DNA from: Sphingopyxis sp. OPL5
Lineage (GTDB): Bacteria; Pseudomonadota; Alphaproteobacteria; Sphingomonadales; Sphingomonadaceae
NCBI RefSeq assembly: GCF_003797775.2
Contig: NZ_CP060725.1
Span: 1,730,001 to 1,794,000, forward strand
Reading direction: 5' to 3'
DNA length: 64,000 nucleotides
This document shows, piece after piece, positions 1-64,000 of this stretch; position 1 is the first letter of the stretch; every line of letters starts with the position of its first letter. A model generated the notes under the pieces. The model ran no database searches and was not told the DNA's origin. It saw only the letters and a program-made list of their open reading frames with translations. The position numbers and the translations under genes are program-made.

Positions 1-1016
1 CCGCCGCGCTGGTCGGCGCCGGCACCGCGCTCGGCTGCGCGCTGTCGGGCTATGGCGTGTGGACCCTGGTCTATGCGCCGATCGCGCTGTTCTGGACCCG
101 CGCGATCGGGCTCACCGTCGCGGCGCGCCTGCTCGTCTGGCCCAGTTTCGACTTTCGCGGCTGCGGGCAGATCATCGCCTTCGGCTCGGCGGTGCTCGCC
201 TCGCACTTCTTCTGGCTGGTCCAGACGCAGGCCGACATCTTCATCGCCGGCCGCCGATTCGATCCGCATGCGCTGGGGCTTTATGCCGAGGCGCTGTTCC
301 TCGCGCAGATCTTCGTCTCGAAGTTCGTGCCGCCGCTCAACGAGGTCGCCTTTCCCGCCTATGCGCGAATCCAGGGCGACAAGAGTGCGGTGCGCTGGAA
401 CTTCTTGAAAGCCGTGCGCCTGCTGATGCTCGTGCTCGCGCCCGCCTACGCGGGACTCGCGGTCACCGCGGCGCCGCTGGTCGAAACGGTGTTCGGGCTG
501 AAGTGGCTCGGCATGGTGCCCTATGTCCAGATTCTCGCGCTCGCGCTGCTGGTGATGACGGTGCAGATTCTCTTCGCGCCGGTGACCAACGCGCTCGGCC
601 GTCCCGGAATCGCGATGAAGGCGTCGCTGTGCGGCGCGATTCTCTTTCCGGTCGCCTTTCTTGTCGGCGCGCAGTTCGGGCTGATTGGCCTCGCCTGGGC
701 GTGGCTCGTCGCGATGCCGCTGCTGCTGATCGTCACCGCGCGGTTGTCGGCGCCGGTGATCGGGGTGACGCTGACCGACATCGGCCGCGCGGTGCTGCCG
801 GGTCTCGCCCCCGCGCTGGTGATGGCGGTCGCGGTCGGGCTGATCGAGCGCGCGCTGCCCGCGGGCATGGCCGCACCGCTGCGACTCGCGATTCTCGTCG
901 GGGCGGGCGGGCTGATCTATCCCGCCCTGCTATGGCTGCTGGAGAAAGAGGCGATTGCCGAGATCCGACGCCTCATATTGCGCCGTCCGGCGGTCGCGAC
1001 TCAGGACGCGATATAG
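1..1016 (+). CDS. Polysaccharide/lipopolysaccharide flippase, C-terminal part (cut by window edge)
   Basis: The reading frame is open from base 3, so the start lies outside the window and about 337 residues are visible. The protein is almost entirely hydrophobic, with many predicted membrane helices separated by short Arg/Lys-containing loops. The segment with residues SGYGVWTLVYAPI near the left edge and the FDPHALGLYAEALFLAQI segment fit the oligosaccharide flippase family (Wzx/MATE-like), which moves lipid-linked sugars across the inner membrane. Family membership is inferred from hydrophobicity pattern and these motifs; the substrate cannot be told. It converges on the CBS gene, and the two coding ends overlap by 16 bases. 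Confidence 0.75.
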   Translation, partial: AALVGAGTALGCALSGYGVWTLVYAPIALFWTRAIGLTVAARLLVWPSFDFRGCGQIIAFGSAVLASHFFWLVQTQADIFIAGRRFDPHALGLYAEALFLAQIFVSKFVPPLNEVAFPAYARIQGDKSAVRWNFLKAVRLLMLVLAPAYAGLAVTAAPLVETVFGLKWLGMVPYVQILALALLVMTVQILFAPVTNALGRPGIAMKASLCGAILFPVAFLVGAQFGLIGLAWAWLVAMPLLLIVTARLSAPVIGVTLTDIGRAVLPGLAPALVMAVAVGLIERALPAGMAAPLRLAILVGAGGLIYPALLWLLEKEAIAEIRRLILRRPAVATQDAI

Positions 1017-1426
1017 TCCCTCATCGCCGCCGCCTCGGCCTCGATCCGGTCGATGCGATATTTAACGAGGTCGCCGATCGACACGAATCCGACGAGTCGG
1101 CCGCCGTCGACCACCGGCAGGTGGCGAATGCGCTTCTGCGTCATCTGCGACAGCGCGCCCATCACCGCGGTGTTCGATTCGCAGGTCACCGGCGATTTGG
1201 TCATCACCTCGTCGAGCGTACGGTCGAGCGCCTCGGTGCCATAAGAGGAAAGCAGGCGAACCAGATCGCGTTCGGAAAAAATGCCGACGATCGCGTCATT
1301 TTCCATCACCGGCACCGCGCCGATTCGATGTTGCGCGAGCAGATCGACCACCGCACGCACACTGTCTTCCTTGCGCGCCGAAATCACCGCGCCGGTCCTT
1401 CCGTGGAGAATCGCTCCGATCGTCAT
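1001..1426 (-). CDS. Protein with two CBS domains
   Basis: A 141-residue cytoplasmic protein made of two CBS repeats, about residues 6-60 and 75-130. Each has the typical ending: VGIFSERDLVRLL in the first and VGFVSIGDLVKYRI in the second. CBS pairs bind adenosyl ligands such as AMP, ATP or SAM. Stand-alone pairs like this are common in alphaproteobacteria and their partners are mostly unknown. No other domain is attached. The gene stands alone on the minus strand. Confidence 0.88.
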   Translation of the reverse strand: MTIGAILHGRTGAVISARKEDSVRAVVDLLAQHRIGAVPVMENDAIVGIFSERDLVRLLSSYGTEALDRTLDEVMTKSPVTCESNTAVMGALSQMTQKRIRHLPVVDGGRLVGFVSIGDLVKYRIDRIEAEAAAMRDYIAS

Positions 1427-1540
1427 GCCTTGCCGCTCCCCATGTCGCTCTGTCAGGAAAACAATCTATCATGATTCGCACTCAGGGTGAAACATCCTGC
1501 CGCACGCCATTGCCGCTTGGCCTTGCCGCCGCGCTGGTCC

Positions 1541-1864
1541 ATGGATGCGGCCATGGTCAAACCCTCGCCGCTCGACAATCGCGACACCTCGGCTATCGCC
1601 TGGGGGCGCTATCGCCGGCTGATGCTCGGCATGGCGCTGGTCTCGACCCTCGCGGTGATTTGTGCGCTGCTGTACCTGCACGCCACGCTGCCGCACGGGC
1701 TGACCATCCATATGATCATCGCCACCACCGCCGGCGTCGGCCTGTCGGTGATGCTCGGCGCCGCGCTGATGGGGCTGGTGTTCCTGTCGAGCGGCAGCGG
1801 GCATGACGAGGCGATCGAGGACCCGTTCGAAAATGATCCGGAAATGAACAATGACAAACCCTGA
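1541..1864 (+). CDS. Small membrane protein, function unknown
   Basis: A product of 107 residues with two hydrophobic stretches: one in the segment LMLGMALVSTLAVICALLYL, the other in MIIATTAGVGLSVMLGAALM. It ends in an acidic tail rich in Asp and Glu. The start could also be the ATG at 1553. The stop overlaps the start of the thioesterase gene by 14 bases, so the two are very probably co-transcribed and translationally coupled. I do not recognise a named family. Confidence 0.65.
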   Translation: MDAAMVKPSPLDNRDTSAIAWGRYRRLMLGMALVSTLAVICALLYLHATLPHGLTIHMIIATTAGVGLSVMLGAALMGLVFLSSGSGHDEAIEDPFENDPEMNNDKP

Positions 1865-2228
1865 CCGCGACCCGATCCTGCGCGTCGTTCCCGCGCCCGC
1901 CGACATCAACAGCAACGGCCACATCTTCGGCGGCTGGGTGCTCAGCCAGATGGACATCGCCGGCGGCATCGTCGCGGCGCGAATCGCCCAGGGACCGACC
2001 GCAACCGTCGCGATCGAGGCGATGGAATTCATCGCGCCGATCCTGCTGCGTGACATCATCTCGGTCTACGCCCACCTCGAACGGCGCGGGCGCACGTCGA
2101 TAGGCATCCGAATCGAAGTGATCGCGTCGCGCGGCCGCGGCGAGGAGCAGGTGAAGGTCACCGAAGGCCTGTTCACTTTCGTCGCGCTCGACGAGAATCA
2201 CCGGCCGCGCGCGTTGCCGCCGGCCTGA
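1851..2228 (+). CDS. Acyl-CoA thioesterase, YciA-like hotdog fold
   Basis: A 125-residue single hotdog domain. The segment NSNGHIFGGWVLSQMDIAGG (about residues 20-39) is the characteristic YciA-type active-site helix, with the conserved Asp after QM. The enzyme hydrolyses acyl-CoA thioesters in the cytoplasm; YciA relatives have broad chain-length range. It is short for the family, lacking a long C-terminal tail. It is coupled by overlap to the small membrane protein upstream. Confidence 0.88.
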   Translation: MTNPDRDPILRVVPAPADINSNGHIFGGWVLSQMDIAGGIVAARIAQGPTATVAIEAMEFIAPILLRDIISVYAHLERRGRTSIGIRIEVIASRGRGEEQVKVTEGLFTFVALDENHRPRALPPA

Positions 2229-2232
2229 CCGG

Positions 2233-2328
2233 CGTCATTGCGAGCGAAGCGAAGCAATCTCCAGCCATCGACCTGGCAAAACGCCGATGGCTGGAGATTG
2301 CTTCGTCGCTACGCTCCTCGCAATGACG
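2233..2328. repeat. Dispersed palindrome, family A (CGTCATTGCGAG), copy 1
   Basis: An imperfect inverted repeat that begins CGTCATTGCGAGCGAAGCG and ends CTCGCAATGACG, with a central GATGGCTGGAGATTG arm pairing with its complement. It fills the whole gap between the convergent thioesterase and DUF4139 genes and may act as a bidirectional terminator. Related copies are at 45321, 60141, 62394 and, in minimal form, 53166. Confidence 0.85.
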
Positions 2329-2336
2329 ATCCGCCC

Positions 2337-4043
2337 CTAATAACCCTCGGGCTCTTCCCAATCATCCTGGTTGTCGGCGCCGATTCGCGCCACTTCGCGC
2401 ACGCGATAGTCGATCGTCCGTTTCCCGTCGGCGGGAACCGTCACCGACCAGATTCGCTTGCCGTCGCGCACCCGTGTCGCACGGCTGATCTTGTCGACGA
2501 CATAGTCGAGGTCGTTCTCGAAGCTGATCTCGACCGGTTCGTCGCTCTCGCCGAAATTCTCGACCGTGATGCGATACCGCGTCCAGTCGTCGCCCGAATC
2601 GAGCGTGTCCTGGTCGGTGTCGACATCGCTGTCGTCCTGGTCGGGCAGTTGCAGGTCGATCAGCTCGCCGACCGCCTTGTCCTTCACATTCGTCTCGGCG
2701 ACGAGCATCGGTTCGCCGAGTCGGCGCTGGAACAGCGCGACCTGTCCGCCCGGCATCGGTTCGGCAAGCGGCCCGCCCTTCTTGTTGTCGATGCGCAGCA
2801 CCGGGTCGGTGTAATCGTCGAAATTGTCGCCCCGGACCGCAAAGACATGGAGCATCTGCGCCGCGACCCCGGGCTTTTCGAGAAAGGCGATCTGCTTGCG
2901 GCTCTGCGCGCCGAGCGTCGTCGGCTGCGGCACGCGATATAATTTATAGTCGCCGATATCCTCGCGCGGCGCGATTCGCGATCCGGTGACGACGATCTCG
3001 CCGCAGCCATCGTCCTCGCCGCCGCAGCCACCCCCGCCGCCGCCATAGAAAAAGCCGACCGAATATTCGGGCCGGTACGCCGGCAGGTCCTGCGGCCCGA
3101 ACAGGCGCGGATTATAGGAACCGCCGCCGGTGCTGCCCCGCGGCCAGCAACTGAACCAGACCTCGATATTGTCGGGGTTCCACGGATCCTTCTCCGCTTC
3201 CTCCTGTCGCCGTTGCTCCTCTTCCCAGCCATGCTCGTCGTCGGCGACCGGGGCCTGACGGAAAAAGGCGATGCGGCCCGCGATCACCGCTATGTCGGCA
3301 TCGACGAAGTTCGTCGAATCGCCGCTCGCGACGGTCAGCCAGGCGAAGAGATCGACCGATTCGGCCTCGGCGCCGATCTGACCGACATAGTTCGACTGCC
3401 AGTCGAAATTATTGGCGAGATAGGTGAGCTCGAGCTTGGTCCGCCCGCCCGGCTGGTCGCCCAAGGTCATCGACAGCGTCGGCACCGGGTTCAGCCCTGC
3501 CGGCACCGCGTCATAGAGCAAGGTTTCGGAGAGGCCGCTGCATTGCACCGCCTCGAACCCGCCCTTGCGTTCGACGATCAGTTCCTCGGGACCCGAACGG
3601 ATGCGCACCCGCTCGAAACGCGCCTTGCCGGTCGCGCGGTCGGTGGTGCGCAGCAGCACCTGCTGGCCGGTCAGCGCGTCGAGCAGGCCGCGCTGCGACA
3701 GCAGGCGCCGGTCGTAATTTTTCTCGCGCGGCTTGCCACCGCCACGCAGCAGCGCCGATTCGGGCAGGATGCTGCTCGACACCCCTTCGAATCGCACCGT
3801 CACCGGTCCCGGCGGCAGGTCGACGGTGCGTGTCTCGCGAATCAGCGCAAAGCCGCCGAGCGGTTCTTCCTCGTCGGGCGACGGCAGCCGCGAGTCGGTA
3901 TCGCGGTTCGGATCGCGATAGAGGCTGATCGCGACATGGTCGGGCTTCGGCGAGGCGACGACCGGCGGATCGGCAGCGCGCGCCGGCGCGGCCGCGAGCA
4001 CCGCGGCGGCGATCAGCAGCAAGGCGAACGCCCCGCCCCGCAT
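2337..4043 (-). CDS. Secreted DUF4139 protein, type B (second copy)
   Basis: A 568-residue protein with an N-terminal signal peptide (hydrophobic core in residues 5-20, cleavage after an AARA-type end). The C-terminal half matches the DUF4139 fold known from MuiA-like proteins: a repeated beta structure with a segment around IAFLEKPGVAAQMLHVF and a final pattern of tangential beta strands. The middle contains a Gly-rich loop (GGGGGGCGGEDDGCGE) followed at about residues 348-356 by EIVVTGSRI, a sequence usually seen at the start of TonB-receptor plug domains. It is the last gene of a four-gene tandem block, separated by 3 bases from the type A gene before it. Biochemical function of DUF4139 proteins is unknown. 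Confidence 0.8.
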   Translation of the reverse strand: MRGGAFALLLIAAAVLAAAPARAADPPVVASPKPDHVAISLYRDPNRDTDSRLPSPDEEEPLGGFALIRETRTVDLPPGPVTVRFEGVSSSILPESALLRGGGKPREKNYDRRLLSQRGLLDALTGQQVLLRTTDRATGKARFERVRIRSGPEELIVERKGGFEAVQCSGLSETLLYDAVPAGLNPVPTLSMTLGDQPGGRTKLELTYLANNFDWQSNYVGQIGAEAESVDLFAWLTVASGDSTNFVDADIAVIAGRIAFFRQAPVADDEHGWEEEQRRQEEAEKDPWNPDNIEVWFSCWPRGSTGGGSYNPRLFGPQDLPAYRPEYSVGFFYGGGGGGCGGEDDGCGEIVVTGSRIAPREDIGDYKLYRVPQPTTLGAQSRKQIAFLEKPGVAAQMLHVFAVRGDNFDDYTDPVLRIDNKKGGPLAEPMPGGQVALFQRRLGEPMLVAETNVKDKAVGELIDLQLPDQDDSDVDTDQDTLDSGDDWTRYRITVENFGESDEPVEISFENDLDYVVDKISRATRVRDGKRIWSVTVPADGKRTIDYRVREVARIGADNQDDWEEPEGY

Positions 4044-4046
4044 CGC

Positions 4047-5552
4047 TCAGTTCAGCGAGTCATACTGGACGGTCAGTTCGGTGCGTCCGTTCGCGGGCAC
4101 CGTCACCAGCCATTTGCGGCTTTCCAGCATCTGGTCCTTTTCGGCGGCGATGCTCTCGAACGGCACCCGCGTGTCGTTGGCATAGCTGTTGAGCCCGTTC
4201 TGGGTGAACTCGACCGTCACCGGCTGCGACCGCGCGTTGGTGAAGATATAGCGCATATGGGTGCGCCAATAATTGCGCTTCACGTCGGTCTCGGTGACCG
4301 TGACGACGCCATTCTTGCGCACGCGGGTCGTGCTGCTGCGCGTCCAGTCCTCCTCGGTCAGCTTCTCGCGCTTTTCGAGGATCGGCTGATATTTGACGTC
4401 GAACGCCTTGCCGGTGGCGAGCGACAGCGTCGATCCCGCAGTGGTGTGGCCGATATAGCTCTCGCCCACGAACTGCGCCGCGCCGCGCGCATCCTTGACG
4501 TAAAGCCGCACCGACCCGGCCGGCATCGCATCGCCGACCCCGCCCTTGCCGGTCGAGAAACGATAGGTCGCGAGCGCGCTCTGCGCCTCGTCGATCGTCG
4601 TGAAACGATCGACCGACGCCGCATAGCCGCGCGTCGCAGGCACCGCCATCGCATCGAGGAAGGCGATCTGTTTCTGCTGCGCGCTCGCGATCGTCGTGCG
4701 GTCGGCCATCGGATAGGCGTACATGTCGGCGAGCGCTTCGGCCTTCGCGCTCTCGGTCCCGGCGCTGGTCAGCGCCGCGGGTTCGCCATCATTGCCGCTG
4801 CGCGACCCGCGCCGCACCCCGATCTGCTCGCTCGCGACGAGCAGCAATTTGGCGTTGGCGAATCCGGTGCCGCTGTTGTTCTTCAGCGTCACCCAGCCCT
4901 GCAGATCCATCGCTTTCGCCGCCTCGTCGTAGAGCGCGACATAATCGGCGCGCCAGCTCAGCCCTTCGGACAGATAGCGCAGGGTCAGCGGGCGGGCGCC
5001 CGCGCTCTTGCTGTCGACCGTCACCGACAGCGTCGGGCGCGCACGCAAATTGGTCGGGATGCCGTCGAAGATCACCCGCACCGGCAGATTGTCGTCGCGC
5101 AAGATCTCGATGCGTCCGCCGACGTCGAGCACCACCCCGCCGTTGACCGCGAGCACCTTGGCGCGCTCGCGCAGTTCGGCGCCGGTCGCGGGGTTGGTGC
5201 GGATCAGCGTGATCTCCTGCCCCACCGCCTTTTGCATAATCGCCGTGGGCGAGAGCAGGTCGAAATCGAAATTCTGCTCGACGATCTCGAGTCCCGTGCC
5301 GACGAGGCTCACCGTCTCGGGCCGGATGCGGCTCGACACGTCGGGAAATTCGAGCTTCGCTTCGCCCGCGGGCAGATTCGTCTGCCGCGTATCGGTGACC
5401 AGCGCGAGTTCGCCGCTATAGATGGTCACCGCGACATCGCCCTGCCCGCCGGTGCTCACCACCTGCTGCGCCGCCGCGGGGCCCGCCATCGCAAGGCCAG
5501 CCATCAGCAGACCCCACGTCCTCGACCCACAAGTCCTCGACCCACAAGCCAT
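4047..5552 (-). CDS. Secreted DUF4139 protein, type A (second copy)
   Basis: A 501-residue protein. The start at 5552 is preceded by a GGGGGAGAG ribosome site. The signal peptide ends in GPAAAQQ; its front part is lengthened by a 15-base tandem duplication. The mature part begins with GDVAVTIYSGELALV and holds the MuiA-like N-terminal beta domain (ARPTLSVTV, LSWRADYVALYDEA) followed by DUF4139. It closely resembles the type A gene at 7204-8595, for example in SRIRPETV, EQNFDFDLL, IRTNPATGAE and NLRARPTLSVTV. It lies between two type B genes in one operon. Periplasmic or outer-surface location is inferred from the signal peptide. Confidence 0.8.
   Translation of the reverse strand: MACGSRTCGSRTWGLLMAGLAMAGPAAAQQVVSTGGQGDVAVTIYSGELALVTDTRQTNLPAGEAKLEFPDVSSRIRPETVSLVGTGLEIVEQNFDFDLLSPTAIMQKAVGQEITLIRTNPATGAELRERAKVLAVNGGVVLDVGGRIEILRDDNLPVRVIFDGIPTNLRARPTLSVTVDSKSAGARPLTLRYLSEGLSWRADYVALYDEAAKAMDLQGWVTLKNNSGTGFANAKLLLVASEQIGVRRGSRSGNDGEPAALTSAGTESAKAEALADMYAYPMADRTTIASAQQKQIAFLDAMAVPATRGYAASVDRFTTIDEAQSALATYRFSTGKGGVGDAMPAGSVRLYVKDARGAAQFVGESYIGHTTAGSTLSLATGKAFDVKYQPILEKREKLTEEDWTRSSTTRVRKNGVVTVTETDVKRNYWRTHMRYIFTNARSQPVTVEFTQNGLNSYANDTRVPFESIAAEKDQMLESRKWLVTVPANGRTELTVQYDSLN
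5518..5547. repeat. 15-base tandem duplication in a signal peptide
   Basis: Two perfect copies of GTCCTCGACCCACAA lie side by side inside the start of the type A gene. On the minus strand they code for the repeated SRTCG/SRTWG residues before the hydrophobic core. The duplication stays in frame. Confidence 0.85.
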
Positions 5553-5580
5553 TGCGACCTCTCCCCCTGTATCTCTGTCG

Positions 5581-7193
5581 TCAGCGCATCTTCTGCCGGA
5601 ACGTCTGGACCACGCTGTCGTTCGCGGGCACCCGCACCCGCCACACCCAGCTCGACCCGCGCCGTTCCCATGTCGTGGGTTCGGGGTCGATCGCGAAGGG
5701 AATCAGGATTTCGAGCTCGGCGTCGAAGGGCCGCGCATTGGTCAGCGTCACCTGCCAGTCCTGATATTCGCCCTTTGGCCCGCGACCGGTGATGACGCTA
5801 TTATATTGCACCGCCGGGCTGAGCCCGAGTTCATAGTCGACGCGTTCGCCCTTCGCCTTGTCGCCGATCCGCGCCTCGCCGACGAGCAATCGCCGGCCCG
5901 CGACCGTCTCGAACACCGAAGCCGCGCCGGCGGGCAAGGCCAGCCCGAGGCCGTCCGACTCGCGATTCTGCACGCGCAGCATCATCGTCAGCGGCTGCAC
6001 GCGCCCGGCCATCCAGTCATAGAGGATGGTGGTATAGAGCTGCTCGACCGCGACCTTATCCTTGATCAGCAGCGCGACCTGCTTCTGCGACTTCGCCGAC
6101 ACGTCGACGCGGAACGGGATGCGATAGAATTTGAGGTCGCCCAGATCCTCGGCGGGCGGCGGCGGGGGCGGCGGCGGTGCGGGGGAGGCGGCGGGGGTGG
6201 CGCCATGACGGGCATCGCGGTCCGCGCATAGCCGGCGCGATTCGCGGTCACCATCACCTCTTCGGCATAATCGGCGGTCGGCTCGATGATCGGCGGCAGC
6301 TCCCAAAAGGGATGCGTGCTCGTGATGTCCATCGGCCAGCATTTGAGCTGCAACGCCCCCGGCGGGGTGCGCGGCAGCGGCGCGCGATAACCCTTGTTGA
6401 GCCGGCCCGCGATCACATTCAATTGCGCGTTCGGGAAACTCGTCACCCCGCCGTTGGCGACGGTGATCCAGCCGGTGATCCCCAGCGCCTTGCCGTCGCC
6501 GGCGCGGTCGACGACATAGTTCGCCGCCCAGTCGAAGCCTTCGGACAGATAGACGAGCTGCAAGGTCACCGTCCGCGCCCGCGCGCTTTCGACGAGGATC
6601 GACAGCGTCGGTTTCGCCGACAGATCCTTGGGCACGCGGCCATAGAGCATGCGCTCGGGCAGCCCCGCACAGCCGAGCGCCTCGAAGCCCGCATCGGTCT
6701 GCAGGATCACCCCGCCGGTCGGCCCCGCCTGGATGATCGCCTGCTGCTCGCGGACCTTGCCGGTCTTGCGGTCGGTGCGGCGCAGCGTGACGCTGCGCTT
6801 GAGATACGCATCGACCAGCCCGGCGGGCGACAGCAACCGCGCATCGCGATTCTTCTCACGCACCCCGTCGGGCATTCCCGACACGACGGCGGTTTCGGGC
6901 AGCAATCCCTCGGACACCCCCTCGAAGCGAAGCACCGACGACCCGGCGGGCAGCGTCACGACGCGCGTCTCGGTGACCAAAGCGAAGCCCTGCGGCCAGT
7001 TGGGGTTGATCGGACCGCCGCCGCGTTGGGGGGCGCGATAGACGGTGACCGCGACATCCTTCAGCTGCGACGACACCACCACGGGCGAATCGGGCCGCAC
7101 CGGCGGCGCGGGCAGGCTCGCCCCCTGCTGTGCCGCCAGCGGCGTCGCGACCAGCGCGGCCAGCAGGGCCGGGATCAGGCGCATCACGCGCAC
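5581..7193 (-). pseudogene. DUF4139 protein, type B (first copy), single-base frameshift
   Basis: The first part, from the ATG at 7193, has a signal peptide (MRLIPALLAALVATPLAAQQ) and type B sequence (ALVTETRVVTLPAGSSVLRF) down to a Pro-rich tract. The remainder, AEDLGDLKFYRIPFRVDV through to the stop at 5581, is in another frame. The switch lies in the run of C/G bases at 6151-6203. The total length is 1613 bases, one short of a multiple of three, so restoring one base gives 537 residues, in line with the 568-residue paralogue. Both halves keep clean codon use, so the lesion is recent, a sequencing error in a hard GC tract, or a slippage site. The start sits 10 bases after the stop of the gene before it. 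Confidence 0.75.
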
Positions 7194-7203
7194 GGCCCGG
7201 TCC

Positions 7204-8595
7204 TCAGTAGCGCGAGTCGAAGGTGGCGGTGACTTCGGTCTTGCCGTTCGCGGGCACCGGCACCGCCCATTCGACGCGGTCGGCCGAGACGCGATTGCTC
7301 TTCAGGCTTTCGTCGGTGATGCGGACGTCGCCCCACAGCCCCGATTGCGCGAGATCGACGGTGACCGGTCCCGGCCGCGCGTTGGTGACGACATATTTCA
7401 TCTTGGTCACCCAGCGCGAATCGCTCTTGCGGGTGCGCGACACCACCGTCGACTGGATCTTGACGTCAAAGGCGTCGCCGGTGCGCAGGGTCATCGACGA
7501 TCCCATCGGGGTGTGGCCGATCTGGTTCTCGCCGATGAACTGCGGGTCGCCGCGCGCGTCGCGCATATAGACGCGGATCGTTCCCGCGGGCAGCTGGTCG
7601 CCGAGCCCGCCCTTCGCCGAGGTCGAGAATCGCAACACGCTCGCCGCGCTCACCGGCTCGGTGCTGCTGCCCAGCCAGCCGTTGACATATTCATAGGTCG
7701 AGCGCGCCGGGGCGCCCTTCACGTCGAGGAAGCTAACCTGCTTCTGCTGCGCATTGGCGATCGTCGTGCGTTCGGCGAGCGGATAGAGATAATAGTCGCC
7801 GAGCCGTTCGCGCGTGCTCGTCTCGGTCCCCGCCTCGTCGAGCACGCCGGTGAGCTGTGAAAAACCGCCGCCGCCGCCCGGGCTGCCCGCCACCAGCAGC
7901 GTGCGCGCATTGGTAAAGGTCGTGCCGGTCGAATTGGTCAGCGTCACCCACCCCTGCATGTCCATCGCGCCCTTGGCGGCGTCGAACAAGGCGACATAGT
8001 CGGCGGTCCAGCCGAGGTTTGGGGTGAGGTACGAGAGCCGCGCAGGCACTGTGCCCGCATTCTCGGCCTGCACCGTCACCGACAGCGTCGGGCGCGCGCG
8101 CAAATTGGGCGGCAGCCGGTCGAACACCGCGCGCACCGGCAGGCCGTCGTCGCGCAGCACCTCGATCCGCTCGCCGATCTGCAGCACGATGCCGCCGTTC
8201 GCGGCAAGGACCTTGGCGCGTTCGCTGCGTTCGGCACCCGTGGCGGGATTGGTGCGCACCAGCGTGATCTGCTGGCCGACCGCCTTGTCCATCAACTTGT
8301 CGGGGGTGAGCAGGTCGAAGTCGAAATTCTGCTCGACGATCGCGAGACCGCCGCCCGACAGCGTCACCGTCTCGGGCCGGATGCGCGCCGACACGTCGGG
8401 AAATTCGATGCGGTTGCGCCCGGCGGCGACTGCCAGCTGGCGGTCGTCCTGCACCAGCGACTGGCCATTGTTATAGATGGTGACCGCGACATCGCCCTGC
8501 GCGGTGGCGCCGGGGTCCTGTTGCGCCGCAGCGGGAAGCGAAAGCCATGGAGCGACGGCGGCTCCCAACAGGCAAGTCTTTGCCAAAGCGCGCAT
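7204..8595 (-). CDS. Secreted DUF4139 protein, type A (first copy)
   Basis: A 463-residue product. I chose the ATG at 8595 because it follows a GGGGGAGAG site and opens a clear signal peptide (MRALAKTCLLGAAVAPWLSL, then PAAAQQ). The mature protein starts with QGDVAVTIYNNGQSLV and carries the same domain order as the type A copy at 4047-5552. It is the first gene of the four-gene DUF4139 block, so the promoter for the block should lie between 8596 and about 8700. The role is unknown; export to the periplasm is likely. Confidence 0.8.
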   Translation of the reverse strand: MRALAKTCLLGAAVAPWLSLPAAAQQDPGATAQGDVAVTIYNNGQSLVQDDRQLAVAAGRNRIEFPDVSARIRPETVTLSGGGLAIVEQNFDFDLLTPDKLMDKAVGQQITLVRTNPATGAERSERAKVLAANGGIVLQIGERIEVLRDDGLPVRAVFDRLPPNLRARPTLSVTVQAENAGTVPARLSYLTPNLGWTADYVALFDAAKGAMDMQGWVTLTNSTGTTFTNARTLLVAGSPGGGGGFSQLTGVLDEAGTETSTRERLGDYYLYPLAERTTIANAQQKQVSFLDVKGAPARSTYEYVNGWLGSSTEPVSAASVLRFSTSAKGGLGDQLPAGTIRVYMRDARGDPQFIGENQIGHTPMGSSMTLRTGDAFDVKIQSTVVSRTRKSDSRWVTKMKYVVTNARPGPVTVDLAQSGLWGDVRITDESLKSNRVSADRVEWAVPVPANGKTEVTATFDSRY

Positions 8596-8684
8596 AATCG
8601 CTCTCCCCCATATGGTTGTCGGGGCAGAGGCTATGTCAGTTCGTGGCGATTGGCCAGCGCGAAAATGGTGACCCATTCTCGCTT

Positions 8685-8774
8685 CGTCACCCCGGACTTG
8701 ATCCGGGGTCCCGCCGATCTGCGGAAAGGCGCGACGGTCAAAAAGCGGGACCCCGGGTCGAGCCCGGGGTGACG
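8685..8774. repeat. Dispersed palindrome, family B (CGTCACCCCGG), copy 1
   Basis: Arms CGTCACCCCGGACTTGATCC and its complement-like GGGTCGAGCCCGGGGTGACG enclose a variable loop. A second copy with the same arms is at 51894-51983. This one sits between the DUF4139 block and the DUF4167 gene. Confidence 0.85.
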
Positions 8775-8817
8775 ACAATTTCAGCCGTCACATCCCGTCA
8801 CAAGGCGGCGAAGCGGA

Positions 8818-9708
8818 TTATTCGGCCGCTTCGACGTCCGAGCTGCGCGCTGCGAGCGTGCGACGCTTGCGCGGCTTCGGCGCGGCTTCGGCGGCCTCGG
8901 CCTCGGCCTCGTCGGCTTCGGGAGCCGGAGCCGGAGCGGGGCGGCCGATCGCGGGCGGCAGCACGGCGCTGTCGATCCCGGCGCCACCCTCGTCCTCGTC
9001 GCGCGGGCGGCGCGGGCTGCGGCGCGGGGCGCGCGCCGGCTTGGCTTCCGCCACCACGGCGTCCTCGTCGCGGGCTTCGACTTCGACGCGCTCGCGCTCA
9101 GGACGTTCCGGCCGTTCGGAACGCTCGGCGCGCTCGCGCACCGGCTGGCGGTTGCCGCGATTGTCGTCATTCTCGTCACGACGGTTGCCGCGATTCGGGT
9201 TGCGGTCGCCGCGATCACCACGGTCGTTGCGCTCGCCCCGATCGTTGCGATCATTCCGGTCGCCGCGCTCGCGGTTGTCGCGCTCGCCGCGATTGTCCTC
9301 GCGCTCGCCGTCGCTGTCGCCCTGGCCTTCGTCGAGGTCGGTGTCGTCATGCGCGTCGAAATCCTCGACGCCGCGCACTTCGCGATGGCGGTCGTTGCGA
9401 TCGGGCTGGCCGCCGTTCTTTTCTTCCTGGCGGGCGCGGAAATCGCTGTGCACGCGGAAATAATGATCGGCGAACTGCAGATAATATTCGGTCTGCACCC
9501 GGTCGCCCGAAAGCTGGGCGTCGCGGGCGAGATTCTTGAATTTCTCGATCATCTGCGCTGCGTTGCCGCGCGCACGGCTGTCGATGCGATTGGCCTGGTC
9601 GGTACCACCACGGCCGCCACCCGATTGCGGGCGATTGTTGTTGTTATTGTTGTTGTTACGGCCGCGACGGCGACCGTTTTGCCGGTTGTTCATGTTCAAC
9701 TGAGACAT
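8818..9708 (-). CDS. DUF4167 domain protein with a long charged, repetitive tail
   Basis: A product of 296 residues starting at the ATG at 9708 (or 9693). The N-terminus is basic with an Asn run coded by a GTT-type microsatellite (RRRGRNNNNNNNN). The conserved DUF4167 core, about residues 35-85, contains ARGNAAQMIEKFKNLARDAQ and RVQTEYYLQFADHYFRV. The rest is low-complexity: many RGDRNDRGERN-like units, then an Ala/Glu/Pro-rich end. RNA binding is suggested by the Arg/Gly-rich composition but is not shown. Placement upstream of prmC and prfA on the opposite side of a 257-base gap matches the gene order in many alphaproteobacteria. Confidence 0.82.
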   Translation of the reverse strand: MSQLNMNNRQNGRRRGRNNNNNNNNRPQSGGGRGGTDQANRIDSRARGNAAQMIEKFKNLARDAQLSGDRVQTEYYLQFADHYFRVHSDFRARQEEKNGGQPDRNDRHREVRGVEDFDAHDDTDLDEGQGDSDGEREDNRGERDNRERGDRNDRNDRGERNDRGDRGDRNPNRGNRRDENDDNRGNRQPVRERAERSERPERPERERVEVEARDEDAVVAEAKPARAPRRSPRRPRDEDEGGAGIDSAVLPPAIGRPAPAPAPEADEAEAEAAEAAPKPRKRRTLAARSSDVEAAE

Positions 9709-9941
9709 CCTGTCGAAAAGCTCTAAGCTATGCCAACCCCTTTTGGCCGACCGCGCATCTTGCGCGTCGTGCCCGCGCTCCCTTGCGCGGCTCTTCCGTG
9801 TTACCGCTTGCGCGAGACACCTTGTCCCGCACCAGCATCGTAAATGGGAAGCAGACCCGCCGGACCAGTATCGGTGCGCCGCACCGCCAAAGGGACCCTG
9901 ATCAGGCCTGTACGCCGCCCCTACCTCGCTTTGGGCACGAA

Positions 9942-9959
9942 ACCAAGCGATTTCTTGGT
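9942..9959 (-). terminator. Weak hairpin after prmC
   Basis: ACCAAG and CTTGGT pair around a six-base loop, six bases past the prmC stop, and the minus strand continues with TTTCG. It could end the prfA-prmC transcript. The rest of the 9709-9965 gap shows nothing else I can support. Confidence 0.35.
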
Positions 9960-9965
9960 CGCGCC

Positions 9966-10811
9966 TCAGCGCACCAGGGTCAAGATGAGGGCGCGGTCGC
10001 GGCCACCGAGGTCCTGGCGGCAAGCGACGGCGAAACCGGCCGCTTCGGCCAGCTTCCCTACCGAGATATGCTGGGTCGCCCCGATTTCAAGAACCGCAAG
10101 ACCGCCCGGCGCCAGCAGCCGTGGCAGGTCGGGGATGATGCGGCGATAGTCGCCCAGCCCGTCGGCACCCGCGAACAGCGCTTCGGCGGGTTCATGCTCG
10201 GCGACATCGGGCATCAGCTTTTCGCCGTCGGCGATATAGGGCGGGTTGCAGAGGATCAGGTCGAACGGGCCATCGACGCCCGCACCCCAGTCGCCCGACT
10301 GAAAGGCCGTGCGATCGGCCATGCCCAGTTCCCCGGCATTGTCGCGCGCAAAAGCGAGCGCAAATTCGGACGCATCGACGCCCAGCCCGGTCGCATCGGG
10401 AAACTCGCTCAGCGCCGCGAGCAGCAGCGTCCCCGGCCCGGTCCCCAGATCGAGAATCCGCGCGGGTGCGCTCGCCCCGAAATGCGCGACCGCGGCCTCG
10501 ATCAACGTCTCGCTATCGGGACGCGGGATCAGCACGCCGGGGCCGACCTCGATGCGGATCGTCCAGAAATCGCGATAGCCAAGGATATAGGCGATCGGCT
10601 CATGCGCCATCCGCCGCGCGATCAAATGGGCATAAAGTTCGGGGACTTCGTAACGCGCGGGATCGAGCAGCAGCGCGGACCGCTCCACCCCCAGCGCATG
10701 CGCCATCAGCAGTTCGGCATCGAGCCGCGGCGTGTCGCTGATGCCCGTGAGCAGGTTCGTCGCGGTGCGCAGCGACTCCGCGACGCCCGCGAAGGTCGGC
10801 GTCTCAGTCAC
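9966..10811 (-). CDS. prmC: Peptide chain release factor N5-glutamine methyltransferase
   Basis: A 281-residue SAM-dependent methyltransferase that modifies the Gln of the GGQ motif in release factors. The N-terminal helical domain is followed by the SAM site DLGTGPG (121-127) and the diagnostic NPPY (189-192) that holds the target glutamine. The start overlaps the end of prfA by 8 bases, so enzyme and substrate are translated from one message. Confidence 0.96.
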
Positions 10812-11871
10812 CCAGCCCCGCCAGCCGCTGTGCCTGATCCTCGGCGATCAGCGCGTCGACCAGTTCGTCCATCGCACCTTCCAAAATCTCGGGCAGGCGA
10901 TGGAGCGTCAGGTTGATGCGGTGATCGGTCACCCGGCCCTGCGGGAAATTATAGGTGCGGATGCGCTCCGACCGGTCGCCCGAGCCGACCATCGACTTGC
11001 GCGCCGACGCCTCGGCACTGTGGATCTTCTCGCGCTCGAGATCGTAGAGCCGCGCGCGCAGCACCTGCATCGCCTTGGCGCGGTTCTTGTGCTGGCTGCG
11101 CTGGTCCTGCTGGATCACCACGAGCCCCGAGGGAATATGCGTGATGCGGATCGCCGAATCGGTCGTGTTGACATGCTGCCCGCCGGCACCCGACGCACGA
11201 TAGATATCGACCTTCAGGTCGCTGTCGGCGATCGCGACATCGACCTCTTCGGCCTCGGGCAAAACCGCGACGGTCGCGGCGCTGGTGTGAATGCGCCCGC
11301 CGCTTTCGGTCACCGGCACGCGTTGGACGCGGTGGACGCCGCTCTCGAATTTCAGCTTCGCGAACACCCCCTGCCCCGAAACGCTGGCGACGACTTCCTT
11401 ATAACCGCCGACCTCGGTCTCGTTCGCCGAGATGACCTCGACCTTCCAGCCCTGCCCGTCGGCGTAACGGCTGTACATGCGCAGCAGGTCGCCCGCGAAC
11501 AAAGCCGCCTCGTCGCCGCCGGTCCCGGCGCGGATTTCAAGCATCGCCGCGCGCTCATCGGCGACGTCCTTGGGCAGCAGCTTGATCGCAAGGTCATGCT
11601 CGGCGGCGGGCAAGGCCTCTTCGACCGCCGCGAGTTCCTCGGCCGCCATCGCCTTCATCTCGGGATCGGTCAGCATCTCGCCGAGCGACTCCCGTTCGCC
11701 GCGCAGCCGCACCACTTCGCGCGCCGCGCCGGCGACGGGTTCGAGCTCGGCAAACTCCTTCGACGCCGCGACGAAATCGGCGGGCGCCATGTCCCCCGTC
11801 GCCATGCGCGCCTGCAAGGCGGCGTGGCGTTCGATGATGGCGTCGATCTGGCGGGCGGAAACGGAGGTCAT
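10804..11871 (-). CDS. prfA: Peptide chain release factor 1
   Basis: A 355-residue class I release factor reading UAA and UAG. The codon-recognition tripeptide is PVT at 186-188, in the same place as PAT in the E. coli protein. The peptidyl-hydrolysis motif GGQ is at 230-232, in [16 protein letters not shown]. Length is normal. It is co-directional with hisS upstream and overlaps prmC downstream. Confidence 0.97.
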
Positions 11872-11887
11872 GAATTCACCCCAACCC

Positions 11888-11977
11888 CGTCATCCCCGCG
11901 AAGGCGGGGATCCAGTGTTCCGACATTGCATGTCCAGCCAGCGTCCAAGCTGGATCCCCGCCTTCGCGGGAATGACG
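11888..11977. repeat. Dispersed palindrome, family C (GTCATCCCCGCGAAGGCGGGG), copy 1
   Basis: Arms CCCCGCGAAGGCGGGGATCC and GGATCCCCGCCTTCGCGGG lie at the two ends of a 90-base element that fills the gap between hisS and prfA. Related elements are at 36643, 43784 and, as a single short hairpin, 27148. Confidence 0.85.
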
Positions 11978-11989
11978 AAACAGGGTCCA

Positions 11990-13246
11990 TCAAACGTTGT
12001 CCAGCGCCCGGACCAGCGCCTCGACCGCCTTTGCCCGGTCGCCGTCGCCGCGCACATTGACATGCGGCGCGTCGTCGCGCGTGCCGACCGACACCAATGC
12101 GTGCGCCGGAATCTTGGCGGCCTTGTCGAAACGCTTGCGCGGCGACCCGGTCGCGACGATCTCGGCCGAGAAACCGCCATTGCGCAGCGCGGTGAGCGCC
12201 TGCATCGCGAGCGCCAGCCGCGCATCATCCTCGACCGCGATCACCGCATCGAGCCGGTTGTCGATGACATCGTCCGCCACCAACATCGCCAGCCGCTCGA
12301 TCCCCGCGGCCCAACCAACCGCCGGCGTCGGCGGTCCGCCGAGCGCCTCGATCAGCCCGTCGTAGCGCCCGCCGCCGAGCACGGTGCCCTGCGCGCCTAA
12401 GCGGTCGGTGACGAATTCGAACGCGGTGTGGCGATAATAGTCGAGGCCGCGCACCAGCCGCGCATTGCGCTCCCACGCGACCCCCGCGGCGTCGAGCCCC
12501 GCAGTCACGGCACCGAAGAAATCCTGCGCTTCGCTCGTCAAAAACGCGTCGATATCGGGCGCGCTGTCGGCGATCGGGCGGTCCTTCGGATCCTTGCTGT
12601 CGAGGATACGCATCGGATTCTTGTCGAGCCGGGCAAGGCTGTCTTCGGACAGCTCGCCGCGATGCGCCTCGAAATGATCGACCAGCGCTGTCCGCCAGGC
12701 ATCACGGCTTTCCGCATCGCCCAGCGTGTTAAGCGTCAGCGTCACGCCTTCCGAAATCCCCAATTCCTTGAGCAACTGGTCCGCAAACACCAGCAGCTCG
12801 GCGTCGGCGAGCGGGCTGTCGCTGCCGAGCACTTCGGCATCGAGCTGGTGGAACTGGCGATAACGCCCCTTTTGCGGGCGCTCGTAGCGGAACAGCGGCC
12901 CGTGCGTCGCGACCTTGAGCGGCGCATACTGCTGCCAGCCGTTGGTGACATAAGCGCGCGCGATGCCGGCGGTGAATTCGGGGCGCAGCGTGATCGACTC
13001 GCCGCCGCGATCGTCGAACGAATACATTTCCTTCGACACGACGTCGGTGGTCTCGCCAAGCGAGCGCGCGAACACCGCGGTCGGCTCGATCACCGGCACC
13101 TCGATCCGCTTATAGCCATAGAGCCGCCGCACGCGATCGAAGGTGTCGACGACATGCTGAAACCGGTCGGCGAAATCGCCGAGCATGTCCTGCGTGCCGC
13201 GCACCGGCTGCGGCGTGGCGATCTTGGCGGATTTGTCCTTGCTCAT
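11990..13246 (-). CDS. hisS: Histidyl-tRNA synthetase
   Basis: A class II synthetase of 418 residues from the ATG at 13246 ([20 protein letters not shown]). Motif 2 is visible as [20 protein letters not shown], the histidine-specific motif as [14 protein letters not shown], and motif 3 near the end of the catalytic core ([10 protein letters not shown]). A C-terminal anticodon-binding domain follows. An upstream in-frame ATG at 13282 gives 12 extra residues with no conserved sequence and was not chosen. Confidence 0.95.
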
Positions 13247-13288
13247 GGGCGCGGCGTCTAATCTTTTTTGGTCGAAAGGCAAAGGGGA

Positions 13289-13471
13289 CTCCCCTCTCCC
13301 CTTGAGGGAGAGGGTTGCAAAGACTTGGCAGCTTGCTGCCTAGTCGAAGCTGGGTGAGGGGTTGCGGTCGCGAGCGACCGCGCGAGCTTCGCTCGCACCC
13401 CCTCATCCAACTCCGGCTAGTTCGCTCCGCTCACAAGCCTCCATATCCTTCTCCCTCTAGGGGAGAAGGAA
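13289..13471. repeat. Composite of inverted repeats between hisS and an M61 peptidase gene
   Basis: The 272-base divergent gap is mostly palindromic. CCCTCTCCC pairs with GGGAGAGGG near 13292-13314, GGCAGCTTGCTGCC forms a short stem, CGAGCGACCGCGCGAGC is self-complementary in part, and TCCTTCTCCC pairs with GGGAGAAGGA at 13446-13470. The promoters of both neighbours must be in or beside this element. Confidence 0.7.
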
Positions 13472-13518
13472 TGTGCCGGTCTGGACCTCGCCATCTTTTC
13501 GCGGCAAAACGCGGCACC

Positions 13519-15447
13519 ATGAAAAAACACCTGTTCGTCGCAGCCGCCCTGATCGCCCTCACCGCTCCCGCCGCCCATGCCCAGGACGGCAACAGCCGTC
13601 CGCAACCGGTGGTGCAGCCGCTTACCATCCCGCTGCCCGCCGACCGCCCCTATCCGGGGACGATGTTGCTCAAGGTCGACGCGACCGACCATGCGCGCGG
13701 AATCTTCCATGTCCGCCAGACGATCCCGGTTCCGAAAGCCGGCAAAGTCACCCTGCTCTATCCGCAATGGCTGCCCGGCAAGCATGCGCCGCGCGGCGCG
13801 ATCGCCGAGGTCGCGGGGTTCAAGCCCACCGCGGGCGGCAAACCGCTCGTCTGGACGCGCCAGCCGACCGACGTCTACGCCTTCGACATCGACGTGCCGC
13901 AGGGCGTGAAGAGCATCGACATCGCCTTCGACTTCCTCTCGCCCACCCGCACCACCGAGGGCCGCGTCGTCGTCACTCCGGCGATGATGAACCTGCAGTG
14001 GGAACAGGTCAGCTTCTATCCCGCGGGCTGGTTCACCCGCCAGATTCCGGTGCAGCTCGAGGTCACGCTGCCCGAAGGCTGGACCGGCGCCGCCGCGCTC
14101 GACGGGTTGCAGGTCTCGAAGAACCGCTACAGCTTCGGCGTCACCAGCTATGAAAATCTGGTCGACAGCCCGATGTTCGCGGGGCGTTATTTTCGCCAAT
14201 GGGCGCTCGGCAACGGCGTGACGCTCAACGTCGTCGCCGACGAGGAAAAATATCTGGGCGCCAGCCCCGACCATATCGCGCGCCACGCGGCCTTGGTGTC
14301 GGAGGCGGTCGCGCTGTTCGGCACCCGCCATTTCGACCGTTATGACTTCCTGCTCGCGCTCAGCGACGAACTCGGCGGCATCGGGCTCGAACATCACCGG
14401 TCGAGCGAGAACAGCCGCAACCCCGATTATTTCACCAAATGGGACGAGAATGACAGCGAGCGCGGGCTGCTCCCGCACGAGCTGGTCCACAGCTGGAACG
14501 GCAAATACCGCCGCCCCGACAAGCTGTGGACCCCCGATTACCGCACGCCGATGCAGGACAATCTGCTCTGGGTCTATGAAGGTCAGACGAGCTATTGGGA
14601 CCTCGTCCTCGCCGGGCGGTCGGGCATGCAGTCGAAGGAGATGATCCTCGCCGAATGGGCGACCAACGCCGGTTTCTACAGCACCCAGGCGGGCCGCGCC
14701 TGGCGGTCGGTCGAGGATACGACGCTCGACCCGATCATCGCGGGGCGCAAGGCGCGCGCCTTTCCCAGCGCGACGCGGACCGAGGATTATTACAACGAAG
14801 GCGGGCTGATGTGGCTCGAGGCCGACATGCTGATCCGCACCGCCACGAACAATGCCAAAAGCCTCGACGATTTCGCGCGCGGCTTTTTTGGCGGGCGCGA
14901 GGGCGACTGGGGACAGTCGACCTATGATTTCGACGATGTCGTCGCGGCGCTGAACGCCGTCCACCCTTATGACTGGGCGAAATTCCTGCGCGACCGGATG
15001 CAGACCCCCGGCCGCCCGGCGCCGACCGCGGGGATCGAAGCGGCGGGCTATCGCCTCGTCTGGCGCGACGCGCCCAACGTCTATGACCGCGACCGCATGG
15101 CGCAGGCGAAGAATACCGACCTCACCCACAGCCTCGGCCTGATCATCGACAAGGACGGCGTCGCGGGCAGCATCGCATGGGACGGCCCCGCCTTTCGCGC
15201 CGATATCGTCAATGGGACAAAAATCCTCGCGGTCGATGGCGTCACCTACAACCGCGAGCGCATCGAATCGGCGATCCGTGCCGCGACCGACGGCAAGACT
15301 CCGGTGAAACTGCTCGTCGAGCGCGGCGGCCGCTATCGCACGGTCGAGATCGACTATCGCGGCGGCCTGCGCTGGCCGCATCTCGAAAAGGTGGGGACGG
15401 GGCCGGACTGGTTCGATCAGGTGCTGGCGGCGAAACGGGCGCTTTAA
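13519..15447 (+). CDS. Secreted M61 family (glycyl aminopeptidase-like) metallopeptidase
   Basis: A 642-residue protein from the ATG at 13519, which opens a signal peptide (MKKHLFVAAALIALTAPAAH, cleaved near AQ). The N-terminal beta domain is followed by the thermolysin-like catalytic domain with HELVH at 320-324 in PHELVHSWNGKYRRPDKL, which is typical of M61. A PDZ domain occupies about the last 100 residues. Zn-dependent periplasmic peptide cleavage is expected. The gene is monocistronic and ends in a family D repeat. Confidence 0.92.
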   Translation: MKKHLFVAAALIALTAPAAHAQDGNSRPQPVVQPLTIPLPADRPYPGTMLLKVDATDHARGIFHVRQTIPVPKAGKVTLLYPQWLPGKHAPRGAIAEVAGFKPTAGGKPLVWTRQPTDVYAFDIDVPQGVKSIDIAFDFLSPTRTTEGRVVVTPAMMNLQWEQVSFYPAGWFTRQIPVQLEVTLPEGWTGAAALDGLQVSKNRYSFGVTSYENLVDSPMFAGRYFRQWALGNGVTLNVVADEEKYLGASPDHIARHAALVSEAVALFGTRHFDRYDFLLALSDELGGIGLEHHRSSENSRNPDYFTKWDENDSERGLLPHELVHSWNGKYRRPDKLWTPDYRTPMQDNLLWVYEGQTSYWDLVLAGRSGMQSKEMILAEWATNAGFYSTQAGRAWRSVEDTTLDPIIAGRKARAFPSATRTEDYYNEGGLMWLEADMLIRTATNNAKSLDDFARGFFGGREGDWGQSTYDFDDVVAALNAVHPYDWAKFLRDRMQTPGRPAPTAGIEAAGYRLVWRDAPNVYDRDRMAQAKNTDLTHSLGLIIDKDGVAGSIAWDGPAFRADIVNGTKILAVDGVTYNRERIESAIRAATDGKTPVKLLVERGGRYRTVEIDYRGGLRWPHLEKVGTGPDWFDQVLAAKRAL

Positions 15448-15584
15448 GATCCTCCCTGTCGCGAAGCGATGGGGAGGTGGCAGCCCGCAGGGCTGACGGA
15501 GGGGCCGACGCCGTCAGGCGGCGGGCCCCTCCACCTTTCGCTTCGCGAACGGTCCCCTCCCCATCGCTGCGCGACGGGGAGGAT
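15448..15584. repeat. Dispersed palindrome, family D (GATCCTCCCTGT), copy 1
   Basis: It begins GATCCTCCCTGTCGCGAAGCG and ends with the complementary CGACGGGGAGGATC, with further internal pairing between GGAGGGGCC and GGGCCCCTCC. It starts four bases after the M61 stop. Other copies are at 50299 and, in short form, 55730. Confidence 0.85.
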
Positions 15585-15673
15585 CGGGCGACGCGCACCC
15601 TCTCCCGCCTTCCCTCCCCCGCCCCCAGGGTCTAAGGCGCCCCGCGAATCAAAAACCGAAAAGGACATCTCCC

Positions 15674-16210
15674 ATGCGCATCGACCTGATCCCGGCCGGC
15701 GACAGCCCGCCCGACAGCCTGAACGTGCTGATCGAAGTGCCGATCGGCGGCGAGCCGGTGAAGTATGAGTTCGACAAGGCATCGGGCGCATTGTTCGTCG
15801 ACCGCTTCCTGCACACCCCGATGCGCTATCCCGCCAATTACGGCTTCGTCCCCCACACGCTGGGCGAAGACGGCGACCCGCTCGACGCCCTCGTCGTCGC
15901 GCGCTCGCCGATCGTCGCGGGCGCGGTGGTCAAGTGCCGCCCGATCGGCGTGCTGTTGATGGAAGACGATGCCGGCGGCGACGAGAAACTGCTCTGCGTC
16001 CCGGTCAACAAGACCTTTCCCTATTATGACAAGGTCTCCACCTACAAGGACATGCCCGAGATCGTGCTGCAGCAGATCGAGCATTTCTTCACCCACTATA
16101 AGGACCTCGAACCCGGCAAATGGGCGAAGCTCAACGGCTGGGGCGATGTCGACGAGGCCAAGCGCATCATCGTCGAATGCATCGAACGCGCGAAGACGAC
16201 GGGGTATTAA
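15674..16210 (+). CDS. ppa: Inorganic pyrophosphatase
   Basis: A family I soluble pyrophosphatase of 178 residues, the normal bacterial length. The signature DGDPLDALV is at 66-74, with the metal-binding Asp residues in place. The N-terminal contact segment [14 protein letters not shown] and the NYGFVPHTL segment are also conserved. It hydrolyses PPi released in biosynthesis. Confidence 0.97.
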
Positions 16211-16220
16211 AACAAGACCA

Positions 16221-16310
16221 CCCTCACCCTTCCCACCGGCTTTGCCGGCGGGCCCCTTCCCTCTCCCATCGGGAGAGGGAGGGAGGCGCGAAGCGCCGGA
16301 AGGGTGAGGG
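16221..16310. repeat. Long palindrome after ppa
   Basis: CCCTCACCCTTCC at one end pairs with GGAAGGGTGAGGG at the other. Inside, ACCGGCTTTGCCGG and CTCTCCCATCGGGAGAG form smaller stems. It separates the convergent ppa and mechanosensitive-channel genes and could terminate both. It resembles part of the element at 13289. Confidence 0.8.
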
Positions 16311-16340
16311 CAGGCCGTTATCCGGAGCGCGGCGGCGAAT

Positions 16341-17270
16341 TTATGGCGCCGGGCTAGCGCCCCCATCCGCCAACACCCGCACATCGGTGCGCGGGTAGGG
16401 TATTCTTATCCCCGCTTCCTTGAAGCGGTCCCAGATCCCCAGAAACACCTCGCCCTGGATGTTGCCCAGCCCCGCCTCGGGGTCCGAAATCCAGTAGCGC
16501 AGCTCATGCTCGACCGCACGTTCGCCGAACGCCGTGATCCACACCACCGGCTCGGGGTCCGCTAAAATGCGCGGGTTCGCCTTCGCGGTCTCGACCATGA
16601 TCGCCTGCGCCGCGCGCAAATCGCAGTCATAGGCGACCGGCACGCGCATCCGCACCCGCACGTCGCGGCTCGAATAGCTCCAGTTCTCGACCGGCATCGT
16701 CATCAGCAATTCGTTCGGGATCAGATGCTTCTTGCCGTCGCGGGTGACGACGCTGACCGCGCGGACCCCGATCTTGGCGACCCGCCCGACATTGGGCACG
16801 CCGTTCAGCGTCGCCGAACTCCCCATGCTCGCGCCGTCGCCGACGACGATCACGTCGCCGGGCTTGATCGAGCGGTCCATCAGCAGGATGATCCCCGCGA
16901 TCAGATTGCCGACGGTCTTTTGCAGCCCGAAGCCGATCGCGAGGCCCGCGGCGCCCGAAAACACCGCAAGCGCGGTCAGGTCGATGCCGAGCAGGTCGAT
17001 GCCGAACAGCAGCGCAAAGACGAACAGCGCGATCGCGATCAGCTTCTCGGTCAACAGGCGCTGCGTCTGGTCGATATGGGTGTTGCGGCGCAGCACCCAT
17101 TTGATCGCGCGCATCGTCAGCTTGACCGCGAGATAGAGCAGCACCGCGACGACGATCGTCGAGAACAGCCCATAGAGCGACAACCGGTACGAGCCGACGT
17201 CGATGCCGATCACCCGCATCGCCTCGACCGTGCGGCCGATACCGCCCTGCACGTCGGCGGCGATACTCAT
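16341..17270 (-). CDS. MscS family mechanosensitive channel
   Basis: A 309-residue protein starting at 17270, where ATGA overlaps the stop of the upstream lyase gene. It has three predicted membrane helices at about 30-55, 75-95 and 98-120. The pore helix AVFSGAAGLAIGFGLQKTVG shows the Gly/Ala packing of MscS, and the GDVIVVGDGASMGSSATLNG segment begins the beta domain. The C-terminal alpha/beta domain ends in a short tail. It releases solutes on hypo-osmotic shock. Confidence 0.92.
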   Translation of the reverse strand: MSIAADVQGGIGRTVEAMRVIGIDVGSYRLSLYGLFSTIVVAVLLYLAVKLTMRAIKWVLRRNTHIDQTQRLLTEKLIAIALFVFALLFGIDLLGIDLTALAVFSGAAGLAIGFGLQKTVGNLIAGIILLMDRSIKPGDVIVVGDGASMGSSATLNGVPNVGRVAKIGVRAVSVVTRDGKKHLIPNELLMTMPVENWSYSSRDVRVRMRVPVAYDCDLRAAQAIMVETAKANPRILADPEPVVWITAFGERAVEHELRYWISDPEAGLGNIQGEVFLGIWDRFKEAGIRIPYPRTDVRVLADGGASPAP

Positions 17271-18472
17271 GCCGCCATCGCCGCGAAACCGCGTTCGAGG
17301 TCGGCGATCAGGTCGGCGGGGTCCTCCAGCCCGATCGACAGCCGCAGCAGCGGATCGGGATCGGTCCACACCGTCGCGGTCCGGATGTCGGCCGGGTTGC
17401 TCGGCACCACCAGGCTTTCATAACCGCCCCAGCTGAAACCGATGCCAAAGTGCGACAGCGCCTCGATGAAGCGTGTCCGCCCCGCCTCGTCGCTGCCTTT
17501 CAGCGTGAAGCCGAACAGCCCGCTCGCGCCGGTAAAATCGCGCGACCAGATCGTATGCCCCGGATCGCCCGCCAGCGCCGGGTGCAGCACCCGCCCCACG
17601 TCCGCCCGCGCCGCCAGCCATTCGGCGACCGCCAGCGCGCTCGCCTGATGCCGCGCCAAACGCACGTCGAGGGTGCGCAGCCCGCGCAGCATCAGCGCGC
17701 AATCGTCGGGCGAGACCGCCTGGCCAAGCTGGTACGCCGCGCTGCGCAGTCGCGGCCAAACCGCCTTCGTCGCGGTCAGCGACCCCATCATCGCGTCGCT
17801 ATGCCCGCCGACATATTTGGTCAGGCTCATCATCGTCACATCGACGCCGTGCGCCAGCGCCGGGAACTGCAGCGGCGTCGCCCAGGTGTTGTCGAGCATC
17901 GTCAGCACCCCGCGCGCGCGCGCGACCGCGACGATCGCCCGAATATCCTGCACCTCGAAGGTCAGGCTGCCCGGCGATTCGAGGAAGATCAGCTTCGTCT
18001 CGGGCCGGATCACGTCGGCGATCCCCGCCCCCACCAGCGGGTCATAATAGGTCGTATCGACGCCATAGCGTTTGAGCAGCCCGTTGCAGAAAGCGCGCGT
18101 CGGTTCATAGGCGCTGTCGACCATCAACAGATGATCGCCCGGCGCGAGCAAGGCCAGCATGCCCGCCGAATTGGCCGCGACCCCCGAGGGATAAAGCAGG
18201 GTGCCCTCGGCGCCCGGCTCCATTTCGGTCAGCGCATCGGCGAGCGCCCACACCGTCGGCGTCCCGCGCCGGCCGTAATAGAGCTTGTCATGCGTCGCAT
18301 GGCCCCGCGCCTTCAGGTCGGCGATGCTGTCGTAAAGGATCGTCGACGCGCGCCACACCGGCGGATTGACGACGCCGCCGCCCAGCCGCGGGTCGCCCGT
18401 CCATTCGGGCCGCCGCCCGCCCTGCACCAGTTTCGTCGCGGGGCGGAGGCTGTCGTCGTCGCTCTTGCTCAT
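17267..18472 (-). CDS. metC: Cystathionine beta-lyase, PLP-dependent
   Basis: A Cys/Met-metabolism PLP enzyme of 401 residues. The Schiff-base lysine is K219 in SLTKYVGGHSD, and the phosphate-binding segment YPSGVAANSAGMLALL is at about 94-109. The WATP after DNT and the pattern around YYGRRGTPT fit bacterial cystathionine beta-lyases better than gamma-synthases. It would convert cystathionine to homocysteine, pyruvate and ammonia. It overlaps the MscS gene by 4 bases. Confidence 0.9.
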   Translation of the reverse strand: MSKSDDDSLRPATKLVQGGRRPEWTGDPRLGGGVVNPPVWRASTILYDSIADLKARGHATHDKLYYGRRGTPTVWALADALTEMEPGAEGTLLYPSGVAANSAGMLALLAPGDHLLMVDSAYEPTRAFCNGLLKRYGVDTTYYDPLVGAGIADVIRPETKLIFLESPGSLTFEVQDIRAIVAVARARGVLTMLDNTWATPLQFPALAHGVDVTMMSLTKYVGGHSDAMMGSLTATKAVWPRLRSAAYQLGQAVSPDDCALMLRGLRTLDVRLARHQASALAVAEWLAARADVGRVLHPALAGDPGHTIWSRDFTGASGLFGFTLKGSDEAGRTRFIEALSHFGIGFSWGGYESLVVPSNPADIRTATVWTDPDPLLRLSIGLEDPADLIADLERGFAAMAA

Positions 18473-18547
18473 CGCGTCTTGTTAGCGGAGCATCGTTCAA
18501 AATCCAGTAGCTGAGAATAGCTGCCCGCGTAGCGGGCCATTCGATAT

Positions 18548-18624
18548 CTCACGCAAAGGCGCAAAGGCGCGAAGAAAAGGCCGACACCGCCGCTCTTCTT
18601 CGCGCCTTTGCGCCTTTGCGTGAG
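18548..18624. repeat. Long perfect-arm palindrome (CTCACGCAAAGGCGCAAAGG)
   Basis: The arms CTCACGCAAAGGCGCAAAGG and its complement, each extended to nearly 30 bases, enclose a loop of about 20 bases. TTTTAT follows on the plus strand. It lies between sseA and the lyase gene, both on the minus strand, and would form a very stable RNA hairpin. Confidence 0.85.
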
Positions 18625-18675
18625 TTTTATGGCGCTCCGCGCGGGGACCAAGGCCACCCGCGCGGCGCAAACCGA

Positions 18676-19515
18676 TCAAGCCGCGCCGGTCGCCTTCGGC
18701 GTCGCCGGGTCGGCGCCCCATTCGGTCCAGCTGCCGTCGTACACCGCGACATCGTCCTTGCCGAGCAGGTGCGCGCCAAACGCCACGACGGTCGCGGTCA
18801 TGCCGCTGCCGCAGGTGGTAACCAGCGGCTTGTCGAGGTCGATCCCGGCGGCATCGAACGCCGCCTTCAGCGCGTCGTCGCGCTTCCAGGTGCCGTCGGC
18901 GTTGAACAGCTCGCCGAACGGCAGGCTGCGCGAACCCGGAATGTGGCCCGGCGCGACGCCCGCGCGCGGATCGCGTTCCTCGCCGGTGAAGCGCGCGCCC
19001 GACCGCGCATCGACGACCTGTTCGGCGCCGCTGTCGACATTCGCGAGCACTTCTTCCTTGGTGCGCACCGCCTTCGCATCGCGCCACACGGTGAAGTGGC
19101 GGTGGCGCAGCGTCTGCTTGCCCATTTCGAGCGGGCGACCTTCGGCCTTCCACTTGGCGAGGCCGCCGTCGAGCAGCGCGACGTCGTGTGCGCCGAACAA
19201 TTTGAGCAGCCACCAGCCGCGCGCCGCGCTCTTCAGCGGGCTGTCGTCATAGAGCACGATGCGGCTGCCGTCACCGAGGCCGAGCGACTGCATGCGGCTC
19301 GCGAATTTTTCGGCGGGCGGCGCCATATTGTCGACGTCGCTGTTCGGGTCGGTCAGTTCGGCGAGGTCCATGAACACCGCGCCGGGGATGTGGCCCGCCT
19401 CATATTCGGCGCGCGCGTCGCGATCCGCCTCGAGGAATTTCGTCGCATCGACGACCCGCAGGTCCGATGCCCCCAGTTCGCGTTCCAGCCAGTCGGTTGA
19501 GACCAAGGCGTCCAT
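18676..19515 (-). CDS. sseA: 3-mercaptopyruvate/thiosulfate sulfurtransferase
   Basis: A 279-residue protein with two rhodanese domains. The active Cys is C235 in the second domain, within TTCGSGMTATVVA; CGSG-x-TA is the mercaptopyruvate-type loop. The first domain has Asp in place of Cys in the corresponding loop (LYDDSPLKSAARGWW), as is usual. AGGAG precedes the start at normal distance. Sulfur metabolism links it loosely to the cystathionine lyase downstream. Confidence 0.92.
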   Translation of the reverse strand: MDALVSTDWLERELGASDLRVVDATKFLEADRDARAEYEAGHIPGAVFMDLAELTDPNSDVDNMAPPAEKFASRMQSLGLGDGSRIVLYDDSPLKSAARGWWLLKLFGAHDVALLDGGLAKWKAEGRPLEMGKQTLRHRHFTVWRDAKAVRTKEEVLANVDSGAEQVVDARSGARFTGEERDPRAGVAPGHIPGSRSLPFGELFNADGTWKRDDALKAAFDAAGIDLDKPLVTTCGSGMTATVVAFGAHLLGKDDVAVYDGSWTEWGADPATPKATGAA

Positions 19516-19536
19516 GTCATGCTCCTGTTACGACCC

Positions 19537-19565
19537 GGCGGGGAACCTGTTCCAATCCCTCCGCC
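19537..19565 (-). promoter_or_regulatory. Candidate hairpin in the sseA leader
   Basis: GGCGG pairs with CCGCC, with an inner GGAAC/GTTCC pairing, about 20 bases upstream of the sseA start. It is compact and close to the ribosome site. It does not match a riboswitch consensus I know. Confidence 0.3.
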
Positions 19566-19698
19566 AGCCATCCTGCTTTGCTCTTTCCGGGGAAGCACAG
19601 CCTATGTCTCCCCCCGCACTTTTTCAAGCACGGTGGCCATCTGCCTCAGCCGATGCTGCGCTGCAACACAAAAGGCGAAACGGCGCCCGAAAGCGCGC

Positions 19699-21018
19699 CT
19701 ATTGGCTCCGCCGCACCGCGGTCGACCGCGAACCGGGCCGGTCGACGGCATAGGAAGCGCGATCGAGCGGCAGCGGCGCGAGCTTGTCGCTGTCGCTGGC
19801 CCCCGATTCGCGGCCGAGCACGAAGCTGCCCGCATTCTGGCCAAAGGCGTCGGCGTCGCCGTCCCAATGATAGGTGACGTCGAACGCCATCACCGGCACC
19901 AGCATCGGCTTGCCGCCGATCATCAGCGGTTCGACGATATGGCGCGGCAGCATCGCCTCGGTGGTCAGCGCCTCGCCCGCCCCGACCTTGAGGATCATGT
20001 CGTCGCGCAGCACGCTGCCGCCCGCCCCGTCGAAGAAGCGCGCGAGCACCGGCTCGGTCATCGCCGACCCCTGGTTCAGCGCGATGCGCACCATCAGCCC
20101 GGTCGCGTCGGCCGATCCCTGGTTCATGATATTCAACGCGAAGGCGACCGCGACATGCTCGGGCGTGAAGCGGATCGCCTGCACCTCGAGCGCGATCGCC
20201 ACCAGCGCGCGACGCTCGGGCGCGGGACGGGTGACGAGCGGCGACACACGCTGCGGCGCCTCGCCGCCGAAGAGTGTCGGCAGCACCGGCGCCTTGGGCG
20301 CGGCAGCGGGGGTAGCCGGCGGCGCAGGCGCCGGGCGCGGCGCCTCGGCCGGCGGCGCGCTGCGCTCGACCGGCGCATCGCTCGCCAGCGCGGGGCGGCG
20401 GTGCCAGTACCAGAAACCGGCCGCGCCCGCCGCGACCAATGCGAGCAGCCAGGCCCAGCTCGGCGTGCCGCCGCCGTCGGCGGGCGCCGCCGGCGCGGGG
20501 GCGATGTCGTCGGCGGGAGCGGCATCGGCGATCGCCGGCGCATCCGAAACGACCGGCGAAAAGCCTGGCGCGGCATCGGTCGCGGCGGGCGGTGAAGACG
20601 GAGTCTCGGTGGCCGTGTCCCGCGCCGGCGCAGTCACGGTCGCGGGCGCGGTTTCGGCCGGGGCCGCGCGACGCGTCGGCGCGGGTGCGGCACCGGCTGC
20701 CGGCTGCGTCGCCGATTGGGTTGCGGGCTGCGTCGGTGTCACGCGCGGCGGCGTCGGTGTGGGGGCCGGGGTCGGCGTCGGGCGCGGCGCGCCCGGGCCC
20801 GAGGGGGCGATGCCATTGTCCGCCGGTCCTTGCACCCCCGGCGCGCGGCCGTCGTCGCCGGGCGGCGGCAGGCGGAAATCGATCGGGCGGCTCGGCGAAG
20901 GCGCGGGGGCCGGGGTCTCGCCCTGCTGGGCGATCGCGGGCGCGATAGCGCTCGCCGCCAGCGCGAATGCCAGCACCGCCCGCGCGCTGCCCATGGTCCC
21001 GAAGTGCCTGTCCGTCAT
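19699..21018 (-). CDS. Proline/alanine-rich membrane-anchored protein, function unknown
   Basis: A product of 439 residues from the ATG at 21018; the ATG at 20994 is also possible. A signal-like N-terminus (VLAFALAASAIAPAIAQQ) is followed by about 160 residues rich in Pro, Ala and Thr. One membrane helix comes next (SWAWLLALVAAGAAGFWYWH), then a folded C-terminal domain of about 170 residues (ALVAIALEVQAIRFTPEHVA and following). I do not recognise the C-terminal domain. The gene is divergent from queF across 111 bases. Confidence 0.72.
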   Translation of the reverse strand: MTDRHFGTMGSARAVLAFALAASAIAPAIAQQGETPAPAPSPSRPIDFRLPPPGDDGRAPGVQGPADNGIAPSGPGAPRPTPTPAPTPTPPRVTPTQPATQSATQPAAGAAPAPTRRAAPAETAPATVTAPARDTATETPSSPPAATDAAPGFSPVVSDAPAIADAAPADDIAPAPAAPADGGGTPSWAWLLALVAAGAAGFWYWHRRPALASDAPVERSAPPAEAPRPAPAPPATPAAAPKAPVLPTLFGGEAPQRVSPLVTRPAPERRALVAIALEVQAIRFTPEHVAVAFALNIMNQGSADATGLMVRIALNQGSAMTEPVLARFFDGAGGSVLRDDMILKVGAGEALTTEAMLPRHIVEPLMIGGKPMLVPVMAFDVTYHWDGDADAFGQNAGSFVLGRESGASDSDKLAPLPLDRASYAVDRPGSRSTAVRRSQ

Positions 21019-21129
21019 TATACCTGTGCGATCCCGATCGTCTGTTTCGCGCCCGATCCGCTGAATTGGCGCTGAATGACCGCGCCATCGACGGATGACA
21101 GCGGCCGCGCGCCCCACTAGAGGGATTTC

Positions 21130-21600
21130 ATGTCCGATTCCACCCCCCCGGCGCTGACGCCCAAGCATCTCGGCCAGTCCAGCGAACTGCCCGCCTCACC
21201 CGAGGCCGCGATCCTCGACTATGTCCCCAACCCGCGCGCCGACGAGCTTTACCTCGTCCGCTTCGCCGCGCCCGAATTCACCTCGCTGTGCCCGGTGACC
21301 GGACAGCCCGATTTCGCGCATCTGGTGATCGACTATGCCCCCGGCGAAACGATCGTCGAATCAAAGAGCCTCAAGCTCTTTCTTTCCAGCTTTCGCAACC
21401 ACGCCGGTTTCCACGAGGATTGCACCGTCGGCATCGGCCGCCGCCTGTTCGACGAGATGGCGCCGCGCTGGCTGCGCATCGGTGGATACTGGTATCCGCG
21501 CGGCGGCATTCCGATCGATGTCTTCTGGCAATCGGGCGCGCCGCCCGCAGGCCTGTGGCTCCCCGATCAGGGCGTCGCGCCCTATCGCGGGCGGGGCTGA
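21130..21600 (+). CDS. queF: NADPH-dependent 7-cyano-7-deazaguanine reductase
   Basis: A 156-residue T-fold enzyme of queuosine synthesis that reduces preQ0 to preQ1. The catalytic Cys is C54 in [13 protein letters not shown], Asp is D61, and substrate-binding Glu is E96 in NHAGFHEDC. The QueF motif ESKSLKLFL is at 77-85. Length fits the short unimodular class. No other queuosine genes are visible here. Confidence 0.96.
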
Positions 21601-21670
21601 GCGATCATTCTATCGAAATGGTCGGAAATTCATCTTCCCGTCACAGTTTGTTGACATTAGTGTCAACGTT

Positions 21671-22081
21671 ATGACCGCAGCCTCGCTCCCGCACGATCAC
21701 GCCATCGCCGTCGGCGCCGACCAGATCGATTTCATGGGGCATGTCAACAACGCCCATTATCTCAGCTGGGTGCAGGACGCCGTGCTGGCGCACTGGCGCC
21801 ATATCGCGCCGCCCGACGCGGTCGCGGCACATCTGTGGGTCGCGCTGAAGCACGAGATCACCTATCGCCGCCCCGCCTTCCTCGACGACCAGGTCATCGC
21901 GACCGTGATCCTCGAAAAAGTGCAGGGCGCGCGCGCCTTTTACGACACGATCATCAAGCGCGGCGAGGAAGTGCTGGCCGAGGTCAAATCGAGCTGGTGC
22001 TGCATCGACGCCGAAACATTGCGCCCCGCGCGCCTCGCGAGCGAGGTCGTCGCGAAATTCTTTCCGGCCGAAAAGGTCTGA
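21671..22081 (+). CDS. Acyl-CoA thioesterase, 4-hydroxybenzoyl-CoA thioesterase-like
   Basis: A hotdog protein of 136 residues from the ATG at 21671. The active-site segment DQIDFMGHVNNAHYLSWVQD carries the conserved Asp and HVNN of this family. The start follows a less GC-rich stretch (GTTTGTTGACATTAGTGTCA), which holds the imperfect palindrome TTGACATTAGTGTCAA and may be the promoter or an operator. The substrate is not predictable. Confidence 0.87.
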   Translation: MTAASLPHDHAIAVGADQIDFMGHVNNAHYLSWVQDAVLAHWRHIAPPDAVAAHLWVALKHEITYRRPAFLDDQVIATVILEKVQGARAFYDTIIKRGEEVLAEVKSSWCCIDAETLRPARLASEVVAKFFPAEKV

Positions 22082-22091
22082 CGCGCCCGGC

Positions 22092-22493
22092 TTAGAGGGT
22101 GCCGCTTTCGATCATCGCGTCGACCAGCGTTTCGAGGAAGGTGCAGCTCTCGCTGATGTCCTGAACCTGCTTGATCATGTCGGGATCTTCGGGATTCTTG
22201 GTGATCCGTGCGAACTTGTCGATCTGGGCGTCGAAGTCGGTCTTGATCTGCGCCTCGTCGTCGTCGGCGAGTACGGTCGCGATGGCCAGAAACTTGGTGC
22301 CCGATGCGACCATCTTCGGGTCCGCGTCGTCGCCCTTGGTGCCGAGTCCCGCCATGATCCCGAAAAAGGCCATGCACTGGATGCTGTTGTCGTAAAGCTC
22401 GCGCTCGTCGGTATCGATCGTCATCGCGGTGGCGGCGGTGATGGGCGCGGCGGCGGCAAGCAGCAGCGCCGCGGCAAGGATCGGATATTTCAT
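22092..22493 (-). CDS. Small exported helical protein, function unknown
   Basis: A 133-residue protein with a clear signal peptide (MKYPILAAALLLAAAAPITA). The mature part is helical and acidic and holds two Cys residues (in SIQCMAFFG and SESCTFLET) that could form a disulfide in the periplasm. No family recognised. It converges on the thioesterase gene. Confidence 0.68.
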   Translation of the reverse strand: MKYPILAAALLLAAAAPITAATAMTIDTDERELYDNSIQCMAFFGIMAGLGTKGDDADPKMVASGTKFLAIATVLADDDEAQIKTDFDAQIDKFARITKNPEDPDMIKQVQDISESCTFLETLVDAMIESGTL

Positions 22494-22553
22494 GACTTCC
22501 CCCGAATATCGACCCGGAACCGCCTTGGCATGGCGGCGCGGCTTCGCAAAGCT

Positions 22554-23012
22554 TTAAGTGGCGGCCACCCCGCAGGCCCTGATCGCATCGCGAGCAGCCT
22601 CAGCGACCGGATCATGGCCTTCGGCCCAAGCAAGTAAGCTCGCAGCCAGCGTCGGGTCGGCGAGTTCTTCGGCGGCATTCATCACCGCTATATTGCTCTC
22701 GTCACGATCGAGTTCGCGGCGAACGAGGGGCAGGGCAACAGCCGGATCGCGCCTCGCCAATCCGCAAAGCGCTTCGCCGCGCACGACCGGGTCCACATCC
22801 TCTGCACCCATCCGCAAAGCCGCCCGAATCCTCGCATCATCGCGGTCGCTGAGCGCTAACAGCATGGCCGCCCAGTCCCTGTTCGATACGTCAGCGTCGC
22901 CCATCAAGGCGATCAATCGGTCAAGATTGGCCTCGCCCTCGGGGCCGTCGAGCGGAACATCCGCATCGACGAATGACGCCAGGAACGGCGATTTCGGCAA
23001 ATAGTCGCTCAC
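22554..23012 (-). CDS. Small HEAT-repeat protein
   Basis: A 152-residue protein made of short helical pairs with HEAT/PBS-lyase-like spacing, for example DVSNRDWAAMLLALSDRDD, DPVVRGEALCGLARRDPA and SNIAVMNAAEELADPTLA. Such proteins are scaffolds for protein contacts. Its start overlaps the stop of the P450 gene by 4 bases, so it is coupled to it. The partner is unknown. Confidence 0.75.
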   Translation of the reverse strand: MSDYLPKSPFLASFVDADVPLDGPEGEANLDRLIALMGDADVSNRDWAAMLLALSDRDDARIRAALRMGAEDVDPVVRGEALCGLARRDPAVALPLVRRELDRDESNIAVMNAAEELADPTLAASLLAWAEGHDPVAEAARDAIRACGVAAT

Positions 23013-24295
23013 GCCGCCTCGAACCGGATCGGCAGCCGCTTCAGCCCGCCGACGAACACCGACTCCACCCGCGCCGGATCGCCTGCGAGTTCGAGCTTTT
23101 TGATCCGCGGCAGCAGTTCCTCCATCATGATCCGCATCTCCATGCGGGCGAGATGCTGGCCGAGGCAGACATGCGCGCCGAAGCCGAAGGCAAGCTGCTG
23201 GTTCTTCGGCCGGTCGGGGTCGAAGGCGAAGGGGTCGCCGAACACCGCCTCGTCGCGGTTGGCCGAGACATAGTTGAGCATCAGCCAGTCGCCCGCGCGC
23301 ACCTGCTGCCCGCCGATCTCGACATCTTCCTTGGCGCTGCGCATGAAATGCTGCACCGGGGTCGACCAGCGGATCGCCTCCTCGATCAACCCCGCCTTGT
23401 CGCTGTCAGCGGCGCGGAAGCGTTCGAACAGCGCCGGGTTCTTCGCCAGTTCCATGATCGCGCCGGCGGTCGAGGCGCTCGTCGTATCATGGCCCGCGGT
23501 CGCGATGATCATATAATAGCCCGCCAGCTCGCGATCGGGGATCTGGCCGCCGTCGATCGTCGCATTGGCGATGACCGTCGCGATGTCCTCGCGCGGATTG
23601 GCGCGGCGGTCGGCGGTCAGCGCGCCGAAATATTGCTCGAAATCGGCGATCACATAATGGAGCATCGCGATCGCCTGTTCGGCGCTGGTGATCGCCTCGC
23701 GGCTGCGGTTGAGCTCGGGGTCGGTCGAGCCGAACAATTGCTGGGTCAGCATCAGCATGCGCGGCTCGTCCTCGGGCGGCACCCCCAATATGTCCATGAC
23801 GACGCGCAGCGGATAATGCGCCGCGACGTCGCGCGCGAAATCGCATTCGGGCCCGGCGGCGAGCATCGCATCGACCGTCTCGCGGGCCAGGCCGTGTATA
23901 CGCTCTTCGACGATCTTCAGATTCTTGGGCATGAACCAGCTCTGGGTGAGCAGGCGGTATTTCATGTGATCGGGGGCGTCCATCTGGACCAGCGAGCGGA
24001 TCAGATGCCCGTCGCCCCCCGGGGTCGCGGCGCGCGCGATCGCCTCGCCGTCGCGGTTGGTCAGCACCGTCGGGCGGATGCCGTTCGCAAAACGCTGCGG
24101 ATCCTTGCTGATCGCCATGATGTCGGCGTGGCGGGTGACGAGCCAGAAGGGGTCGACCTCCGCGGTCTCGGCGACCGCGAGCGGCGCATGGGCGCGCGCC
24201 CAGCCGAGCTTTTCATGAAGCCCGTCCCATTCCCCATAAGCGACGGGGTCGACGACGGCGGCGGCTACCTCTCCAGGCAATATAGGTTTTGTCAT
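23009..24295 (-). CDS. Cytochrome P450, bacterial class I type
   Basis: A soluble P450 of 428 residues. The I-helix oxygen-binding motif reads TAGHDTTSAS, the K-helix ExxR is EEAIRW, and the heme loop is FGFGAHVCLGQHLARME with C377 as ligand. It needs a ferredoxin and a reductase, and neither is adjacent. The substrate is not predictable; terpene, steroid or alkyl-aromatic compounds are common for sphingomonad P450s. The gene is followed by a coupled HEAT-repeat gene and is divergent from an aminopeptidase gene. Confidence 0.93.
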   Translation of the reverse strand: MTKPILPGEVAAAVVDPVAYGEWDGLHEKLGWARAHAPLAVAETAEVDPFWLVTRHADIMAISKDPQRFANGIRPTVLTNRDGEAIARAATPGGDGHLIRSLVQMDAPDHMKYRLLTQSWFMPKNLKIVEERIHGLARETVDAMLAAGPECDFARDVAAHYPLRVVMDILGVPPEDEPRMLMLTQQLFGSTDPELNRSREAITSAEQAIAMLHYVIADFEQYFGALTADRRANPREDIATVIANATIDGGQIPDRELAGYYMIIATAGHDTTSASTAGAIMELAKNPALFERFRAADSDKAGLIEEAIRWSTPVQHFMRSAKEDVEIGGQQVRAGDWLMLNYVSANRDEAVFGDPFAFDPDRPKNQQLAFGFGAHVCLGQHLARMEMRIMMEELLPRIKKLELAGDPARVESVFVGGLKRLPIRFEAA

Positions 24296-24421
24296 GCAAC
24301 CAAAGCTGCCCCATCTCGTGTCATCTGTCGAGAGCCATGCTACGCCCGCCGAAAGCGACGCGGGAGTCCGCGTGGCATCGGCGTAGCCGGTGCGGCAAAA
24401 TCAAGACCGGGGATCGCCATC

Positions 24422-27133
24422 ATGAAAACATCGCACCGTCATCTGCTTGTCGCCGCCGTCTCGTCGCTCGGTCTCGCCGCCTGCGCCGCGCAGCCGGGAA
24501 TCGCGCCGGTCGCCGCCGCGCCCGCCGCGACACCGCCCGCCTTCACCGGCGCGGCGCTGCCCGCCGACATCCCGAGCCAGTTGCCGCGCAATGCGCGCCC
24601 GATTCATTACGACATCAGCGTCACCCCCGACGCCAAGGCGCTGAGCTTTACCGGCGAGGCGGCGATCGACCTCGAGCTGTACGAAAGCGCCAATGGCATC
24701 GTGATGAACGCGCTCGACCTCGATGTCGTCGATGCCAGCCTGACCCGCGCCGACGGGACCGGCGCGCCGATCCCGCTGATCGCGTCGACCGATGCCGAGG
24801 CGCAGACGGTGACCTTTATCGCGCCCGTCCCGCTCGACGCCGGCACCTACCGCCTCATCACGCATTACAAGGGCATCATCGGCACCCAGGCGAACGGGCT
24901 GTTCGCGCTCGATTATCCCGACAAGGTCAGCGGCGCCGAGGTGCGCGGGCTGTTCACCCAGTTCGAGGCGCCCGACGCGCGGCGCTTCGTCCCCAGCTTC
25001 GACGAACCGAGCTATAAGGCGACCTTCACCCTGTCGGCGATCGTCCCGCAGGACGACCTCGCGGTGAGCAACATGCCCGCCGCGAGCGAAACCCCGCTGG
25101 CGGGCGGGCTCAAGAAAGTGACCTTCGCCACCTCGCCCAAAATGTCCTCCTATCTGCTGTTCTTCGCGACCGGCGATTTCGAGCGGCTCGCGGCAAAGAG
25201 CGAAAGCGGCGCCGAAGTCGGCATCGTCTCGCCCAAGGGGTCGGGCGAACAGGCACGCTTCGCGCTCGACAGCCTCGGTCCGCTGCTCACTTACTACAGC
25301 GACTATTTCGGCCAGCCCTATCCGCTCCCCAAGCTCGACAATGTCGCCGGCCCCGGCCAGTCGCAGTTTTTCGGCGCGATGGAAAATTGGGGCGCGATCT
25401 TCACCTTCGAACGCATCCTGCTCGACGATCCGACGATCACCAGCGAAGCGACGCGGCAGCAAATCTATTCGACGCAGGCGCATGAGGTCGCGCACCAATG
25501 GTTCGGCGACCTCGTCACCATGGCCTGGTGGGACGATTTGTGGCTCAACGAAGGCTTCGCGAGCTGGATGGAGACCAAGGCGAGCGACCATTTCCACCCC
25601 GACTGGCAACCGTTGCTCGACCGCGTCGACGGCCGCGAGCGCGCGATGGGGCTCGACGCCTTCGCGACGACGCACCCGGTGGTCCAGAAAATCCGCACCG
25701 TCGAGGACACCAATCAGGCGTTCGATGCGATCGCCTACCAAAAGGGCGAAGCCGTCATCACCATGCTCGAATCCTATGCCGGCGAGGATGTGTGGCGGGA
25801 CGGGCTGCGCACCTATATGGCGCAGCATAAATATGCGAACACGCGCACCGACGATTTGTGGAACGCGGTCGAGGTCGCGGGCGCCAAGGGCCTCACCGCG
25901 ATCGCGCATGATTTCACCAACCAGCCGGGAATCCCGCTGCTGCGCGTCGGCAGCATGACCTGCGCCGGCGACCGGACGACGGTCGCGCTGACCCAGGGCG
26001 AATTTTCGCGCGACCGCAAGGACGGTATCGAGGCCGAGGGCCGCCGCTGGCAGGTGCCGGTGCTCGCCCGCGCGGGGGAAGGCGCGGTCGCGCGGCAGGT
26101 GATCGCGGGCGGCGCGGGCACGCTGACGCTGCCCGGCTGCGGCCCGGTGCTGATCAACGCCGGACAGGCGGGCTATTACCGCACCCTCTATTCGCCGGCC
26201 GCGCTCGCCGCGCTGCGCGGCCGCTTTGCGTCGCTCGCACCGATCGACCAGCTTGGGCTGCTCGGCGACAATTTCGCGCTCGCGAACGCGGGCTATCAGC
26301 CGATGGGCGCCGCGCTCGACCTGCTCGCTGCCACCCCGCAGGGCGCGAGCCAGAAGGTGATCGGCGACGTCGCCGGCCGCTACCAGACGCTCTACGCGAT
26401 GTTCGACGACCAGCCCGCGGTCCAGAAACGCATCGCCGCGATGGCCGGCGCGGTGCTTGACCCGTCGATGCGGCGGCTCGGCTTCGAACCGCGCGCCGGC
26501 GAACCGGCGCTCGACAGCGTGCTGCGCTCCGACCTGCTCGCCGCGCTCGGCGCGATGGGCGATGCCAGGGTGCTCGCCGAGGCGCGGCGCCGTTTCGCGC
26601 TGCTCGACAGCAACCCCGCCGCGCTCGACGGCCCGCTCAAGTCGCGCTGGCTCGGCATCGTCGCGACCAACGCGACCGATGCCGATTGGACCCGGCTGCA
26701 CGCGCTCGCCAAGGCGTCGAAATCGGCGGTCGAACGCAGCACCTTCTACACCTTGCTCGGCTCGGCCAAAGATGCGGCGCTGGCTCGCCGCGCGCTCGAT
26801 CTCGCGCTGACCGCCGAACCCGGCGAGACCGTCAGCGCGTCGATCATCGGCGCGGTCGCCGCTAACCATCCCGAACCGGCGGTCGATTTTGTCCAGGCGA
26901 ATCAGGCGGCGGTCGACCGGCTGATCGACGCGTCGGCGCGCGCGCGTTTCCTCGCCGGACTCGCCGCCGCGTCACACGACCCCGCGATGATTGCCAGGCT
27001 TCAGGGCATCGCGGCGGACCTGCCCGCCGACGTCCGCAAACCCTATGACAAGGTGATCGCGACGCTGACCGAACGCAGCGTCAGCCGCCCGCGCATCAAG
27101 GGCGAAATCGCCAGCTGGCTGAAGGGCAAATAG
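24422..27133 (+). CDS. M1 family aminopeptidase, predicted lipoprotein
   Basis: A 903-residue zinc aminopeptidase. The N-terminus from 24422 has a signal peptide ending in a lipobox (SLGLAACAAQPG), so the enzyme is probably anchored to a membrane facing the periplasm. The exopeptidase motif GAMENWG is at about 318-324, and HEVAHQW begins at H354. A long C-terminal alpha-helical (ERAP1-like) domain follows. It would trim N-terminal residues from peptides taken up or released in the envelope. Confidence 0.93.
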   Translation: MKTSHRHLLVAAVSSLGLAACAAQPGIAPVAAAPAATPPAFTGAALPADIPSQLPRNARPIHYDISVTPDAKALSFTGEAAIDLELYESANGIVMNALDLDVVDASLTRADGTGAPIPLIASTDAEAQTVTFIAPVPLDAGTYRLITHYKGIIGTQANGLFALDYPDKVSGAEVRGLFTQFEAPDARRFVPSFDEPSYKATFTLSAIVPQDDLAVSNMPAASETPLAGGLKKVTFATSPKMSSYLLFFATGDFERLAAKSESGAEVGIVSPKGSGEQARFALDSLGPLLTYYSDYFGQPYPLPKLDNVAGPGQSQFFGAMENWGAIFTFERILLDDPTITSEATRQQIYSTQAHEVAHQWFGDLVTMAWWDDLWLNEGFASWMETKASDHFHPDWQPLLDRVDGRERAMGLDAFATTHPVVQKIRTVEDTNQAFDAIAYQKGEAVITMLESYAGEDVWRDGLRTYMAQHKYANTRTDDLWNAVEVAGAKGLTAIAHDFTNQPGIPLLRVGSMTCAGDRTTVALTQGEFSRDRKDGIEAEGRRWQVPVLARAGEGAVARQVIAGGAGTLTLPGCGPVLINAGQAGYYRTLYSPAALAALRGRFASLAPIDQLGLLGDNFALANAGYQPMGAALDLLAATPQGASQKVIGDVAGRYQTLYAMFDDQPAVQKRIAAMAGAVLDPSMRRLGFEPRAGEPALDSVLRSDLLAALGAMGDARVLAEARRRFALLDSNPAALDGPLKSRWLGIVATNATDADWTRLHALAKASKSAVERSTFYTLLGSAKDAALARRALDLALTAEPGETVSASIIGAVAANHPEPAVDFVQANQAAVDRLIDASARARFLAGLAAASHDPAMIARLQGIAADLPADVRKPYDKVIATLTERSVSRPRIKGEIASWLKGK

Positions 27134-27147
27134 GGATAAGTTCCACC

Positions 27148-27170
27148 CGTCATTCCCGCCTTTGCGGGAG
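27148..27170. repeat. Short family C hairpin
   Basis: CGTCATTCCCGCCTTTGCGG begins a single-stem version of family C, with TCCCGC and GCGGGA pairing. It lies in the 47-base gap between two convergent genes and probably serves as a terminator. Confidence 0.6.
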
Positions 27171-27180
27171 CGATGGGTGC

Positions 27181-27633
27181 TTACTCGGCCAGCTGCGGCG
27201 CGCCCGCGGGCATCGCGCTCTTCCACTCGGCGCGCGCCTTGCGGATCATATATTTCAGCGCATCGGCGCCGCGTCCCCATGCCGCCGCGCAATCGGCGTC
27301 CCAGGCGTCGCCCAGTGCGATACCGAGTTCTTCGACGGTGATGTCGATGAAGGCGTCATATTCCTCGATCGGCAACGCGCCATAGCTGCGGTGCGTGAAC
27401 ACCAGCTCGGCGACGAGCGGCCACACCCAGCTTTGCCCCTTTGCCAGCCCCAACATCATCTGCAGCGTCTCGTCGGTCATCCGCCGCGACGCGGCGTCGA
27501 CCGAGATGAAGCTCTCGAAACGCACCGGAAATGCCGCAAAGAAGCGTTCGAACAGGGCCAGCCGAAGATCGATGCCCGTTTCGGCGAGCGCCGTCAGGTT
27601 CGCCTCCATCTTGCGGGCATCGCCGGTCTTCAT
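27181..27633 (-). CDS. Globin-like protein
   Basis: A 150-residue all-helical protein. The segments [18 protein letters not shown] and [13 protein letters not shown] resemble globin B-D and E helices. [18 protein letters not shown] matches the F-helix pattern of bacterial haemoglobins (K-H-x-S-x-G-x-x-P-E-x-Y), with H81 as the candidate proximal haem ligand. A Tyr at the usual B10 position is not obvious. The start ATG overlaps the stop of the DUF853 ATPase gene by 4 bases. Haem binding is inferred from this motif alone. Confidence 0.55.
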
Positions 27634-29225
27634 TTGAACAGGCTGCCCAAAATGCCGCGCATCAACTGACCGCCGAACTTGCCCGCGACCTGCCGGCCGA
27701 TATTGGTCGCCGCCGACCGCGCCGCCGATTCGACCATCTTCTCGGCGAAGCTCGGCTTCGCGGCCTCGCGCGCCGCGACCTTCTCCTGCTGCAGCCGCAC
27801 CTTCTCCTCGGCAACCTTGCGCTTCGCCTCTTCCTTGGCCGCGATCGCGGCCTGTTTGTCGGCCTCGTCCTGCGCCTTGGCTTCGATCGCGGCGGCCTGC
27901 GCCTGGTCGGCCTTGGCGGCGAGCAGTTCCTCGGCGCTCTCGCGGTTGACCGCGGTATCGTATTTGCCCTCGACCGGCGAGATCGACTTGATGATCGCGC
28001 GCTCCTTGGCGTCGAGCGGGCCGGCACGCGAGCAGGGCGGCTTGATCAGCGTGCGCTCGACCGGCGACGGCGCGCCGTCGGCCATGAGCAGCGACACCAG
28101 CGCCTCGCCGACCTTCAATTCGGTGATCTCGCGCGCGACGTCGACCTTGGGATTGGGGCGGAAGGTGTCGGCGGCGGCCTTCACCGCCTTCTGGTCGCGC
28201 GGAGTGAAGGCGCGCAGCGCGTGCTGGACGCGATTGCCGAGCTGGCCCGCGACATCCTCGGGAACGTCGATCGGGTTCTGGGTGACGAAATAGACGCCGA
28301 CGCCCTTGGACCGGATCAGGCGGACGACCTGCTCGATCTTCTGGGCGAGCGCGGGCGGCGCATCGTCGAACAGCAGATGCGCCTCGTCGAAGAAGAAGAC
28401 GAGCTTCGGCTTGTCGGGGTCGCCGATCTCGGGAAGCGTCTCGAACATCTCGCTGAGCAGCCAGAGCAGGAAGGTCGCATAGAGCTTGGGGCTCGCCATC
28501 AACTTGTCGGCGGCGAGGATGTTGACGTAGCCACGCCCGTTTTCATCGGTGCGGATCATGTCCTGGATGTCGAGCGCGGGCTCGCCGAAGAAGTTCGCGC
28601 CCCCTTGGCTTTCGAGCGTCAGCAATTGCCGCTGGATCGTGCCCACGGTGGCCTTCGACACATTGCCATATTTGACGGTCAGCTCGTCGGCATTCTGCGC
28701 GCACCAGGCCAGCATCGCCTGCAGGTCGCCCAAATCGAGCAGCAGCAGATTCTGTTCGTCGGCGACCCGGAAGGCGATCGCGAGCACCCCCTCCTGCACT
28801 TCGTTCAGCCCCATCAACCGCGCGAGCAACAGCGGGCCCATTTCGGAAATCGTCGTGCGCACCGGGTGCCCCTGTTCGCCGAACAAATCCCAGAAGATCA
28901 CCGGATTGTCGCGATACGCCCATTCGCTGTCGCCGATCTCGGCGGCGCGCGCGGCGAAAATCTCGTGCATCTTCGACGTCGGGCTGCCCGCCATCGCCAG
29001 GCCGGCGAGGTCGCCCTTCACATCGGCGACGAACACCGGAACGCCGACCGCCGAAAACCCCTCGGCCAGCCCCTGCAGCGTCACCGTCTTGCCGGTGCCG
29101 GTCGCCCCGGCGATCAGCCCGTGCCGGTTGGCGCGCTTGAGCACCAGCGACTGGCGCGGCCCGTCGGGGGCGCCGCCGCCGCCGAGGCCGATATAGATTT
29201 CACTCGCCGTGCTGCCGTCGCTCAC
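27630..29225 (-). CDS. HerA-like/DUF853 P-loop ATPase
   Basis: A 531-residue protein. Walker A is GATGTGKT at 40-47 and Walker B is [14 protein letters not shown]. The core matches the DUF853 (YjgR) branch of the HerA/FtsK superfamily, with conserved [20 protein letters not shown] and [20 protein letters not shown]. The C-terminal 110 residues form a charged coiled coil ([20 protein letters not shown] and on). The cellular task of this branch is not established. It is coupled to the globin-like gene. Confidence 0.9.
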
Positions 29226-29358
29226 TCGCTGTCCTCCGCTATCCGAACCTGCCTGCCGGTCTAGAACGCGGGGCGTGGACAGGCAATCGGCAACCGCGCG
29301 GCTGTCATCGGCCGGAGAGGACGATCGGCAGCTGTGGCCCGGCCCGTCTCGCGAGGTT

Positions 29359-29589
29359 TCAGGCGGCGGGGCGGTCGAGCAGCATGGCGACCGACCAGCC
29401 CGAATTGTTCAGCTCGGTCCGTTCGCCGCCACGGTCCTGCCGGAAACAATGGACGAGCCGTCGTCCCTTCAGTTCGTCATCGCCCTCCTCCCACGGCTGC
29501 GCCTTCCTTTCGGCGAAGAGCGCCAACAGACGACGTCGTTGTCCGTCCGTCAGGGACGCGGCAACCTCTTGGGCGTTTATCATGGTCAT
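29359..29589 (-). CDS. Small cytoplasmic protein, function unknown
   Basis: A 76-residue product from the ATG at 29589 (or 29583), preceded by GAGG. Sequence such as [20 protein letters not shown] and [17 protein letters not shown] looks protein-like, mixed charged with few low-complexity stretches. No family recognised. The 133 bases between it and the ATPase gene show no further feature. Confidence 0.5.
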
Positions 29590-29952
29590 GAGCCTCGTGC
29601 TGGCGAAGCGAGCGGGTCGACGGTTTGGGAAGAGATCGGCCCGTTCGCCGCCGGACATATGTCCGACGGGCGGTTTGTTTGCGCCTGCCGTCAAGCTACC
29701 ATGACCGGAGACAACAAGCCACCTCCTTGTTTTTACGATATTATTCGTCAGTTGAGCGGGCGGCGCACGGGAACGGTGTCACACCGACCATCTCGCAGCG
29801 CCCATGCGGACCGGAATATCTGGTGGCGCACGCGTGCTTCGATGGCCGGAAATCGTGGAAGCGGCCCGAAGCATCCCTTTCGCGTGGAAAGCTGTCACCC
29901 GCTTCCCACCCCGGAACCGCCATCACGCCCGCCAACGCTCGTCCAGCCGGCG
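29590..29952. other. Gap without a supported gene
   Basis: 363 bases between the small protein and the RidA gene. A stretch near 29705-29755 is clearly poorer in GC (CTTGTTTTTACGATATTATT), which could be a promoter for the small minus-strand gene or a remnant. Open frames here have poor codon use, so I call no gene. Confidence 0.4.
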
Positions 29953-30339
29953 TCACGCCACCGCGATCGCCTCGATCTCGATGCGAAAGCCGAAGTGCAG
30001 CGGCCCGGTCGGTACCACGCTGCGCGCCGGCCGGTTCGCGCCGAAAAAGCGGGCGTAAATTGCATCGACCTCGCCCCAGTCGTCGATATCGCTGAGATAG
30101 ACGGTGGTCTTGACCACCTGCGCCAGCCCGGCGCCCGCATCGGCGAGCACGGTTTCCAGGTTGTGCAAGGCCTGCTCGACCTGCGCCGCGAACGGCGCGG
30201 ACGCCAGCGCGGTATCGCGTCCGGGCAACAACGGCAGCTGCCCCGACACGAAGATGAAACCACCCGCGATGACGAAGGGCGAATAATGCGGTCCGCCCGC
30301 CGTTCGCCCCGCATCCTGATCCGCCTTGCTTGCCGTCAT
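29953..30339 (-). CDS. RidA family protein (YjgF/UK114)
   Basis: A 128-residue member of the RidA family. GFIFVSGQLPLLPG and the end segment ARSVVPTGPLHFGFRIEIEA with the key Arg are conserved. RidA proteins remove reactive enamine/imine intermediates from PLP enzymes. I chose the ATG at 30339; a GTG at 30354 would lie within the ribosome site. The ribosome site GGGAGAGGA is inside an 11-base-pair hairpin. Confidence 0.88.
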   Translation of the reverse strand: MTASKADQDAGRTAGGPHYSPFVIAGGFIFVSGQLPLLPGRDTALASAPFAAQVEQALHNLETVLADAGAGLAQVVKTTVYLSDIDDWGEVDAIYARFFGANRPARSVVPTGPLHFGFRIEIEAIAVA

Positions 30340-30343
30340 TCGA

Positions 30344-30369
30344 TCCTCTCCCACGCTGGTGGGAGAGGA
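30344..30369 (-). promoter_or_regulatory. Hairpin sequestering the RidA ribosome site
   Basis: TCCTCTCCCAC and GTGGGAGAGGA pair perfectly around a four-base loop. On the minus strand the second arm is the Shine-Dalgarno sequence of the RidA gene, four bases before the ATG. It could reduce translation initiation, or be a terminator of the VOC gene transcript. Confidence 0.5.
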
Positions 30370-30395
30370 CTATCACGTCCGGCGGCGGCGGCCCA

Positions 30396-30767
30396 TCATC
30401 CCATCACAAAGGCGTTGAGCTTGTTGCCGTCGAGATCGCGAAAATAGCCCGCGTAGAAACCCTCGCCGCGCGGTCCCGGGGGGCCTTCGCAGGTGCCGCC
30501 GTTGGCGATCGCGATGTCATAGAGCCGATGCACCTGCTCCTGGTCTTTCGCCTCGAGCGCGACCATCACACCGTTGCCGACGCTCGCGGCATTGCCGTCG
30601 AACGGCTTGGTCAGTCCGATCCCCGCACCGCCGCCGGGCTTGCCCCACGCGATGAAGGTCTCGAACTCCATCATCCGCGGCGTCTCCAGTTCCGCCGCGA
30701 TCGCGTCATAAAACACCGCCGCCTTCGCAAGGTCGTGGGTGCCGAGCGTCACATATCCGATCATCAT
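30396..30767 (-). CDS. VOC (glyoxalase/bleomycin resistance) superfamily protein
   Basis: A product of about 123 residues starting at the paired ATGs at 30767/30764 after GGGAGAAG. It has the beta-alpha-beta-beta-beta modules of VOC proteins: MIGYVTLGTHDLAKAAVFYD at the front and GFYAGYFRDLDGNKLNAFV at the end, with a metal-ligand Glu/His pattern that is incomplete. The substrate is unknown. It lies upstream of RidA on the same strand. Confidence 0.85.
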   Translation of the reverse strand: MMIGYVTLGTHDLAKAAVFYDAIAAELETPRMMEFETFIAWGKPGGGAGIGLTKPFDGNAASVGNGVMVALEAKDQEQVHRLYDIAIANGGTCEGPPGPRGEGFYAGYFRDLDGNKLNAFVMG

Positions 30768-30822
30768 TCTTCTCCCGACTCGTTGAAGGAACATAATAGG
30801 AACATTGTCGGCGACGCGCAAA

Positions 30823-30861
30823 GAAAAACGGGCGCCGGACCGATGAGGTCGCAGCGCCCGC
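30823..30861 (-). terminator. Rho-independent terminator of the hflK-hflC-degP operon
   Basis: On the minus strand, GCGGGCGC and then CGACC pair with GGTC(C)G and GCGCCCGT, followed directly by TTTTTC. The stem is long and GC-rich with a T tract, which is the classic form. A second hairpin, CCCCTTC-GGC-GAAGGGG at 30875-30891, precedes it just after the degP stop. Confidence 0.75.
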
Positions 30862-30897
30862 TTTCAAGCCTCTTCCCCTTCGGCGAAGGGGAGAAGA

Positions 30898-32400
30898 TTA
30901 TTTTTTCAGCCGCAGCGCGACGTCCCCCGAAGGACCGCCGCGGCGGAGGATTTCCACCAGCACCGCATCGCGGCCCGCCGCCTTGGTGTCGGCCACGACC
31001 TTGGCCAGCGCATCGCTGGTCAGCACCGCGGTGCGCGCGGTGCCCGCGCTCAGGATCACGTCGCCGCGGCGAAGCCCCTTGCGCCCGGCATCGCTGTTCG
31101 CCGAGACCGACCCGATCACCAGCCCCTTGGTGCCGGCGTCGACGCCCACCGCGCGCGCGATGTCGGCGGTCAGCGGCAGCACCGCAAGGCCCAGTTCGGT
31201 CTGGAGCGCGGTGTCGGCGGCGCCCGTCGGATCGTCCGGCGTCGCCTGTTCGTCCTCGGGATCGAAGGTGCTCGGCGCCTGGTCTGCCGCGGCGGGCCGC
31301 GTGCCGACCACGGCGTTCAGCGTGATCGTCTTGCCGTCGCGGATCACCTCGAGCGGGATGCGCGTGCCGGGTTTGACCCGCGCGACGATGTACGACAGCG
31401 TCTGCTGCGGCGAGACCTCTTTGCCATTGACCTTGGTCACCACGTCGCCGCGCTTCAGCCCGGCCTTTTCGCCCGCCTCGCCCGGTTCGATGCGCCCGAT
31501 GCGCTCGCCGCGGTCCTTGGGCAGGCCCAGCGCCGCCGCCATATCCTCGTCGACCGGGGTGATCCCGATGCCGAGGTAGCCGCGTTCGACCGCCTGGCCG
31601 GCCTTCAGCGCGTCGATCACCGGAATCGCTGCGTCGGCGGGGATCGCGAAATTGACGCCGATATTGGCGCCGACCGGCGAGATCAGCATGTTGTTGATGC
31701 CGACGACATTGCCCTGCAGATCGAACAGGGGACCGCCCGAATTGCCGCGGTTGATCGCGGTATCGGTCTGGATATAGCGGTCATAGGCGCCGCCCTGCCC
31801 CAGATTGCGCTGCACCGCCGAGATGATCCCCGCGGTCACCGTCGAGCCGAGCCCGAGCGGGTTGCCGATGGCGACCACCCAGTCGCCGACGCGCGCGTCG
31901 CTGCCGGTGGCGAATTTGACGAAGGGCAGGCCCGTCGCGTCGATCTTGAGCAAGGCGAGGTCCGACGCGACGTCGCGGCCAACGATCTTCGCCTTATATT
32001 CCTTGCTGTTGGTCAGCGTGACCGTGACCTCGTTCACCGCCTCGCCGCGCGGACCGCCCGAGATGACGTGGTTGTTGGTGACGATATAGCCGTCGGTCGA
32101 GATCAGGAAGCCCGATCCGCCGCCCTGCTGTTCCTGGGTGATCGGCTCGCGGGTGCCCGCGAACGGATTGAGCCGGACGCCGAGCGTCACCTCCTGCTTG
32201 GTCGCGATATTGACCACCGCGGGCTGCAATTGCTCGACCAGGTCGGCGAAGCTTTCGGGGGCGCCCGACCGCGGCACGACCTTGGCGATTTCGCTCGATT
32301 CATTCTGCGCGACCTGCGCGCCGACGGGGGACTGGGTGACCAGCGCCAGCGCCGTGCCACCCGCCAGCAAAGCCGAAGTGATGCCGTAAACATAACGCAC
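30898..32400 (-). CDS. degP: Do family periplasmic serine protease
   Basis: A 500-residue HtrA/Do protease. The start is GTG at 32400 after AAGGA; a signal peptide follows. The triad is H111 (VTNNHVISG), D147 (ASDLALLK) and S221 (NRGNSGGPLFD). Two PDZ domains occupy about 275-365 and 400-495. It degrades or refolds damaged periplasmic proteins. It lies 128 bases downstream of hflC, an order common in alphaproteobacteria. The DegP/DegQ distinction cannot be settled from sequence here. Confidence 0.94.
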   Translation of the reverse strand: MRYVYGITSALLAGGTALALVTQSPVGAQVAQNESSEIAKVVPRSGAPESFADLVEQLQPAVVNIATKQEVTLGVRLNPFAGTREPITQEQQGGGSGFLISTDGYIVTNNHVISGGPRGEAVNEVTVTLTNSKEYKAKIVGRDVASDLALLKIDATGLPFVKFATGSDARVGDWVVAIGNPLGLGSTVTAGIISAVQRNLGQGGAYDRYIQTDTAINRGNSGGPLFDLQGNVVGINNMLISPVGANIGVNFAIPADAAIPVIDALKAGQAVERGYLGIGITPVDEDMAAALGLPKDRGERIGRIEPGEAGEKAGLKRGDVVTKVNGKEVSPQQTLSYIVARVKPGTRIPLEVIRDGKTITLNAVVGTRPAAADQAPSTFDPEDEQATPDDPTGAADTALQTELGLAVLPLTADIARAVGVDAGTKGLVIGSVSANSDAGRKGLRRGDVILSAGTARTAVLTSDALAKVVADTKAAGRDAVLVEILRRGGPSGDVALRLKK

Positions 32401-32481
32401 GATCGAAATTCCTTCTCTTACGAAAACTCTCTTACCCCGGCGACGGTGGTCTGCTGCCCCTTGGCTGAACGGTGATTGAAC

Positions 32482-32509
32482 ATGAACGGCGCTTTACCGT
32501 CCCGTTCAT
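32482..32509. promoter_or_regulatory. Inverted repeat between hflC and degP
   Basis: ATGAACGG and CCGTTCAT pair around 12 bases, with another TGAACGG copy at 32466. It lies 47 bases downstream of hflC... on the minus strand, and upstream of degP, so it could be an operator for a separate degP promoter or an attenuating hairpin. Confidence 0.35.
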
Positions 32510-32528
32510 CCGCCGTCCGGCTCAGGGT

Positions 32529-33383
32529 TCAGTTACCCCGAAACCGGCGCAGATATTCATTGTCGGGCGACAGGATGATCGACGTCCCGCCCTGGTTGTT
32601 TTCGCCCAGGAAGGTCGAACGATAGCTCTGCATCGCGCGGTAGAAATCATAGAATTCGGGATCCTTGCCAAAGCTTTCGGCATAGATGCGCGCCGCTTCG
32701 CCATCGGCGCTGCCGCGGATGATCTGCGCTTCCTTCTGCCCTTCGGCGCGGATCGAGATCGCCTCCTGCTGGCGCGCGGTGCGCATGCGGTTGTACGCCG
32801 CCTCGAGCGTCGCGCCCTCGGGCAGGTCGGCGCGCTTGATCCGCACGTCGATGATCTCGGCGCCATATTTCTGCGCCTCGCGGTTCAGCGCGACCTGGAT
32901 ATTGTCCATCACCGCGCCGCGTTCGGGCGACAGCAACGTCGCAAAGGTCCGCTTGCCAAGTTCGTTGCGCAGCGACGAGCCGAGGATCGTTGCAAGCTGT
33001 GCCTGCAATTTATCCTCGGTGCGGATCGCGGTGTACATACGCACCGGGTTGGTGATGCGGAAGCGCGCGAAGGCGTCGACCTGCAGCCTTTGCTGGTCGG
33101 TCGAGAGCACCTGCTGGCGCTCCATGTTCACGCCGAGGATGCGCTTGTCGATATACTGGATACCGTCGGTGAACGGCACGCGCAGCACGAGACCGGCGCC
33201 CGAGCGTCCGAAATCCTCGTTCGGCTTGTACCGGTTCACCGTCCGCTCGATCTCGCCGAAGCGCAGGATCAGCGCCTGCTTGTCTTCGGGCACGATCGCC
33301 AGCGACTGCGACAGGATGAGGAGCAGGACGATGATGGCGATCAGCGGCCGCATCGGGCGTTGGAACAGGCTGTCGAACATCAC
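32529..33383 (-). CDS. hflC: HflC, SPFH-domain modulator of FtsH protease
   Basis: A 284-residue inner-membrane protein with one N-terminal helix (LIAIIVLLLILSQSLAIV) and a band-7/SPFH domain facing the periplasm. The coiled-coil stretch around RMRTARQQEAISIRAEGQKE and the following ADGEAARIYAESFG are typical. With HflK it forms the cage around FtsH that limits access of membrane substrates. It overlaps hflK by 4 bases. Confidence 0.94.
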   Translation of the reverse strand: MMFDSLFQRPMRPLIAIIVLLLILSQSLAIVPEDKQALILRFGEIERTVNRYKPNEDFGRSGAGLVLRVPFTDGIQYIDKRILGVNMERQQVLSTDQQRLQVDAFARFRITNPVRMYTAIRTEDKLQAQLATILGSSLRNELGKRTFATLLSPERGAVMDNIQVALNREAQKYGAEIIDVRIKRADLPEGATLEAAYNRMRTARQQEAISIRAEGQKEAQIIRGSADGEAARIYAESFGKDPEFYDFYRAMQSYRSTFLGENNQGGTSIILSPDNEYLRRFRGN

Positions 33384-34549
33384 TGGGCTCCCTTCGTCGC
33401 GGGCGTGGGCGCGGCAGGGGCCGTCCGTTTCTGTACCTCGTTGAGCGGCAGATAGGGGGTCACCCCGCGCGGCTCGACGATCGTCTTGTCGACGTTCGAC
33501 AGAACAGCCTCCATCGTTTCATAATAGAGGCGCTGGCGCGTGACCTGCGGCGACAGCTTGTACTGTTCATAGATCTTGTCGAAGGCCGAGGTGTCGCCGC
33601 GGGCGCGTTCGAGCACCTGCTGCTGATAGGCGCGCGCGAGGTTGATCGCCGATTCGCGTTCCTGCCGCGCTGCGGTGACCTCCTTGAACGCCTCGTCGAC
33701 CTGGCTCGGCGGGTCGACCTGGCGGATCGCGATGCCCTGAATCAGCACGCCCGACCGATACTGGTTGAGCAAATCCTGCATCCGCTGCTGCACCTGCGAC
33801 TCGATCTCGACGCGCCCCGGGCCGATCGCCTGGACGAGGTCGAAATTGGCGACCGTCGCGCGCATCGCGCTTTCGGCAACTTCGCGGATCGTGCCGTCGG
33901 GATCGGCGAGCTGGAAAAAATACAGTTCGGGGTCACGCACCGACCAGCGGACTTCATAGGCGAGGTCGACGATGCTCTGGTCGCGGGTCAGCACGAAATT
34001 CTCGTCGGTCGCGTTGGGCGAACCGATCGCCATGGTGCGAATGGCGCGCACGTCCTCCAGCTTGATGCGTTCGATCGGCGCCGGCCAGGTGAGTTTGACG
34101 CCCGGACCGACGGTCCGCGAATAGCTGCCGAGCCGGGTGACGACGCCCTCTTTTTCGGGCGGCACGATGTGGAACGACGAAAAGATCGCCCAGATCGCGA
34201 CGACGCCAAGCACGCCCCATTTCCACAGCTTCGCCGAATCGCCGAAGTTGATGTTGCCGCCGCCGCCATTGCCGTCACCGCCGCCGCCAAAGCTGCCGCG
34301 CCCCTTGCGCAGCAGCTCGTCGAGCGCCGAGGGGCCGCGCGGCTTGCGCGCGCGGTTGATATCGACCGGGTCGGGGCTGACCCACGGGTTGCGCGGCCCC
34401 GGCTTCTTGTCGCCGCCGCCGCTTCCCTTGCCGTCGTCGCCGCCCTTGGGCCCCCACGGGCTGTTCGCCATCGCGGCGATCTGGTGGAAAAATTGCCGCA
34501 GACCCCCGGGGGCGCGGCGTCCCATACCGTCACTATTGTCGTTGCTCAT
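33380..34549 (-). CDS. hflK: HflK, SPFH-domain partner of HflC
   Basis: A 389-residue protein starting at 34549 (MSNDNSDGMGRRAPGG). A Gly/Pro-rich cytoplasmic N-terminus of about 95 residues precedes one membrane helix (WGVLGVVAIWAIFSSFHIV) and an SPFH domain (EKEGVVTRLGSYSRTVGPGV; AYEVRWSVRDPELYFFQL). The long Gly-rich leader is usual for HflK. It is divergent from the Mrp ATPase gene across 91 bases. Confidence 0.94.
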   Translation of the reverse strand: MSNDNSDGMGRRAPGGLRQFFHQIAAMANSPWGPKGGDDGKGSGGGDKKPGPRNPWVSPDPVDINRARKPRGPSALDELLRKGRGSFGGGGDGNGGGGNINFGDSAKLWKWGVLGVVAIWAIFSSFHIVPPEKEGVVTRLGSYSRTVGPGVKLTWPAPIERIKLEDVRAIRTMAIGSPNATDENFVLTRDQSIVDLAYEVRWSVRDPELYFFQLADPDGTIREVAESAMRATVANFDLVQAIGPGRVEIESQVQQRMQDLLNQYRSGVLIQGIAIRQVDPPSQVDEAFKEVTAARQERESAINLARAYQQQVLERARGDTSAFDKIYEQYKLSPQVTRQRLYYETMEAVLSNVDKTIVEPRGVTPYLPLNEVQKRTAPAAPTPATKGAQ

Positions 34550-34640
34550 GGGGCTTTTATAGGGGGCGCGGGCGCGATTAACAGGGGGTCCGCGCGAAAA
34601 TGGCTGGCAATCATGTCCGCCATGCCTATCTGCCACCGAC

Positions 34641-35618
34641 ATGACCGACACCGCTCCGCTCGCCAGCATCGCCACCGACCTGACCGGGGGGCGCACCTCG
34701 GGACTCAAATTCCTCGACGAGGAGGGCACGCTCGCGATCGTCCTCGACGTCACCGGCCTCGACGTGGACGAACGCAAACCGCTCGAGGACAAGCTGCGCG
34801 CCGGCCTGCTCGCGCGCCCCGGCGTCACCAGCGTCCGCGTCGCGATGACCGCCGAGCGCAAGGGACTGACCATCATCGCGGTCGGCAGCGGCAAGGGCGG
34901 GGTCGGCAAATCGACCCTCGCCGCCAATCTCGCGGTCGCGCTCCGCCGATTGGGCGTCAAGGTCGGCCTCGTCGATGCCGACATCTATGGCCCGTCGCAG
35001 CCGCGCCTGATGGACAGCGAGGGCGTCAAGCCCGAAGCGCGCGGACCCAAGCTGATCCCCGTTCCCAACGCCTATGGCGTGCCGATGCTGTCGACCGGAC
35101 AGATCGCCGCGCCGGGGCAGGCGATCGCCTGGCGCGGTCCGATGGCGGGCAAGGCGCTCGAACAGCTCGTCGACGCGAGCTGGGGCGACATCGACACGCT
35201 GATCGTCGACCTGCCGCCGGGCACCGGCGACGTCCAGCTGACGATGATCCAGAAACACAAGCCCGCGGGCGCGGTGATCATCTCGACCCCGCAGGACCTC
35301 GCGCTGATGGACGCGACGCGCGCGATCGCCTTCTTCGAACAGGCCGACGTGCCGCTGATCGGGCTGGTCGAGAATATGGCGGGTTACGCCTGCCCGCATT
35401 GCGGCGAAGTCAGCGACCCGTTCGGCAGCGGCGGCGCCGAGGCGGCGGCCAAGACGATGGGGCTCGACTTCCTCGGCCGCGTACCGCTGTCGATGGGCAT
35501 CCGCCTCGCCAGCGACGGCGGGGTGCCGCCGGCGGCCGGAACCGACAAGCTCGGCGAGCCGTTCCACGCGATAGCGGCGAAGGTCGCCGAATGGCTCGAC
35601 CAGCGAAAGGGCAAATGA
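34641..35618 (+). CDS. apbC: Mrp/NBP35-type iron-sulfur carrier ATPase
   Basis: A 325-residue protein. The deviant P-loop GSGKGGVGKST begins at 83, and the C-terminal CPHC in MAGYACPHCGEV is the bridging Fe-S cluster site of the dimer. A shortened N-terminal MIP18-like region precedes the ATPase. It carries and delivers [4Fe-4S] clusters. Its stop overlaps the start of the CoA-binding gene, giving a tight three-gene operon. Confidence 0.92.
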   Translation: MTDTAPLASIATDLTGGRTSGLKFLDEEGTLAIVLDVTGLDVDERKPLEDKLRAGLLARPGVTSVRVAMTAERKGLTIIAVGSGKGGVGKSTLAANLAVALRRLGVKVGLVDADIYGPSQPRLMDSEGVKPEARGPKLIPVPNAYGVPMLSTGQIAAPGQAIAWRGPMAGKALEQLVDASWGDIDTLIVDLPPGTGDVQLTMIQKHKPAGAVIISTPQDLALMDATRAIAFFEQADVPLIGLVENMAGYACPHCGEVSDPFGSGGAEAAAKTMGLDFLGRVPLSMGIRLASDGGVPPAAGTDKLGEPFHAIAAKVAEWLDQRKGK

Positions 35619-36040
35619 TGGCGATCAACGACGAAGGCGAAATCCGCGAACTTCTGGGCCAGCCGCGCCGCATCGCGCTCGTCGGCGCCTCGCCCAACCC
35701 GGCACGCGATTCGAACCATGTCCTCGCCTTCCTCGTCGCGCAGGGCCATGACGTGATCGCGGTGAATCCCGGCCACGCGGGCAAGACGATCCACGGCGCC
35801 CCTGTCGTCGCTACCCTCGCCGACGTCGAGCCGCCGGCCGAACTGGTCGACATCTTCCGCAACAGCGCCGACGCTGGCGCCGCGGTCGACGAGGCGATCG
35901 TCCATGGCGCGAAAGCGGTGTGGATGCAGCTCGGCGTGATCGACGAAGCCGCGGCGCGGCGCGCCGACACCGCCGGGCTGATGGTCGTGATGGACCGCTG
36001 CCCCAAGATCGAGATCCCTCGCCTCGGGCTGCTGAAATGA
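35615..36040 (+). CDS. CoA-binding domain protein, YccU-like
   Basis: A product of 140-141 residues (ATG at 35615 or 35618). It is a single Rossmann-like CoA-binding domain: RRIALVGASPNPARDSNHVL at the front, with VFRN-like VDIFRNSADAGAAVDEAI and VWMQLGVIDEAAARRA further on, as in YccU-type proteins. The reaction is unknown. It overlaps genes at both ends and is co-expressed with the Mrp protein. Confidence 0.9.
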   Translation: MMAINDEGEIRELLGQPRRIALVGASPNPARDSNHVLAFLVAQGHDVIAVNPGHAGKTIHGAPVVATLADVEPPAELVDIFRNSADAGAAVDEAIVHGAKAVWMQLGVIDEAAARRADTAGLMVVMDRCPKIEIPRLGLLK

Positions 36041-36636
36041 GGGTCGCCGCGCTGCTGCTCGCCGCGTCCGCCCTCACCGGCTGCGCCGCCACCCCCGCTT
36101 CGACCGATCCGCAGGACCAGTTTTTCGCCGCGCTCACCGCACGCTGCGGCCAGGCCTATGCCGGCAAGATCGAGACGAACGAGGCTGCCGACGCCGATAT
36201 GCAGGGCAAGGCGATGGTCATGCACATCCGCCGCTGCACCCCCGACCGCATCGAAATCCCCTTCCATATCGCCGGCCTCGGCCCCGACGGCAGCTGGGAC
36301 CGCTCGCGCACCTGGATCGTCAGCCGCACCGGAAACGGCCTGCGCCTGAAACACGACCATCGCCACGCCGACGGATCGAAGGACGAAGTGACGATGTACG
36401 GCGGCGACACCGCCACCCCCGGCACCGCGAGCCGGCAGGAGTTTCCGGTCGATGCCGAATCGATCGCGATGTTCGAAGCGACAGGCCGCAGCGTCTCGAC
36501 GACCAACATCTGGGCGATGGAGACCACCCCGCTCGGCTTCGCCTATGAACTGAAGCGCGCGAACCGCCATTTCCGCGTCGGCTTTTCATGGGACCGCCCG
36601 GTGAGTCCGCCGCCGCCGGCGCCGTGGGGCTGGTAG
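36037..36636 (+). CDS. Predicted lipoprotein, function unknown
   Basis: A 199-residue protein with a short signal peptide and lipobox (LAASALTGCAAT). The mature part has conserved-looking segments such as MHIRRCTPDRIEIPFHIAGL and FSWDRPV. I do not recognise a named family. ATGA overlap with the CoA-binding gene places it third in the Mrp operon. The family C repeat follows. Confidence 0.72.
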   Translation: MRVAALLLAASALTGCAATPASTDPQDQFFAALTARCGQAYAGKIETNEAADADMQGKAMVMHIRRCTPDRIEIPFHIAGLGPDGSWDRSRTWIVSRTGNGLRLKHDHRHADGSKDEVTMYGGDTATPGTASRQEFPVDAESIAMFEATGRSVSTTNIWAMETTPLGFAYELKRANRHFRVGFSWDRPVSPPPPAPWGW

Positions 36637-36642
36637 CACCAT

Positions 36643-36732
36643 CGTCGCCCCCGCGAAGGCGGGGGCCGCTGTCGGTTTACGCGGCGCGGCTGGGCAAGGC
36701 GGCCAGCGGCCCCCGCCTTCGCGGGGGCGACG
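36643..36732. repeat. Dispersed palindrome, family C, GTCGCCCCCGCG variant, copy 2
   Basis: Arms CGTCGCCCCCGCGAAGGCGG and CCGCCTTCGCGGGGGCGACG frame a 50-base loop. It begins seven bases after the lipoprotein stop. The element at 43784-43861 is almost identical in its arms. Confidence 0.85.
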
Positions 36733-36785
36733 GTTAAACCAAAAGCCTTTGCCTCCCAGACTCGCGCCGCTTATCAGCATCCCCG

Positions 36786-39074
36786 ATGGCGGGCATTCGC
36801 GACAGTATCGACACAAAGAAACGGCGCATGCCGCATGTCAGCCGCCGGTCGCTGCTCGTCGGCGCGACCGCCGCGGGCGGCCTCGCGCTCGCATGGAGCG
36901 TCTGGCCGCGCGACTACGCCCCCAACCTGACCGCCGCCGAGGGCGAGCATATCTTCAACGCCTTTCTCAAGATCGGCGACGACGGGCATGTCAGCGTCAT
37001 CGTCCCGCAATGCGAGATGGGACAGGGCGTCACCACCCTGCTGCCGCAGATCATCGCCGACGAACTCGGCGCCGACTGGCGCACGATCGCGGTCGAAACC
37101 GCGCCGATCAGCCCGCTCTACACCAACACGCTGCTGGTCGACGAGGACAGCGCGACCTTCACCCCGCGTGCGCTCGTACCCGACATGGTCGCCGACGTGC
37201 GCAGCTGGGCGCGGCGCGAATGGGCGGTGCGCCACGCGGTGATGCTCACCGCCAACAGCTCGTCAGTGCGGATGTTCGAGGCGCCGTGCCGCGACGCCGC
37301 GGCGCAAGCGCGCGCGCTGCTGATGATGGCGGCGGCGCGGCGCTGGGATGCGAATTGGGAGGAATGCGACACCGCGAACGGCTTCGTCACGCTGGGCGCG
37401 AAGAAATTGCGTTTCGCCGAGGTCGCCGCCGCCGCGGCGCTGCTCGAACCGCCCGCCGAACCCGTCTATCGCTCGGCAAGCGCCGATCCGCTCTATGGCA
37501 AGGAGGTCATCCGCCTCGACCTGCCCGCCAAGGTCGACGGCTCGGCCAATTATGCCGGTGACATCCGCCTGCCCGACATGGTCTTCGCATCGATCCGCCA
37601 GGGCCCGCTCGGCGCGACGCGGCTGAAGAGCATCGACCGCAAGGCGGGGCTCGCCTCGCCCGGCATGCTCTATGTCGTCGAGCATGAACGCTGGCTCGCC
37701 GCGGTCGCGCGCAACTGGTGGGCGGCGAACCGCGCGCTCGACAGATTCGCCCCGGTCTTCGAAACCGCCGGCACGCCGATCTCGTCGACACGCATCGACA
37801 AGGCGCTCGCCGCCGCGATCAAGGCCGATGGCCACCGCATCGTCGACAAGGGCGACGTGTCGGCGGCGATGGAAGGCCGCACCAGCATCGGCGCGACCTA
37901 TATGGTCGCCCCGGCGCTCCACGCCCCGATCGAGACGCGCACCGCGACCGCGGCGCCCGACCGGAACCGGCTGCGCGTCTGGGTCGCGACCCAGGCCCCC
38001 GCGCAGTGCCGCGCCGCGATCGCCGCCGCCACCGGCCTCGCCGAAAGCGACGTCACCCTGTTCCCGATGATGGCGGGCGGCTCGTTCGACGCCTGCCTCG
38101 ATCACAGCGTCGCGGTACAGGCGGCGATCATCGCGCGGCAGGTCAAGCGCCCGGTCCAGCTCGCCTGGTCGCGCGCCGAGGAGATCATGCGCGACATTCC
38201 CCGCCCCCCGGCGCGCGCGCGCATGGTCGCGACCCTCAACGCTGCGGGCGGGATCGACGCGCTCGTCGCGCGCATCGCGGTCCCCTCGACCACCCACGAG
38301 TTTCGCGACCGGCTGTTTTCGAACACATCGCCCGACGTGGCGCAGCGTGCCGCCGCCGGCGCCTCGGATGCCGTCGCGGTCGAGGGCGCGGTCGGCGTCT
38401 ATGCCATCCCGCATGTCGCGGTCGACCATTGCCCCGCCGACATCGGCCTGCCGACCGGGCGTTGGCGCGGCAATGCCGACAGCTACACCGCCTTCTTCAC
38501 CGAATGTTTCATCGACGAAATGGCGGCAAAGGCCGAACTCGACGCGCTGTCGTACCGGATGGCGATGCTTGGCGACCAACCACTGCTCGCGCGCTGCCTG
38601 CTCACCGCGACCAGCCTCGGCGGCTGGGAGGGCATGCTTTCGGGCACCGCGCAGGGGCTCGCCTGCCATTCGATGCGCGGCAGCCATATCGCGCTGATGG
38701 CGACCGCGCGGCCGAGCGAAAAAGGGCTGCAGGTCGAACAGCTCGTCGCGGTCGTCGACGCCGGCCGCCTCGTCAATCCGGCGATCGCGCGGCAACAGGT
38801 CGAGGGCGGGCTGATCTTCGGCCTCGCCGCCGCTGTCGGCGCGACCACCGATTATGAAGGCGGGGTCGCGACCGCGCGCAAGCTCGGCCAGCTCGGCCTG
38901 CCGCGCCTGTCGCAGTCGCCCGAGATCATCGTCGAATTCGTCGAAAGCGATCGCGACCCCGGCGGGCTAGGCGAAATCGGCGTTCCCGTCGTCGCCCCCG
39001 CGATCGCCAACGCGCTCTACGCCGCGACCGGGCGCCGCGTCCGGCGGATACCGCTGTCCGCGCTGCCGCTATGA
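36786..39074 (+). CDS. Tat-exported molybdopterin-binding oxidoreductase subunit (xanthine dehydrogenase family, IorB-like)
   Basis: A 762-residue protein (748 if the ATG at 36828 is used). A Tat signal, SRRSLLVGATAAGGLALAW, is followed by molybdopterin-binding segments: PQCEMGQGVTTLLPQIIADE and MMAGGSFDACLDH. The catalytic Glu is in GLGEIGVPVVAP near the end. It resembles the large subunit of isoquinoline 1-oxidoreductase and periplasmic aldehyde oxidases. Such enzymes need a 2Fe-2S subunit, which is not next to it. The stop overlaps the hemH start by 4 bases. Confidence 0.87.
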   Translation: MAGIRDSIDTKKRRMPHVSRRSLLVGATAAGGLALAWSVWPRDYAPNLTAAEGEHIFNAFLKIGDDGHVSVIVPQCEMGQGVTTLLPQIIADELGADWRTIAVETAPISPLYTNTLLVDEDSATFTPRALVPDMVADVRSWARREWAVRHAVMLTANSSSVRMFEAPCRDAAAQARALLMMAAARRWDANWEECDTANGFVTLGAKKLRFAEVAAAAALLEPPAEPVYRSASADPLYGKEVIRLDLPAKVDGSANYAGDIRLPDMVFASIRQGPLGATRLKSIDRKAGLASPGMLYVVEHERWLAAVARNWWAANRALDRFAPVFETAGTPISSTRIDKALAAAIKADGHRIVDKGDVSAAMEGRTSIGATYMVAPALHAPIETRTATAAPDRNRLRVWVATQAPAQCRAAIAAATGLAESDVTLFPMMAGGSFDACLDHSVAVQAAIIARQVKRPVQLAWSRAEEIMRDIPRPPARARMVATLNAAGGIDALVARIAVPSTTHEFRDRLFSNTSPDVAQRAAAGASDAVAVEGAVGVYAIPHVAVDHCPADIGLPTGRWRGNADSYTAFFTECFIDEMAAKAELDALSYRMAMLGDQPLLARCLLTATSLGGWEGMLSGTAQGLACHSMRGSHIALMATARPSEKGLQVEQLVAVVDAGRLVNPAIARQQVEGGLIFGLAAAVGATTDYEGGVATARKLGQLGLPRLSQSPEIIVEFVESDRDPGGLGEIGVPVVAPAIANALYAATGRRVRRIPLSALPL

Positions 39075-40066
39075 CCGCGCCGACCGATCATCCGCCGGTC
39101 GCACCGCCGCGCCTCGGCGTGCTGCTGGTCAACCTCGGCACCCCCGACGCCCCCGACGCGCCGTCGGTGCGCCGCTATCTCGCCGAATTCCTCTCCGACC
39201 GCCGCGTCGTCGAGATTCCGCAGCTCCTCTGGCAGCCGATCCTGCGCGGCCTCATCCTGACCACGCGGCCCAAAAAATCCGCCCACGCCTATCGTCAGGT
39301 GTGGACCGACGAAGGGTCGCCGCTCGCCGCGATCACGCGGCGGCAGGCGGCGGCGCTGCAAACGGCGCTCGGTCCCGACGTGCTGGTCGACCATGCGATG
39401 CGCTACGGCAACCCCGCGATTGCCGCGACGCTCGATGCGATGCTCGCCGCAGGGTGCCGCCGCATCCTGATCACGCCGCTCTATCCGCAATATTGCGCCG
39501 CGACGACCGCGACCGTCGTCGATGCGGTGAACAGCCATCTCGCGACCCTGCGCTGGCAGCCGGCGTTGCGCGTCCTGCCGCCCTATCCCGACGACCCGGC
39601 CTATATCGGCGCCCTCGAAACCACGCTCGAGGCCGGCCTCGCCGCGCTCGATTTCGCCCCCGATGTGCTTCTCGCCAGCTTCCACGGCATGCCCGAACGC
39701 ACGCTGCACCTCGGCGATCCCTATCATTGCCAGTGCCGCAAGACCGCGCGACTGCTGTCCGAAGCGCTCGGCCGCCCGGTCGAGACCGCCTTCCAGTCGC
39801 GCTTCGGCCGCGCCAAATGGCTCGAACCCGCGACCGACACCGTGCTCACCCGCCTCGGCCGCGAAGGCAAAAGCGTCGCGATCTTCGCCCCCGGCTTTGC
39901 CGCCGACTGCCTCGAAACGCTCGAAGAGCTGGCGATCCGCGGCAAGGAACGGTTCGAAAGCGCAGGCGGCACCCGTTTCGCGTACATCCCGTGCCTCAAT
40001 GACGGCGCCCCGGGCCTCGCGATGCTCGAAAGCCTCGTCCGCCGCGAACTCGCCGGATGGCTTTGA
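39071..40066 (+). CDS. hemH: Ferrochelatase
   Basis: A 331-residue enzyme inserting Fe2+ into protoporphyrin IX. LLVNLGTPDAPD opens the fold, the catalytic His is H205 in ASFHGMPERTL, and the second metal-side residue is Glu in GFAADCLETLEEL. CQCRK in the middle carries two Cys residues. Translation is coupled to the molybdoenzyme gene by a 4-base overlap, an unusual pairing. Confidence 0.96.
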   Translation: MTAPTDHPPVAPPRLGVLLVNLGTPDAPDAPSVRRYLAEFLSDRRVVEIPQLLWQPILRGLILTTRPKKSAHAYRQVWTDEGSPLAAITRRQAAALQTALGPDVLVDHAMRYGNPAIAATLDAMLAAGCRRILITPLYPQYCAATTATVVDAVNSHLATLRWQPALRVLPPYPDDPAYIGALETTLEAGLAALDFAPDVLLASFHGMPERTLHLGDPYHCQCRKTARLLSEALGRPVETAFQSRFGRAKWLEPATDTVLTRLGREGKSVAIFAPGFAADCLETLEELAIRGKERFESAGGTRFAYIPCLNDGAPGLAMLESLVRRELAGWL

Positions 40067-40158
40067 TTTTCTATCGCTTACCTCCTGTTTAGGTCCTTCG
40101 TTTAGACCGAAACTCCGCGCGGCAGAGTCAGAGGCCGCCGCGCGCGTTGGAGGTCGCA

Positions 40159-41919
40159 ATGAGTCAGGTCCAATCGGCCCTATTGATGCTGGTGGCGGCA
40201 ACGCTCCTCTTCGCCGCGATCGTCACTTTTGTCTGGCGCCGCAGCCGGCCCGTCCCCGAACCGCGCGCGCCGAAAACGCCCCGCGAACCCCGCGCGCCGC
40301 GCGAACCGGGCGAAAGCCGCCTGCCGCGCCTGCCGCGCCGCGACCGCGAGGTCGAAGCCCCGGTCGAAATGTCCGCCGCCCGCCTCGCCCGGATCAGCGC
40401 CCGGCCGCCGTTCGAACGGCTGACCGAAGCCGAGGCCGAGGCCGAATATAGAACCGCCCCCGCCGCCGAGGCTCCCGCGCTCGCCGCCGACCGCCCGGCC
40501 CCCGAAACGCCCGAACCCGCACCGCCAAGCGAAGCCGACCGCGCCATGGTTGGCCAGATGCTCGAATCGATGGTCGCGCAGGTCGAGCATGAGGCCGATC
40601 TGGTCGAACGCCGCGGCACCGAGCCCGTCGCGGTCCGCCTCGTGCCGCAAATCCCGCCGCGCATGGGCGAAATCGCGACGAGCTGGCTCGGCGGCCGCCC
40701 GCGGCTCGAACCCGGCATGGCCTGGCCCGAAATCCGCGAGGTCCGCGGCGAGTTCATCGCGCAGATCGCCTGCGCCGACCTGCCCGCCGACATCTGGGAC
40801 GGCCTCGGCCCGCGCCGCGGCAGCCTCGCCTTCTTCATCCACCCGCGCGACGGCGATGTCGCGGTGGTCCATGTCCATGCCGCCGGCGACCCGGTCGACC
40901 CGCCGCACCCCTTCGATCCCGGCGGCAGCTTCTTCGCGCCGAACGGCGGGCTGCGCTTCGGCGACCTGATGCCCTTCACCCGCCACGCCTTTCCCGAATG
41001 GCCGGTCGACCTCGTCGCCGTCCGCCCCGGCGACGACGATCCGCGCGCGGACGAAAATGAAGAGGGCGACGACGAGAGCGTCGGCACCCGCCTCTATCGC
41101 AGCGGCTACGACGTCGCCGACCCCGCCTTCCATCCCTTCGACTGGGACAGCATGACCGCGATGGTCGAAATCCTCGCGATGCGGATCGAGCGGTTCTGGA
41201 AAGACGTCGACGGCCCCTCGCCGATCGACACCCAGCTCGCCAGCGTCGAGCGCCGCCTCGCCAAGCACGACGCGGGGGACAAGGACCCGCTCGGCCGCGA
41301 AGGCCTCGTCAACATGCAGGCTTCGCTGCAGGAATTGCACGACGCCGCCGCGGCGGCGCGCGCGGCGAACTATGTCGCACGCATCCGCGCCGAGGAGATC
41401 ATCGCGATCGTCCGCGAAAGCGCCCCCAAGATGGATTTCTCGGCGAACGACGCCGCCGCCGTCATGGACGCGCTGCACGCGATTCGCTGGACCAAGGTCA
41501 ACCGCAAGACCGACCCCGACGGTCGTCCGGGCGCCGAGCGGATCGAAAGCCTGGAGATCCCGCTCACCACCCATCATCCCGACGCACCGCTGTGGGTCCA
41601 CGACTATCTGACCATCTGGTTCGACCATGCCAAACACGCCTATGCCGCAAACCCCGACACGCTGTCCGATGCCGCGCGCACGGTCTTCGAACCCTGGGCG
41701 CGGGACCTCGCGGCGCGCGAGATGCCCAGCATCGGCCACATCCCCTTCCGCTATGTCCACGATTATGACGACGAAACCCACGCGACGCTGCTCGAACTGC
41801 CGTCGAGCGGGTTGATGAGCTGGATTTTCGGCGACGTCGACCATCTGGTGCTGACGCTGCGCAAGGCCGATCTCGCCGCCGGGCGCTGGGACCGGCCGCT
41901 GGTTCAGGTCAGCAACTGA
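40159..41919 (+). CDS. Membrane-anchored DUF1963 protein
   Basis: A 586-residue protein; I chose the ATG at 40159 behind GGAGG. One N-terminal membrane helix (ALLMLVAATLLFAAIVTFVW) is followed by about 120 residues rich in Pro, Arg and Glu. The DUF1963 domain comes next, twice-repeated in shape: RPRLEPGMAWPEIRE, FIAQIACADLPADIW and GSLAFFIHPRDGDVAV, then a distant second half ending in LLELPSSGLMSWIFGDVDHL. DUF1963 function is unknown. Confidence 0.85.
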   Translation: MSQVQSALLMLVAATLLFAAIVTFVWRRSRPVPEPRAPKTPREPRAPREPGESRLPRLPRRDREVEAPVEMSAARLARISARPPFERLTEAEAEAEYRTAPAAEAPALAADRPAPETPEPAPPSEADRAMVGQMLESMVAQVEHEADLVERRGTEPVAVRLVPQIPPRMGEIATSWLGGRPRLEPGMAWPEIREVRGEFIAQIACADLPADIWDGLGPRRGSLAFFIHPRDGDVAVVHVHAAGDPVDPPHPFDPGGSFFAPNGGLRFGDLMPFTRHAFPEWPVDLVAVRPGDDDPRADENEEGDDESVGTRLYRSGYDVADPAFHPFDWDSMTAMVEILAMRIERFWKDVDGPSPIDTQLASVERRLAKHDAGDKDPLGREGLVNMQASLQELHDAAAAARAANYVARIRAEEIIAIVRESAPKMDFSANDAAAVMDALHAIRWTKVNRKTDPDGRPGAERIESLEIPLTTHHPDAPLWVHDYLTIWFDHAKHAYAANPDTLSDAARTVFEPWARDLAAREMPSIGHIPFRYVHDYDDETHATLLELPSSGLMSWIFGDVDHLVLTLRKADLAAGRWDRPLVQVSN

Positions 41920-41932
41920 AAATGCTGTCCGC

Positions 41933-41948
41933 TTGACGTAACGGTCAA
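41933..41948. promoter_or_regulatory. LiuR-like palindrome upstream of phaB
   Basis: TTGACGTAACGGTCAA is an inverted repeat with arms TTGAC/GTCAA, 60 bases before the phaB start. It resembles the 16-base sites of MerR-family LiuR regulators of branched-chain acyl-CoA genes in proteobacteria. No regulator gene of this kind is in the window. Confidence 0.4.
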
Positions 41949-42007
41949 CTTGCGAGCCTCTTCGACGCGCCCTAGTCAGGGTGAAACACACTCTGTGGGA
42001 GAGACTT

Positions 42008-42730
42008 ATGTCACGCGTAGCGATCGTCACCGGGGGCAGCCGCGGTATCGGTGAGGCGATCAGCCTCAAGCTCAAAGAACAGGGCGTCACGGTCGTCGCC
42101 AACTATGGGGGCGATGACGCAAAAGCGCGCGAGTTCAGCGGCCGCACCGGCATCGCGGCGCGCAAATGGGACGTCGGCGACCATCAGGCCTGCCTCGACA
42201 ATTGCGCCGCGATCGCCGCCGAATTCGGCCCGGTCGACATCGTCGTCAACAACGCCGGCATCACCCGCGACGGCACCCTCGCGCGCATGAGCTACGACGA
42301 CTGGCACGACGTCATGCGCGTCAATCTCGGCGGCTGCTTCAACATGGCGAAGGCTTGCTTTCCCGGCATGGTCGAACGCGGCTGGGGCCGCATCGTCAAT
42401 ATCGGCTCGATCAACGGCCAGGCCGGCCAATATGGCCAGGTCAATTATGCCGCAGCGAAATCGGGCATCCACGGCTTCACCAAGGCGCTGGCGCAGGAAG
42501 GCGCCAAGAAGGGCGTCACCGTCAACGCGATCGCGCCGGGCTATATCGACACCGACATGGTCGCCGCGGTCCCCGCCCCCGTACTCGAAAAGATCGTCGC
42601 GAAGATTCCGGTAGGCCGCCTCGGCCAGGCCGACGAAATCGCGCGCGGGGTGGCGTTTTTGTGCAGCGAGGATGCGGGGTTCGTGACGGGGTCGACGATG
42701 TCGATCAATGGGGGGCAGCATATGTACTGA
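42008..42730 (+). CDS. phaB: Acetoacetyl-CoA reductase
   Basis: A 240-residue short-chain dehydrogenase from the ATG at 42008 after GGGAGAG. The cofactor loop is TGGSRGIG (8-15), NNAG is present, and the catalytic set is Ser in NIGSINGQAGQ and Tyr/Lys in YAAAK. The GQAGQYGQVNYAA sequence is diagnostic of PhaB rather than FabG. It makes (R)-3-hydroxybutyryl-CoA for polyhydroxyalkanoate. No phaA or phaC is adjacent. Confidence 0.93.
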   Translation: MSRVAIVTGGSRGIGEAISLKLKEQGVTVVANYGGDDAKAREFSGRTGIAARKWDVGDHQACLDNCAAIAAEFGPVDIVVNNAGITRDGTLARMSYDDWHDVMRVNLGGCFNMAKACFPGMVERGWGRIVNIGSINGQAGQYGQVNYAAAKSGIHGFTKALAQEGAKKGVTVNAIAPGYIDTDMVAAVPAPVLEKIVAKIPVGRLGQADEIARGVAFLCSEDAGFVTGSTMSINGGQHMY

Positions 42731-42910
42731 CGGTGGCAGGCGCGTAGCGAAGGCGTTCGCACTGCGAACGGCGAGCTAGGCGCCGGTGCCGCGCAGCGGC
42801 AGCCACCGGCACGGCCAGTGGGGCGGACGGCCCCAAGGTCGGCCGAACCCGTCTGACGTCATGGCGGCGGCCTTGCCGTCGCCGCCCGCCCTTCATCAAA
42901 TGGAAAAAGC

Positions 42911-42982
42911 CGTTTGTGTCGAGCGAAGTCGAGACACGCGAAGGTTGGCGCGGACGTGTCTCGACTTCGCTCGACACAAACG
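42911..42982. repeat. Palindrome, family G (CGTTTGTGTCGAGCGAAGTC)
   Basis: Arms of 28 bases, CGTTTGTGTCGAGCGAAGTC plus GAGACACG and its exact complement, enclose 16 bases. It lies in the 287-base gap between the convergent phaB and LuxR/DUF4019 genes. The rest of that gap (42731-42910) is GC-rich with small inverted repeats and no gene. Confidence 0.85.
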
Positions 42983-43017
42983 GGAAGAGCAGGCGAATCA
43001 GATTTCCGTTCCGCCCC

Positions 43018-43761
43018 CTACTCCACCGTCACCCCAACAACCCGCCAGGCGCCGCCCTCGCGCACCAACGACAGCGTCTCGATCGCCCCCGCCTTGTTGG
43101 CATAATCGGTGCGGAACTTGACCATCTGATAGCCATAGGGCGGCGCGGGCACCTCCTGCTCGCTCAGCAGCACCCGCGACCGGACCGCGCCGAGCGGCCC
43201 CTGCACCTGCTGCGCCACCCTGGTCCAGGTCTCGGCGGTGTTGAGCGCCTTAAACGCCTGCCCGGTCGCCTCCCAGCTGCCGTTCCAGTCGCCCTTTTCG
43301 ACCATCGCGAGCCAGTCGCGCGCCGCGCCGACCGCAGCGCTTTCGGCGGGGGCGGTGGACGGCGCCGCGGCGGGCGCACCGGCGGTGCCGGTCATCGACG
43401 AAAAAGCGAGCAGGGCAAGGCTAAGCGACATGAGAAGACCTCCGATAATCCAGCCGAGCGGCCGCACCATGCGGGGCGCCTCGGTGGATGTCGGAACCTC
43501 CTCGACCCCGACGGCGCCCGCACCCCCGAAACCCTTGTCCCCAAGCGTTTTGGGATCTTCGTGCTCGATGTCGCGCAGTTGCCGTGCCGCCTCGCGGCTG
43601 CTCGAAACCGCCATCTTGCGCCGCGCGTCGCGCAGCCGTTCGTTGATCGTGTGGACCGAAAGCCCGAGGTGGCTTGCCATCGATTTCGCGTCATAGCCGC
43701 TGACCAGCAGGCGCAGCGTCTCCTTTTCCTTTTCGGTGAGGGTCTGAATAGCTGCGGTCAT
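43018..43761 (-). CDS. Membrane-anchored LuxR-type regulator with DUF4019 domain
   Basis: A 247-residue protein with a LuxR-type helix-turn-helix at about 5-60 (LTEKEKETLRLLVSGYDAKS; LGLSVHTINERLRDARRKM). One membrane helix lies at 102-122 and a DUF4019 domain at about 143-245 (VGAARDWLAMVEKGDWNGSW). The topology puts DNA binding in the cytoplasm and DUF4019 in the periplasm, so it could sense an envelope signal directly. The target genes are unknown. Confidence 0.85.
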   Translation of the reverse strand: MTAAIQTLTEKEKETLRLLVSGYDAKSMASHLGLSVHTINERLRDARRKMAVSSSREAARQLRDIEHEDPKTLGDKGFGGAGAVGVEEVPTSTEAPRMVRPLGWIIGGLLMSLSLALLAFSSMTGTAGAPAAAPSTAPAESAAVGAARDWLAMVEKGDWNGSWEATGQAFKALNTAETWTRVAQQVQGPLGAVRSRVLLSEQEVPAPPYGYQMVKFRTDYANKAGAIETLSLVREGGAWRVVGVTVE

Positions 43762-43783
43762 CGGTTGGCCTGCACCCTTTCAT

Positions 43784-43861
43784 CGTCGCCCCCGCGAAGG
43801 CGGGGGCCGGTGGCTGCATAGTGCAACACCGATAGCGGCCCCCGCCTTCGCGGGGGCGACG
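43784..43861. repeat. Dispersed palindrome, family C, GTCGCCCCCGCG variant, copy 3
   Basis: It has the same arms as the element at 36643, with a different loop. It lies upstream of the LuxR/DUF4019 gene and the divergent ribbon-helix-helix gene. Confidence 0.85.
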
Positions 43862-43946
43862 AGTTTGCTATCGGATGTTAGGCCCCGCCCGAATCGCGGT
43901 CACCCCCAAATAAATCGTACCTCCCGCCGCGAGCAGGCGATAAGCC

Positions 43947-44189
43947 ATGGCCATGGCGCGCCCCTATCACCCCCCGGTCAAACGCTCGGTGACGATCGCC
44001 GGCCACCCGACCTCGATCAGCCTCGAACCCGTCTTCTGGGACGCGCTCGAAGCCGAAGCCGCGCGCCAGGCGCTCCCGATCAACGCCCTCGTCGCGCGCA
44101 TCGACGTCGAACGGATGGAGGCGGACGACCCGCCGAACCTGACCTCGGCGATCCGGCAGTGGTTGTGGCGAGAGGGACCCAGCAATTGA
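43947..44189 (+). CDS. Ribbon-helix-helix (RHH_4) DNA-binding protein
   Basis: An 80-residue protein; starts at 43947 or 43953. KRSVTIAGHPTSISLEPVFW and the following DALEAEAARQALPINALVAR match the RHH_4 family: one beta strand and two helices that dimerise to bind DNA. The ending NLTSAIRQWLW is conserved too. The target is unknown. Confidence 0.85.
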   Translation: MAMARPYHPPVKRSVTIAGHPTSISLEPVFWDALEAEAARQALPINALVARIDVERMEADDPPNLTSAIRQWLWREGPSN

Positions 44190-44220
44190 CATTCCAACTC
44201 GCATCCTCGGGCTGAACGCC

Positions 44221-44436
44221 ATGAAAATGAAAAATGTGATCCGACACAGCACGAATGTGATTACCCCGATTGTAATCGGCTTCGGTGTCGTCGCGATGAT
44301 CTTGGACACCATATCTCAAGTCTCGGCGGGAACGACATCCGAGTTGCCGATGCACATCCTTGGCGGGCTCGCCTTTATCGGGTTCGCCCTATTCATCCGC
44401 CACGCCACATTGCTGCACGTCGATTCGATGGATTAG
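44221..44436 (+). CDS. Small two-helix membrane protein of lower GC
   Basis: A 71-residue protein with two hydrophobic helices (VITPIVIGFGVVAMILDTIS; MHILGGLAFIGFALFI). Its base use is clearly more AT-rich than that of its neighbours, including AAA, ATT and TCT-type codons that are rare elsewhere. It starts 31 bases after the RHH gene, and its stop overlaps the end of the convergent ATP-grasp gene by 4 bases. Function unknown. Confidence 0.6.
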   Translation: MKMKNVIRHSTNVITPIVIGFGVVAMILDTISQVSAGTTSELPMHILGGLAFIGFALFIRHATLLHVDSMD

Positions 44437-45296
44437 ATAAGTGTGGCTCCCGCCACCGCGCGCCCGAACGCGGCGCCCTTGTCCTCCGCGAAGTGCAGGA
44501 ACAGCGACGGCTCGATCAGCTCCAGTTCCATGATGTGCAGCACCCCCGCCGCGTCGCCGACCATATCGACGCGCGCATAGACTGGCGGTGCGGGGGCCGC
44601 AGCGAGCGCCGCGGCGGCTAGCGCCTGTGCTTCGTCGCTCGCCTCCCACGCCGTCTCGCGCCCGCCGAACTGCTCCTGCACGCGAAAATCGCCCGCCGCC
44701 GGGCGCTTGACGATCGCATGGCTGAACCGGCCATCGAAGAAAAACAGCGAAAACTCGCCATCGCTCAGTATCCCCGGCATCAACGGCTGCACCAGCCGCC
44801 TTTGCCCCAGCGCATCGGCGGGCACCCCCGCTCCCGCCGCGATCCGGTGCGTCCCGTCGGCGCCGCCCGAGATCGCGGGTTTCACCACCACCTCACCGGC
44901 GCCCAGCGCCAAGCGTGCATCCGCCAGCGCCGCTTCATCGAGCGCCGCGACCTCGACGGTCGGCACCACCGCGACGCCCTTGGCGGCGAGTTCGGACAGA
45001 TACGCCTTGTCGCTGTTCCAGCGCAGCACCGCGACCGGATTGACCACCGGCAGGCCCTCGGCCTCCAGCCGGTCGAGCAGCTTGTACCAGCCCGCCACAT
45101 CGCGCTGATAGCCCCAGGCGAAGAGCGGCAGGATCAGGTCGAAGCCCGACAAATCGCCCGGATCGCCCCACACCCGCTGCTCGACCGCGAGTCCCGCGCC
45201 CGCCAGCGCCGCCGCCTTGCGCGCGAAGGCCGGCTGCCATTTCTCATAATAGTCGGGCGCAGGCACGAGGATCGCGACGCGGGGCTGGTAGGGCAT
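44433..45296 (-). CDS. ATP-grasp family ligase
   Basis: A 287-residue protein with the ATP-grasp fold. A pre-ATP domain (RVAILVPAPDYYEKWQPAFA; SGFDLILPLFAWGYQRD) is followed by VVVKPAISGGADGTHRI for nucleotide binding and ARVDMVGDAAGVLHIMELEL with the Mg-binding Asp/Glu. It resembles the RimK/DcsG group, which join a carboxylate to an amine. The substrate is not predictable. A family A repeat precedes it. Confidence 0.85.
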   Translation of the reverse strand: MPYQPRVAILVPAPDYYEKWQPAFARKAAALAGAGLAVEQRVWGDPGDLSGFDLILPLFAWGYQRDVAGWYKLLDRLEAEGLPVVNPVAVLRWNSDKAYLSELAAKGVAVVPTVEVAALDEAALADARLALGAGEVVVKPAISGGADGTHRIAAGAGVPADALGQRRLVQPLMPGILSDGEFSLFFFDGRFSHAIVKRPAAGDFRVQEQFGGRETAWEASDEAQALAAAALAAAPAPPVYARVDMVGDAAGVLHIMELELIEPSLFLHFAEDKGAAFGRAVAGATLI

Positions 45297-45320
45297 GAAC
45301 TACTTTACCTTGTCAAAACC

Positions 45321-45402
45321 CGTCATTGCGAGGAGCGAAGCGACGCGGCAATCCAGAGTCGCGTAACCCGCCCTGGATTGCTTCGCTCCGCTCGCAATGA
45401 CG
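45321..45402. repeat. Dispersed palindrome, family A, copy 2
   Basis: It begins CGTCATTGCGAGGAGCGAAG and ends CGCTCGCAATGACG, with CAATCCAGAG/CCTGGATTG inner pairing. It lies between the ATP-grasp and glutamate dehydrogenase genes, just after the latter's stop. Confidence 0.85.
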
Positions 45403-45421
45403 AGGTGATGGGACGCGACCT

Positions 45422-48400
45422 TTACCGCCCCAGCAGCCCGCGCGCCTGCCCGGCGATATGCGACAGCATCGCGCCATTGGGGTTCGGGATCGTCCGCGCG
45501 CGGTCGACCGTGGCACGGAACTGCGCGACGCGCGGCGCCTGCTCGGCCAGCCAGCCGGTGACCGCGGCATCGAGATCACCCGCGGGCAGTCCCGCGAGGA
45601 AGCTCAGCCGCATCTGCTGGAAATCGCGCGCGAGGCTGTTGACCAGCAACCGCTCCCACGGATCGGCGGGGCTCATATGCGCCGCCAGCGTCTGTGCCCA
45701 GTCGAGCCCCAGCGCCTCGCCCAAATGGGTGAAGGCGTGGGTCACCGCGACCTCGTCGTCGCCGCGCCGCGCGGCGAGGTCGACGATGCCGATCGCGCCG
45801 TCGGTCTTGAACAATCGCACCACCGACGAGGCCAGCGCCTCGGGCGCCCCAGCATCGAGCAATTGCTGGCTCAGCATGTCCCATTGGCGCCGGACCGACG
45901 GGCTGAGCAGCCCGTCGACGCGCGCCATCAGGCGGTCGACCCCGGGTTCGAGCCGCGCGACCGTCGGCCCCGGCTGCGCGTTGTTCGCCGACACGCGCAG
46001 CAGATCGGCCATTTGCGACGCCATCGCCGAGGCGGCCTGGGTGAACAGCGACAGGCGGATCGCCTCGTCGATCTTCGCGCTGTCGAGCGAAGCCCACAGG
46101 TCGTGCATGTCGAGCAGGCGCTCGACCGCGACGAAGGCGGCGGCGACGTCGCCGAGCGAGCAGCCTTCCTCCTCGACCAGTTCGAGCGGATGGACGACGC
46201 CCATGCGGTTGATGATGCGGTTCGCCAGCTTGGTCGCGATGATCTCGCGGCGCAGCTGGTGATCGGCGATCGCACCGGCGAAATCGCGCTGCATTTCCTC
46301 GGGGAAGGCCGCCGCCAAATCGCTGCCGAGCGCCGGATCGTCGGGCAGGTCGCTGTTCTCGATCGCGTCCTGCAGCGCCAGCTTCGACGTCGACAGCAGC
46401 ACCGCGAGTTCGGGCCGCGTCAGCCCGCGCCCTTCGGCGGCGCGGCGCAGCAGCTCGTCGTTCGCCGCCAGCCCCTCGACCTTGCGGTCGAGCCGGCCCG
46501 ATGCCTCGAACGTCTCCATGATCCGCACCAGCGACGGCACCGCCGCCGACCCGCCCTTTTCGGCGATCGACAGCGCCAGCGCCTGCAAGCGGTTGTCCTC
46601 AAGCACCAGCGCCGAGACATTGTCGGTCATCCGCACCAGCAACGCGTCGCGGTCGTCCTGCGCCAATCGTCCTTCGGCCATCTCGCGATTCAGCGCGATC
46701 TTGATATTGACCTCGTTATCCGAGCAGTCGACGCCCGCGCTGTTGTCGATGAAGTCGGTGTTGATCCGCCCGCCGCGGCCCGAAAAGGCGATGCGCGCCG
46801 CCTGGGTGACGCCCAGGTTCGCGCCCTCGCCGACCGCCTTGACGCGCAAATCCTCGCCATCGACGCGCAGCGCGTCGTTGGCGGGATCGCCGACCTCGGC
46901 GTTGTTCTGCGCCGCCGCCTTCACATAGGTGCCGATGCCGCCGAACCAGAGCAGGTCGGCCGGCGCCTTGAGGATCGCCGAGATCAAAGCGCCCGGTTCG
47001 ATCGGACCCGGCTCGATACCAAGCGCATAACCAACTTCCGGCGAGACATCGATGATCTTCTGGCTGCGCGGGTAGACTCCGCCGCCATGGCTGATCAGCT
47101 TCTTGTCATAATCTTCCCAGCTCGACCGGGGGAGCTGGAACATCCGCGCGCGCTCCTTCCAGCTCTTCGCCGGATCGGGATCGGGGTCGAGGAAGATATG
47201 GCGGTGGTCGAACGCCGCGACGAGCTGGATCGCCTTCGACAGCAGCATGCCGTTGCCGAACACGTCGCCCGACATGTCGCCGCAGCCGACGACTCTGATG
47301 CTGTCGGTCTGCACGTCGACGCCCATTTCGGCGAAGTGGCGCTGGACCGAAACCCACGCGCCCTTGGCGGTGATCCCCATCGCCTTGTGGTCATAGCCCT
47401 TCGACCCGCCGCTCGCGAACGCATCGCCGAGCCAGAAGTCGCGCTCCATCGCCAGCCCGTTGGCGACGTCGGAGAAGGTCGCGGTGCCCTTGTCCGCGGC
47501 GACGACGAAATAGGGGTCCTCGCCGTCGTGGATGACGACACCGTCCGGGTGGATCACCTTGCCCGCCACCAGATTGTCGGTGATCGACAGCAGCGAGCGG
47601 ATGAAGATGCGGTAGCATTCGGTCCCCTCGGCGAACCAGGCATCGCGGTCGAGCGCCGCGTCGGGCAGCGCCTTGGGATAGAAGCCGCCCTTCGCGCCGG
47701 TCGGCACGATGACGGCGTTCTTGACACGCTGCGCTTTCATCAGCCCGAGGATTTCGGTGCGGAAGTCGTCGCGGCGGTCGGACCAGCGCAGCCCGCCGCG
47801 CGCGACCGGGCCGGCGCGCAGATGGGTGCCCTCGACGCGCGGGCTGTACACCCACACCTCGCGCCAGGGCAGCGGCTTGGGCAGCCCGGGGACGAGGCTC
47901 GAATCGATCTTGAACGCCAGCGCCTCGGCCGCCGCGGGCGCAAAGGCGTTGGTGCGCAGCGTCGCGCCGATCACCGCATGGAACAGGCGCAGGATGCGGT
48001 CGTCGTCGATCGACTTGATCGCGGCGAAGCCGGCCTGGATTTCCTTGTCGAGATAGTCGGCGCGCGCATCGTCGCGCTTCGCCGGATCGTGGAGCGCGCA
48101 GAAGCGCTCGACCAGCGCCCCGGTCAGGTCGGGGGCGTGGCGCAGCGCCGCGACCACCGTGTCCATGCCGTAACTCGACCCGCCCTGGCGCATGTAGCGG
48201 AACCAGGCGCGCAGCCATATGATCGCCTGCGGATCGGTCTGCGTCACCAGCACCAGCTCGTTGAACGCGTCATTTTCCGCGTTACCGTCCAGCACCGCCG
48301 CGATCGCCTTTTCGATCACCTCGGTATGCGCAATCAGCGCCAGCTCGTCGACCGACGCCGGCAGCTTCAGCGTGAAATCGTGGATCACGACGGGGATCTC

Positions 48401-50140
48401 GTCGTCGCGTTCGGTGCCGGGAATGCGGCTCGCGCCCAGCGTCGTCGGAATCTCCTCGAGCACCTCGAAGCCGAAATGTTCGAGCGCAGGCACGACATCG
48501 GACAGCGCCAGCGGACCGACCGCGCTATAGACTTTCAGCCGCAGCTTGTCGTCGCCGTCGAGGCTCTTGCGCGCCAGCCGCACGCTGCGCGGATTCTCGG
48601 CATCGAGGTCGCGCAGCCGCAGGATGTCGCGCGACGCTTCCTCGGGATCATAGAGGTTGCGGTAATTGGGCGGGAAGAGCGGCGCGAAGCGCGACGCCAG
48701 CGCCGCCGCGCGGCCGGGATCGCCGCGCTTGGCCAGCGCCGCCTCGACCTCGGGTTGCCAGCCGCGCACCATCTGTTCGAGCTGGGCGTTGAGCGCCTCG
48801 GCATCGGGCACCACCCCGCCGCTGCGCAGGTCGAGCGTGAAGCGCAGCAGCGCCGCGCCGCCATCCTCGAGCACCATCGTCCAGCCGATCACCCCGGCCT
48901 TGGCCTCGCGCACCAGCAGCGATTCGACCGCCAGCCGGCGCCCGGTCGACACCTCGTCGCGCGGCAGCCAGACAAAGACGAACAGATGCCGCCCCAGCGC
49001 GCTGCGCACCATCACCAGCTTCGGCCGCGGCCGGTCGGTGATCGACATCGAGGTCAGGACCAGGTCTTCGAGCGACTGGGCGTCGAACGCGATCAGCAAA
49101 TCGTGCGGCAGCGCGGTCAGCGCATGCGCCAGCGCCTTGCCGGCGTGGCCGGTCGGGTCGAAACCGAATTTCGCCATCAGCGCGTCGAGCTGCGCGCGCA
49201 GCACCGGCACCTTGTCGGGTCGCGCCGACAGCGCCGCGCTCGTCCACAGCCCGGCATGGATCGACAATTTTTCGACCGTCTTGCCCTTCATCTCGGGCAC
49301 GATCACCAGGTCGAGCAGCACGCGGCGGTGGACCGCCGACAGGCGGTTCGACTTGATCAGCAGCGGCGACGCGCCGCCGGCATCGAACCAGGCGAAGGCG
49401 GCTTCGAGCGCGGTCGGCGACAGCAGCTGGCTGGTGCCGCTCGCGCTGACCCCCAGCGGCTGTTCGACCGCGCCGTCGCGGGTGCGCCATTCATGGCCGA
49501 GCTGGGTCATCGCCCCGCCCTCGAACCAGCGCAGCAGTTCGGCGGCCTCGCCGTCGGCGCGCATCGCGGCGTCGGCGAGCATCGCGGCGCGCATCGCCTT
49601 CCAGTCGGCGACCGCGGCGCGGACATCGGCCAGCGCGGCTTCGAGGCCGTCGAGCAGGCGGCGGCGGGCGCGGGCGTCGCCGCGCTCCAGTTCCATATAG
49701 ATCACCGATTCGCGGTTCGCGCAGCCCGGGGTCGCGCTATCGGCACCGGTCAGCCCGCCCTTGGCGTCGCGTGTCGCGGCGACCACCGGATGCAGGATGC
49801 GGTGGATCACCAGCCCTTGCGCGCCGACGATCTGCGACACCGAATCGACGAGGAAGGGCATGTCGTCGTTGACCACCGCGAGCCGCATCCGCCGGTCGGT
49901 GCCGTCGGCGACCATCGGTTCGAGCAGCAGCGACGGGACACCCGGCGCGCGGTCGAGCGAGGCGCGCGCGGCGAATTCGCCCGCCGCCTTCAGCGCCGCG
50001 GAGTCGAGGTCGTCGCCCTCGCCGGGCAGCGCGCTGCCGTGCAGCGCGGCCTGATAGGCCTTGGCGATCTTCGCAGGAACAGGAGCGGCCGCCGCGGCCT
50101 CGTGCTCGGCTTCGGCGGTTTCGGCAATATTCTGGGGCAT
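45422..50140 (-). CDS. gdhB: NAD-specific glutamate dehydrogenase, 180-kDa class
   Basis: A 1572-residue enzyme, about the usual length for this large class. The N-terminal ~650 residues hold ACT/PAS-like regulatory modules (MAVVNDDMPF-like LAVVNDDMPFLVDSVSQI). The catalytic core around 770-1150 has ARGGLRWSDRRDDFRTEI and VPTGAKGGFYPK with the substrate lysines, then GCGDMSGDVFGNGML for NAD binding. A C-terminal helical region follows. It oxidises glutamate to 2-oxoglutarate and ammonia. An open frame of almost the same length runs antisense; I take it as a shadow caused by high GC. Confidence 0.95.
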   Translation of the reverse strand: MPQNIAETAEAEHEAAAAAPVPAKIAKAYQAALHGSALPGEGDDLDSAALKAAGEFAARASLDRAPGVPSLLLEPMVADGTDRRMRLAVVNDDMPFLVDSVSQIVGAQGLVIHRILHPVVAATRDAKGGLTGADSATPGCANRESVIYMELERGDARARRRLLDGLEAALADVRAAVADWKAMRAAMLADAAMRADGEAAELLRWFEGGAMTQLGHEWRTRDGAVEQPLGVSASGTSQLLSPTALEAAFAWFDAGGASPLLIKSNRLSAVHRRVLLDLVIVPEMKGKTVEKLSIHAGLWTSAALSARPDKVPVLRAQLDALMAKFGFDPTGHAGKALAHALTALPHDLLIAFDAQSLEDLVLTSMSITDRPRPKLVMVRSALGRHLFVFVWLPRDEVSTGRRLAVESLLVREAKAGVIGWTMVLEDGGAALLRFTLDLRSGGVVPDAEALNAQLEQMVRGWQPEVEAALAKRGDPGRAAALASRFAPLFPPNYRNLYDPEEASRDILRLRDLDAENPRSVRLARKSLDGDDKLRLKVYSAVGPLALSDVVPALEHFGFEVLEEIPTTLGASRIPGTERDDEIPVVIHDFTLKLPASVDELALIAHTEVIEKAIAAVLDGNAENDAFNELVLVTQTDPQAIIWLRAWFRYMRQGGSSYGMDTVVAALRHAPDLTGALVERFCALHDPAKRDDARADYLDKEIQAGFAAIKSIDDDRILRLFHAVIGATLRTNAFAPAAAEALAFKIDSSLVPGLPKPLPWREVWVYSPRVEGTHLRAGPVARGGLRWSDRRDDFRTEILGLMKAQRVKNAVIVPTGAKGGFYPKALPDAALDRDAWFAEGTECYRIFIRSLLSITDNLVAGKVIHPDGVVIHDGEDPYFVVAADKGTATFSDVANGLAMERDFWLGDAFASGGSKGYDHKAMGITAKGAWVSVQRHFAEMGVDVQTDSIRVVGCGDMSGDVFGNGMLLSKAIQLVAAFDHRHIFLDPDPDPAKSWKERARMFQLPRSSWEDYDKKLISHGGGVYPRSQKIIDVSPEVGYALGIEPGPIEPGALISAILKAPADLLWFGGIGTYVKAAAQNNAEVGDPANDALRVDGEDLRVKAVGEGANLGVTQAARIAFSGRGGRINTDFIDNSAGVDCSDNEVNIKIALNREMAEGRLAQDDRDALLVRMTDNVSALVLEDNRLQALALSIAEKGGSAAVPSLVRIMETFEASGRLDRKVEGLAANDELLRRAAEGRGLTRPELAVLLSTSKLALQDAIENSDLPDDPALGSDLAAAFPEEMQRDFAGAIADHQLRREIIATKLANRIINRMGVVHPLELVEEEGCSLGDVAAAFVAVERLLDMHDLWASLDSAKIDEAIRLSLFTQAASAMASQMADLLRVSANNAQPGPTVARLEPGVDRLMARVDGLLSPSVRRQWDMLSQQLLDAGAPEALASSVVRLFKTDGAIGIVDLAARRGDDEVAVTHAFTHLGEALGLDWAQTLAAHMSPADPWERLLVNSLARDFQQMRLSFLAGLPAGDLDAAVTGWLAEQAPRVAQFRATVDRARTIPNPNGAMLSHIAGQARGLLGR

Positions 50141-50298
50141 AGGTTACAGCATCCCGACTGAGGCGGGCCTGTGCCGGGGGGTGGCTGGCCCGTTCGCTGC
50201 GTCCCCATATGCGCCCGAGTGACGCGCGGCTCAACCCCCCGCGACGGCTCCGCGCAAATATATTTCAATTTTCGGATTGTCTGTTGCGCGGACCAAAA

Positions 50299-50441
50299 GA
50301 TCCTCCCTGTGCCCGAAGGGCATGGGGAGGGGGACCGTTCGCGAAGCGAATGGTGGAGGGGCCAGCAACGTCGGCATTATGGCCCCTCCGTCAGCGGCTA
50401 CGCCGCTGCCACCTCCCCATGCCCTTCGGACACAGGGAGGA
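50299..50441. repeat. Dispersed palindrome, family D, copy 2
   Basis: GATCCTCCCTGTGCCCGAAG at one end pairs with CCTTCGGACACAGGGAGGA at the other, and internal arms TGGAGGGGCC/GGCCCCTCC pair as in copy 1. It occupies half of the 308-base gap between the glutamate dehydrogenase and PAS genes; the rest (50141-50298) holds the upstream region of the dehydrogenase, with a small AT-rich stretch at 50258-50282. Confidence 0.85.
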
Positions 50442-50448
50442 ATTGGAG

Positions 50449-51780
50449 TCACGGCGTGATCACCACCGCCTTGCGCGCCAGCTTCGCCAGCACCGCCTCG
50501 TCGTCAGCCGCCTTGGCGACGATCCCGATATGCCCGCCCGGCATCGCGCGCGCGATCAGCACGACGAATTCGGCGTCGCCGGCATCATGTTCCAGGATCA
50601 CCGCCGGATGCGCGCTGCGCAGCGTGTCGAGCGCGACGTCGGGCTTCGCTTCGGCAACCCCCGCCGGCTTGCGCTTCGCACGCTCGTCCCTGACCAGCCC
50701 TTTGAGCCCGCCCGGATAATGGTCGAGATAGGCCGCGAGTTCGCCCCGGCCAACGCCCTCTTCACGCGCATGACCCAGCACGCACGCATATTCGGCGATC
50801 CGCGTCTTATCGTAAGTCGCCCCGAACACCAGCTTGACCAGCGGCGTCATCGGCGCGCGATCCTGCGCCTTCAGCCCGGCATCGTCGAGCAGTTCGGCGA
50901 ACTCCTGCGGCTCGGCCTCGGCGGCGAGCGCGAAATCCCACGCCTGCCCGACCGCCTGATACAAAGCGCTGCGGCTGCGGCTGTCGGCGGCGAGCGCCTT
51001 TTCGGCGGTGGCGCGCGCCAGCGCCAGCCAGTCGGCGAGCCCCGCGTCGTCATCCAGTGCATCCGCGACCACGGCAAGCTCCTCGACCGCCGGCAACGGC
51101 AGCGCCGCCTCGGCCTCGCGGAGCGCGCCGAATCCCGGCGCGGGCTCGTCGTCGATATGTTCGCTGTCGGGGCCGTCGGCCCACACCGGCACCGGGGCGG
51201 TCAGCGGCGGCGCGCTGCGCAGCGCCTGTTCGACCGACAGCTGCAATTCCTCTTCCTGGTCGGCGGGGGCCGCCTCTTTCCAGTTGATCACGCCCATGAT
51301 GAAATCGATCGTGTCGTCATCGGATGAGAAGGGCAGCAGGATGCCGCGGTACATGATCGTCGTGCCGCGATCGTTGACGAACTCGGCCTCGAAACCGATC
51401 GGCGCGCGGTTGGCGATGATCTGCAGATAATGGTCGGTCAGCCGCGACAGCAAAGAGCGGCCGGGGACTTCCTTGATATATTGCACATCCTCGTCGATCT
51501 GCGACTCGGCGCGCAGCTTGTCGCCAAGGAACGAAAGCCCCGGATTGTCGACCCCGGCGGTAAAATCGAGCAGCACCGCATAGGGACCGAAATCGTCGAT
51601 ATTGTCGAGATCGAGGTCCTCGACCGACGGATAAGCGCGGTCGGCGAGCAGCGACGCCCAATAATTATAGGCGCGCACCTGCATCCGCCGTTCGTCGACC
51701 CCGACGGAGGGTGGCGAATCGATCGCCCCGTCATCCTGGCCGTGGCTGCCCGAAAGCAGTCCGCGCATGCTGTCCATCAT
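50449..51780 (-). CDS. PAS_5 domain protein, function unknown
   Basis: A 443-residue cytoplasmic protein. The N-terminal 170 residues form a PAS_5-like domain (RMQVRAYNYWASLLADRAYP; LLSRLTDHYLQIIANRAPIG; YRGILLPFSSDDDTIDFIMG). A long Ala/Glu-rich helical region of about 200 residues follows, with no kinase or cyclase attached. It may sense a small ligand and act through a partner. Its promoter should lie in 51781-51890. Confidence 0.78.
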   Translation of the reverse strand: MMDSMRGLLSGSHGQDDGAIDSPPSVGVDERRMQVRAYNYWASLLADRAYPSVEDLDLDNIDDFGPYAVLLDFTAGVDNPGLSFLGDKLRAESQIDEDVQYIKEVPGRSLLSRLTDHYLQIIANRAPIGFEAEFVNDRGTTIMYRGILLPFSSDDDTIDFIMGVINWKEAAPADQEEELQLSVEQALRSAPPLTAPVPVWADGPDSEHIDDEPAPGFGALREAEAALPLPAVEELAVVADALDDDAGLADWLALARATAEKALAADSRSRSALYQAVGQAWDFALAAEAEPQEFAELLDDAGLKAQDRAPMTPLVKLVFGATYDKTRIAEYACVLGHAREEGVGRGELAAYLDHYPGGLKGLVRDERAKRKPAGVAEAKPDVALDTLRSAHPAVILEHDAGDAEFVVLIARAMPGGHIGIVAKAADDEAVLAKLARKAVVITP

Positions 51781-51893
51781 TCATCCCCACTGCCAAATAT
51801 AGGTAAAGGTGATGTACCAGGACTGGTAAAGGCGGCGTAAACGATGGTCGCCGGGCGCGTTGCACGCAGCGCTGCAGGATCGGATCGTCCCAT

Positions 51894-51983
51894 CGTCACC
51901 CCGGGCTTGACTCGGGGCCTGCCTTGTCTTTGATCCGGCGACGAAGGAAGAAAGGCGGGTCCCGGGTCGAGCCCGGGATGACG
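51894..51983. repeat. Dispersed palindrome, family B, copy 2
   Basis: Arms CGTCACCCCGGGCTTGACTC and GGGTCGAGCCCGGGATGACG match those at 8685. It lies in the divergent gap between the PAS_5 gene and a small plus-strand gene. Confidence 0.85.
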
Positions 51984-52048
51984 AATGACGGCTAACGACC
52001 GGTTGCGGACATTTTGCGTTTGGTTCAAAATCGCATGCGGAGAATGCG

Positions 52049-52252
52049 ATGCCCAATGTGGAAGTTTACGAGAAGGACGAATTGACCCCTCTCTTTGAAG
52101 GCGATTTCATGTTCCTGCCTCGCCTTGGCGAAACCATTTCAAAGGATATGGGCGGATATTTCAACTACTACGATGTGGTTGAGGTTTGGCATCGCGAAGA
52201 AGGTGAGACCGGTACTTTTCGTGCCTGCGTCCGCGTAAAAATTGATGACTGA
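52049..52252 (+). CDS. Small protein of atypical composition, function unknown
   Basis: A 67-residue protein beginning MPNVEVYEKDELTPLFEGDF. It is short, acidic, and lacks a signal peptide. Codons such as TTT, AAG, GAA and ATT make it noticeably less GC-rich than neighbouring genes, which suggests later acquisition. GCGGAGA lies before the start. No family recognised. It converges on the amidotransferase gene. Confidence 0.6.
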   Translation: MPNVEVYEKDELTPLFEGDFMFLPRLGETISKDMGGYFNYYDVVEVWHREEGETGTFRACVRVKIDD

Positions 52253-52272
52253 GGAATGACAGTTCCTCACCC

Positions 52273-52992
52273 CTACCCCGCCAGTTCGCTCAGCCACTGC
52301 GCCACCATCCGCCGCCCCGCCGCCACCGCCCCCGGCCCGCAGCGCGCATGCTCGGTCCGCATCGACTCCGCCGAACTGCCGACCTCGGCCAGCGCCTCGG
52401 GCCATTGCTCGACCCAATGTTCGAAGCGCGGGTCGAGCCCCATTTCGGCGTGGAACTGCAGCGCCAATATGTTCGGTCCGCGCCGGAACGCCTGGTGCGG
52501 ATAGGCCGCGCTCGACGCCAGCAATTCGACATCCTCGGGCAGGTCGAAGGTGTCGCCGTGCCAGTGCAACACCGGCACCTCGGCGAGCTGGCCGAGCGGG
52601 GATGCCGCGTCGAGAATGGTCAGCGCATCGAAGCCCACCTCCTTCGCCGGCCCCGGATAGACCGGCGCACCCATCGCCGCCGCGATCATCTGCGCCCCGA
52701 AACAGACCCCCAGCGTCGGCCGCCCCGCCTCCAGCCGCCGCGCGAGCCGCCGCAGCTGGCACGCGATCCATGGATGCTCGGCCTGCTCATAGACCCCCAT
52801 CGGCCCGCCCATCATGATCAGCAGGTCGGGTTCGTTGAGGTCGAGCCGTCCGAAACCTGGATCGCCGACGTCGATCCGGTCGAGCGCATAGCCCGCCGCC
52901 TCGATCGGCTCGCGAAACCCCGCGATTCCTTCGTGCGGGACATGGCGGATGATGAGGCCGGTCTTGGTCATGGGCTTGAACTGACTCGACAA
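52273..52992 (-). CDS. Class I glutamine amidotransferase, GuaA-like domain
   Basis: A 239-residue stand-alone amidotransferase; the start may instead be the ATG at 52971. The nucleophile is C97 in TLGVCFGAQMIAAAMG, and the catalytic His is H181 in ALQFHAEM. The oxyanion strand is MMGGPMGVYEQ. No synthase domain is attached, so it may hydrolyse gamma-glutamyl compounds such as gamma-glutamyl-putrescine analogues, or act with an unknown partner. Confidence 0.9.
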   Translation of the reverse strand: MSSQFKPMTKTGLIIRHVPHEGIAGFREPIEAAGYALDRIDVGDPGFGRLDLNEPDLLIMMGGPMGVYEQAEHPWIACQLRRLARRLEAGRPTLGVCFGAQMIAAAMGAPVYPGPAKEVGFDALTILDAASPLGQLAEVPVLHWHGDTFDLPEDVELLASSAAYPHQAFRRGPNILALQFHAEMGLDPRFEHWVEQWPEALAEVGSSAESMRTEHARCGPGAVAAGRRMVAQWLSELAG

Positions 52993-53068
52993 ATCTGGCG
53001 ACGAACGGAGCGTTTGCCGCGCCGTTTCGAACGACTCGCATCTAGCCAGAATCGCCGGCCGCTGTCAC

Positions 53069-53135
53069 TCTACCAAAGCAGTAGAGATACTGTCGCGGCC
53101 CGTAGCTGAGCTTTGGCTCCCTCGGCTACGGGCCG
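53069..53135. other. Pair of hairpins in the gap behind a membrane protein gene
   Basis: CTCTAC pairs with GTAGAG at 53069-53088, and CGGCCCGTAGC pairs perfectly with GCTACGGGCCG at 53096-53135. They lie in the 209-base gap upstream of the amidotransferase start. This could be a terminator cluster or a small RNA; no T tract follows on either strand. Confidence 0.4.
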
Positions 53136-53165
53136 CCGCTTGGTCGGCCTATCGGCCATTAACAA

Positions 53166-53195
53166 CGTCATTGCGGGCGCAGCGAAGCAATGACG
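53166..53195. repeat. Minimal family A element
   Basis: Only 30 bases: CGTCATTGCGGGCGCAGCGA followed by AGCAATGACG. It keeps the two outer arms of family A without the central part. Confidence 0.7.
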
Positions 53196-53201
53196 AACCG
53201 G

Positions 53202-53699
53202 TCAGGCGGCAGTCGCGACGACCCGCTTCACCCGCACCGCCTTATACCCCAGCACCAGCACCGCGAGCAGCAGCACCGCCTGCGCGATCAGGAACGGCGG
53301 TTCGTTGCCGTTCGGGGCCAGCGCGTTGAGTGCGGGCACTTTCAGGAAGCTCTGCACGACCAGCACGAACAGGTTGAGCCACAGCGCGATCGTCGCGGTC
53401 ACCGCATAGATGGTCCGCGCGGCCCCCGCGAGCTTGCGGCCGTACCAGGCCCAGAAGCTTGCGACGAGGATCAGCGTCGAGAGGATGCCGACCCCGAGCG
53501 CGGGGGTGAAGCTCGCGATCGGGAACAGGAACCCCGTCAGGCTGGTGAGCAGCGTCGTCCACAGGAAGACGCCGGTGGTGCGGGGCAGGATGCGTCCGCG
53601 CGCGAAGGCGGGGATCGCGACCAGCCCGGTGAGGATGCCGACGACGCTGATCGCGACATGGACCAGCGTGAACTGCGATAGGGTGAGACCGAGGATCAT
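53202..53699 (-). CDS. Four-helix membrane protein, function unknown
   Basis: A 165-residue protein with four predicted membrane helices: FTLVHVAISVVGILTGLVAI, FLWTTLLTSLTGFLFPIASF, IYAVTATIALWLNLFVLVV and PFLIAQAVLLLAVLVLGYK. The helices are joined by short loops. It lies downstream of the alpha/beta hydrolase on the same strand with a 56-base spacing and may be co-transcribed with it. Confidence 0.72.
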   Translation of the reverse strand: MILGLTLSQFTLVHVAISVVGILTGLVAIPAFARGRILPRTTGVFLWTTLLTSLTGFLFPIASFTPALGVGILSTLILVASFWAWYGRKLAGAARTIYAVTATIALWLNLFVLVVQSFLKVPALNALAPNGNEPPFLIAQAVLLLAVLVLGYKAVRVKRVVATAA

Positions 53700-53755
53700 G
53701 GCACATCTCCTTCGAACAGGCGGGGCGCGGGTCCAATCCCGCGCCCCGCTGCGTA

Positions 53756-54583
53756 TCAGCTGTTGATGAAATCGAGCAGGTCGGCGTTGAACCGGTCCTG
53801 ATGGGTGAGCGTCAGGCCGTGGTCGGCGCCTTCATAGACCTTGAGCACCGCCTGTTTGACGACCTGGACGGTCGACAGCGCCGCGGCGCCGATCGGCACG
53901 ATCTGGTCGTCGTCGCCGTGGAGGACGAGCGTCGGCTTGTCGAAGCGCTTCAGATCTTCGTGGAAGTCGCTTTCCGAAAAGGCGCGGATACTGTCGAGCA
54001 GGCCTTTCAGACCGCCGTTCAGGCCCTGCCGCACGAAATCGTCGCGCACCGCTTCGCTGACCACGGCGCCTTCGCGGTTATAGCCGTAGAAGGGGAGTGT
54101 CAGGTCCTTGAAGAATTGCGGGCGGTTGTCGAAAGTGCCCTTGCGGATGCCGTCGAACACGTCGAGCGGCAGCCCGCCCGGATTGGCTTCGGTCTTGAGC
54201 ATCAGCGGCGGGACGGCGCCGATCAGCGCGACCTTGGCGACCCGGTCGGTGCCATGGCGGCCGATATAGCGGGTGACTTCGCCGCCGCCGGTCGAGTGGC
54301 CGACGAGGATCACGTCGTGGAGGTCCAGCTGTTCGATCAGCTCGCCGAGGTCGTCGGCATATTGGTCCATATTATTGTTCTCCCAGACCTGGTCCGAGCG
54401 GCCATGGCTGCGGCGGTCGTGGGCGATGGTGCGAAAGCCCTGGCCCGCAAAAAACACCATCTGCGCGTCCCAGGCGTCGGCACTCAGCGGCCAGCCGTGC
54501 GAGAAGATGATCGGCTGCCCATCGCGCGGACCCCAGTCTTTGTAGAAGATGTGGGTGCCGTCCTTTGTGGTGATCGTGGTCAT
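53756..54583 (-). CDS. Alpha/beta hydrolase, non-haem chloroperoxidase/arylesterase-like
   Basis: A 275-residue enzyme from the ATG at 54583, preceded by AAAGGA. The nucleophile is S97 in VGHSTGGGE, the acid is in [10 protein letters not shown] (about D226) and the His is H255 in GADHGLTLT. The [11 protein letters not shown] opening and [11 protein letters not shown] segment are typical of cofactor-free haloperoxidases/esterases. It is divergent from a GlxA-type regulator, which may control it. Confidence 0.9.
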
Positions 54584-54715
54584 GTCGTGGTTCCTTTCAC
54601 TTGGGTGGGGCGGAACCCTCCGTCCCTGTGCCACCCATCTACGCGCCTTCCCCCTTGCGCGGGATTGGCGGAAACGACATTATGCGGGCCGAATACGACA
54701 AACCGGAGTCACGTC

Positions 54716-55729
54716 ATGCGGCACCTTCGCCAACATCCGCAGAATCTCCCCCCAAAATTGCCGGAAGTCGGCTTGATGCTCTACCCCGACTGCCAGATGG
54801 GCATGGTCAGCGGCATCACCGACCTCTTCCACGTCGCCGGCCGCTTCGCCGCCGAGCATGACCGCGCGCCCATCCGCGTCAGCCACTGGCGCCTCCAGGA
54901 CGGCGGAGGCTTCGCCCGCTGCTTCGACAGCCATCCAGACGAACCGGCGCGCAACGCACCGACGATCCTGATCGCGCCGGGCAGCCTCCACAAATTGCTC
55001 GAAGCCGACGAGGCGGTTCCCTACGCCCGCTGGCTGCTCGACCGCCACGCACAGGGCACGACGCTCGCCTCGACCTGCGGCGGCGCCTTCGCGCTCGCCG
55101 CGACCGGGCTGCTCGCCGGCCGCCCCGCGACCACCCACTGGTTCTTCGCCGACGAATTCCGCGCCCGCTTCCCCGACGTGCGTCTGGAATCGGATCGCAT
55201 GGTGATCGACGACGGCGACATCATCACCGCGGGCGGGCTGATGGCGTGGACCGACCTCGGGCTGCGCGTCGTCGAGCGCCTGCTCGGCCCGACGGTGATG
55301 ATGGAGACCGCGCGCTTCTTCCTGATCGACCCCGGCGGCCGCGAGCAGAAGAATTACGCGAGCTTCGCCCCGCGCCTCACCCACGGCGACGAAGCGATAT
55401 TGAAAGCGCAGCACTGGCTCCAGGCGAAGGAGGGCCGCATGGCGGGGGTCGCCGAACTCGCCGCCGAGGCGGGGCTGGAGGAACGCACCTTCCAGCGCCG
55501 ATTCAAGGCCGCGACGGGCATGACCCCGATCGAATATTCGCAGCATCTGCGCGTCGGCAAGGCGCGCGAACTGCTCGAGTTCACGCGCCGCACCGTCGAC
55601 CAGATCGCCTGGGCGGTGGGCTATGAAGACGCCGCAGCCTTCCGCAAACTCTTCCACCGGATCACCGGCCTGTCGCCGAACGACTATCGCCAGCGCTTCT
55701 CGACCGAAACGCTGGCGAGCGTCGCCTGA
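54716..55729 (+). CDS. GlxA-type AraC family transcription regulator
   Basis: A 337-residue protein from the ATG at 54716. An N-terminal DJ-1/PfpI-like domain (GLMLYPDCQMGMVSGITDLF; LASTCGGAFALAATGLLAGR) is followed by an AraC helix-turn-helix pair at about 240-330 (LAAEAGLEERTFQRRFKAAT; DQIAWAVGYEDAAAFRKLFH). The ligand is unknown. It is divergent from the hydrolase across 132 bases that should hold both promoters. Confidence 0.93.
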   Translation: MRHLRQHPQNLPPKLPEVGLMLYPDCQMGMVSGITDLFHVAGRFAAEHDRAPIRVSHWRLQDGGGFARCFDSHPDEPARNAPTILIAPGSLHKLLEADEAVPYARWLLDRHAQGTTLASTCGGAFALAATGLLAGRPATTHWFFADEFRARFPDVRLESDRMVIDDGDIITAGGLMAWTDLGLRVVERLLGPTVMMETARFFLIDPGGREQKNYASFAPRLTHGDEAILKAQHWLQAKEGRMAGVAELAAEAGLEERTFQRRFKAATGMTPIEYSQHLRVGKARELLEFTRRTVDQIAWAVGYEDAAAFRKLFHRITGLSPNDYRQRFSTETLASVA

Positions 55730-55761
55730 GATCCTCCCTGCGGCGAAGCCGCGGGGAGGAT
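55730..55761. terminator. Short family D hairpin between convergent genes
   Basis: GATCCTCCCTGCGGC and GCCGCGGGGAGGAT pair in a compact hairpin just past the regulator's stop and eight bases before the end of the TonB receptor gene. It probably terminates both transcripts. Confidence 0.6.
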
Positions 55762-55769
55762 TACTGTCC

Positions 55770-58241
55770 TCAGAAATTGAACTTCGCGCTCACCCCATAG
55801 GACGGGCTGCGCCCCGGAAAACGCACCGCGGTGTTGGCGTTGGTCGCCGCCGACTGCCAATAATAGGTGTCGGTGATATTCTTGCCCCACAGCGACACCT
55901 CCCACTGGCCATCCTGCTCATAGAGCGCGAGGCTGGCGTTCAATATGCCATAGCCCTTGATCTGCAGCGGCGCGAAATCCTCGATCGTGCTGCCGGTCTT
56001 CGACTGGTAGCGCCCGTTGAGGATCGCCCGCACGCCGAGCTTGTCGTTCACCGACGTGTCATAGGTGATCGTCGCCGCGCCCGAGAATTTCGGGCTGTAG
56101 GGGAAGGCGAAGCCGTCGAAATCGAACGGCGCGCCCGCGGCGTTGATCCCGACATAACCCTGCAATTCGGTCTTGAGCCAGGTGCCCGCGAGCGTCACGT
56201 TGAGCGCATCGGTCGCCTGGATGCTGACGTCGCCGTCGATCCCGTAAGCGCGCGACTTGGGGATATTGTCGAGGCGGAGCAGCGTCGTGTAGATCGGATC
56301 GGCGAAATAGACCGCGAGCTGCTTGTCGCGATAATCATAATAGAAGGCCGCGACATTGAGGTTCACCTTGCGGTCGGCGAGCGCCAGCTTGGTGCCGACT
56401 TCATAGGCGGTCAGTTCCTCCTGCTTCGCAGGGCGGTTCTGCGTCGCGATGTTCGCGGCGTTGACCGGGGTCGACCCCGATTTGTAACCGCGGCTGACCG
56501 ACGCATAGGCGAGTATGTCGTTGGTCGGCTCCCACGTCAGCGCCCCGCGCCAGGCGACATTGTCTTCCTTGAGGTTCGAGGTGACGAGGCCGAAGGTGCC
56601 GGTATCGACGTCATAGGTGTTGCACTGATTCGCCGTGATCGGCGCGGTGAAGGCGCCGTAGACCTGGAAAAAGAAGGCGCGGTTGAACAGGTTGACGTTG
56701 GGCAGCATCGACCCGTTGAGGTCGCGCGAGCAGCCCTGATATTCCTGCCGGTCCTCGGTGTAGCGCGCCCCGGTGGTCAGTTTCAGCGTGTCCGACAGCT
56801 CCCAGTCGGCGCTGGCGAACAGGCTGAAGGTCTCGGTGTCGAAATCGGCGACGTCGCGATAGGTGCGGAACGCGGTGGCGACATCGGCGGCGGTAAAACC
56901 CTGACTGTTGAACGGGGTGTTCAAGAGGCCAAGCTGGACGATCAGCGCCCGGATCGCGCCGACATTGGCATTCTGCCCCAGCAAGGTCTGGTTGGTGTCG
57001 GAAACGACATCCTTGGCATAATAGCCGCCGACGACCCATTCGGCGGGGCCGGTCGATCCCTGGAAGCGCAATTCCTGCGAAAAGCTCTCGATCTTGCCCT
57101 GCGCCCGCTGGATCAGGATCTCATAGGGCGCGCCGCTCCAGTCATAGGTCGCGTCGCGATTGACCTTGTTATAGCCGGTCAGCGAGATGAAGCTCAAATC
57201 GCTCGTCAGGTCGAACTGGATGAGGCCGCGCAAGCCCAGGAAATCGCTGTCCTCCTGCAGCGGCCCGTCGATCCCGGTGCCGCGCCCGATATTGGGGCCG
57301 CGCTGCGACAGCGGTGCCCAGTCGGCGCTGTTCGAATCCCATTTGGGGCCGTTGGCGGCGATATAGGCGGGCAGTCCCGGCGCGTTGAACAGGCTGAACA
57401 GCGTGCCGTTGGCGGGATCGGTGTTCGGGGTGAACCCCACCGCCTGCCCCGCGAGCGTGTCCGACTTGTTGATCCAGAAATTGCCGCCAAGCTCGATCTT
57501 CATCCCCTCGACCGGCTCGGCGGTCAGCGTCAGCCGGCCGCCATAGCGGTGCACCTCGCCCAGGCTCTCGTCGCGCGAGATGCTGTGCTGCCAGCCGTCC
57601 CAGCTGTCCTCGGTGCGAAAGGCGGCGCGGATCGCGATATCCTGCCCCAGCGGGATGTTGAGATGACCTTCGCTGTTGAGCGTCTTTTCGCTGCCGAGAT
57701 CGACCGCGACCCCGCCCGAGAACTCGCCGAACTTCGGCTTGGCGGTGATGAAATTGACCAGCCCGCCGGTGGTGTTGCGGCCATAGAGCGTGCCCTGCGG
57801 ACCCTTGAGCACTTCGACGCGCTCGAGGTCATAGACCGGCCCGCTGTTCATGAACGGATAGGCGAGCGCGACCTCGTCCTGATAGGTGCCGACGGTCGAG
57901 GTCGCCGACAGGTTGATCGTGTTGAAGCCGATCCCGCGCAGCGTATAGATCGGGATGCCCTGATAGCCGCGCGAGACGTTGAGGCTGGGCACCACCGCCT
58001 GCAGATCCTCGGTCGAGGTCACGCGCAGATTTTCGAGCGTATCGCCCGAAAAAGCCTGGATCGCGAGGCCGACGTCGTTGATGCTTTCGGCGCGGCGCTG
58101 CGCGGTCACGACGATCGCGCCGTCGTCGGCGGCCTCGGTCTCCGCCGCCGGCGGCGCATTTTGTGCCAGCACCGGCTGGCTTGCCATCATCGCCGCCCAT
58201 GCCACTCCGGCCAGACCCATTGCACGCACCGCACCCGCCAT
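55770..58241 (-). CDS. TonB-dependent outer-membrane receptor
   Basis: An 823-residue receptor. It has a signal peptide (to PVLAQ), a plug domain opening with IVVTAQR at 43-49 and containing VEVLKGPQGTLYGRNTTGG, then a beta-barrel ending in GVSAKFNF with terminal Phe. GGGAGAGAAG precedes the ATG. It imports a ligand across the outer membrane with TonB energy; sphingomonads often use such receptors for hydrophobic substrates. Two palindromic operator sites lie 25-56 bases upstream, shared with the divergent TetR gene. Confidence 0.95.
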   Translation of the reverse strand: MAGAVRAMGLAGVAWAAMMASQPVLAQNAPPAAETEAADDGAIVVTAQRRAESINDVGLAIQAFSGDTLENLRVTSTEDLQAVVPSLNVSRGYQGIPIYTLRGIGFNTINLSATSTVGTYQDEVALAYPFMNSGPVYDLERVEVLKGPQGTLYGRNTTGGLVNFITAKPKFGEFSGGVAVDLGSEKTLNSEGHLNIPLGQDIAIRAAFRTEDSWDGWQHSISRDESLGEVHRYGGRLTLTAEPVEGMKIELGGNFWINKSDTLAGQAVGFTPNTDPANGTLFSLFNAPGLPAYIAANGPKWDSNSADWAPLSQRGPNIGRGTGIDGPLQEDSDFLGLRGLIQFDLTSDLSFISLTGYNKVNRDATYDWSGAPYEILIQRAQGKIESFSQELRFQGSTGPAEWVVGGYYAKDVVSDTNQTLLGQNANVGAIRALIVQLGLLNTPFNSQGFTAADVATAFRTYRDVADFDTETFSLFASADWELSDTLKLTTGARYTEDRQEYQGCSRDLNGSMLPNVNLFNRAFFFQVYGAFTAPITANQCNTYDVDTGTFGLVTSNLKEDNVAWRGALTWEPTNDILAYASVSRGYKSGSTPVNAANIATQNRPAKQEELTAYEVGTKLALADRKVNLNVAAFYYDYRDKQLAVYFADPIYTTLLRLDNIPKSRAYGIDGDVSIQATDALNVTLAGTWLKTELQGYVGINAAGAPFDFDGFAFPYSPKFSGAATITYDTSVNDKLGVRAILNGRYQSKTGSTIEDFAPLQIKGYGILNASLALYEQDGQWEVSLWGKNITDTYYWQSAATNANTAVRFPGRSPSYGVSAKFNF

Positions 58242-58265
58242 CTTCTCTCTCCCTGATGAAGCTTA

Positions 58266-58297
58266 TTATCAGCGATGATAGTTATCAATCGTGATAG
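58266..58297. promoter_or_regulatory. Two abutting TTATCA-N4-TGATAG operator sites
   Basis: TTATCAGCGATGATAG (58266-58281) and TTATCAATCGTGATAG (58282-58297) lie end to end. They are between the TonB receptor and TetR starts and should let one repressor control both, including the regulator itself. The same palindrome is at 58995 and 61461. Confidence 0.75.
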
Positions 58298-58356
58298 ATT
58301 ATGCAACCGGCAATTGCATTTTGCGGACAATGATGGTCTGTCGGCGGCAAGGAGCG

Positions 58357-59007
58357 ATGATGGCCACCCGAAGTGAAAAGGCGGAAAGCCGCACGCGCGG
58401 CTCGATCCGCGACGCCCTGCTGGACGCGGCGAGCGCGCTGATGCGCGAACAGGACAAGATCGATATCGGCATCGTCGAGATCGCGGCGCGCGCCGGGGTC
58501 AACCACGGCATGATCCGCTATTATTTCGGCGACAAGGAAGGCATGCTCGCGGCGCTGCTCGACCGCGACGTGATCCGCGCGATCCGCCAGCTCGACGCCT
58601 TGTTCCGCCTGCCCGTCACCCCGACGGCGCGGATGCGCATCCATCTCGAGGGCATTCTCGATACCTATTACCGCATCCCGTACCTCAACCGCCTGATCCA
58701 ATATATGGTCCGCGACGCCGAACCCGAGCGGGTGCGGCACATCGGCGACGAACTTCTGTCGAAGATCGCGGGCGCGCAGGCGCGGATGATCGAGGAGGGC
58801 ATCGCGGCGGGCGAGTTCAATCCCGTCGATCCCAAGCTCTTTTACTTCAACACGATCGGCGCCGCGGACGGCCTCTATTCGAATCGCCTGACGCTGCAGG
58901 TCGTGTTCAAGGGCAAGCCGCACGCCGACGATGATCTCCATGCACGCTATCGCGAACACACGGTCGAGACATTGCTCGCCGGACTCGTCAAAAATTATCA
59001 GACTTGA
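58357..59007 (+). CDS. TetR/AcrR family transcription regulator
   Basis: A product of about 216 residues from the ATG at 58357 (or 58360), behind AAGGAG. The helix-turn-helix is at about 15-60, with IVEIAARAGVNHGMIRYYFG and DKEGMLAALLD. The larger C-terminal domain would bind the ligand, probably a CoA thioester or related pathway compound. The two abutting palindromes in its promoter gap and further copies beside neighbouring genes suggest it represses the whole block. Confidence 0.93.
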   Translation: MMATRSEKAESRTRGSIRDALLDAASALMREQDKIDIGIVEIAARAGVNHGMIRYYFGDKEGMLAALLDRDVIRAIRQLDALFRLPVTPTARMRIHLEGILDTYYRIPYLNRLIQYMVRDAEPERVRHIGDELLSKIAGAQARMIEEGIAAGEFNPVDPKLFYFNTIGAADGLYSNRLTLQVVFKGKPHADDDLHARYREHTVETLLAGLVKNYQT

Positions 59008-59010
59008 TAA
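58995..59010. promoter_or_regulatory. TTATCA-N4-TGATAA operator before an acyl-CoA dehydrogenase gene
   Basis: TTATCAGACTTGATAA, a perfect six-base-arm palindrome. It overlaps the TetR stop codon and ends 28 bases before the dehydrogenase ATG. Confidence 0.75.
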
Positions 59011-59038
59011 TTAGGCGTCGCACGCGCATAGCCGGGTC

Positions 59039-60136
59039 ATGAATCTCGAACCCGACGACGACCAACGCCTGCTCCGTGACGCACTCACGCGCTTCCTGGC
59101 GCAGCAATTGCCGTTCGAAAAGCGCCGCACGATGCGCGATTCGACCGCGCAGCTCGCGCTGTGGCGCGCCGCCGACGCGGCGATCGGCATCGGCGCGGCG
59201 GCGCTGCCCGACAGCATCGGCGGCTTCGGCGGCGGGCGCGTCGCGGCGATGATCGTCGCCGAGGAACTTGGCGCCGCGCTCGCGGTCACCCCCTATATCG
59301 ACTGTCACATTCTCACCGCCGAATTGCTGCTCGCGCTCGGCGAGAGTGCGCGCGCCGCCGCCATTGCGCGCGGCGAGGCGCTGATCGTCACCGCGATCGA
59401 GGAACCCGCGACGCGCGGCGACATCGGCGCGATCGCGGCGCGGGCGACCCCCGCCGACGACGGCTGGACGCTGGCCGGGCGCAAGATCGCGGTCGCCTTC
59501 GCGGCCGAGGCCGACCATATCGTCGTGCCCGCCCGGGACGCCGAGGATGATTTGCGCCTGTACCTCGTGCCGGCCGCATCGCTTGCCGGCCGGCTCCATG
59601 CCTATTGGACGATCGACGACATGCCCGCCGCCGACCTCGATCTCGATGGACTGTGGGTCGACAGCGCCGCCGAAATCGGGCGCGAGCAGGATGGCGAAGC
59701 CGCGCTGCAGGCCGCCGTCGACGCCGCCATCGCCGCGCTCGCCGCCGAGGCGGCCGGACTCGCGCGCGTGCTGCTCGACGACACCCTGCTTTACGCCAAG
59801 CAGCGCAAGCAGTTCGGCGCGACGCTGTCGAGCTTTCAGGCACTCCAGCACCGCATGGTCGACATGCTGATGCTGCGCGAGGCGATTTCCGCCGCCGCGA
59901 TGCTCGCCGCGCTTAAGCCCGGCGACGCGCAGGCGACCGCCGCCGCCAAGGCGACGATCGGCGACGCGCTGCGCAAGATCGGGCAGGAAGCGGTCCAACT
60001 CCACGGCGCGATGGGCATGACCGAGGAACTGCGCGTCGGTCATTATTTTAAACGCGCCACCGCGATCGAGCAACGGCTGGGGACCAGCGAGCTGCATGTC
60101 GCGCGCTATTCGGCGGGGATGGCCGCAGCCTCATAA
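59039..60136 (+). CDS. Acyl-CoA dehydrogenase, short subunit type
   Basis: A 365-residue flavoprotein with the usual three-part fold: N-terminal helices, a beta domain (AARATPADDGWTLAGRKIAV), and a C-terminal helical domain (RKQFGATLSSFQALQHRMVD; LHGAMGMTEELRVGHYFKRA). It is shorter than the second dehydrogenase, and the usual Glu in the EGT position is not evident. Such short forms often pair with a longer one in steroid and terpenoid side-chain oxidation. An operator lies just before it. Confidence 0.9.
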   Translation: MNLEPDDDQRLLRDALTRFLAQQLPFEKRRTMRDSTAQLALWRAADAAIGIGAAALPDSIGGFGGGRVAAMIVAEELGAALAVTPYIDCHILTAELLLALGESARAAAIARGEALIVTAIEEPATRGDIGAIAARATPADDGWTLAGRKIAVAFAAEADHIVVPARDAEDDLRLYLVPAASLAGRLHAYWTIDDMPAADLDLDGLWVDSAAEIGREQDGEAALQAAVDAAIAALAAEAAGLARVLLDDTLLYAKQRKQFGATLSSFQALQHRMVDMLMLREAISAAAMLAALKPGDAQATAAAKATIGDALRKIGQEAVQLHGAMGMTEELRVGHYFKRATAIEQRLGTSELHVARYSAGMAAAS

Positions 60137-60140
60137 GCCT

Positions 60141-60221
60141 CGTCATTGCGAGCGCAGCGAAGCAATCGAGAGCGGTTTACGCGACTCTGGATTGCCGCGT
60201 CGCTACGCCCCTCACAATGAC
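60141..60221. repeat. Dispersed palindrome, family A, copy 3
   Basis: It begins CGTCATTGCGAGCGCAGCGA and ends CTCACAATGAC. It separates the two convergent acyl-CoA dehydrogenase genes. Confidence 0.8.
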
Positions 60222-60227
60222 AATGGG

Positions 60228-61439
60228 TCAAAGCCCCAGCACCGCCTTCGCCAATATATTCCGCTGGATTTCGTTCGACCCGGCATAGATCGACCCGGCG
60301 CGCTCGTTGAAATAGCGCAGCGGCGCCACCGCCTGCCACGCCGCACCGGTCACATGGCCGTCCCCGGGCACGACATGCGCCGGCACCGCGGCGCCCGGCA
60401 TGCCCGCGTGCGGCTGGAACGCCAGCCCCGCCGGTCCCGCCGCCTCGCAGGCGAGTTCGGTGATATGCTGCGCCAGCTCGGTCGACAGGATCTTGAGCAT
60501 CGACGCCATGACGCCGACGCTTTCGCCCTGCCCCGCCCCCGACAGCAGTTTGAGCTCGATCATCTCCAATATGTCGACCCGGATGCGCGCCCTGGCGAGC
60601 TTGTGCGCGAACACCGCATCGCCCTCCATCGTCCCCTGCGCCTGCTTCGCCAGCGCATCGACGCGCATCGCCAGCGCCGGCGCGTGCGCCGATCCGCCGC
60701 GTTCGAATTCGAGCAGATATTTGGCGACGCTCCAACCGCGATCGACTTCGCCGATGACATTCGCCCGCGCCGAGCGCGCATCGTCGAAAAACACCTCGGC
60801 CTGGATCTGCTCGCCCGAAATCATCGTCAGCGGGCGCACCGTCACCCCCGGCTGGTCCATCGGCACGAGCAGGAAGGTGATCCCCTGCTGCGGCCGCTCA
60901 TGCTTCGACGTGCGCACCAGGCAGAAGATCCAGTTCGCCTCGCTCGCATGCGTCGTCCAGATCTTCGACCCGTTGAGCACGAAATCATCGCCATCCGCCA
61001 CCGCGCTCATCTGCAGCGAGGCGAGATCGGAACCCGCCCCCGGTTCCGAATAGCCCTGACAGAAAAACACCTCGCCGGTCAGGATGCGCGGCAGGAACCA
61101 GTCCTTCTGCTCCGCCGTGCCGAACGCGGCGATGACATGCGCCACCATATGGATGCCCATCGGCGAAACCGACGGTGCCCCGGCGCGCGCGCGTTCGCGG
61201 GCGTAGAGATAAAATTGCGCCGGGGTCCAGTCGCGCCCGCCATGTTCGGGCAACCAATGCGGCGCCGCCAGCCCCTCGGCGTGCAACCGCGCCTGCCAGT
61301 CCATCGACACATGATGGTCGGGATAGACGCTCGTCGCGCCCTCGGCACCCGCGCGCAGTTCGGGGGTCAGCGCGCGCGCCAGCAGCGCGCGTATCTCGGC
61401 CGCGAAAGCCTCTTCGTCGGCGCTCCAGTTCAGGTCCAT
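60228..61439 (-). CDS. Acyl-CoA dehydrogenase, long subunit type
   Basis: A 403-residue flavoprotein. FAD- and substrate-contact segments are clear: CQGYSEPGAGSDLASLQMSA, FVLNGSKIWTTHASEANWIF, and RAGSIYAGSNEIQRNILAKA at the end. In medium-chain enzymes the last segment reads IYEGT-x-QIQR with catalytic Glu; here it is IYAGSNEIQR, so the base must come from elsewhere, perhaps a partner subunit. Its promoter gap, shared with the oxygenase gene, holds an operator. Confidence 0.92.
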   Translation of the reverse strand: MDLNWSADEEAFAAEIRALLARALTPELRAGAEGATSVYPDHHVSMDWQARLHAEGLAAPHWLPEHGGRDWTPAQFYLYARERARAGAPSVSPMGIHMVAHVIAAFGTAEQKDWFLPRILTGEVFFCQGYSEPGAGSDLASLQMSAVADGDDFVLNGSKIWTTHASEANWIFCLVRTSKHERPQQGITFLLVPMDQPGVTVRPLTMISGEQIQAEVFFDDARSARANVIGEVDRGWSVAKYLLEFERGGSAHAPALAMRVDALAKQAQGTMEGDAVFAHKLARARIRVDILEMIELKLLSGAGQGESVGVMASMLKILSTELAQHITELACEAAGPAGLAFQPHAGMPGAAVPAHVVPGDGHVTGAAWQAVAPLRYFNERAGSIYAGSNEIQRNILAKAVLGL

Positions 61440-61459
61440 CGTCTCGTCCGTTGCATATA

Positions 61460-61477
61460 GTTATCACATCTGATAAC
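61460..61477. promoter_or_regulatory. GTTATCA-N4-TGATAAC operator between divergent genes
   Basis: GTTATCACATCTGATAAC has perfect seven-base arms. It lies 20 bases upstream of the long dehydrogenase start and 39 bases upstream of the MpaB-type oxygenase start. Confidence 0.78.
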
Positions 61478-61516
61478 AACTTTTCCGACGGGGTCAATCG
61501 CGACCGGGGGATAAGC

Positions 61517-62374
61517 ATGAACCGCATGACCAATATGGCGCCCGGCATGGCGATCGATTTCACCAAACCGGCGGGCGAGGCCGCGCTGCTCGCCCCCGAT
61601 TCGCTGCAATGGCGTATCTTCAAAAACCCCGTCGCGATGGCGGTCGGCGGGGTCGCGGCGGTGCTGCTCGAATTCGCCGACGCGCGCATCCGCTCGGGGG
61701 TGTGGGACCATTCGATCTACAAGGTCGATCCGATCGGCCGTTCGCAGCGCACCGGCATGGCGGCGATGGTCGGCGTCTATGGCCCCGCCAGCGCCGCGCG
61801 CCGCGTGATCGGCGGGGTCAACCGCATGCACGCGAAGGTGTCGGGCGAAACCCCCAAGGGCGAAGCTTACACCGCGCTCGACCCCGAACTGCTGAACTGG
61901 GTCTATGCCACCGCCCAATATGGCTTCCTCACCGCCTATCACCGTTTCGTGCGCCCGCTGACCGCCGCCGAACAGGCGCGCTTCTGGGCCGACGGCCAGC
62001 CCGTCGCCGAGCTGTACGGCGTGACCTATACCCCCAGGTCCGAAGCCGAATTCCTCGCGATGATGGAAGAATTACTGCCGCGCTTCGAACCGCATCCGAT
62101 CAACAGCGAATTCCTCGACATCATCCGTTCGGGCCGCGCCGCGCCGTCGGTGCCGCGCTTCCTGCACAAGGCGCTGGCGCGCGCCGCGGTGTCGCTGCTC
62201 CCGCCCGTGGTACGCGAACGACTAGCCCTCGGCCCCGAACATGACCTCGGCACCCGCGACCGGATCATGGTCAAGGCGATGGGCAAGCTCGCCGACCGGC
62301 GCAAGGACCCGTCCTCGCCCGCATGGCAGGCCGCCTTACGCCTCGGCCTTCCGGGCGATACCGCCTGGCGGTGA
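61517..62374 (+). CDS. MpaB-family (DUF2236) oxygenase-like protein
   Basis: A 285-residue product from the ATG at 61517, after GGGGGAT. It has the family's core: PVAMAVGGVAAVLLEFADAR, THTP-like motifs replaced by KVDPIGRSQRTGMAAMVGVY, and LDPELLNWVYATAQYGFLTA with a helix rich in Tyr and His (YHRFVRPL). Members include the latex-clearing oxygenase and mycophenolic acid enzyme B, which bind haem and cut carbon-carbon bonds. Haem ligands cannot be fixed here. It belongs to the operator-linked block. Confidence 0.85.
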   Translation: MNRMTNMAPGMAIDFTKPAGEAALLAPDSLQWRIFKNPVAMAVGGVAAVLLEFADARIRSGVWDHSIYKVDPIGRSQRTGMAAMVGVYGPASAARRVIGGVNRMHAKVSGETPKGEAYTALDPELLNWVYATAQYGFLTAYHRFVRPLTAAEQARFWADGQPVAELYGVTYTPRSEAEFLAMMEELLPRFEPHPINSEFLDIIRSGRAAPSVPRFLHKALARAAVSLLPPVVRERLALGPEHDLGTRDRIMVKAMGKLADRRKDPSSPAWQAALRLGLPGDTAWR

Positions 62375-62393
62375 ACCCAATCGGATAATGGAT

Positions 62394-62476
62394 CGTCATT
62401 GCGAGCGAAGCGAAGCAATCCAGAGCGGGTTACGCACGCTCTGGATTGCCGCGTCGCTTCGCTCCTCGCAATGACG
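62394..62476. repeat. Dispersed palindrome, family A, copy 4
   Basis: CGTCATTGCGAGCGAAGCGA at one end and CTCCTCGCAATGACG at the other, with CAATCCAGAG/CTCTGGATTG in the middle. It lies between the oxygenase and epoxide hydrolase genes. Confidence 0.85.
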
Positions 62477-62490
62477 AAGCCTTTAGGGCA

Positions 62491-63474
62491 ATGATCCACG
62501 CGATGAATCAGAGACCGCAGCTTTTCACCGCCCCCGACGGCGTCCGCATCGCCGCCGAGGTCGCGGGCTCCGGACCGCTCGTCCTGTTCGTCCACGGCTT
62601 CCCCGAACTGCGCCAGTCGTGGCACCGGCTCGCCCCGGCGGTCGCCGCCGCCGGTTATCGCACCGCCGCGATCGACGTCCGCGGCTATGGCGACAGCGAC
62701 CGCCCCGAAGCGATCGATGCGTATCGCATGGAGGCGATCGTCGCCGATCTCGTCGCGGTCGCCGATGCCCTCTCGCCCGAGGCGCCGGCGACGCTCGTCG
62801 GCCACGACTGGGGCGCCTCGATCGTCTGGAACAGCGTCATGGCGCGCCCCGACCGCTTCGGCGCGGTCGCCGCGCTGTCGATCCCCTGGCTCGGCCGCGC
62901 CGCCGCGCCGTTCGACGCGATGTTCAAGCGCCGCTTCACCGACAAGGGCCGCTTTTTCTACCAGGCCTATTTTCAGGAGCCCGGCGTCGCCGAGGCCGAG
63001 CTCGAGGCCGATCCGGCGCGTTTCCTCCACGCCTTCTATCACAGCATCTCGGGCGACGCCGCGCCCGGCGACTGGCCGAACGACAAGCCGGACGGCGCCA
63101 AACTGCTCGACGGGCTACGCTTCCCCGACGCGCTCCCGGCATGGCTCGACCCCGGATATTTCGCGCATGCCTCCGCGACCTTCGCGCGCACCGGCTTCGC
63201 GGGAGCGCTGGGTCGCTATCGCAACCATGGCCGCGACTTCGACTGGGCGGGCGGCTTCGACCCCGTCATCCGCCGCCCCGCGCTGTTCATCGGCGGCAGC
63301 AGCGACCCCGCGCTCGTCCTCGGCACCGCCGACCCGGTCCCGCTGATGCGCGAGGTCGTGCCCGATGTGGAAGCGCATATGCTCGCGGGTTGCGGCCACT
63401 GGACGCAGGCCGAACGCGCCGCCGAGGTCGAGGTCTTGCTCATTCCCTGGCTCCGGCGCACCGTCCCCGCCTGA
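62491..63474 (+). CDS. Epoxide hydrolase, alpha/beta fold
   Basis: A 327-residue enzyme (starts at 62491 or 62503). HGFPE at 35-39 forms the oxyanion site, the nucleophile is D106 in GHDWGASIVW, and cap-domain Tyr is in FFYQAYFQEPGVAEAELE (Y157). The His is H303 in GCGHWTQAE. The pattern matches soluble epoxide hydrolases, which open epoxides to diols. It follows the MpaB-type oxygenase, so it may act on an oxygenated intermediate. Confidence 0.92.
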   Translation: MIHAMNQRPQLFTAPDGVRIAAEVAGSGPLVLFVHGFPELRQSWHRLAPAVAAAGYRTAAIDVRGYGDSDRPEAIDAYRMEAIVADLVAVADALSPEAPATLVGHDWGASIVWNSVMARPDRFGAVAALSIPWLGRAAAPFDAMFKRRFTDKGRFFYQAYFQEPGVAEAELEADPARFLHAFYHSISGDAAPGDWPNDKPDGAKLLDGLRFPDALPAWLDPGYFAHASATFARTGFAGALGRYRNHGRDFDWAGGFDPVIRRPALFIGGSSDPALVLGTADPVPLMREVVPDVEAHMLAGCGHWTQAERAAEVEVLLIPWLRRTVPA

Positions 63475-63507
63475 CCTGCCTAAGCTCGTCTAAGCTCGTC
63501 TAAGCGC

Positions 63508-64000
63508 TCAGATGCTCCGCCCCGCCGCGGCCCAATAGGGGTCGCGCAACAGCCTTTTGCGAATCTTCCCCGTCTCCTCGCGCGGCAGCGCGTCGGTGAG
63601 CTCGATATGCCTGGGCACCTTGTACGACGCGATCCGGCTGCGCAGCGCGGCGCCGATGCCTTCCGCCGTCAGCACCGCGCCCGCTACCGGCTCGACCACT
63701 GCGAGCAACGCCTCGCCGTTGATTTCGTCGGGAATGCCGAACACCGCGCAGTCGGCGACCCCCTCGACCGTCTGCAGCGCCGCCTCGATCTCGGCGGGAT
63801 AGATGTTGACGCCTCCCGAAATCACCAGGTCGCGCTTGCGGTCGCACAGGAACAGCCGCCCGTCGGCGTCGAGATAACCAAGATCGCCCGACGCCAGATA
63901 GCCGCCGCGGTCAAGCGCGGCGCGGTCGGCCTCGCGCCCCAGATAGGTGAAATCGGGATAGCCTGCGTTGCGCGACTGCACCTCGCCGACCTCACCCGTC
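63508..64000 (-). CDS. Acyl-CoA synthetase (AMP-forming), C-terminal part, cut by window edge
   Basis: The visible 164 residues are the C-terminal end of an AMP-dependent ligase; the frame stays open to the right edge. GDLGYLDADGRLFLCDRKRD is the hinge region, LVISGGVNIYPAEIEAAL the following conserved loop, and the catalytic Lys lies in REETGKIRKRLLRD. It activates a carboxylic acid with CoA, which fits as the entry step for the two dehydrogenases. Confidence 0.93.
   Translation of the reverse strand, partial: TGEVGEVQSRNAGYPDFTYLGREADRAALDRGGYLASGDLGYLDADGRLFLCDRKRDLVISGGVNIYPAEIEAALQTVEGVADCAVFGIPDEINGEALLAVVEPVAGAVLTAEGIGAALRSRIASYKVPRHIELTDALPREETGKIRKRLLRDPYWAAAGRSI

Follow-up and report, generated by a model that had tools for sequence, protein, structure and literature searches.

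The sequence TTATCA-N4-TGATAA is in all likelihood the 16-bp operator recognized by the TetR-family repressor whose gene lies at 58360-59007 of the Sphingopyxis sp. OPL5 window (the whole 64,000-nucleotide stretch of DNA that was analysed), and its sites would define a regulon for hydrophobic-acid uptake and CoA-dependent breakdown. One switch probably controls a small pathway of uptake and acyl-CoA breakdown. The assignment to one TetR regulon is based on co-occurrence of sites and regulator, cross-genus conservation, a matching recognition helix, fixed hexamer spacing, and operators that are found beside displaced genes. These properties, together with the positions of the sites, are read directly from the DNA.

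Exact matches to TTATCA-N4-TGATA(A/G) are present at the four positions reported in a preliminary description of this DNA (Table 1). Its account of their surroundings also stands: two abutting copies between the TonB receptor gene and tetR, one copy ahead of a dehydrogenase gene, and one between the second dehydrogenase gene and an oxygenase-like gene. That all four are at promoter positions holds for their placement. Strict intergenic location does not hold for operator 3, as this site overlaps the last codons and the stop codon of tetR, which ends at 59007. A counterpart of operator 3 is found downstream of the tetR match in other genera (e.g. loci L020 and L021).

Table 1. Operators, genes and predicted promoter hexamers of the tetR cluster
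Feature	Position	Strand	Remarks
TonB-dependent receptor gene	55770..58241	-	PF00593, PF07715; divergent from tetR; predicted target
Operator 1, TTATCAGCGATGATAG	58266..58281	none	Motif match, TonB receptor/tetR gap
Operator 2, TTATCAATCGTGATAG	58282..58297	none	Abuts operator 1, 16-bp spacing
tetR	58360..59007	+	TetR_N and TetR_C_9 (PF14514)
Operator 3, TTATCAGACTTGATAA	58995..59010	none	Symmetric copy; overlaps tetR stop; 28 bases before ACAD1
Acyl-CoA dehydrogenase 1 gene (ACAD1)	59039..60136	+	Pimeloyl-CoA dehydrogenase small-subunit-like, below cut-off
Acyl-CoA dehydrogenase 2 gene (ACAD2)	60228..61439	-	Pimeloyl-CoA dehydrogenase large-subunit-like, below cut-off
Predicted -35 TTGCAT, PF09995 gene promoter	61451..61456	+	4 nt before operator 4
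Operator 4, TTATCACATCTGATAA	61461..61476	none	Between divergent ACAD2 and PF09995 genes
Predicted -35 TTGACC, ACAD2 promoter	61492..61497	-	15 nt from operator 4
MPAB_Lcp_cat (PF09995) oxygenase-like gene	61517..62374	+	Pfam match

Chance was thought a poor explanation at the outset, and the counts agree. At two mismatches or fewer the window has eight strand-matches, all from the same four sites, against 0.76 expected, and none of 100 shuffles reaches eight. Motif copies scattered in coding regions throughout the genome had been named beforehand as evidence against the proposal. This check did not refute it, since in the 4.68 Mb genome the exact copies are these four alone. Four sites with one mismatch are found in addition. 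The one-mismatch site at 264955 was rejected as a regulon member, since it lies inside a minus-strand open reading frame (2224-3282 of L010); the next open reading frame is ∼230 bases off. The site at 3479992 was likewise rejected, as it extends over the start codon of an open reading frame of Nudix type (a label given from sequence appearance), and its recurrence in four relatives is probably due to the coding sequence that it includes.

The operator sites accompany the regulator. Among 80 genomes of the genus, clustered sites are found in all 10 that have a close TetR ortholog (91-100% identity) and in none of the other 70, which contain two stray single copies of the motif in all; the ten matches do not represent ten independent events, because nine of the ten TetR-positive genomes fall within a single part of the tree of synthetase genes. 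At the level of the order, an exact symmetric copy is found in 73 of 396 genomes, 63 of these being without a TetR at 65% or above, and G149, which belongs to the same family, has four copies.

The arrangement was compared in 21 loci, i.e. the present locus and 20 others; loci L023 and L031 are from one genome. A site is present in the tetR/ACAD1 gap of 19 loci and in the ACAD2/PF09995 gap of 18. The TonB receptor/tetR gap has a site in 18 loci (17 at one mismatch or fewer), with a tandem pair in 12 and a single site at one mismatch or fewer in five more; genome G033 has no site at this threshold in that gap. Tandem operators in relatives are spaced by 16 or 17 bp. Gap sites were selected at two mismatches or fewer and the profile was built on those at one or fewer (66 of 68), so that part of the invariance seen at the 12 core positions follows from this selection by mismatch count. 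The fair points of the comparison are site position and the contrast with the flanks, which are unconserved, with information of 0.8 bit or less per position.

The TetR protein has an N-terminal helix-turn-helix (PF00440, 33.5 bits; cut-off, 24) and a separate C-terminal ligand/dimer domain (PF14514, TetR_C_9, 124.4 bits; cut-off, 25.3). The gene was taken from the ATG at 58333 in the searches, and a start at 58357 or 58360 is favoured because of the AAGGAG at 58349-58354. Scores are far below the cut-offs for PsrA (NF053516, 27.6 against 300 bits), TetR-type FadR (29.7 against 200) and BetI (40 against 201.3), and membership in these families was rejected. The nearest solved structure is PDB 2qtq/2rha (E 1.7e-50, residues 15-219), also a TetR_C_9-type protein. 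It differs in its recognition helix, LNSALVKYYFGNK, and in all 20 genomic loci encoding this helix the operator is absent from the neighbourhood.

The recognition helix VNH[GA]MIRY[YF]FG tracks the operator motif, and other helices do not. With loci of similar flank size (∼3.6-4 kb), a site at one mismatch or fewer is found in 18 of 18 close-ortholog loci against 0 of 23 more distant relatives with another recognition helix. Named loci and genomes overlap in these comparisons: the 18 close-ortholog loci are L034-L043 and L107-L114, and 13 of them are identical in DNA to 13 of those used in the gap comparison. Locus L032, at 48% identity, has the same helix, yet no site. In L024, the best site has two mismatches.

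The distance between the operator and promoter-like -35 hexamers is also fixed. On the ACAD2 side, a TTG hexamer is found at a spacer of 15 or 16 in all 18 loci having operator 4. On the PF09995 side, a TTGC hexamer lies 4 nt from the operator in 14 of the 18; the remaining four are all from Novosphingobium, with the PF09995 match ∼0.9 kb off. A scan with the sigma-70 consensus found no promoter.

The preliminary list of predicted targets stands but is not complete, as two remote genes are added by a one-base variant of the operator, TTATCA-N4-TGAGAA. In the genus, this variant is upstream of an acyl-CoA synthetase gene in all nine TetR-positive genomes that could be read there, and of a second TonB receptor gene in seven of ten, the latter being a count of sites irrespective of ortholog ownership in G005, G025 and G035. 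In the present genome, the two predicted promoter regions are at 3611850-3611935 (synthetase) and 2106000-2106066 (TonB receptor 2). A genus-wide scan places 17 of 18 variant copies before these two genes (10 at the synthetase, seven at TonB receptor 2). In all 10 synthetase promoters, a spacer of 17 separates TTGTCA or TTGCCA from the variant site.

The synthetase comparison covered 20 genomes, the 10 TetR-positive ones and 10 of the 70 negatives. In the TetR-positive genome G073 the upstream region is lost at a contig end and is thus outside the nine; its cut synthetase copy groups with TetR-negative genomes and may not be the same gene. Genome G008 has kept the synthetase site without a TetR match at E 1e-30, and a close PF09995 ortholog was not found there. 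Since G008 adjoins TetR-positive genomes in the synthetase-gene tree, its site is likely, though not proved, to be a relic after TetR loss. In eight TetR-positive genomes of other genera, a one-mismatch site is upstream of the synthetase gene in G128, G353 and G380 and a two-mismatch site in G234, while G441, G235, G229 and G185 have no site at two mismatches or fewer before any synthetase copy. The chance rate calculated for this comparison is an overestimate, since the loci behind it contain true sites. In G229 the synthetase gene lies within the cluster, as is found in five Novosphingobium loci. The evidence from displaced genes consists of two cases. In G185, the ACAD2/PF09995 pair and tetR are 2.4 Mb apart on the contig, a distance that falls to 0.9 Mb for a circular chromosome. 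In G380, a TonB receptor/PF09995 pair is on another contig than tetR. An exact operator adjoins each pair.

That TetR binds these sites and represses the genes, and what kind of ligand it has, we infer from these patterns. A TetR dimer on each operator would cover the promoter core. At the two abutting operators, upstream of the TonB receptor gene, TetR would silence both this gene and tetR itself, and at the single operator 3, ACAD1. Operator 4, common to both promoters, would serve to silence the divergent ACAD2 and oxygenase gene pair. Through the TGAGAA variant, TetR may act in trans on the remote long-chain-type synthetase gene and also, for the majority of these species, on the second TonB receptor gene. 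The inducer may be the substrate, a hydrophobic acid or its CoA ester, bound by the C-terminal domain. Ligand binding would then release TetR, and uptake, CoA activation, oxygenation and beta-oxidation would be induced together.

That the neighbouring TetR is the binder, as first suggested, agrees with co-occurrence, conservation, helix, hexamer spacing and displaced genes. Another regulator might bind instead, with tetR merely one of its targets. This is unlikely, although G008 retains its synthetase site without TetR, and a second TetR_N gene lies between ACAD2 and the PF09995 gene in the Novosphingobium cluster of L029. No second regulator separates these two genes in the window, where they are adjacent, and both the genus-wide site cluster and the motif itself follow this tetR and its helix. 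Somewhat less likely still, TetR binds but has some activator function, or the TGAGAA variants are non-functional leftovers and the true regulon is confined to the four-site cluster. The variants do lose symmetry at one conserved position, and the TonB receptor 2 site is not found in every TetR-positive genome. However, nearly all variant copies precede two genes with matching roles, the synthetase hexamers are exactly 17 nt before the variant, and the synthetase gene has its place within the cluster in Novosphingobium.

TonB receptors are common Fur targets, and Fur boxes are AT-rich GATAAT-type repeats. Where the tandem sites meet, the sequence TGATAGTTATCA forms a GATA-NN-TATC element, and two of the targets are TonB receptors, but iron-responsive Fur boxes are a very improbable explanation. 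Fur-family genes are found in 77 of the 80 genus genomes (70 of 70 high-quality ones), and the clustered motif in 10, all with this TetR; the sites do not accompany Fur, and a Fur regulon was rejected. Moreover, the half-site order of single sites is opposite to that of the Fur box, and iron regulation does not typically involve genes for dehydrogenases, ligases or oxygenases. The least credible explanation of all is chance, or a repeat element that lies near promoters by accident. Some genomes of the order that lack this TetR do have exact copies, but chance is contradicted by the shuffles, by the restriction of exact copies in the genome to these four and by the co-occurrence with TetR in the genus, and the sites are conserved across genera while their flanks are not.

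No description of this operator or regulon was found in the literature among the matches listed; RegPrecise tables and most subscription papers lie outside this scope. Several related systems allow comparison. EdcR of Caenibius tardaugens is likewise a TetR-family repressor with a palindromic operator in a sphingomonad; the operator overlaps the -10 boxes in a cluster of catabolic genes, with weaker copies at its own promoter and that of the transport-type edcT (PMC8700777). EdcR differs in its C-terminal domain (PF16859), its operator TnnCnnTACnAnTnGTAnnGnnA and its cluster genes. The TetR EGO55_16300 belongs to the C. tardaugens bsd I cluster for bile-salt side-chain breakdown, and its neighbours likewise include a gene linked to transport, a CoA ligase gene and genes for paired acyl-CoA dehydrogenase subunits (PMC12882949). 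This likeness is one of gene context. However, bsd I has MaoC and amidohydrolase genes, and its proposed, untested palindromes ATAGGGCCATTG and GCATGCGGGATGC are unrelated to the present operator. PsrA, FadP and LiuQ, also of the TetR family, have regulons for fatty-acid and branched-chain degradation in Proteobacteria, reconstructed by comparative genomics (PMC5343134).

A more specific, speculative and rather doubtful reading is that this is, in sphingomonads, a sensor circuit dedicated to a pathway for isoprenoid or polycyclic acids. The MPAB_Lcp-type oxygenase would cleave the chain, a heterodimeric dehydrogenase of pimeloyl-CoA or steroid type would begin beta-oxidation, PhyH enzymes controlled through a variant of this operator would take part in Novosphingobium, and TetR would sense the CoA ester. 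If so, the operator would be a handle for the scattered genes of the pathway, because operators accompany genes that leave the cluster.

Through cross-genus conservation, a TetR subfamily, with TetR_C_9 and the helix VNH[GA]MIRY[YF]FG, is paired with a defined operator. An acyl-CoA synthetase that otherwise has no assigned place may thus share a common role with two TonB receptors, the paired dehydrogenases and the PF09995 protein. The operator provides a search key for missing pathway genes, and the TetR regulator could become a sensor once its ligand is known.

All four copies of the 16 bp palindrome TTATCA-N4-TGATA(A/G) listed in the preliminary description were found to be exact matches in a motif scan of the window (positions 1730001-1794000 of a single-contig genome of 4.68 Mb), and the genome-wide scan that it proposed revealed no exact copy besides these. 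The description placed every site at a promoter. The third site does lie ahead of the gene for acyl-CoA dehydrogenase 1 (ACAD1), but it also overlaps the end of tetR, which encodes the TetR-family protein predicted to bind these operators. A repeat of ∼80 nt with a palindromic look (TCATTGCGAGCGNAGCGAAGCAATC...) is found 3′ of ACAD1 and again in the gap that separates the PF09995 gene from the hydrolase gene, and its 25-nt end is present in five copies in the window. The acyl-CoA synthetase that ends the gene order adjoins a very long repetitive open reading frame, mostly past the window end, which by sequence appearance resembles a trimeric autotransporter (YadA-like).

Genes, sites and repeats (window coordinates unless a genome, contig or locus is named; the first seven genes in order)
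Feature	Position	Strand
TonB receptor		-
tetR	58360-59007	+
ACAD1	59039-60136	+
ACAD2	60228-61439	-
PF09995 gene, oxygenase-like	61517-62374	+
Alpha/beta hydrolase		+
Acyl-CoA synthetase		-
1618-aa reading frame	locus L009 13114-17970	
Exact operators	58266, 58282, 58995, 61461	
∼80-nt repeat	60140-60221, 62393-62475	
25-nt repeat end, further copies	2235, 45376, 53168	
Site of remote synthetase	own genome 3611888	
Variant site of second TonB receptor gene	own genome 2106029	
Synthetase operator, genome G008	C25:338903-338918 (L095 3904)	
Shortened palindrome, Novosphingobium	L022 7873-7886	
Second TetR-type gene, Novosphingobium	L029 11085-11834	
PhyH-associated sites, TTGTCA-N4-TGATAA, Novosphingobium	L177 4280-4295; L029 16175-16190	

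Exact copies of the motif occur in 12 of 80 genus genomes, clustered in ten (G000, G005, G025, G029, G033, G034, G035, G041, G060 and G073) and single in two (G045 and G079). Precisely the ten cluster-bearing genomes encode the TetR (91-100% identity), and the same ten are the only ones with a close PF09995 ortholog (79-100%); 33 more genomes have a PF09995 relative at 61-64% without the clustered motif. Six named loci have TetR at 91-96% identity, and five of these are Sphingopyxis. The locus passes on as one block, and most of these ten genomes are related to one another; by itself, such co-occurrence therefore denotes linkage, not binding. At the order level, TetR of at least 65% identity is present in 10 of 396 genomes, and in all ten a site with at most one mismatch adjoins it. 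However, one or more exact symmetric copies also occur in 63 of the other 386 genomes (46 from other families of the order, 17 from the same family), and the motif alone is therefore no proof of a regulon. Sixteen of the 17 have a single copy; G149 has four, without a close TetR ortholog. It is the clustering and the gene positions, not the bare motif, that count as evidence.

The recognition helix VNH[GA]MIRY[YF]FG is common to close TetR orthologs; a single genome (L016/L038) departs from it with VNHC. The comparison covered about 3.6 kb per locus and found a site with at most one mismatch in 18 of 18 loci with the close-ortholog helix (L034-L043, L107-L114) and in none of 23 loci of more distant relatives, whose helix type is carried by the solved protein 2qtq/2rha. 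An exception is L032, where a TetR of 48% identity has the same helix and no site; L024 offers just a degenerate one.

Sites are conserved across genera. Among 21 loci (our own plus 20 from 19 genomes), and allowing two mismatches, the TonB/tetR gap holds a site in 18 (not in L025, L027, L032), the tetR/ACAD1 gap in 19 (not in L024, L032) and the ACAD2/PF09995 gap in 18 (not in L024, L025, L032); the sole site of L024 is degenerate, with two mismatches. Tandem sites of the TonB/tetR gap are spaced by 16 or 17 bp, and the positions that flank the sites hold no more than 0.8 bit of information each. In this gap, four Novosphingobium loci (L022, L028, L029 and L033, the last from G229) have a truncated form of the palindrome, TTATC-N4-GATA[AG], whose end is 4 bp ahead of the intact site; perhaps it is a degenerate tandem operator. 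In L029 a second TetR-type gene lies between ACAD2 and the PF09995 gene.

Judged from sequence, the predicted operators would also act in trans, beyond the cluster. A one-mismatch site lies 29 bases 5′ of a remote acyl-CoA synthetase gene, whose product matches NF004837 (590 bits versus a cut-off of 476). Its form, the variant TTATCA-N4-TGAGAA, is 41-47 bases ahead of the aligned synthetase start in 9/9 TetR-positive genomes with readable upstream DNA, and in one of ten TetR-negative genomes tested (G008), the remaining nine having none there. Genus-wide, the variant occurs at 18 places in 12 genomes: 10 ahead of the synthetase, 7 ahead of a second TonB receptor gene and one within an open reading frame (G066). 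The G008 operator may be a relic or may serve another binder; in the synthetase tree G008 stands beside TetR-positive genomes, and therefore loss of tetR, leaving a relic site, is the simplest reading. In other genera, the remote synthetase has an upstream site with one mismatch in G128, G353 and G380 and with two in G234, but none in G441, G235 and G185. In the four Novosphingobium loci the synthetase is within the cluster, 3′ of the PF09995 gene, without a site of its own. Displaced genes also have sites in the two cases followed: in G185 the ACAD2/PF09995 pair, 2.4 Mb from tetR along the contig (0.9 Mb if circular), is adjoined by two sites, one exact and one with a single mismatch, and in G380 an exact operator lies between the TonB receptor and PF09995 genes of a pair located on another contig. 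A possible further member in Novosphingobium (G229 and L029) is a PhyH (phytanoyl-CoA dioxygenase) gene with a one-mismatch site upstream of its likely ATG.

A generic promoter scan gave no consensus match. Toward ACAD2, all 18 loci with this operator have a TTG hexamer, in most cases TTGACC, 15 or 16 nt from its TTATCA; in these loci the background TTG frequency at a given position is near 0.011. The reverse direction has a TTGC hexamer 4 nt ahead of the operator in 14 of the 18; the other four are Novosphingobium, where the PF09995 gene is ∼0.9 kb off. The remote synthetase gene has TTGTCA or TTGCCA 17 nt ahead of TTATCA (10/10). With such fixed spacing the operator would cover the -10 region and spacer, and its occupancy would, by analogy with other TetR proteins, repress by occlusion.

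No report of the operator is among the literature matches listed. TetR-controlled catabolic clusters are already known as a kind, the closest worked example among these matches being that of EdcR (PMC8700777). The comparative support for the predicted regulon is unusually clean. ACAD1 and ACAD2 resemble pimeloyl-CoA dehydrogenase subunits, with scores below cut-off. Because it combines TonB receptors (import), synthetases (CoA activation), two dehydrogenases and an MPAB_Lcp_cat protein, the gene set suggests the breakdown of an unusual hydrophobic acid.
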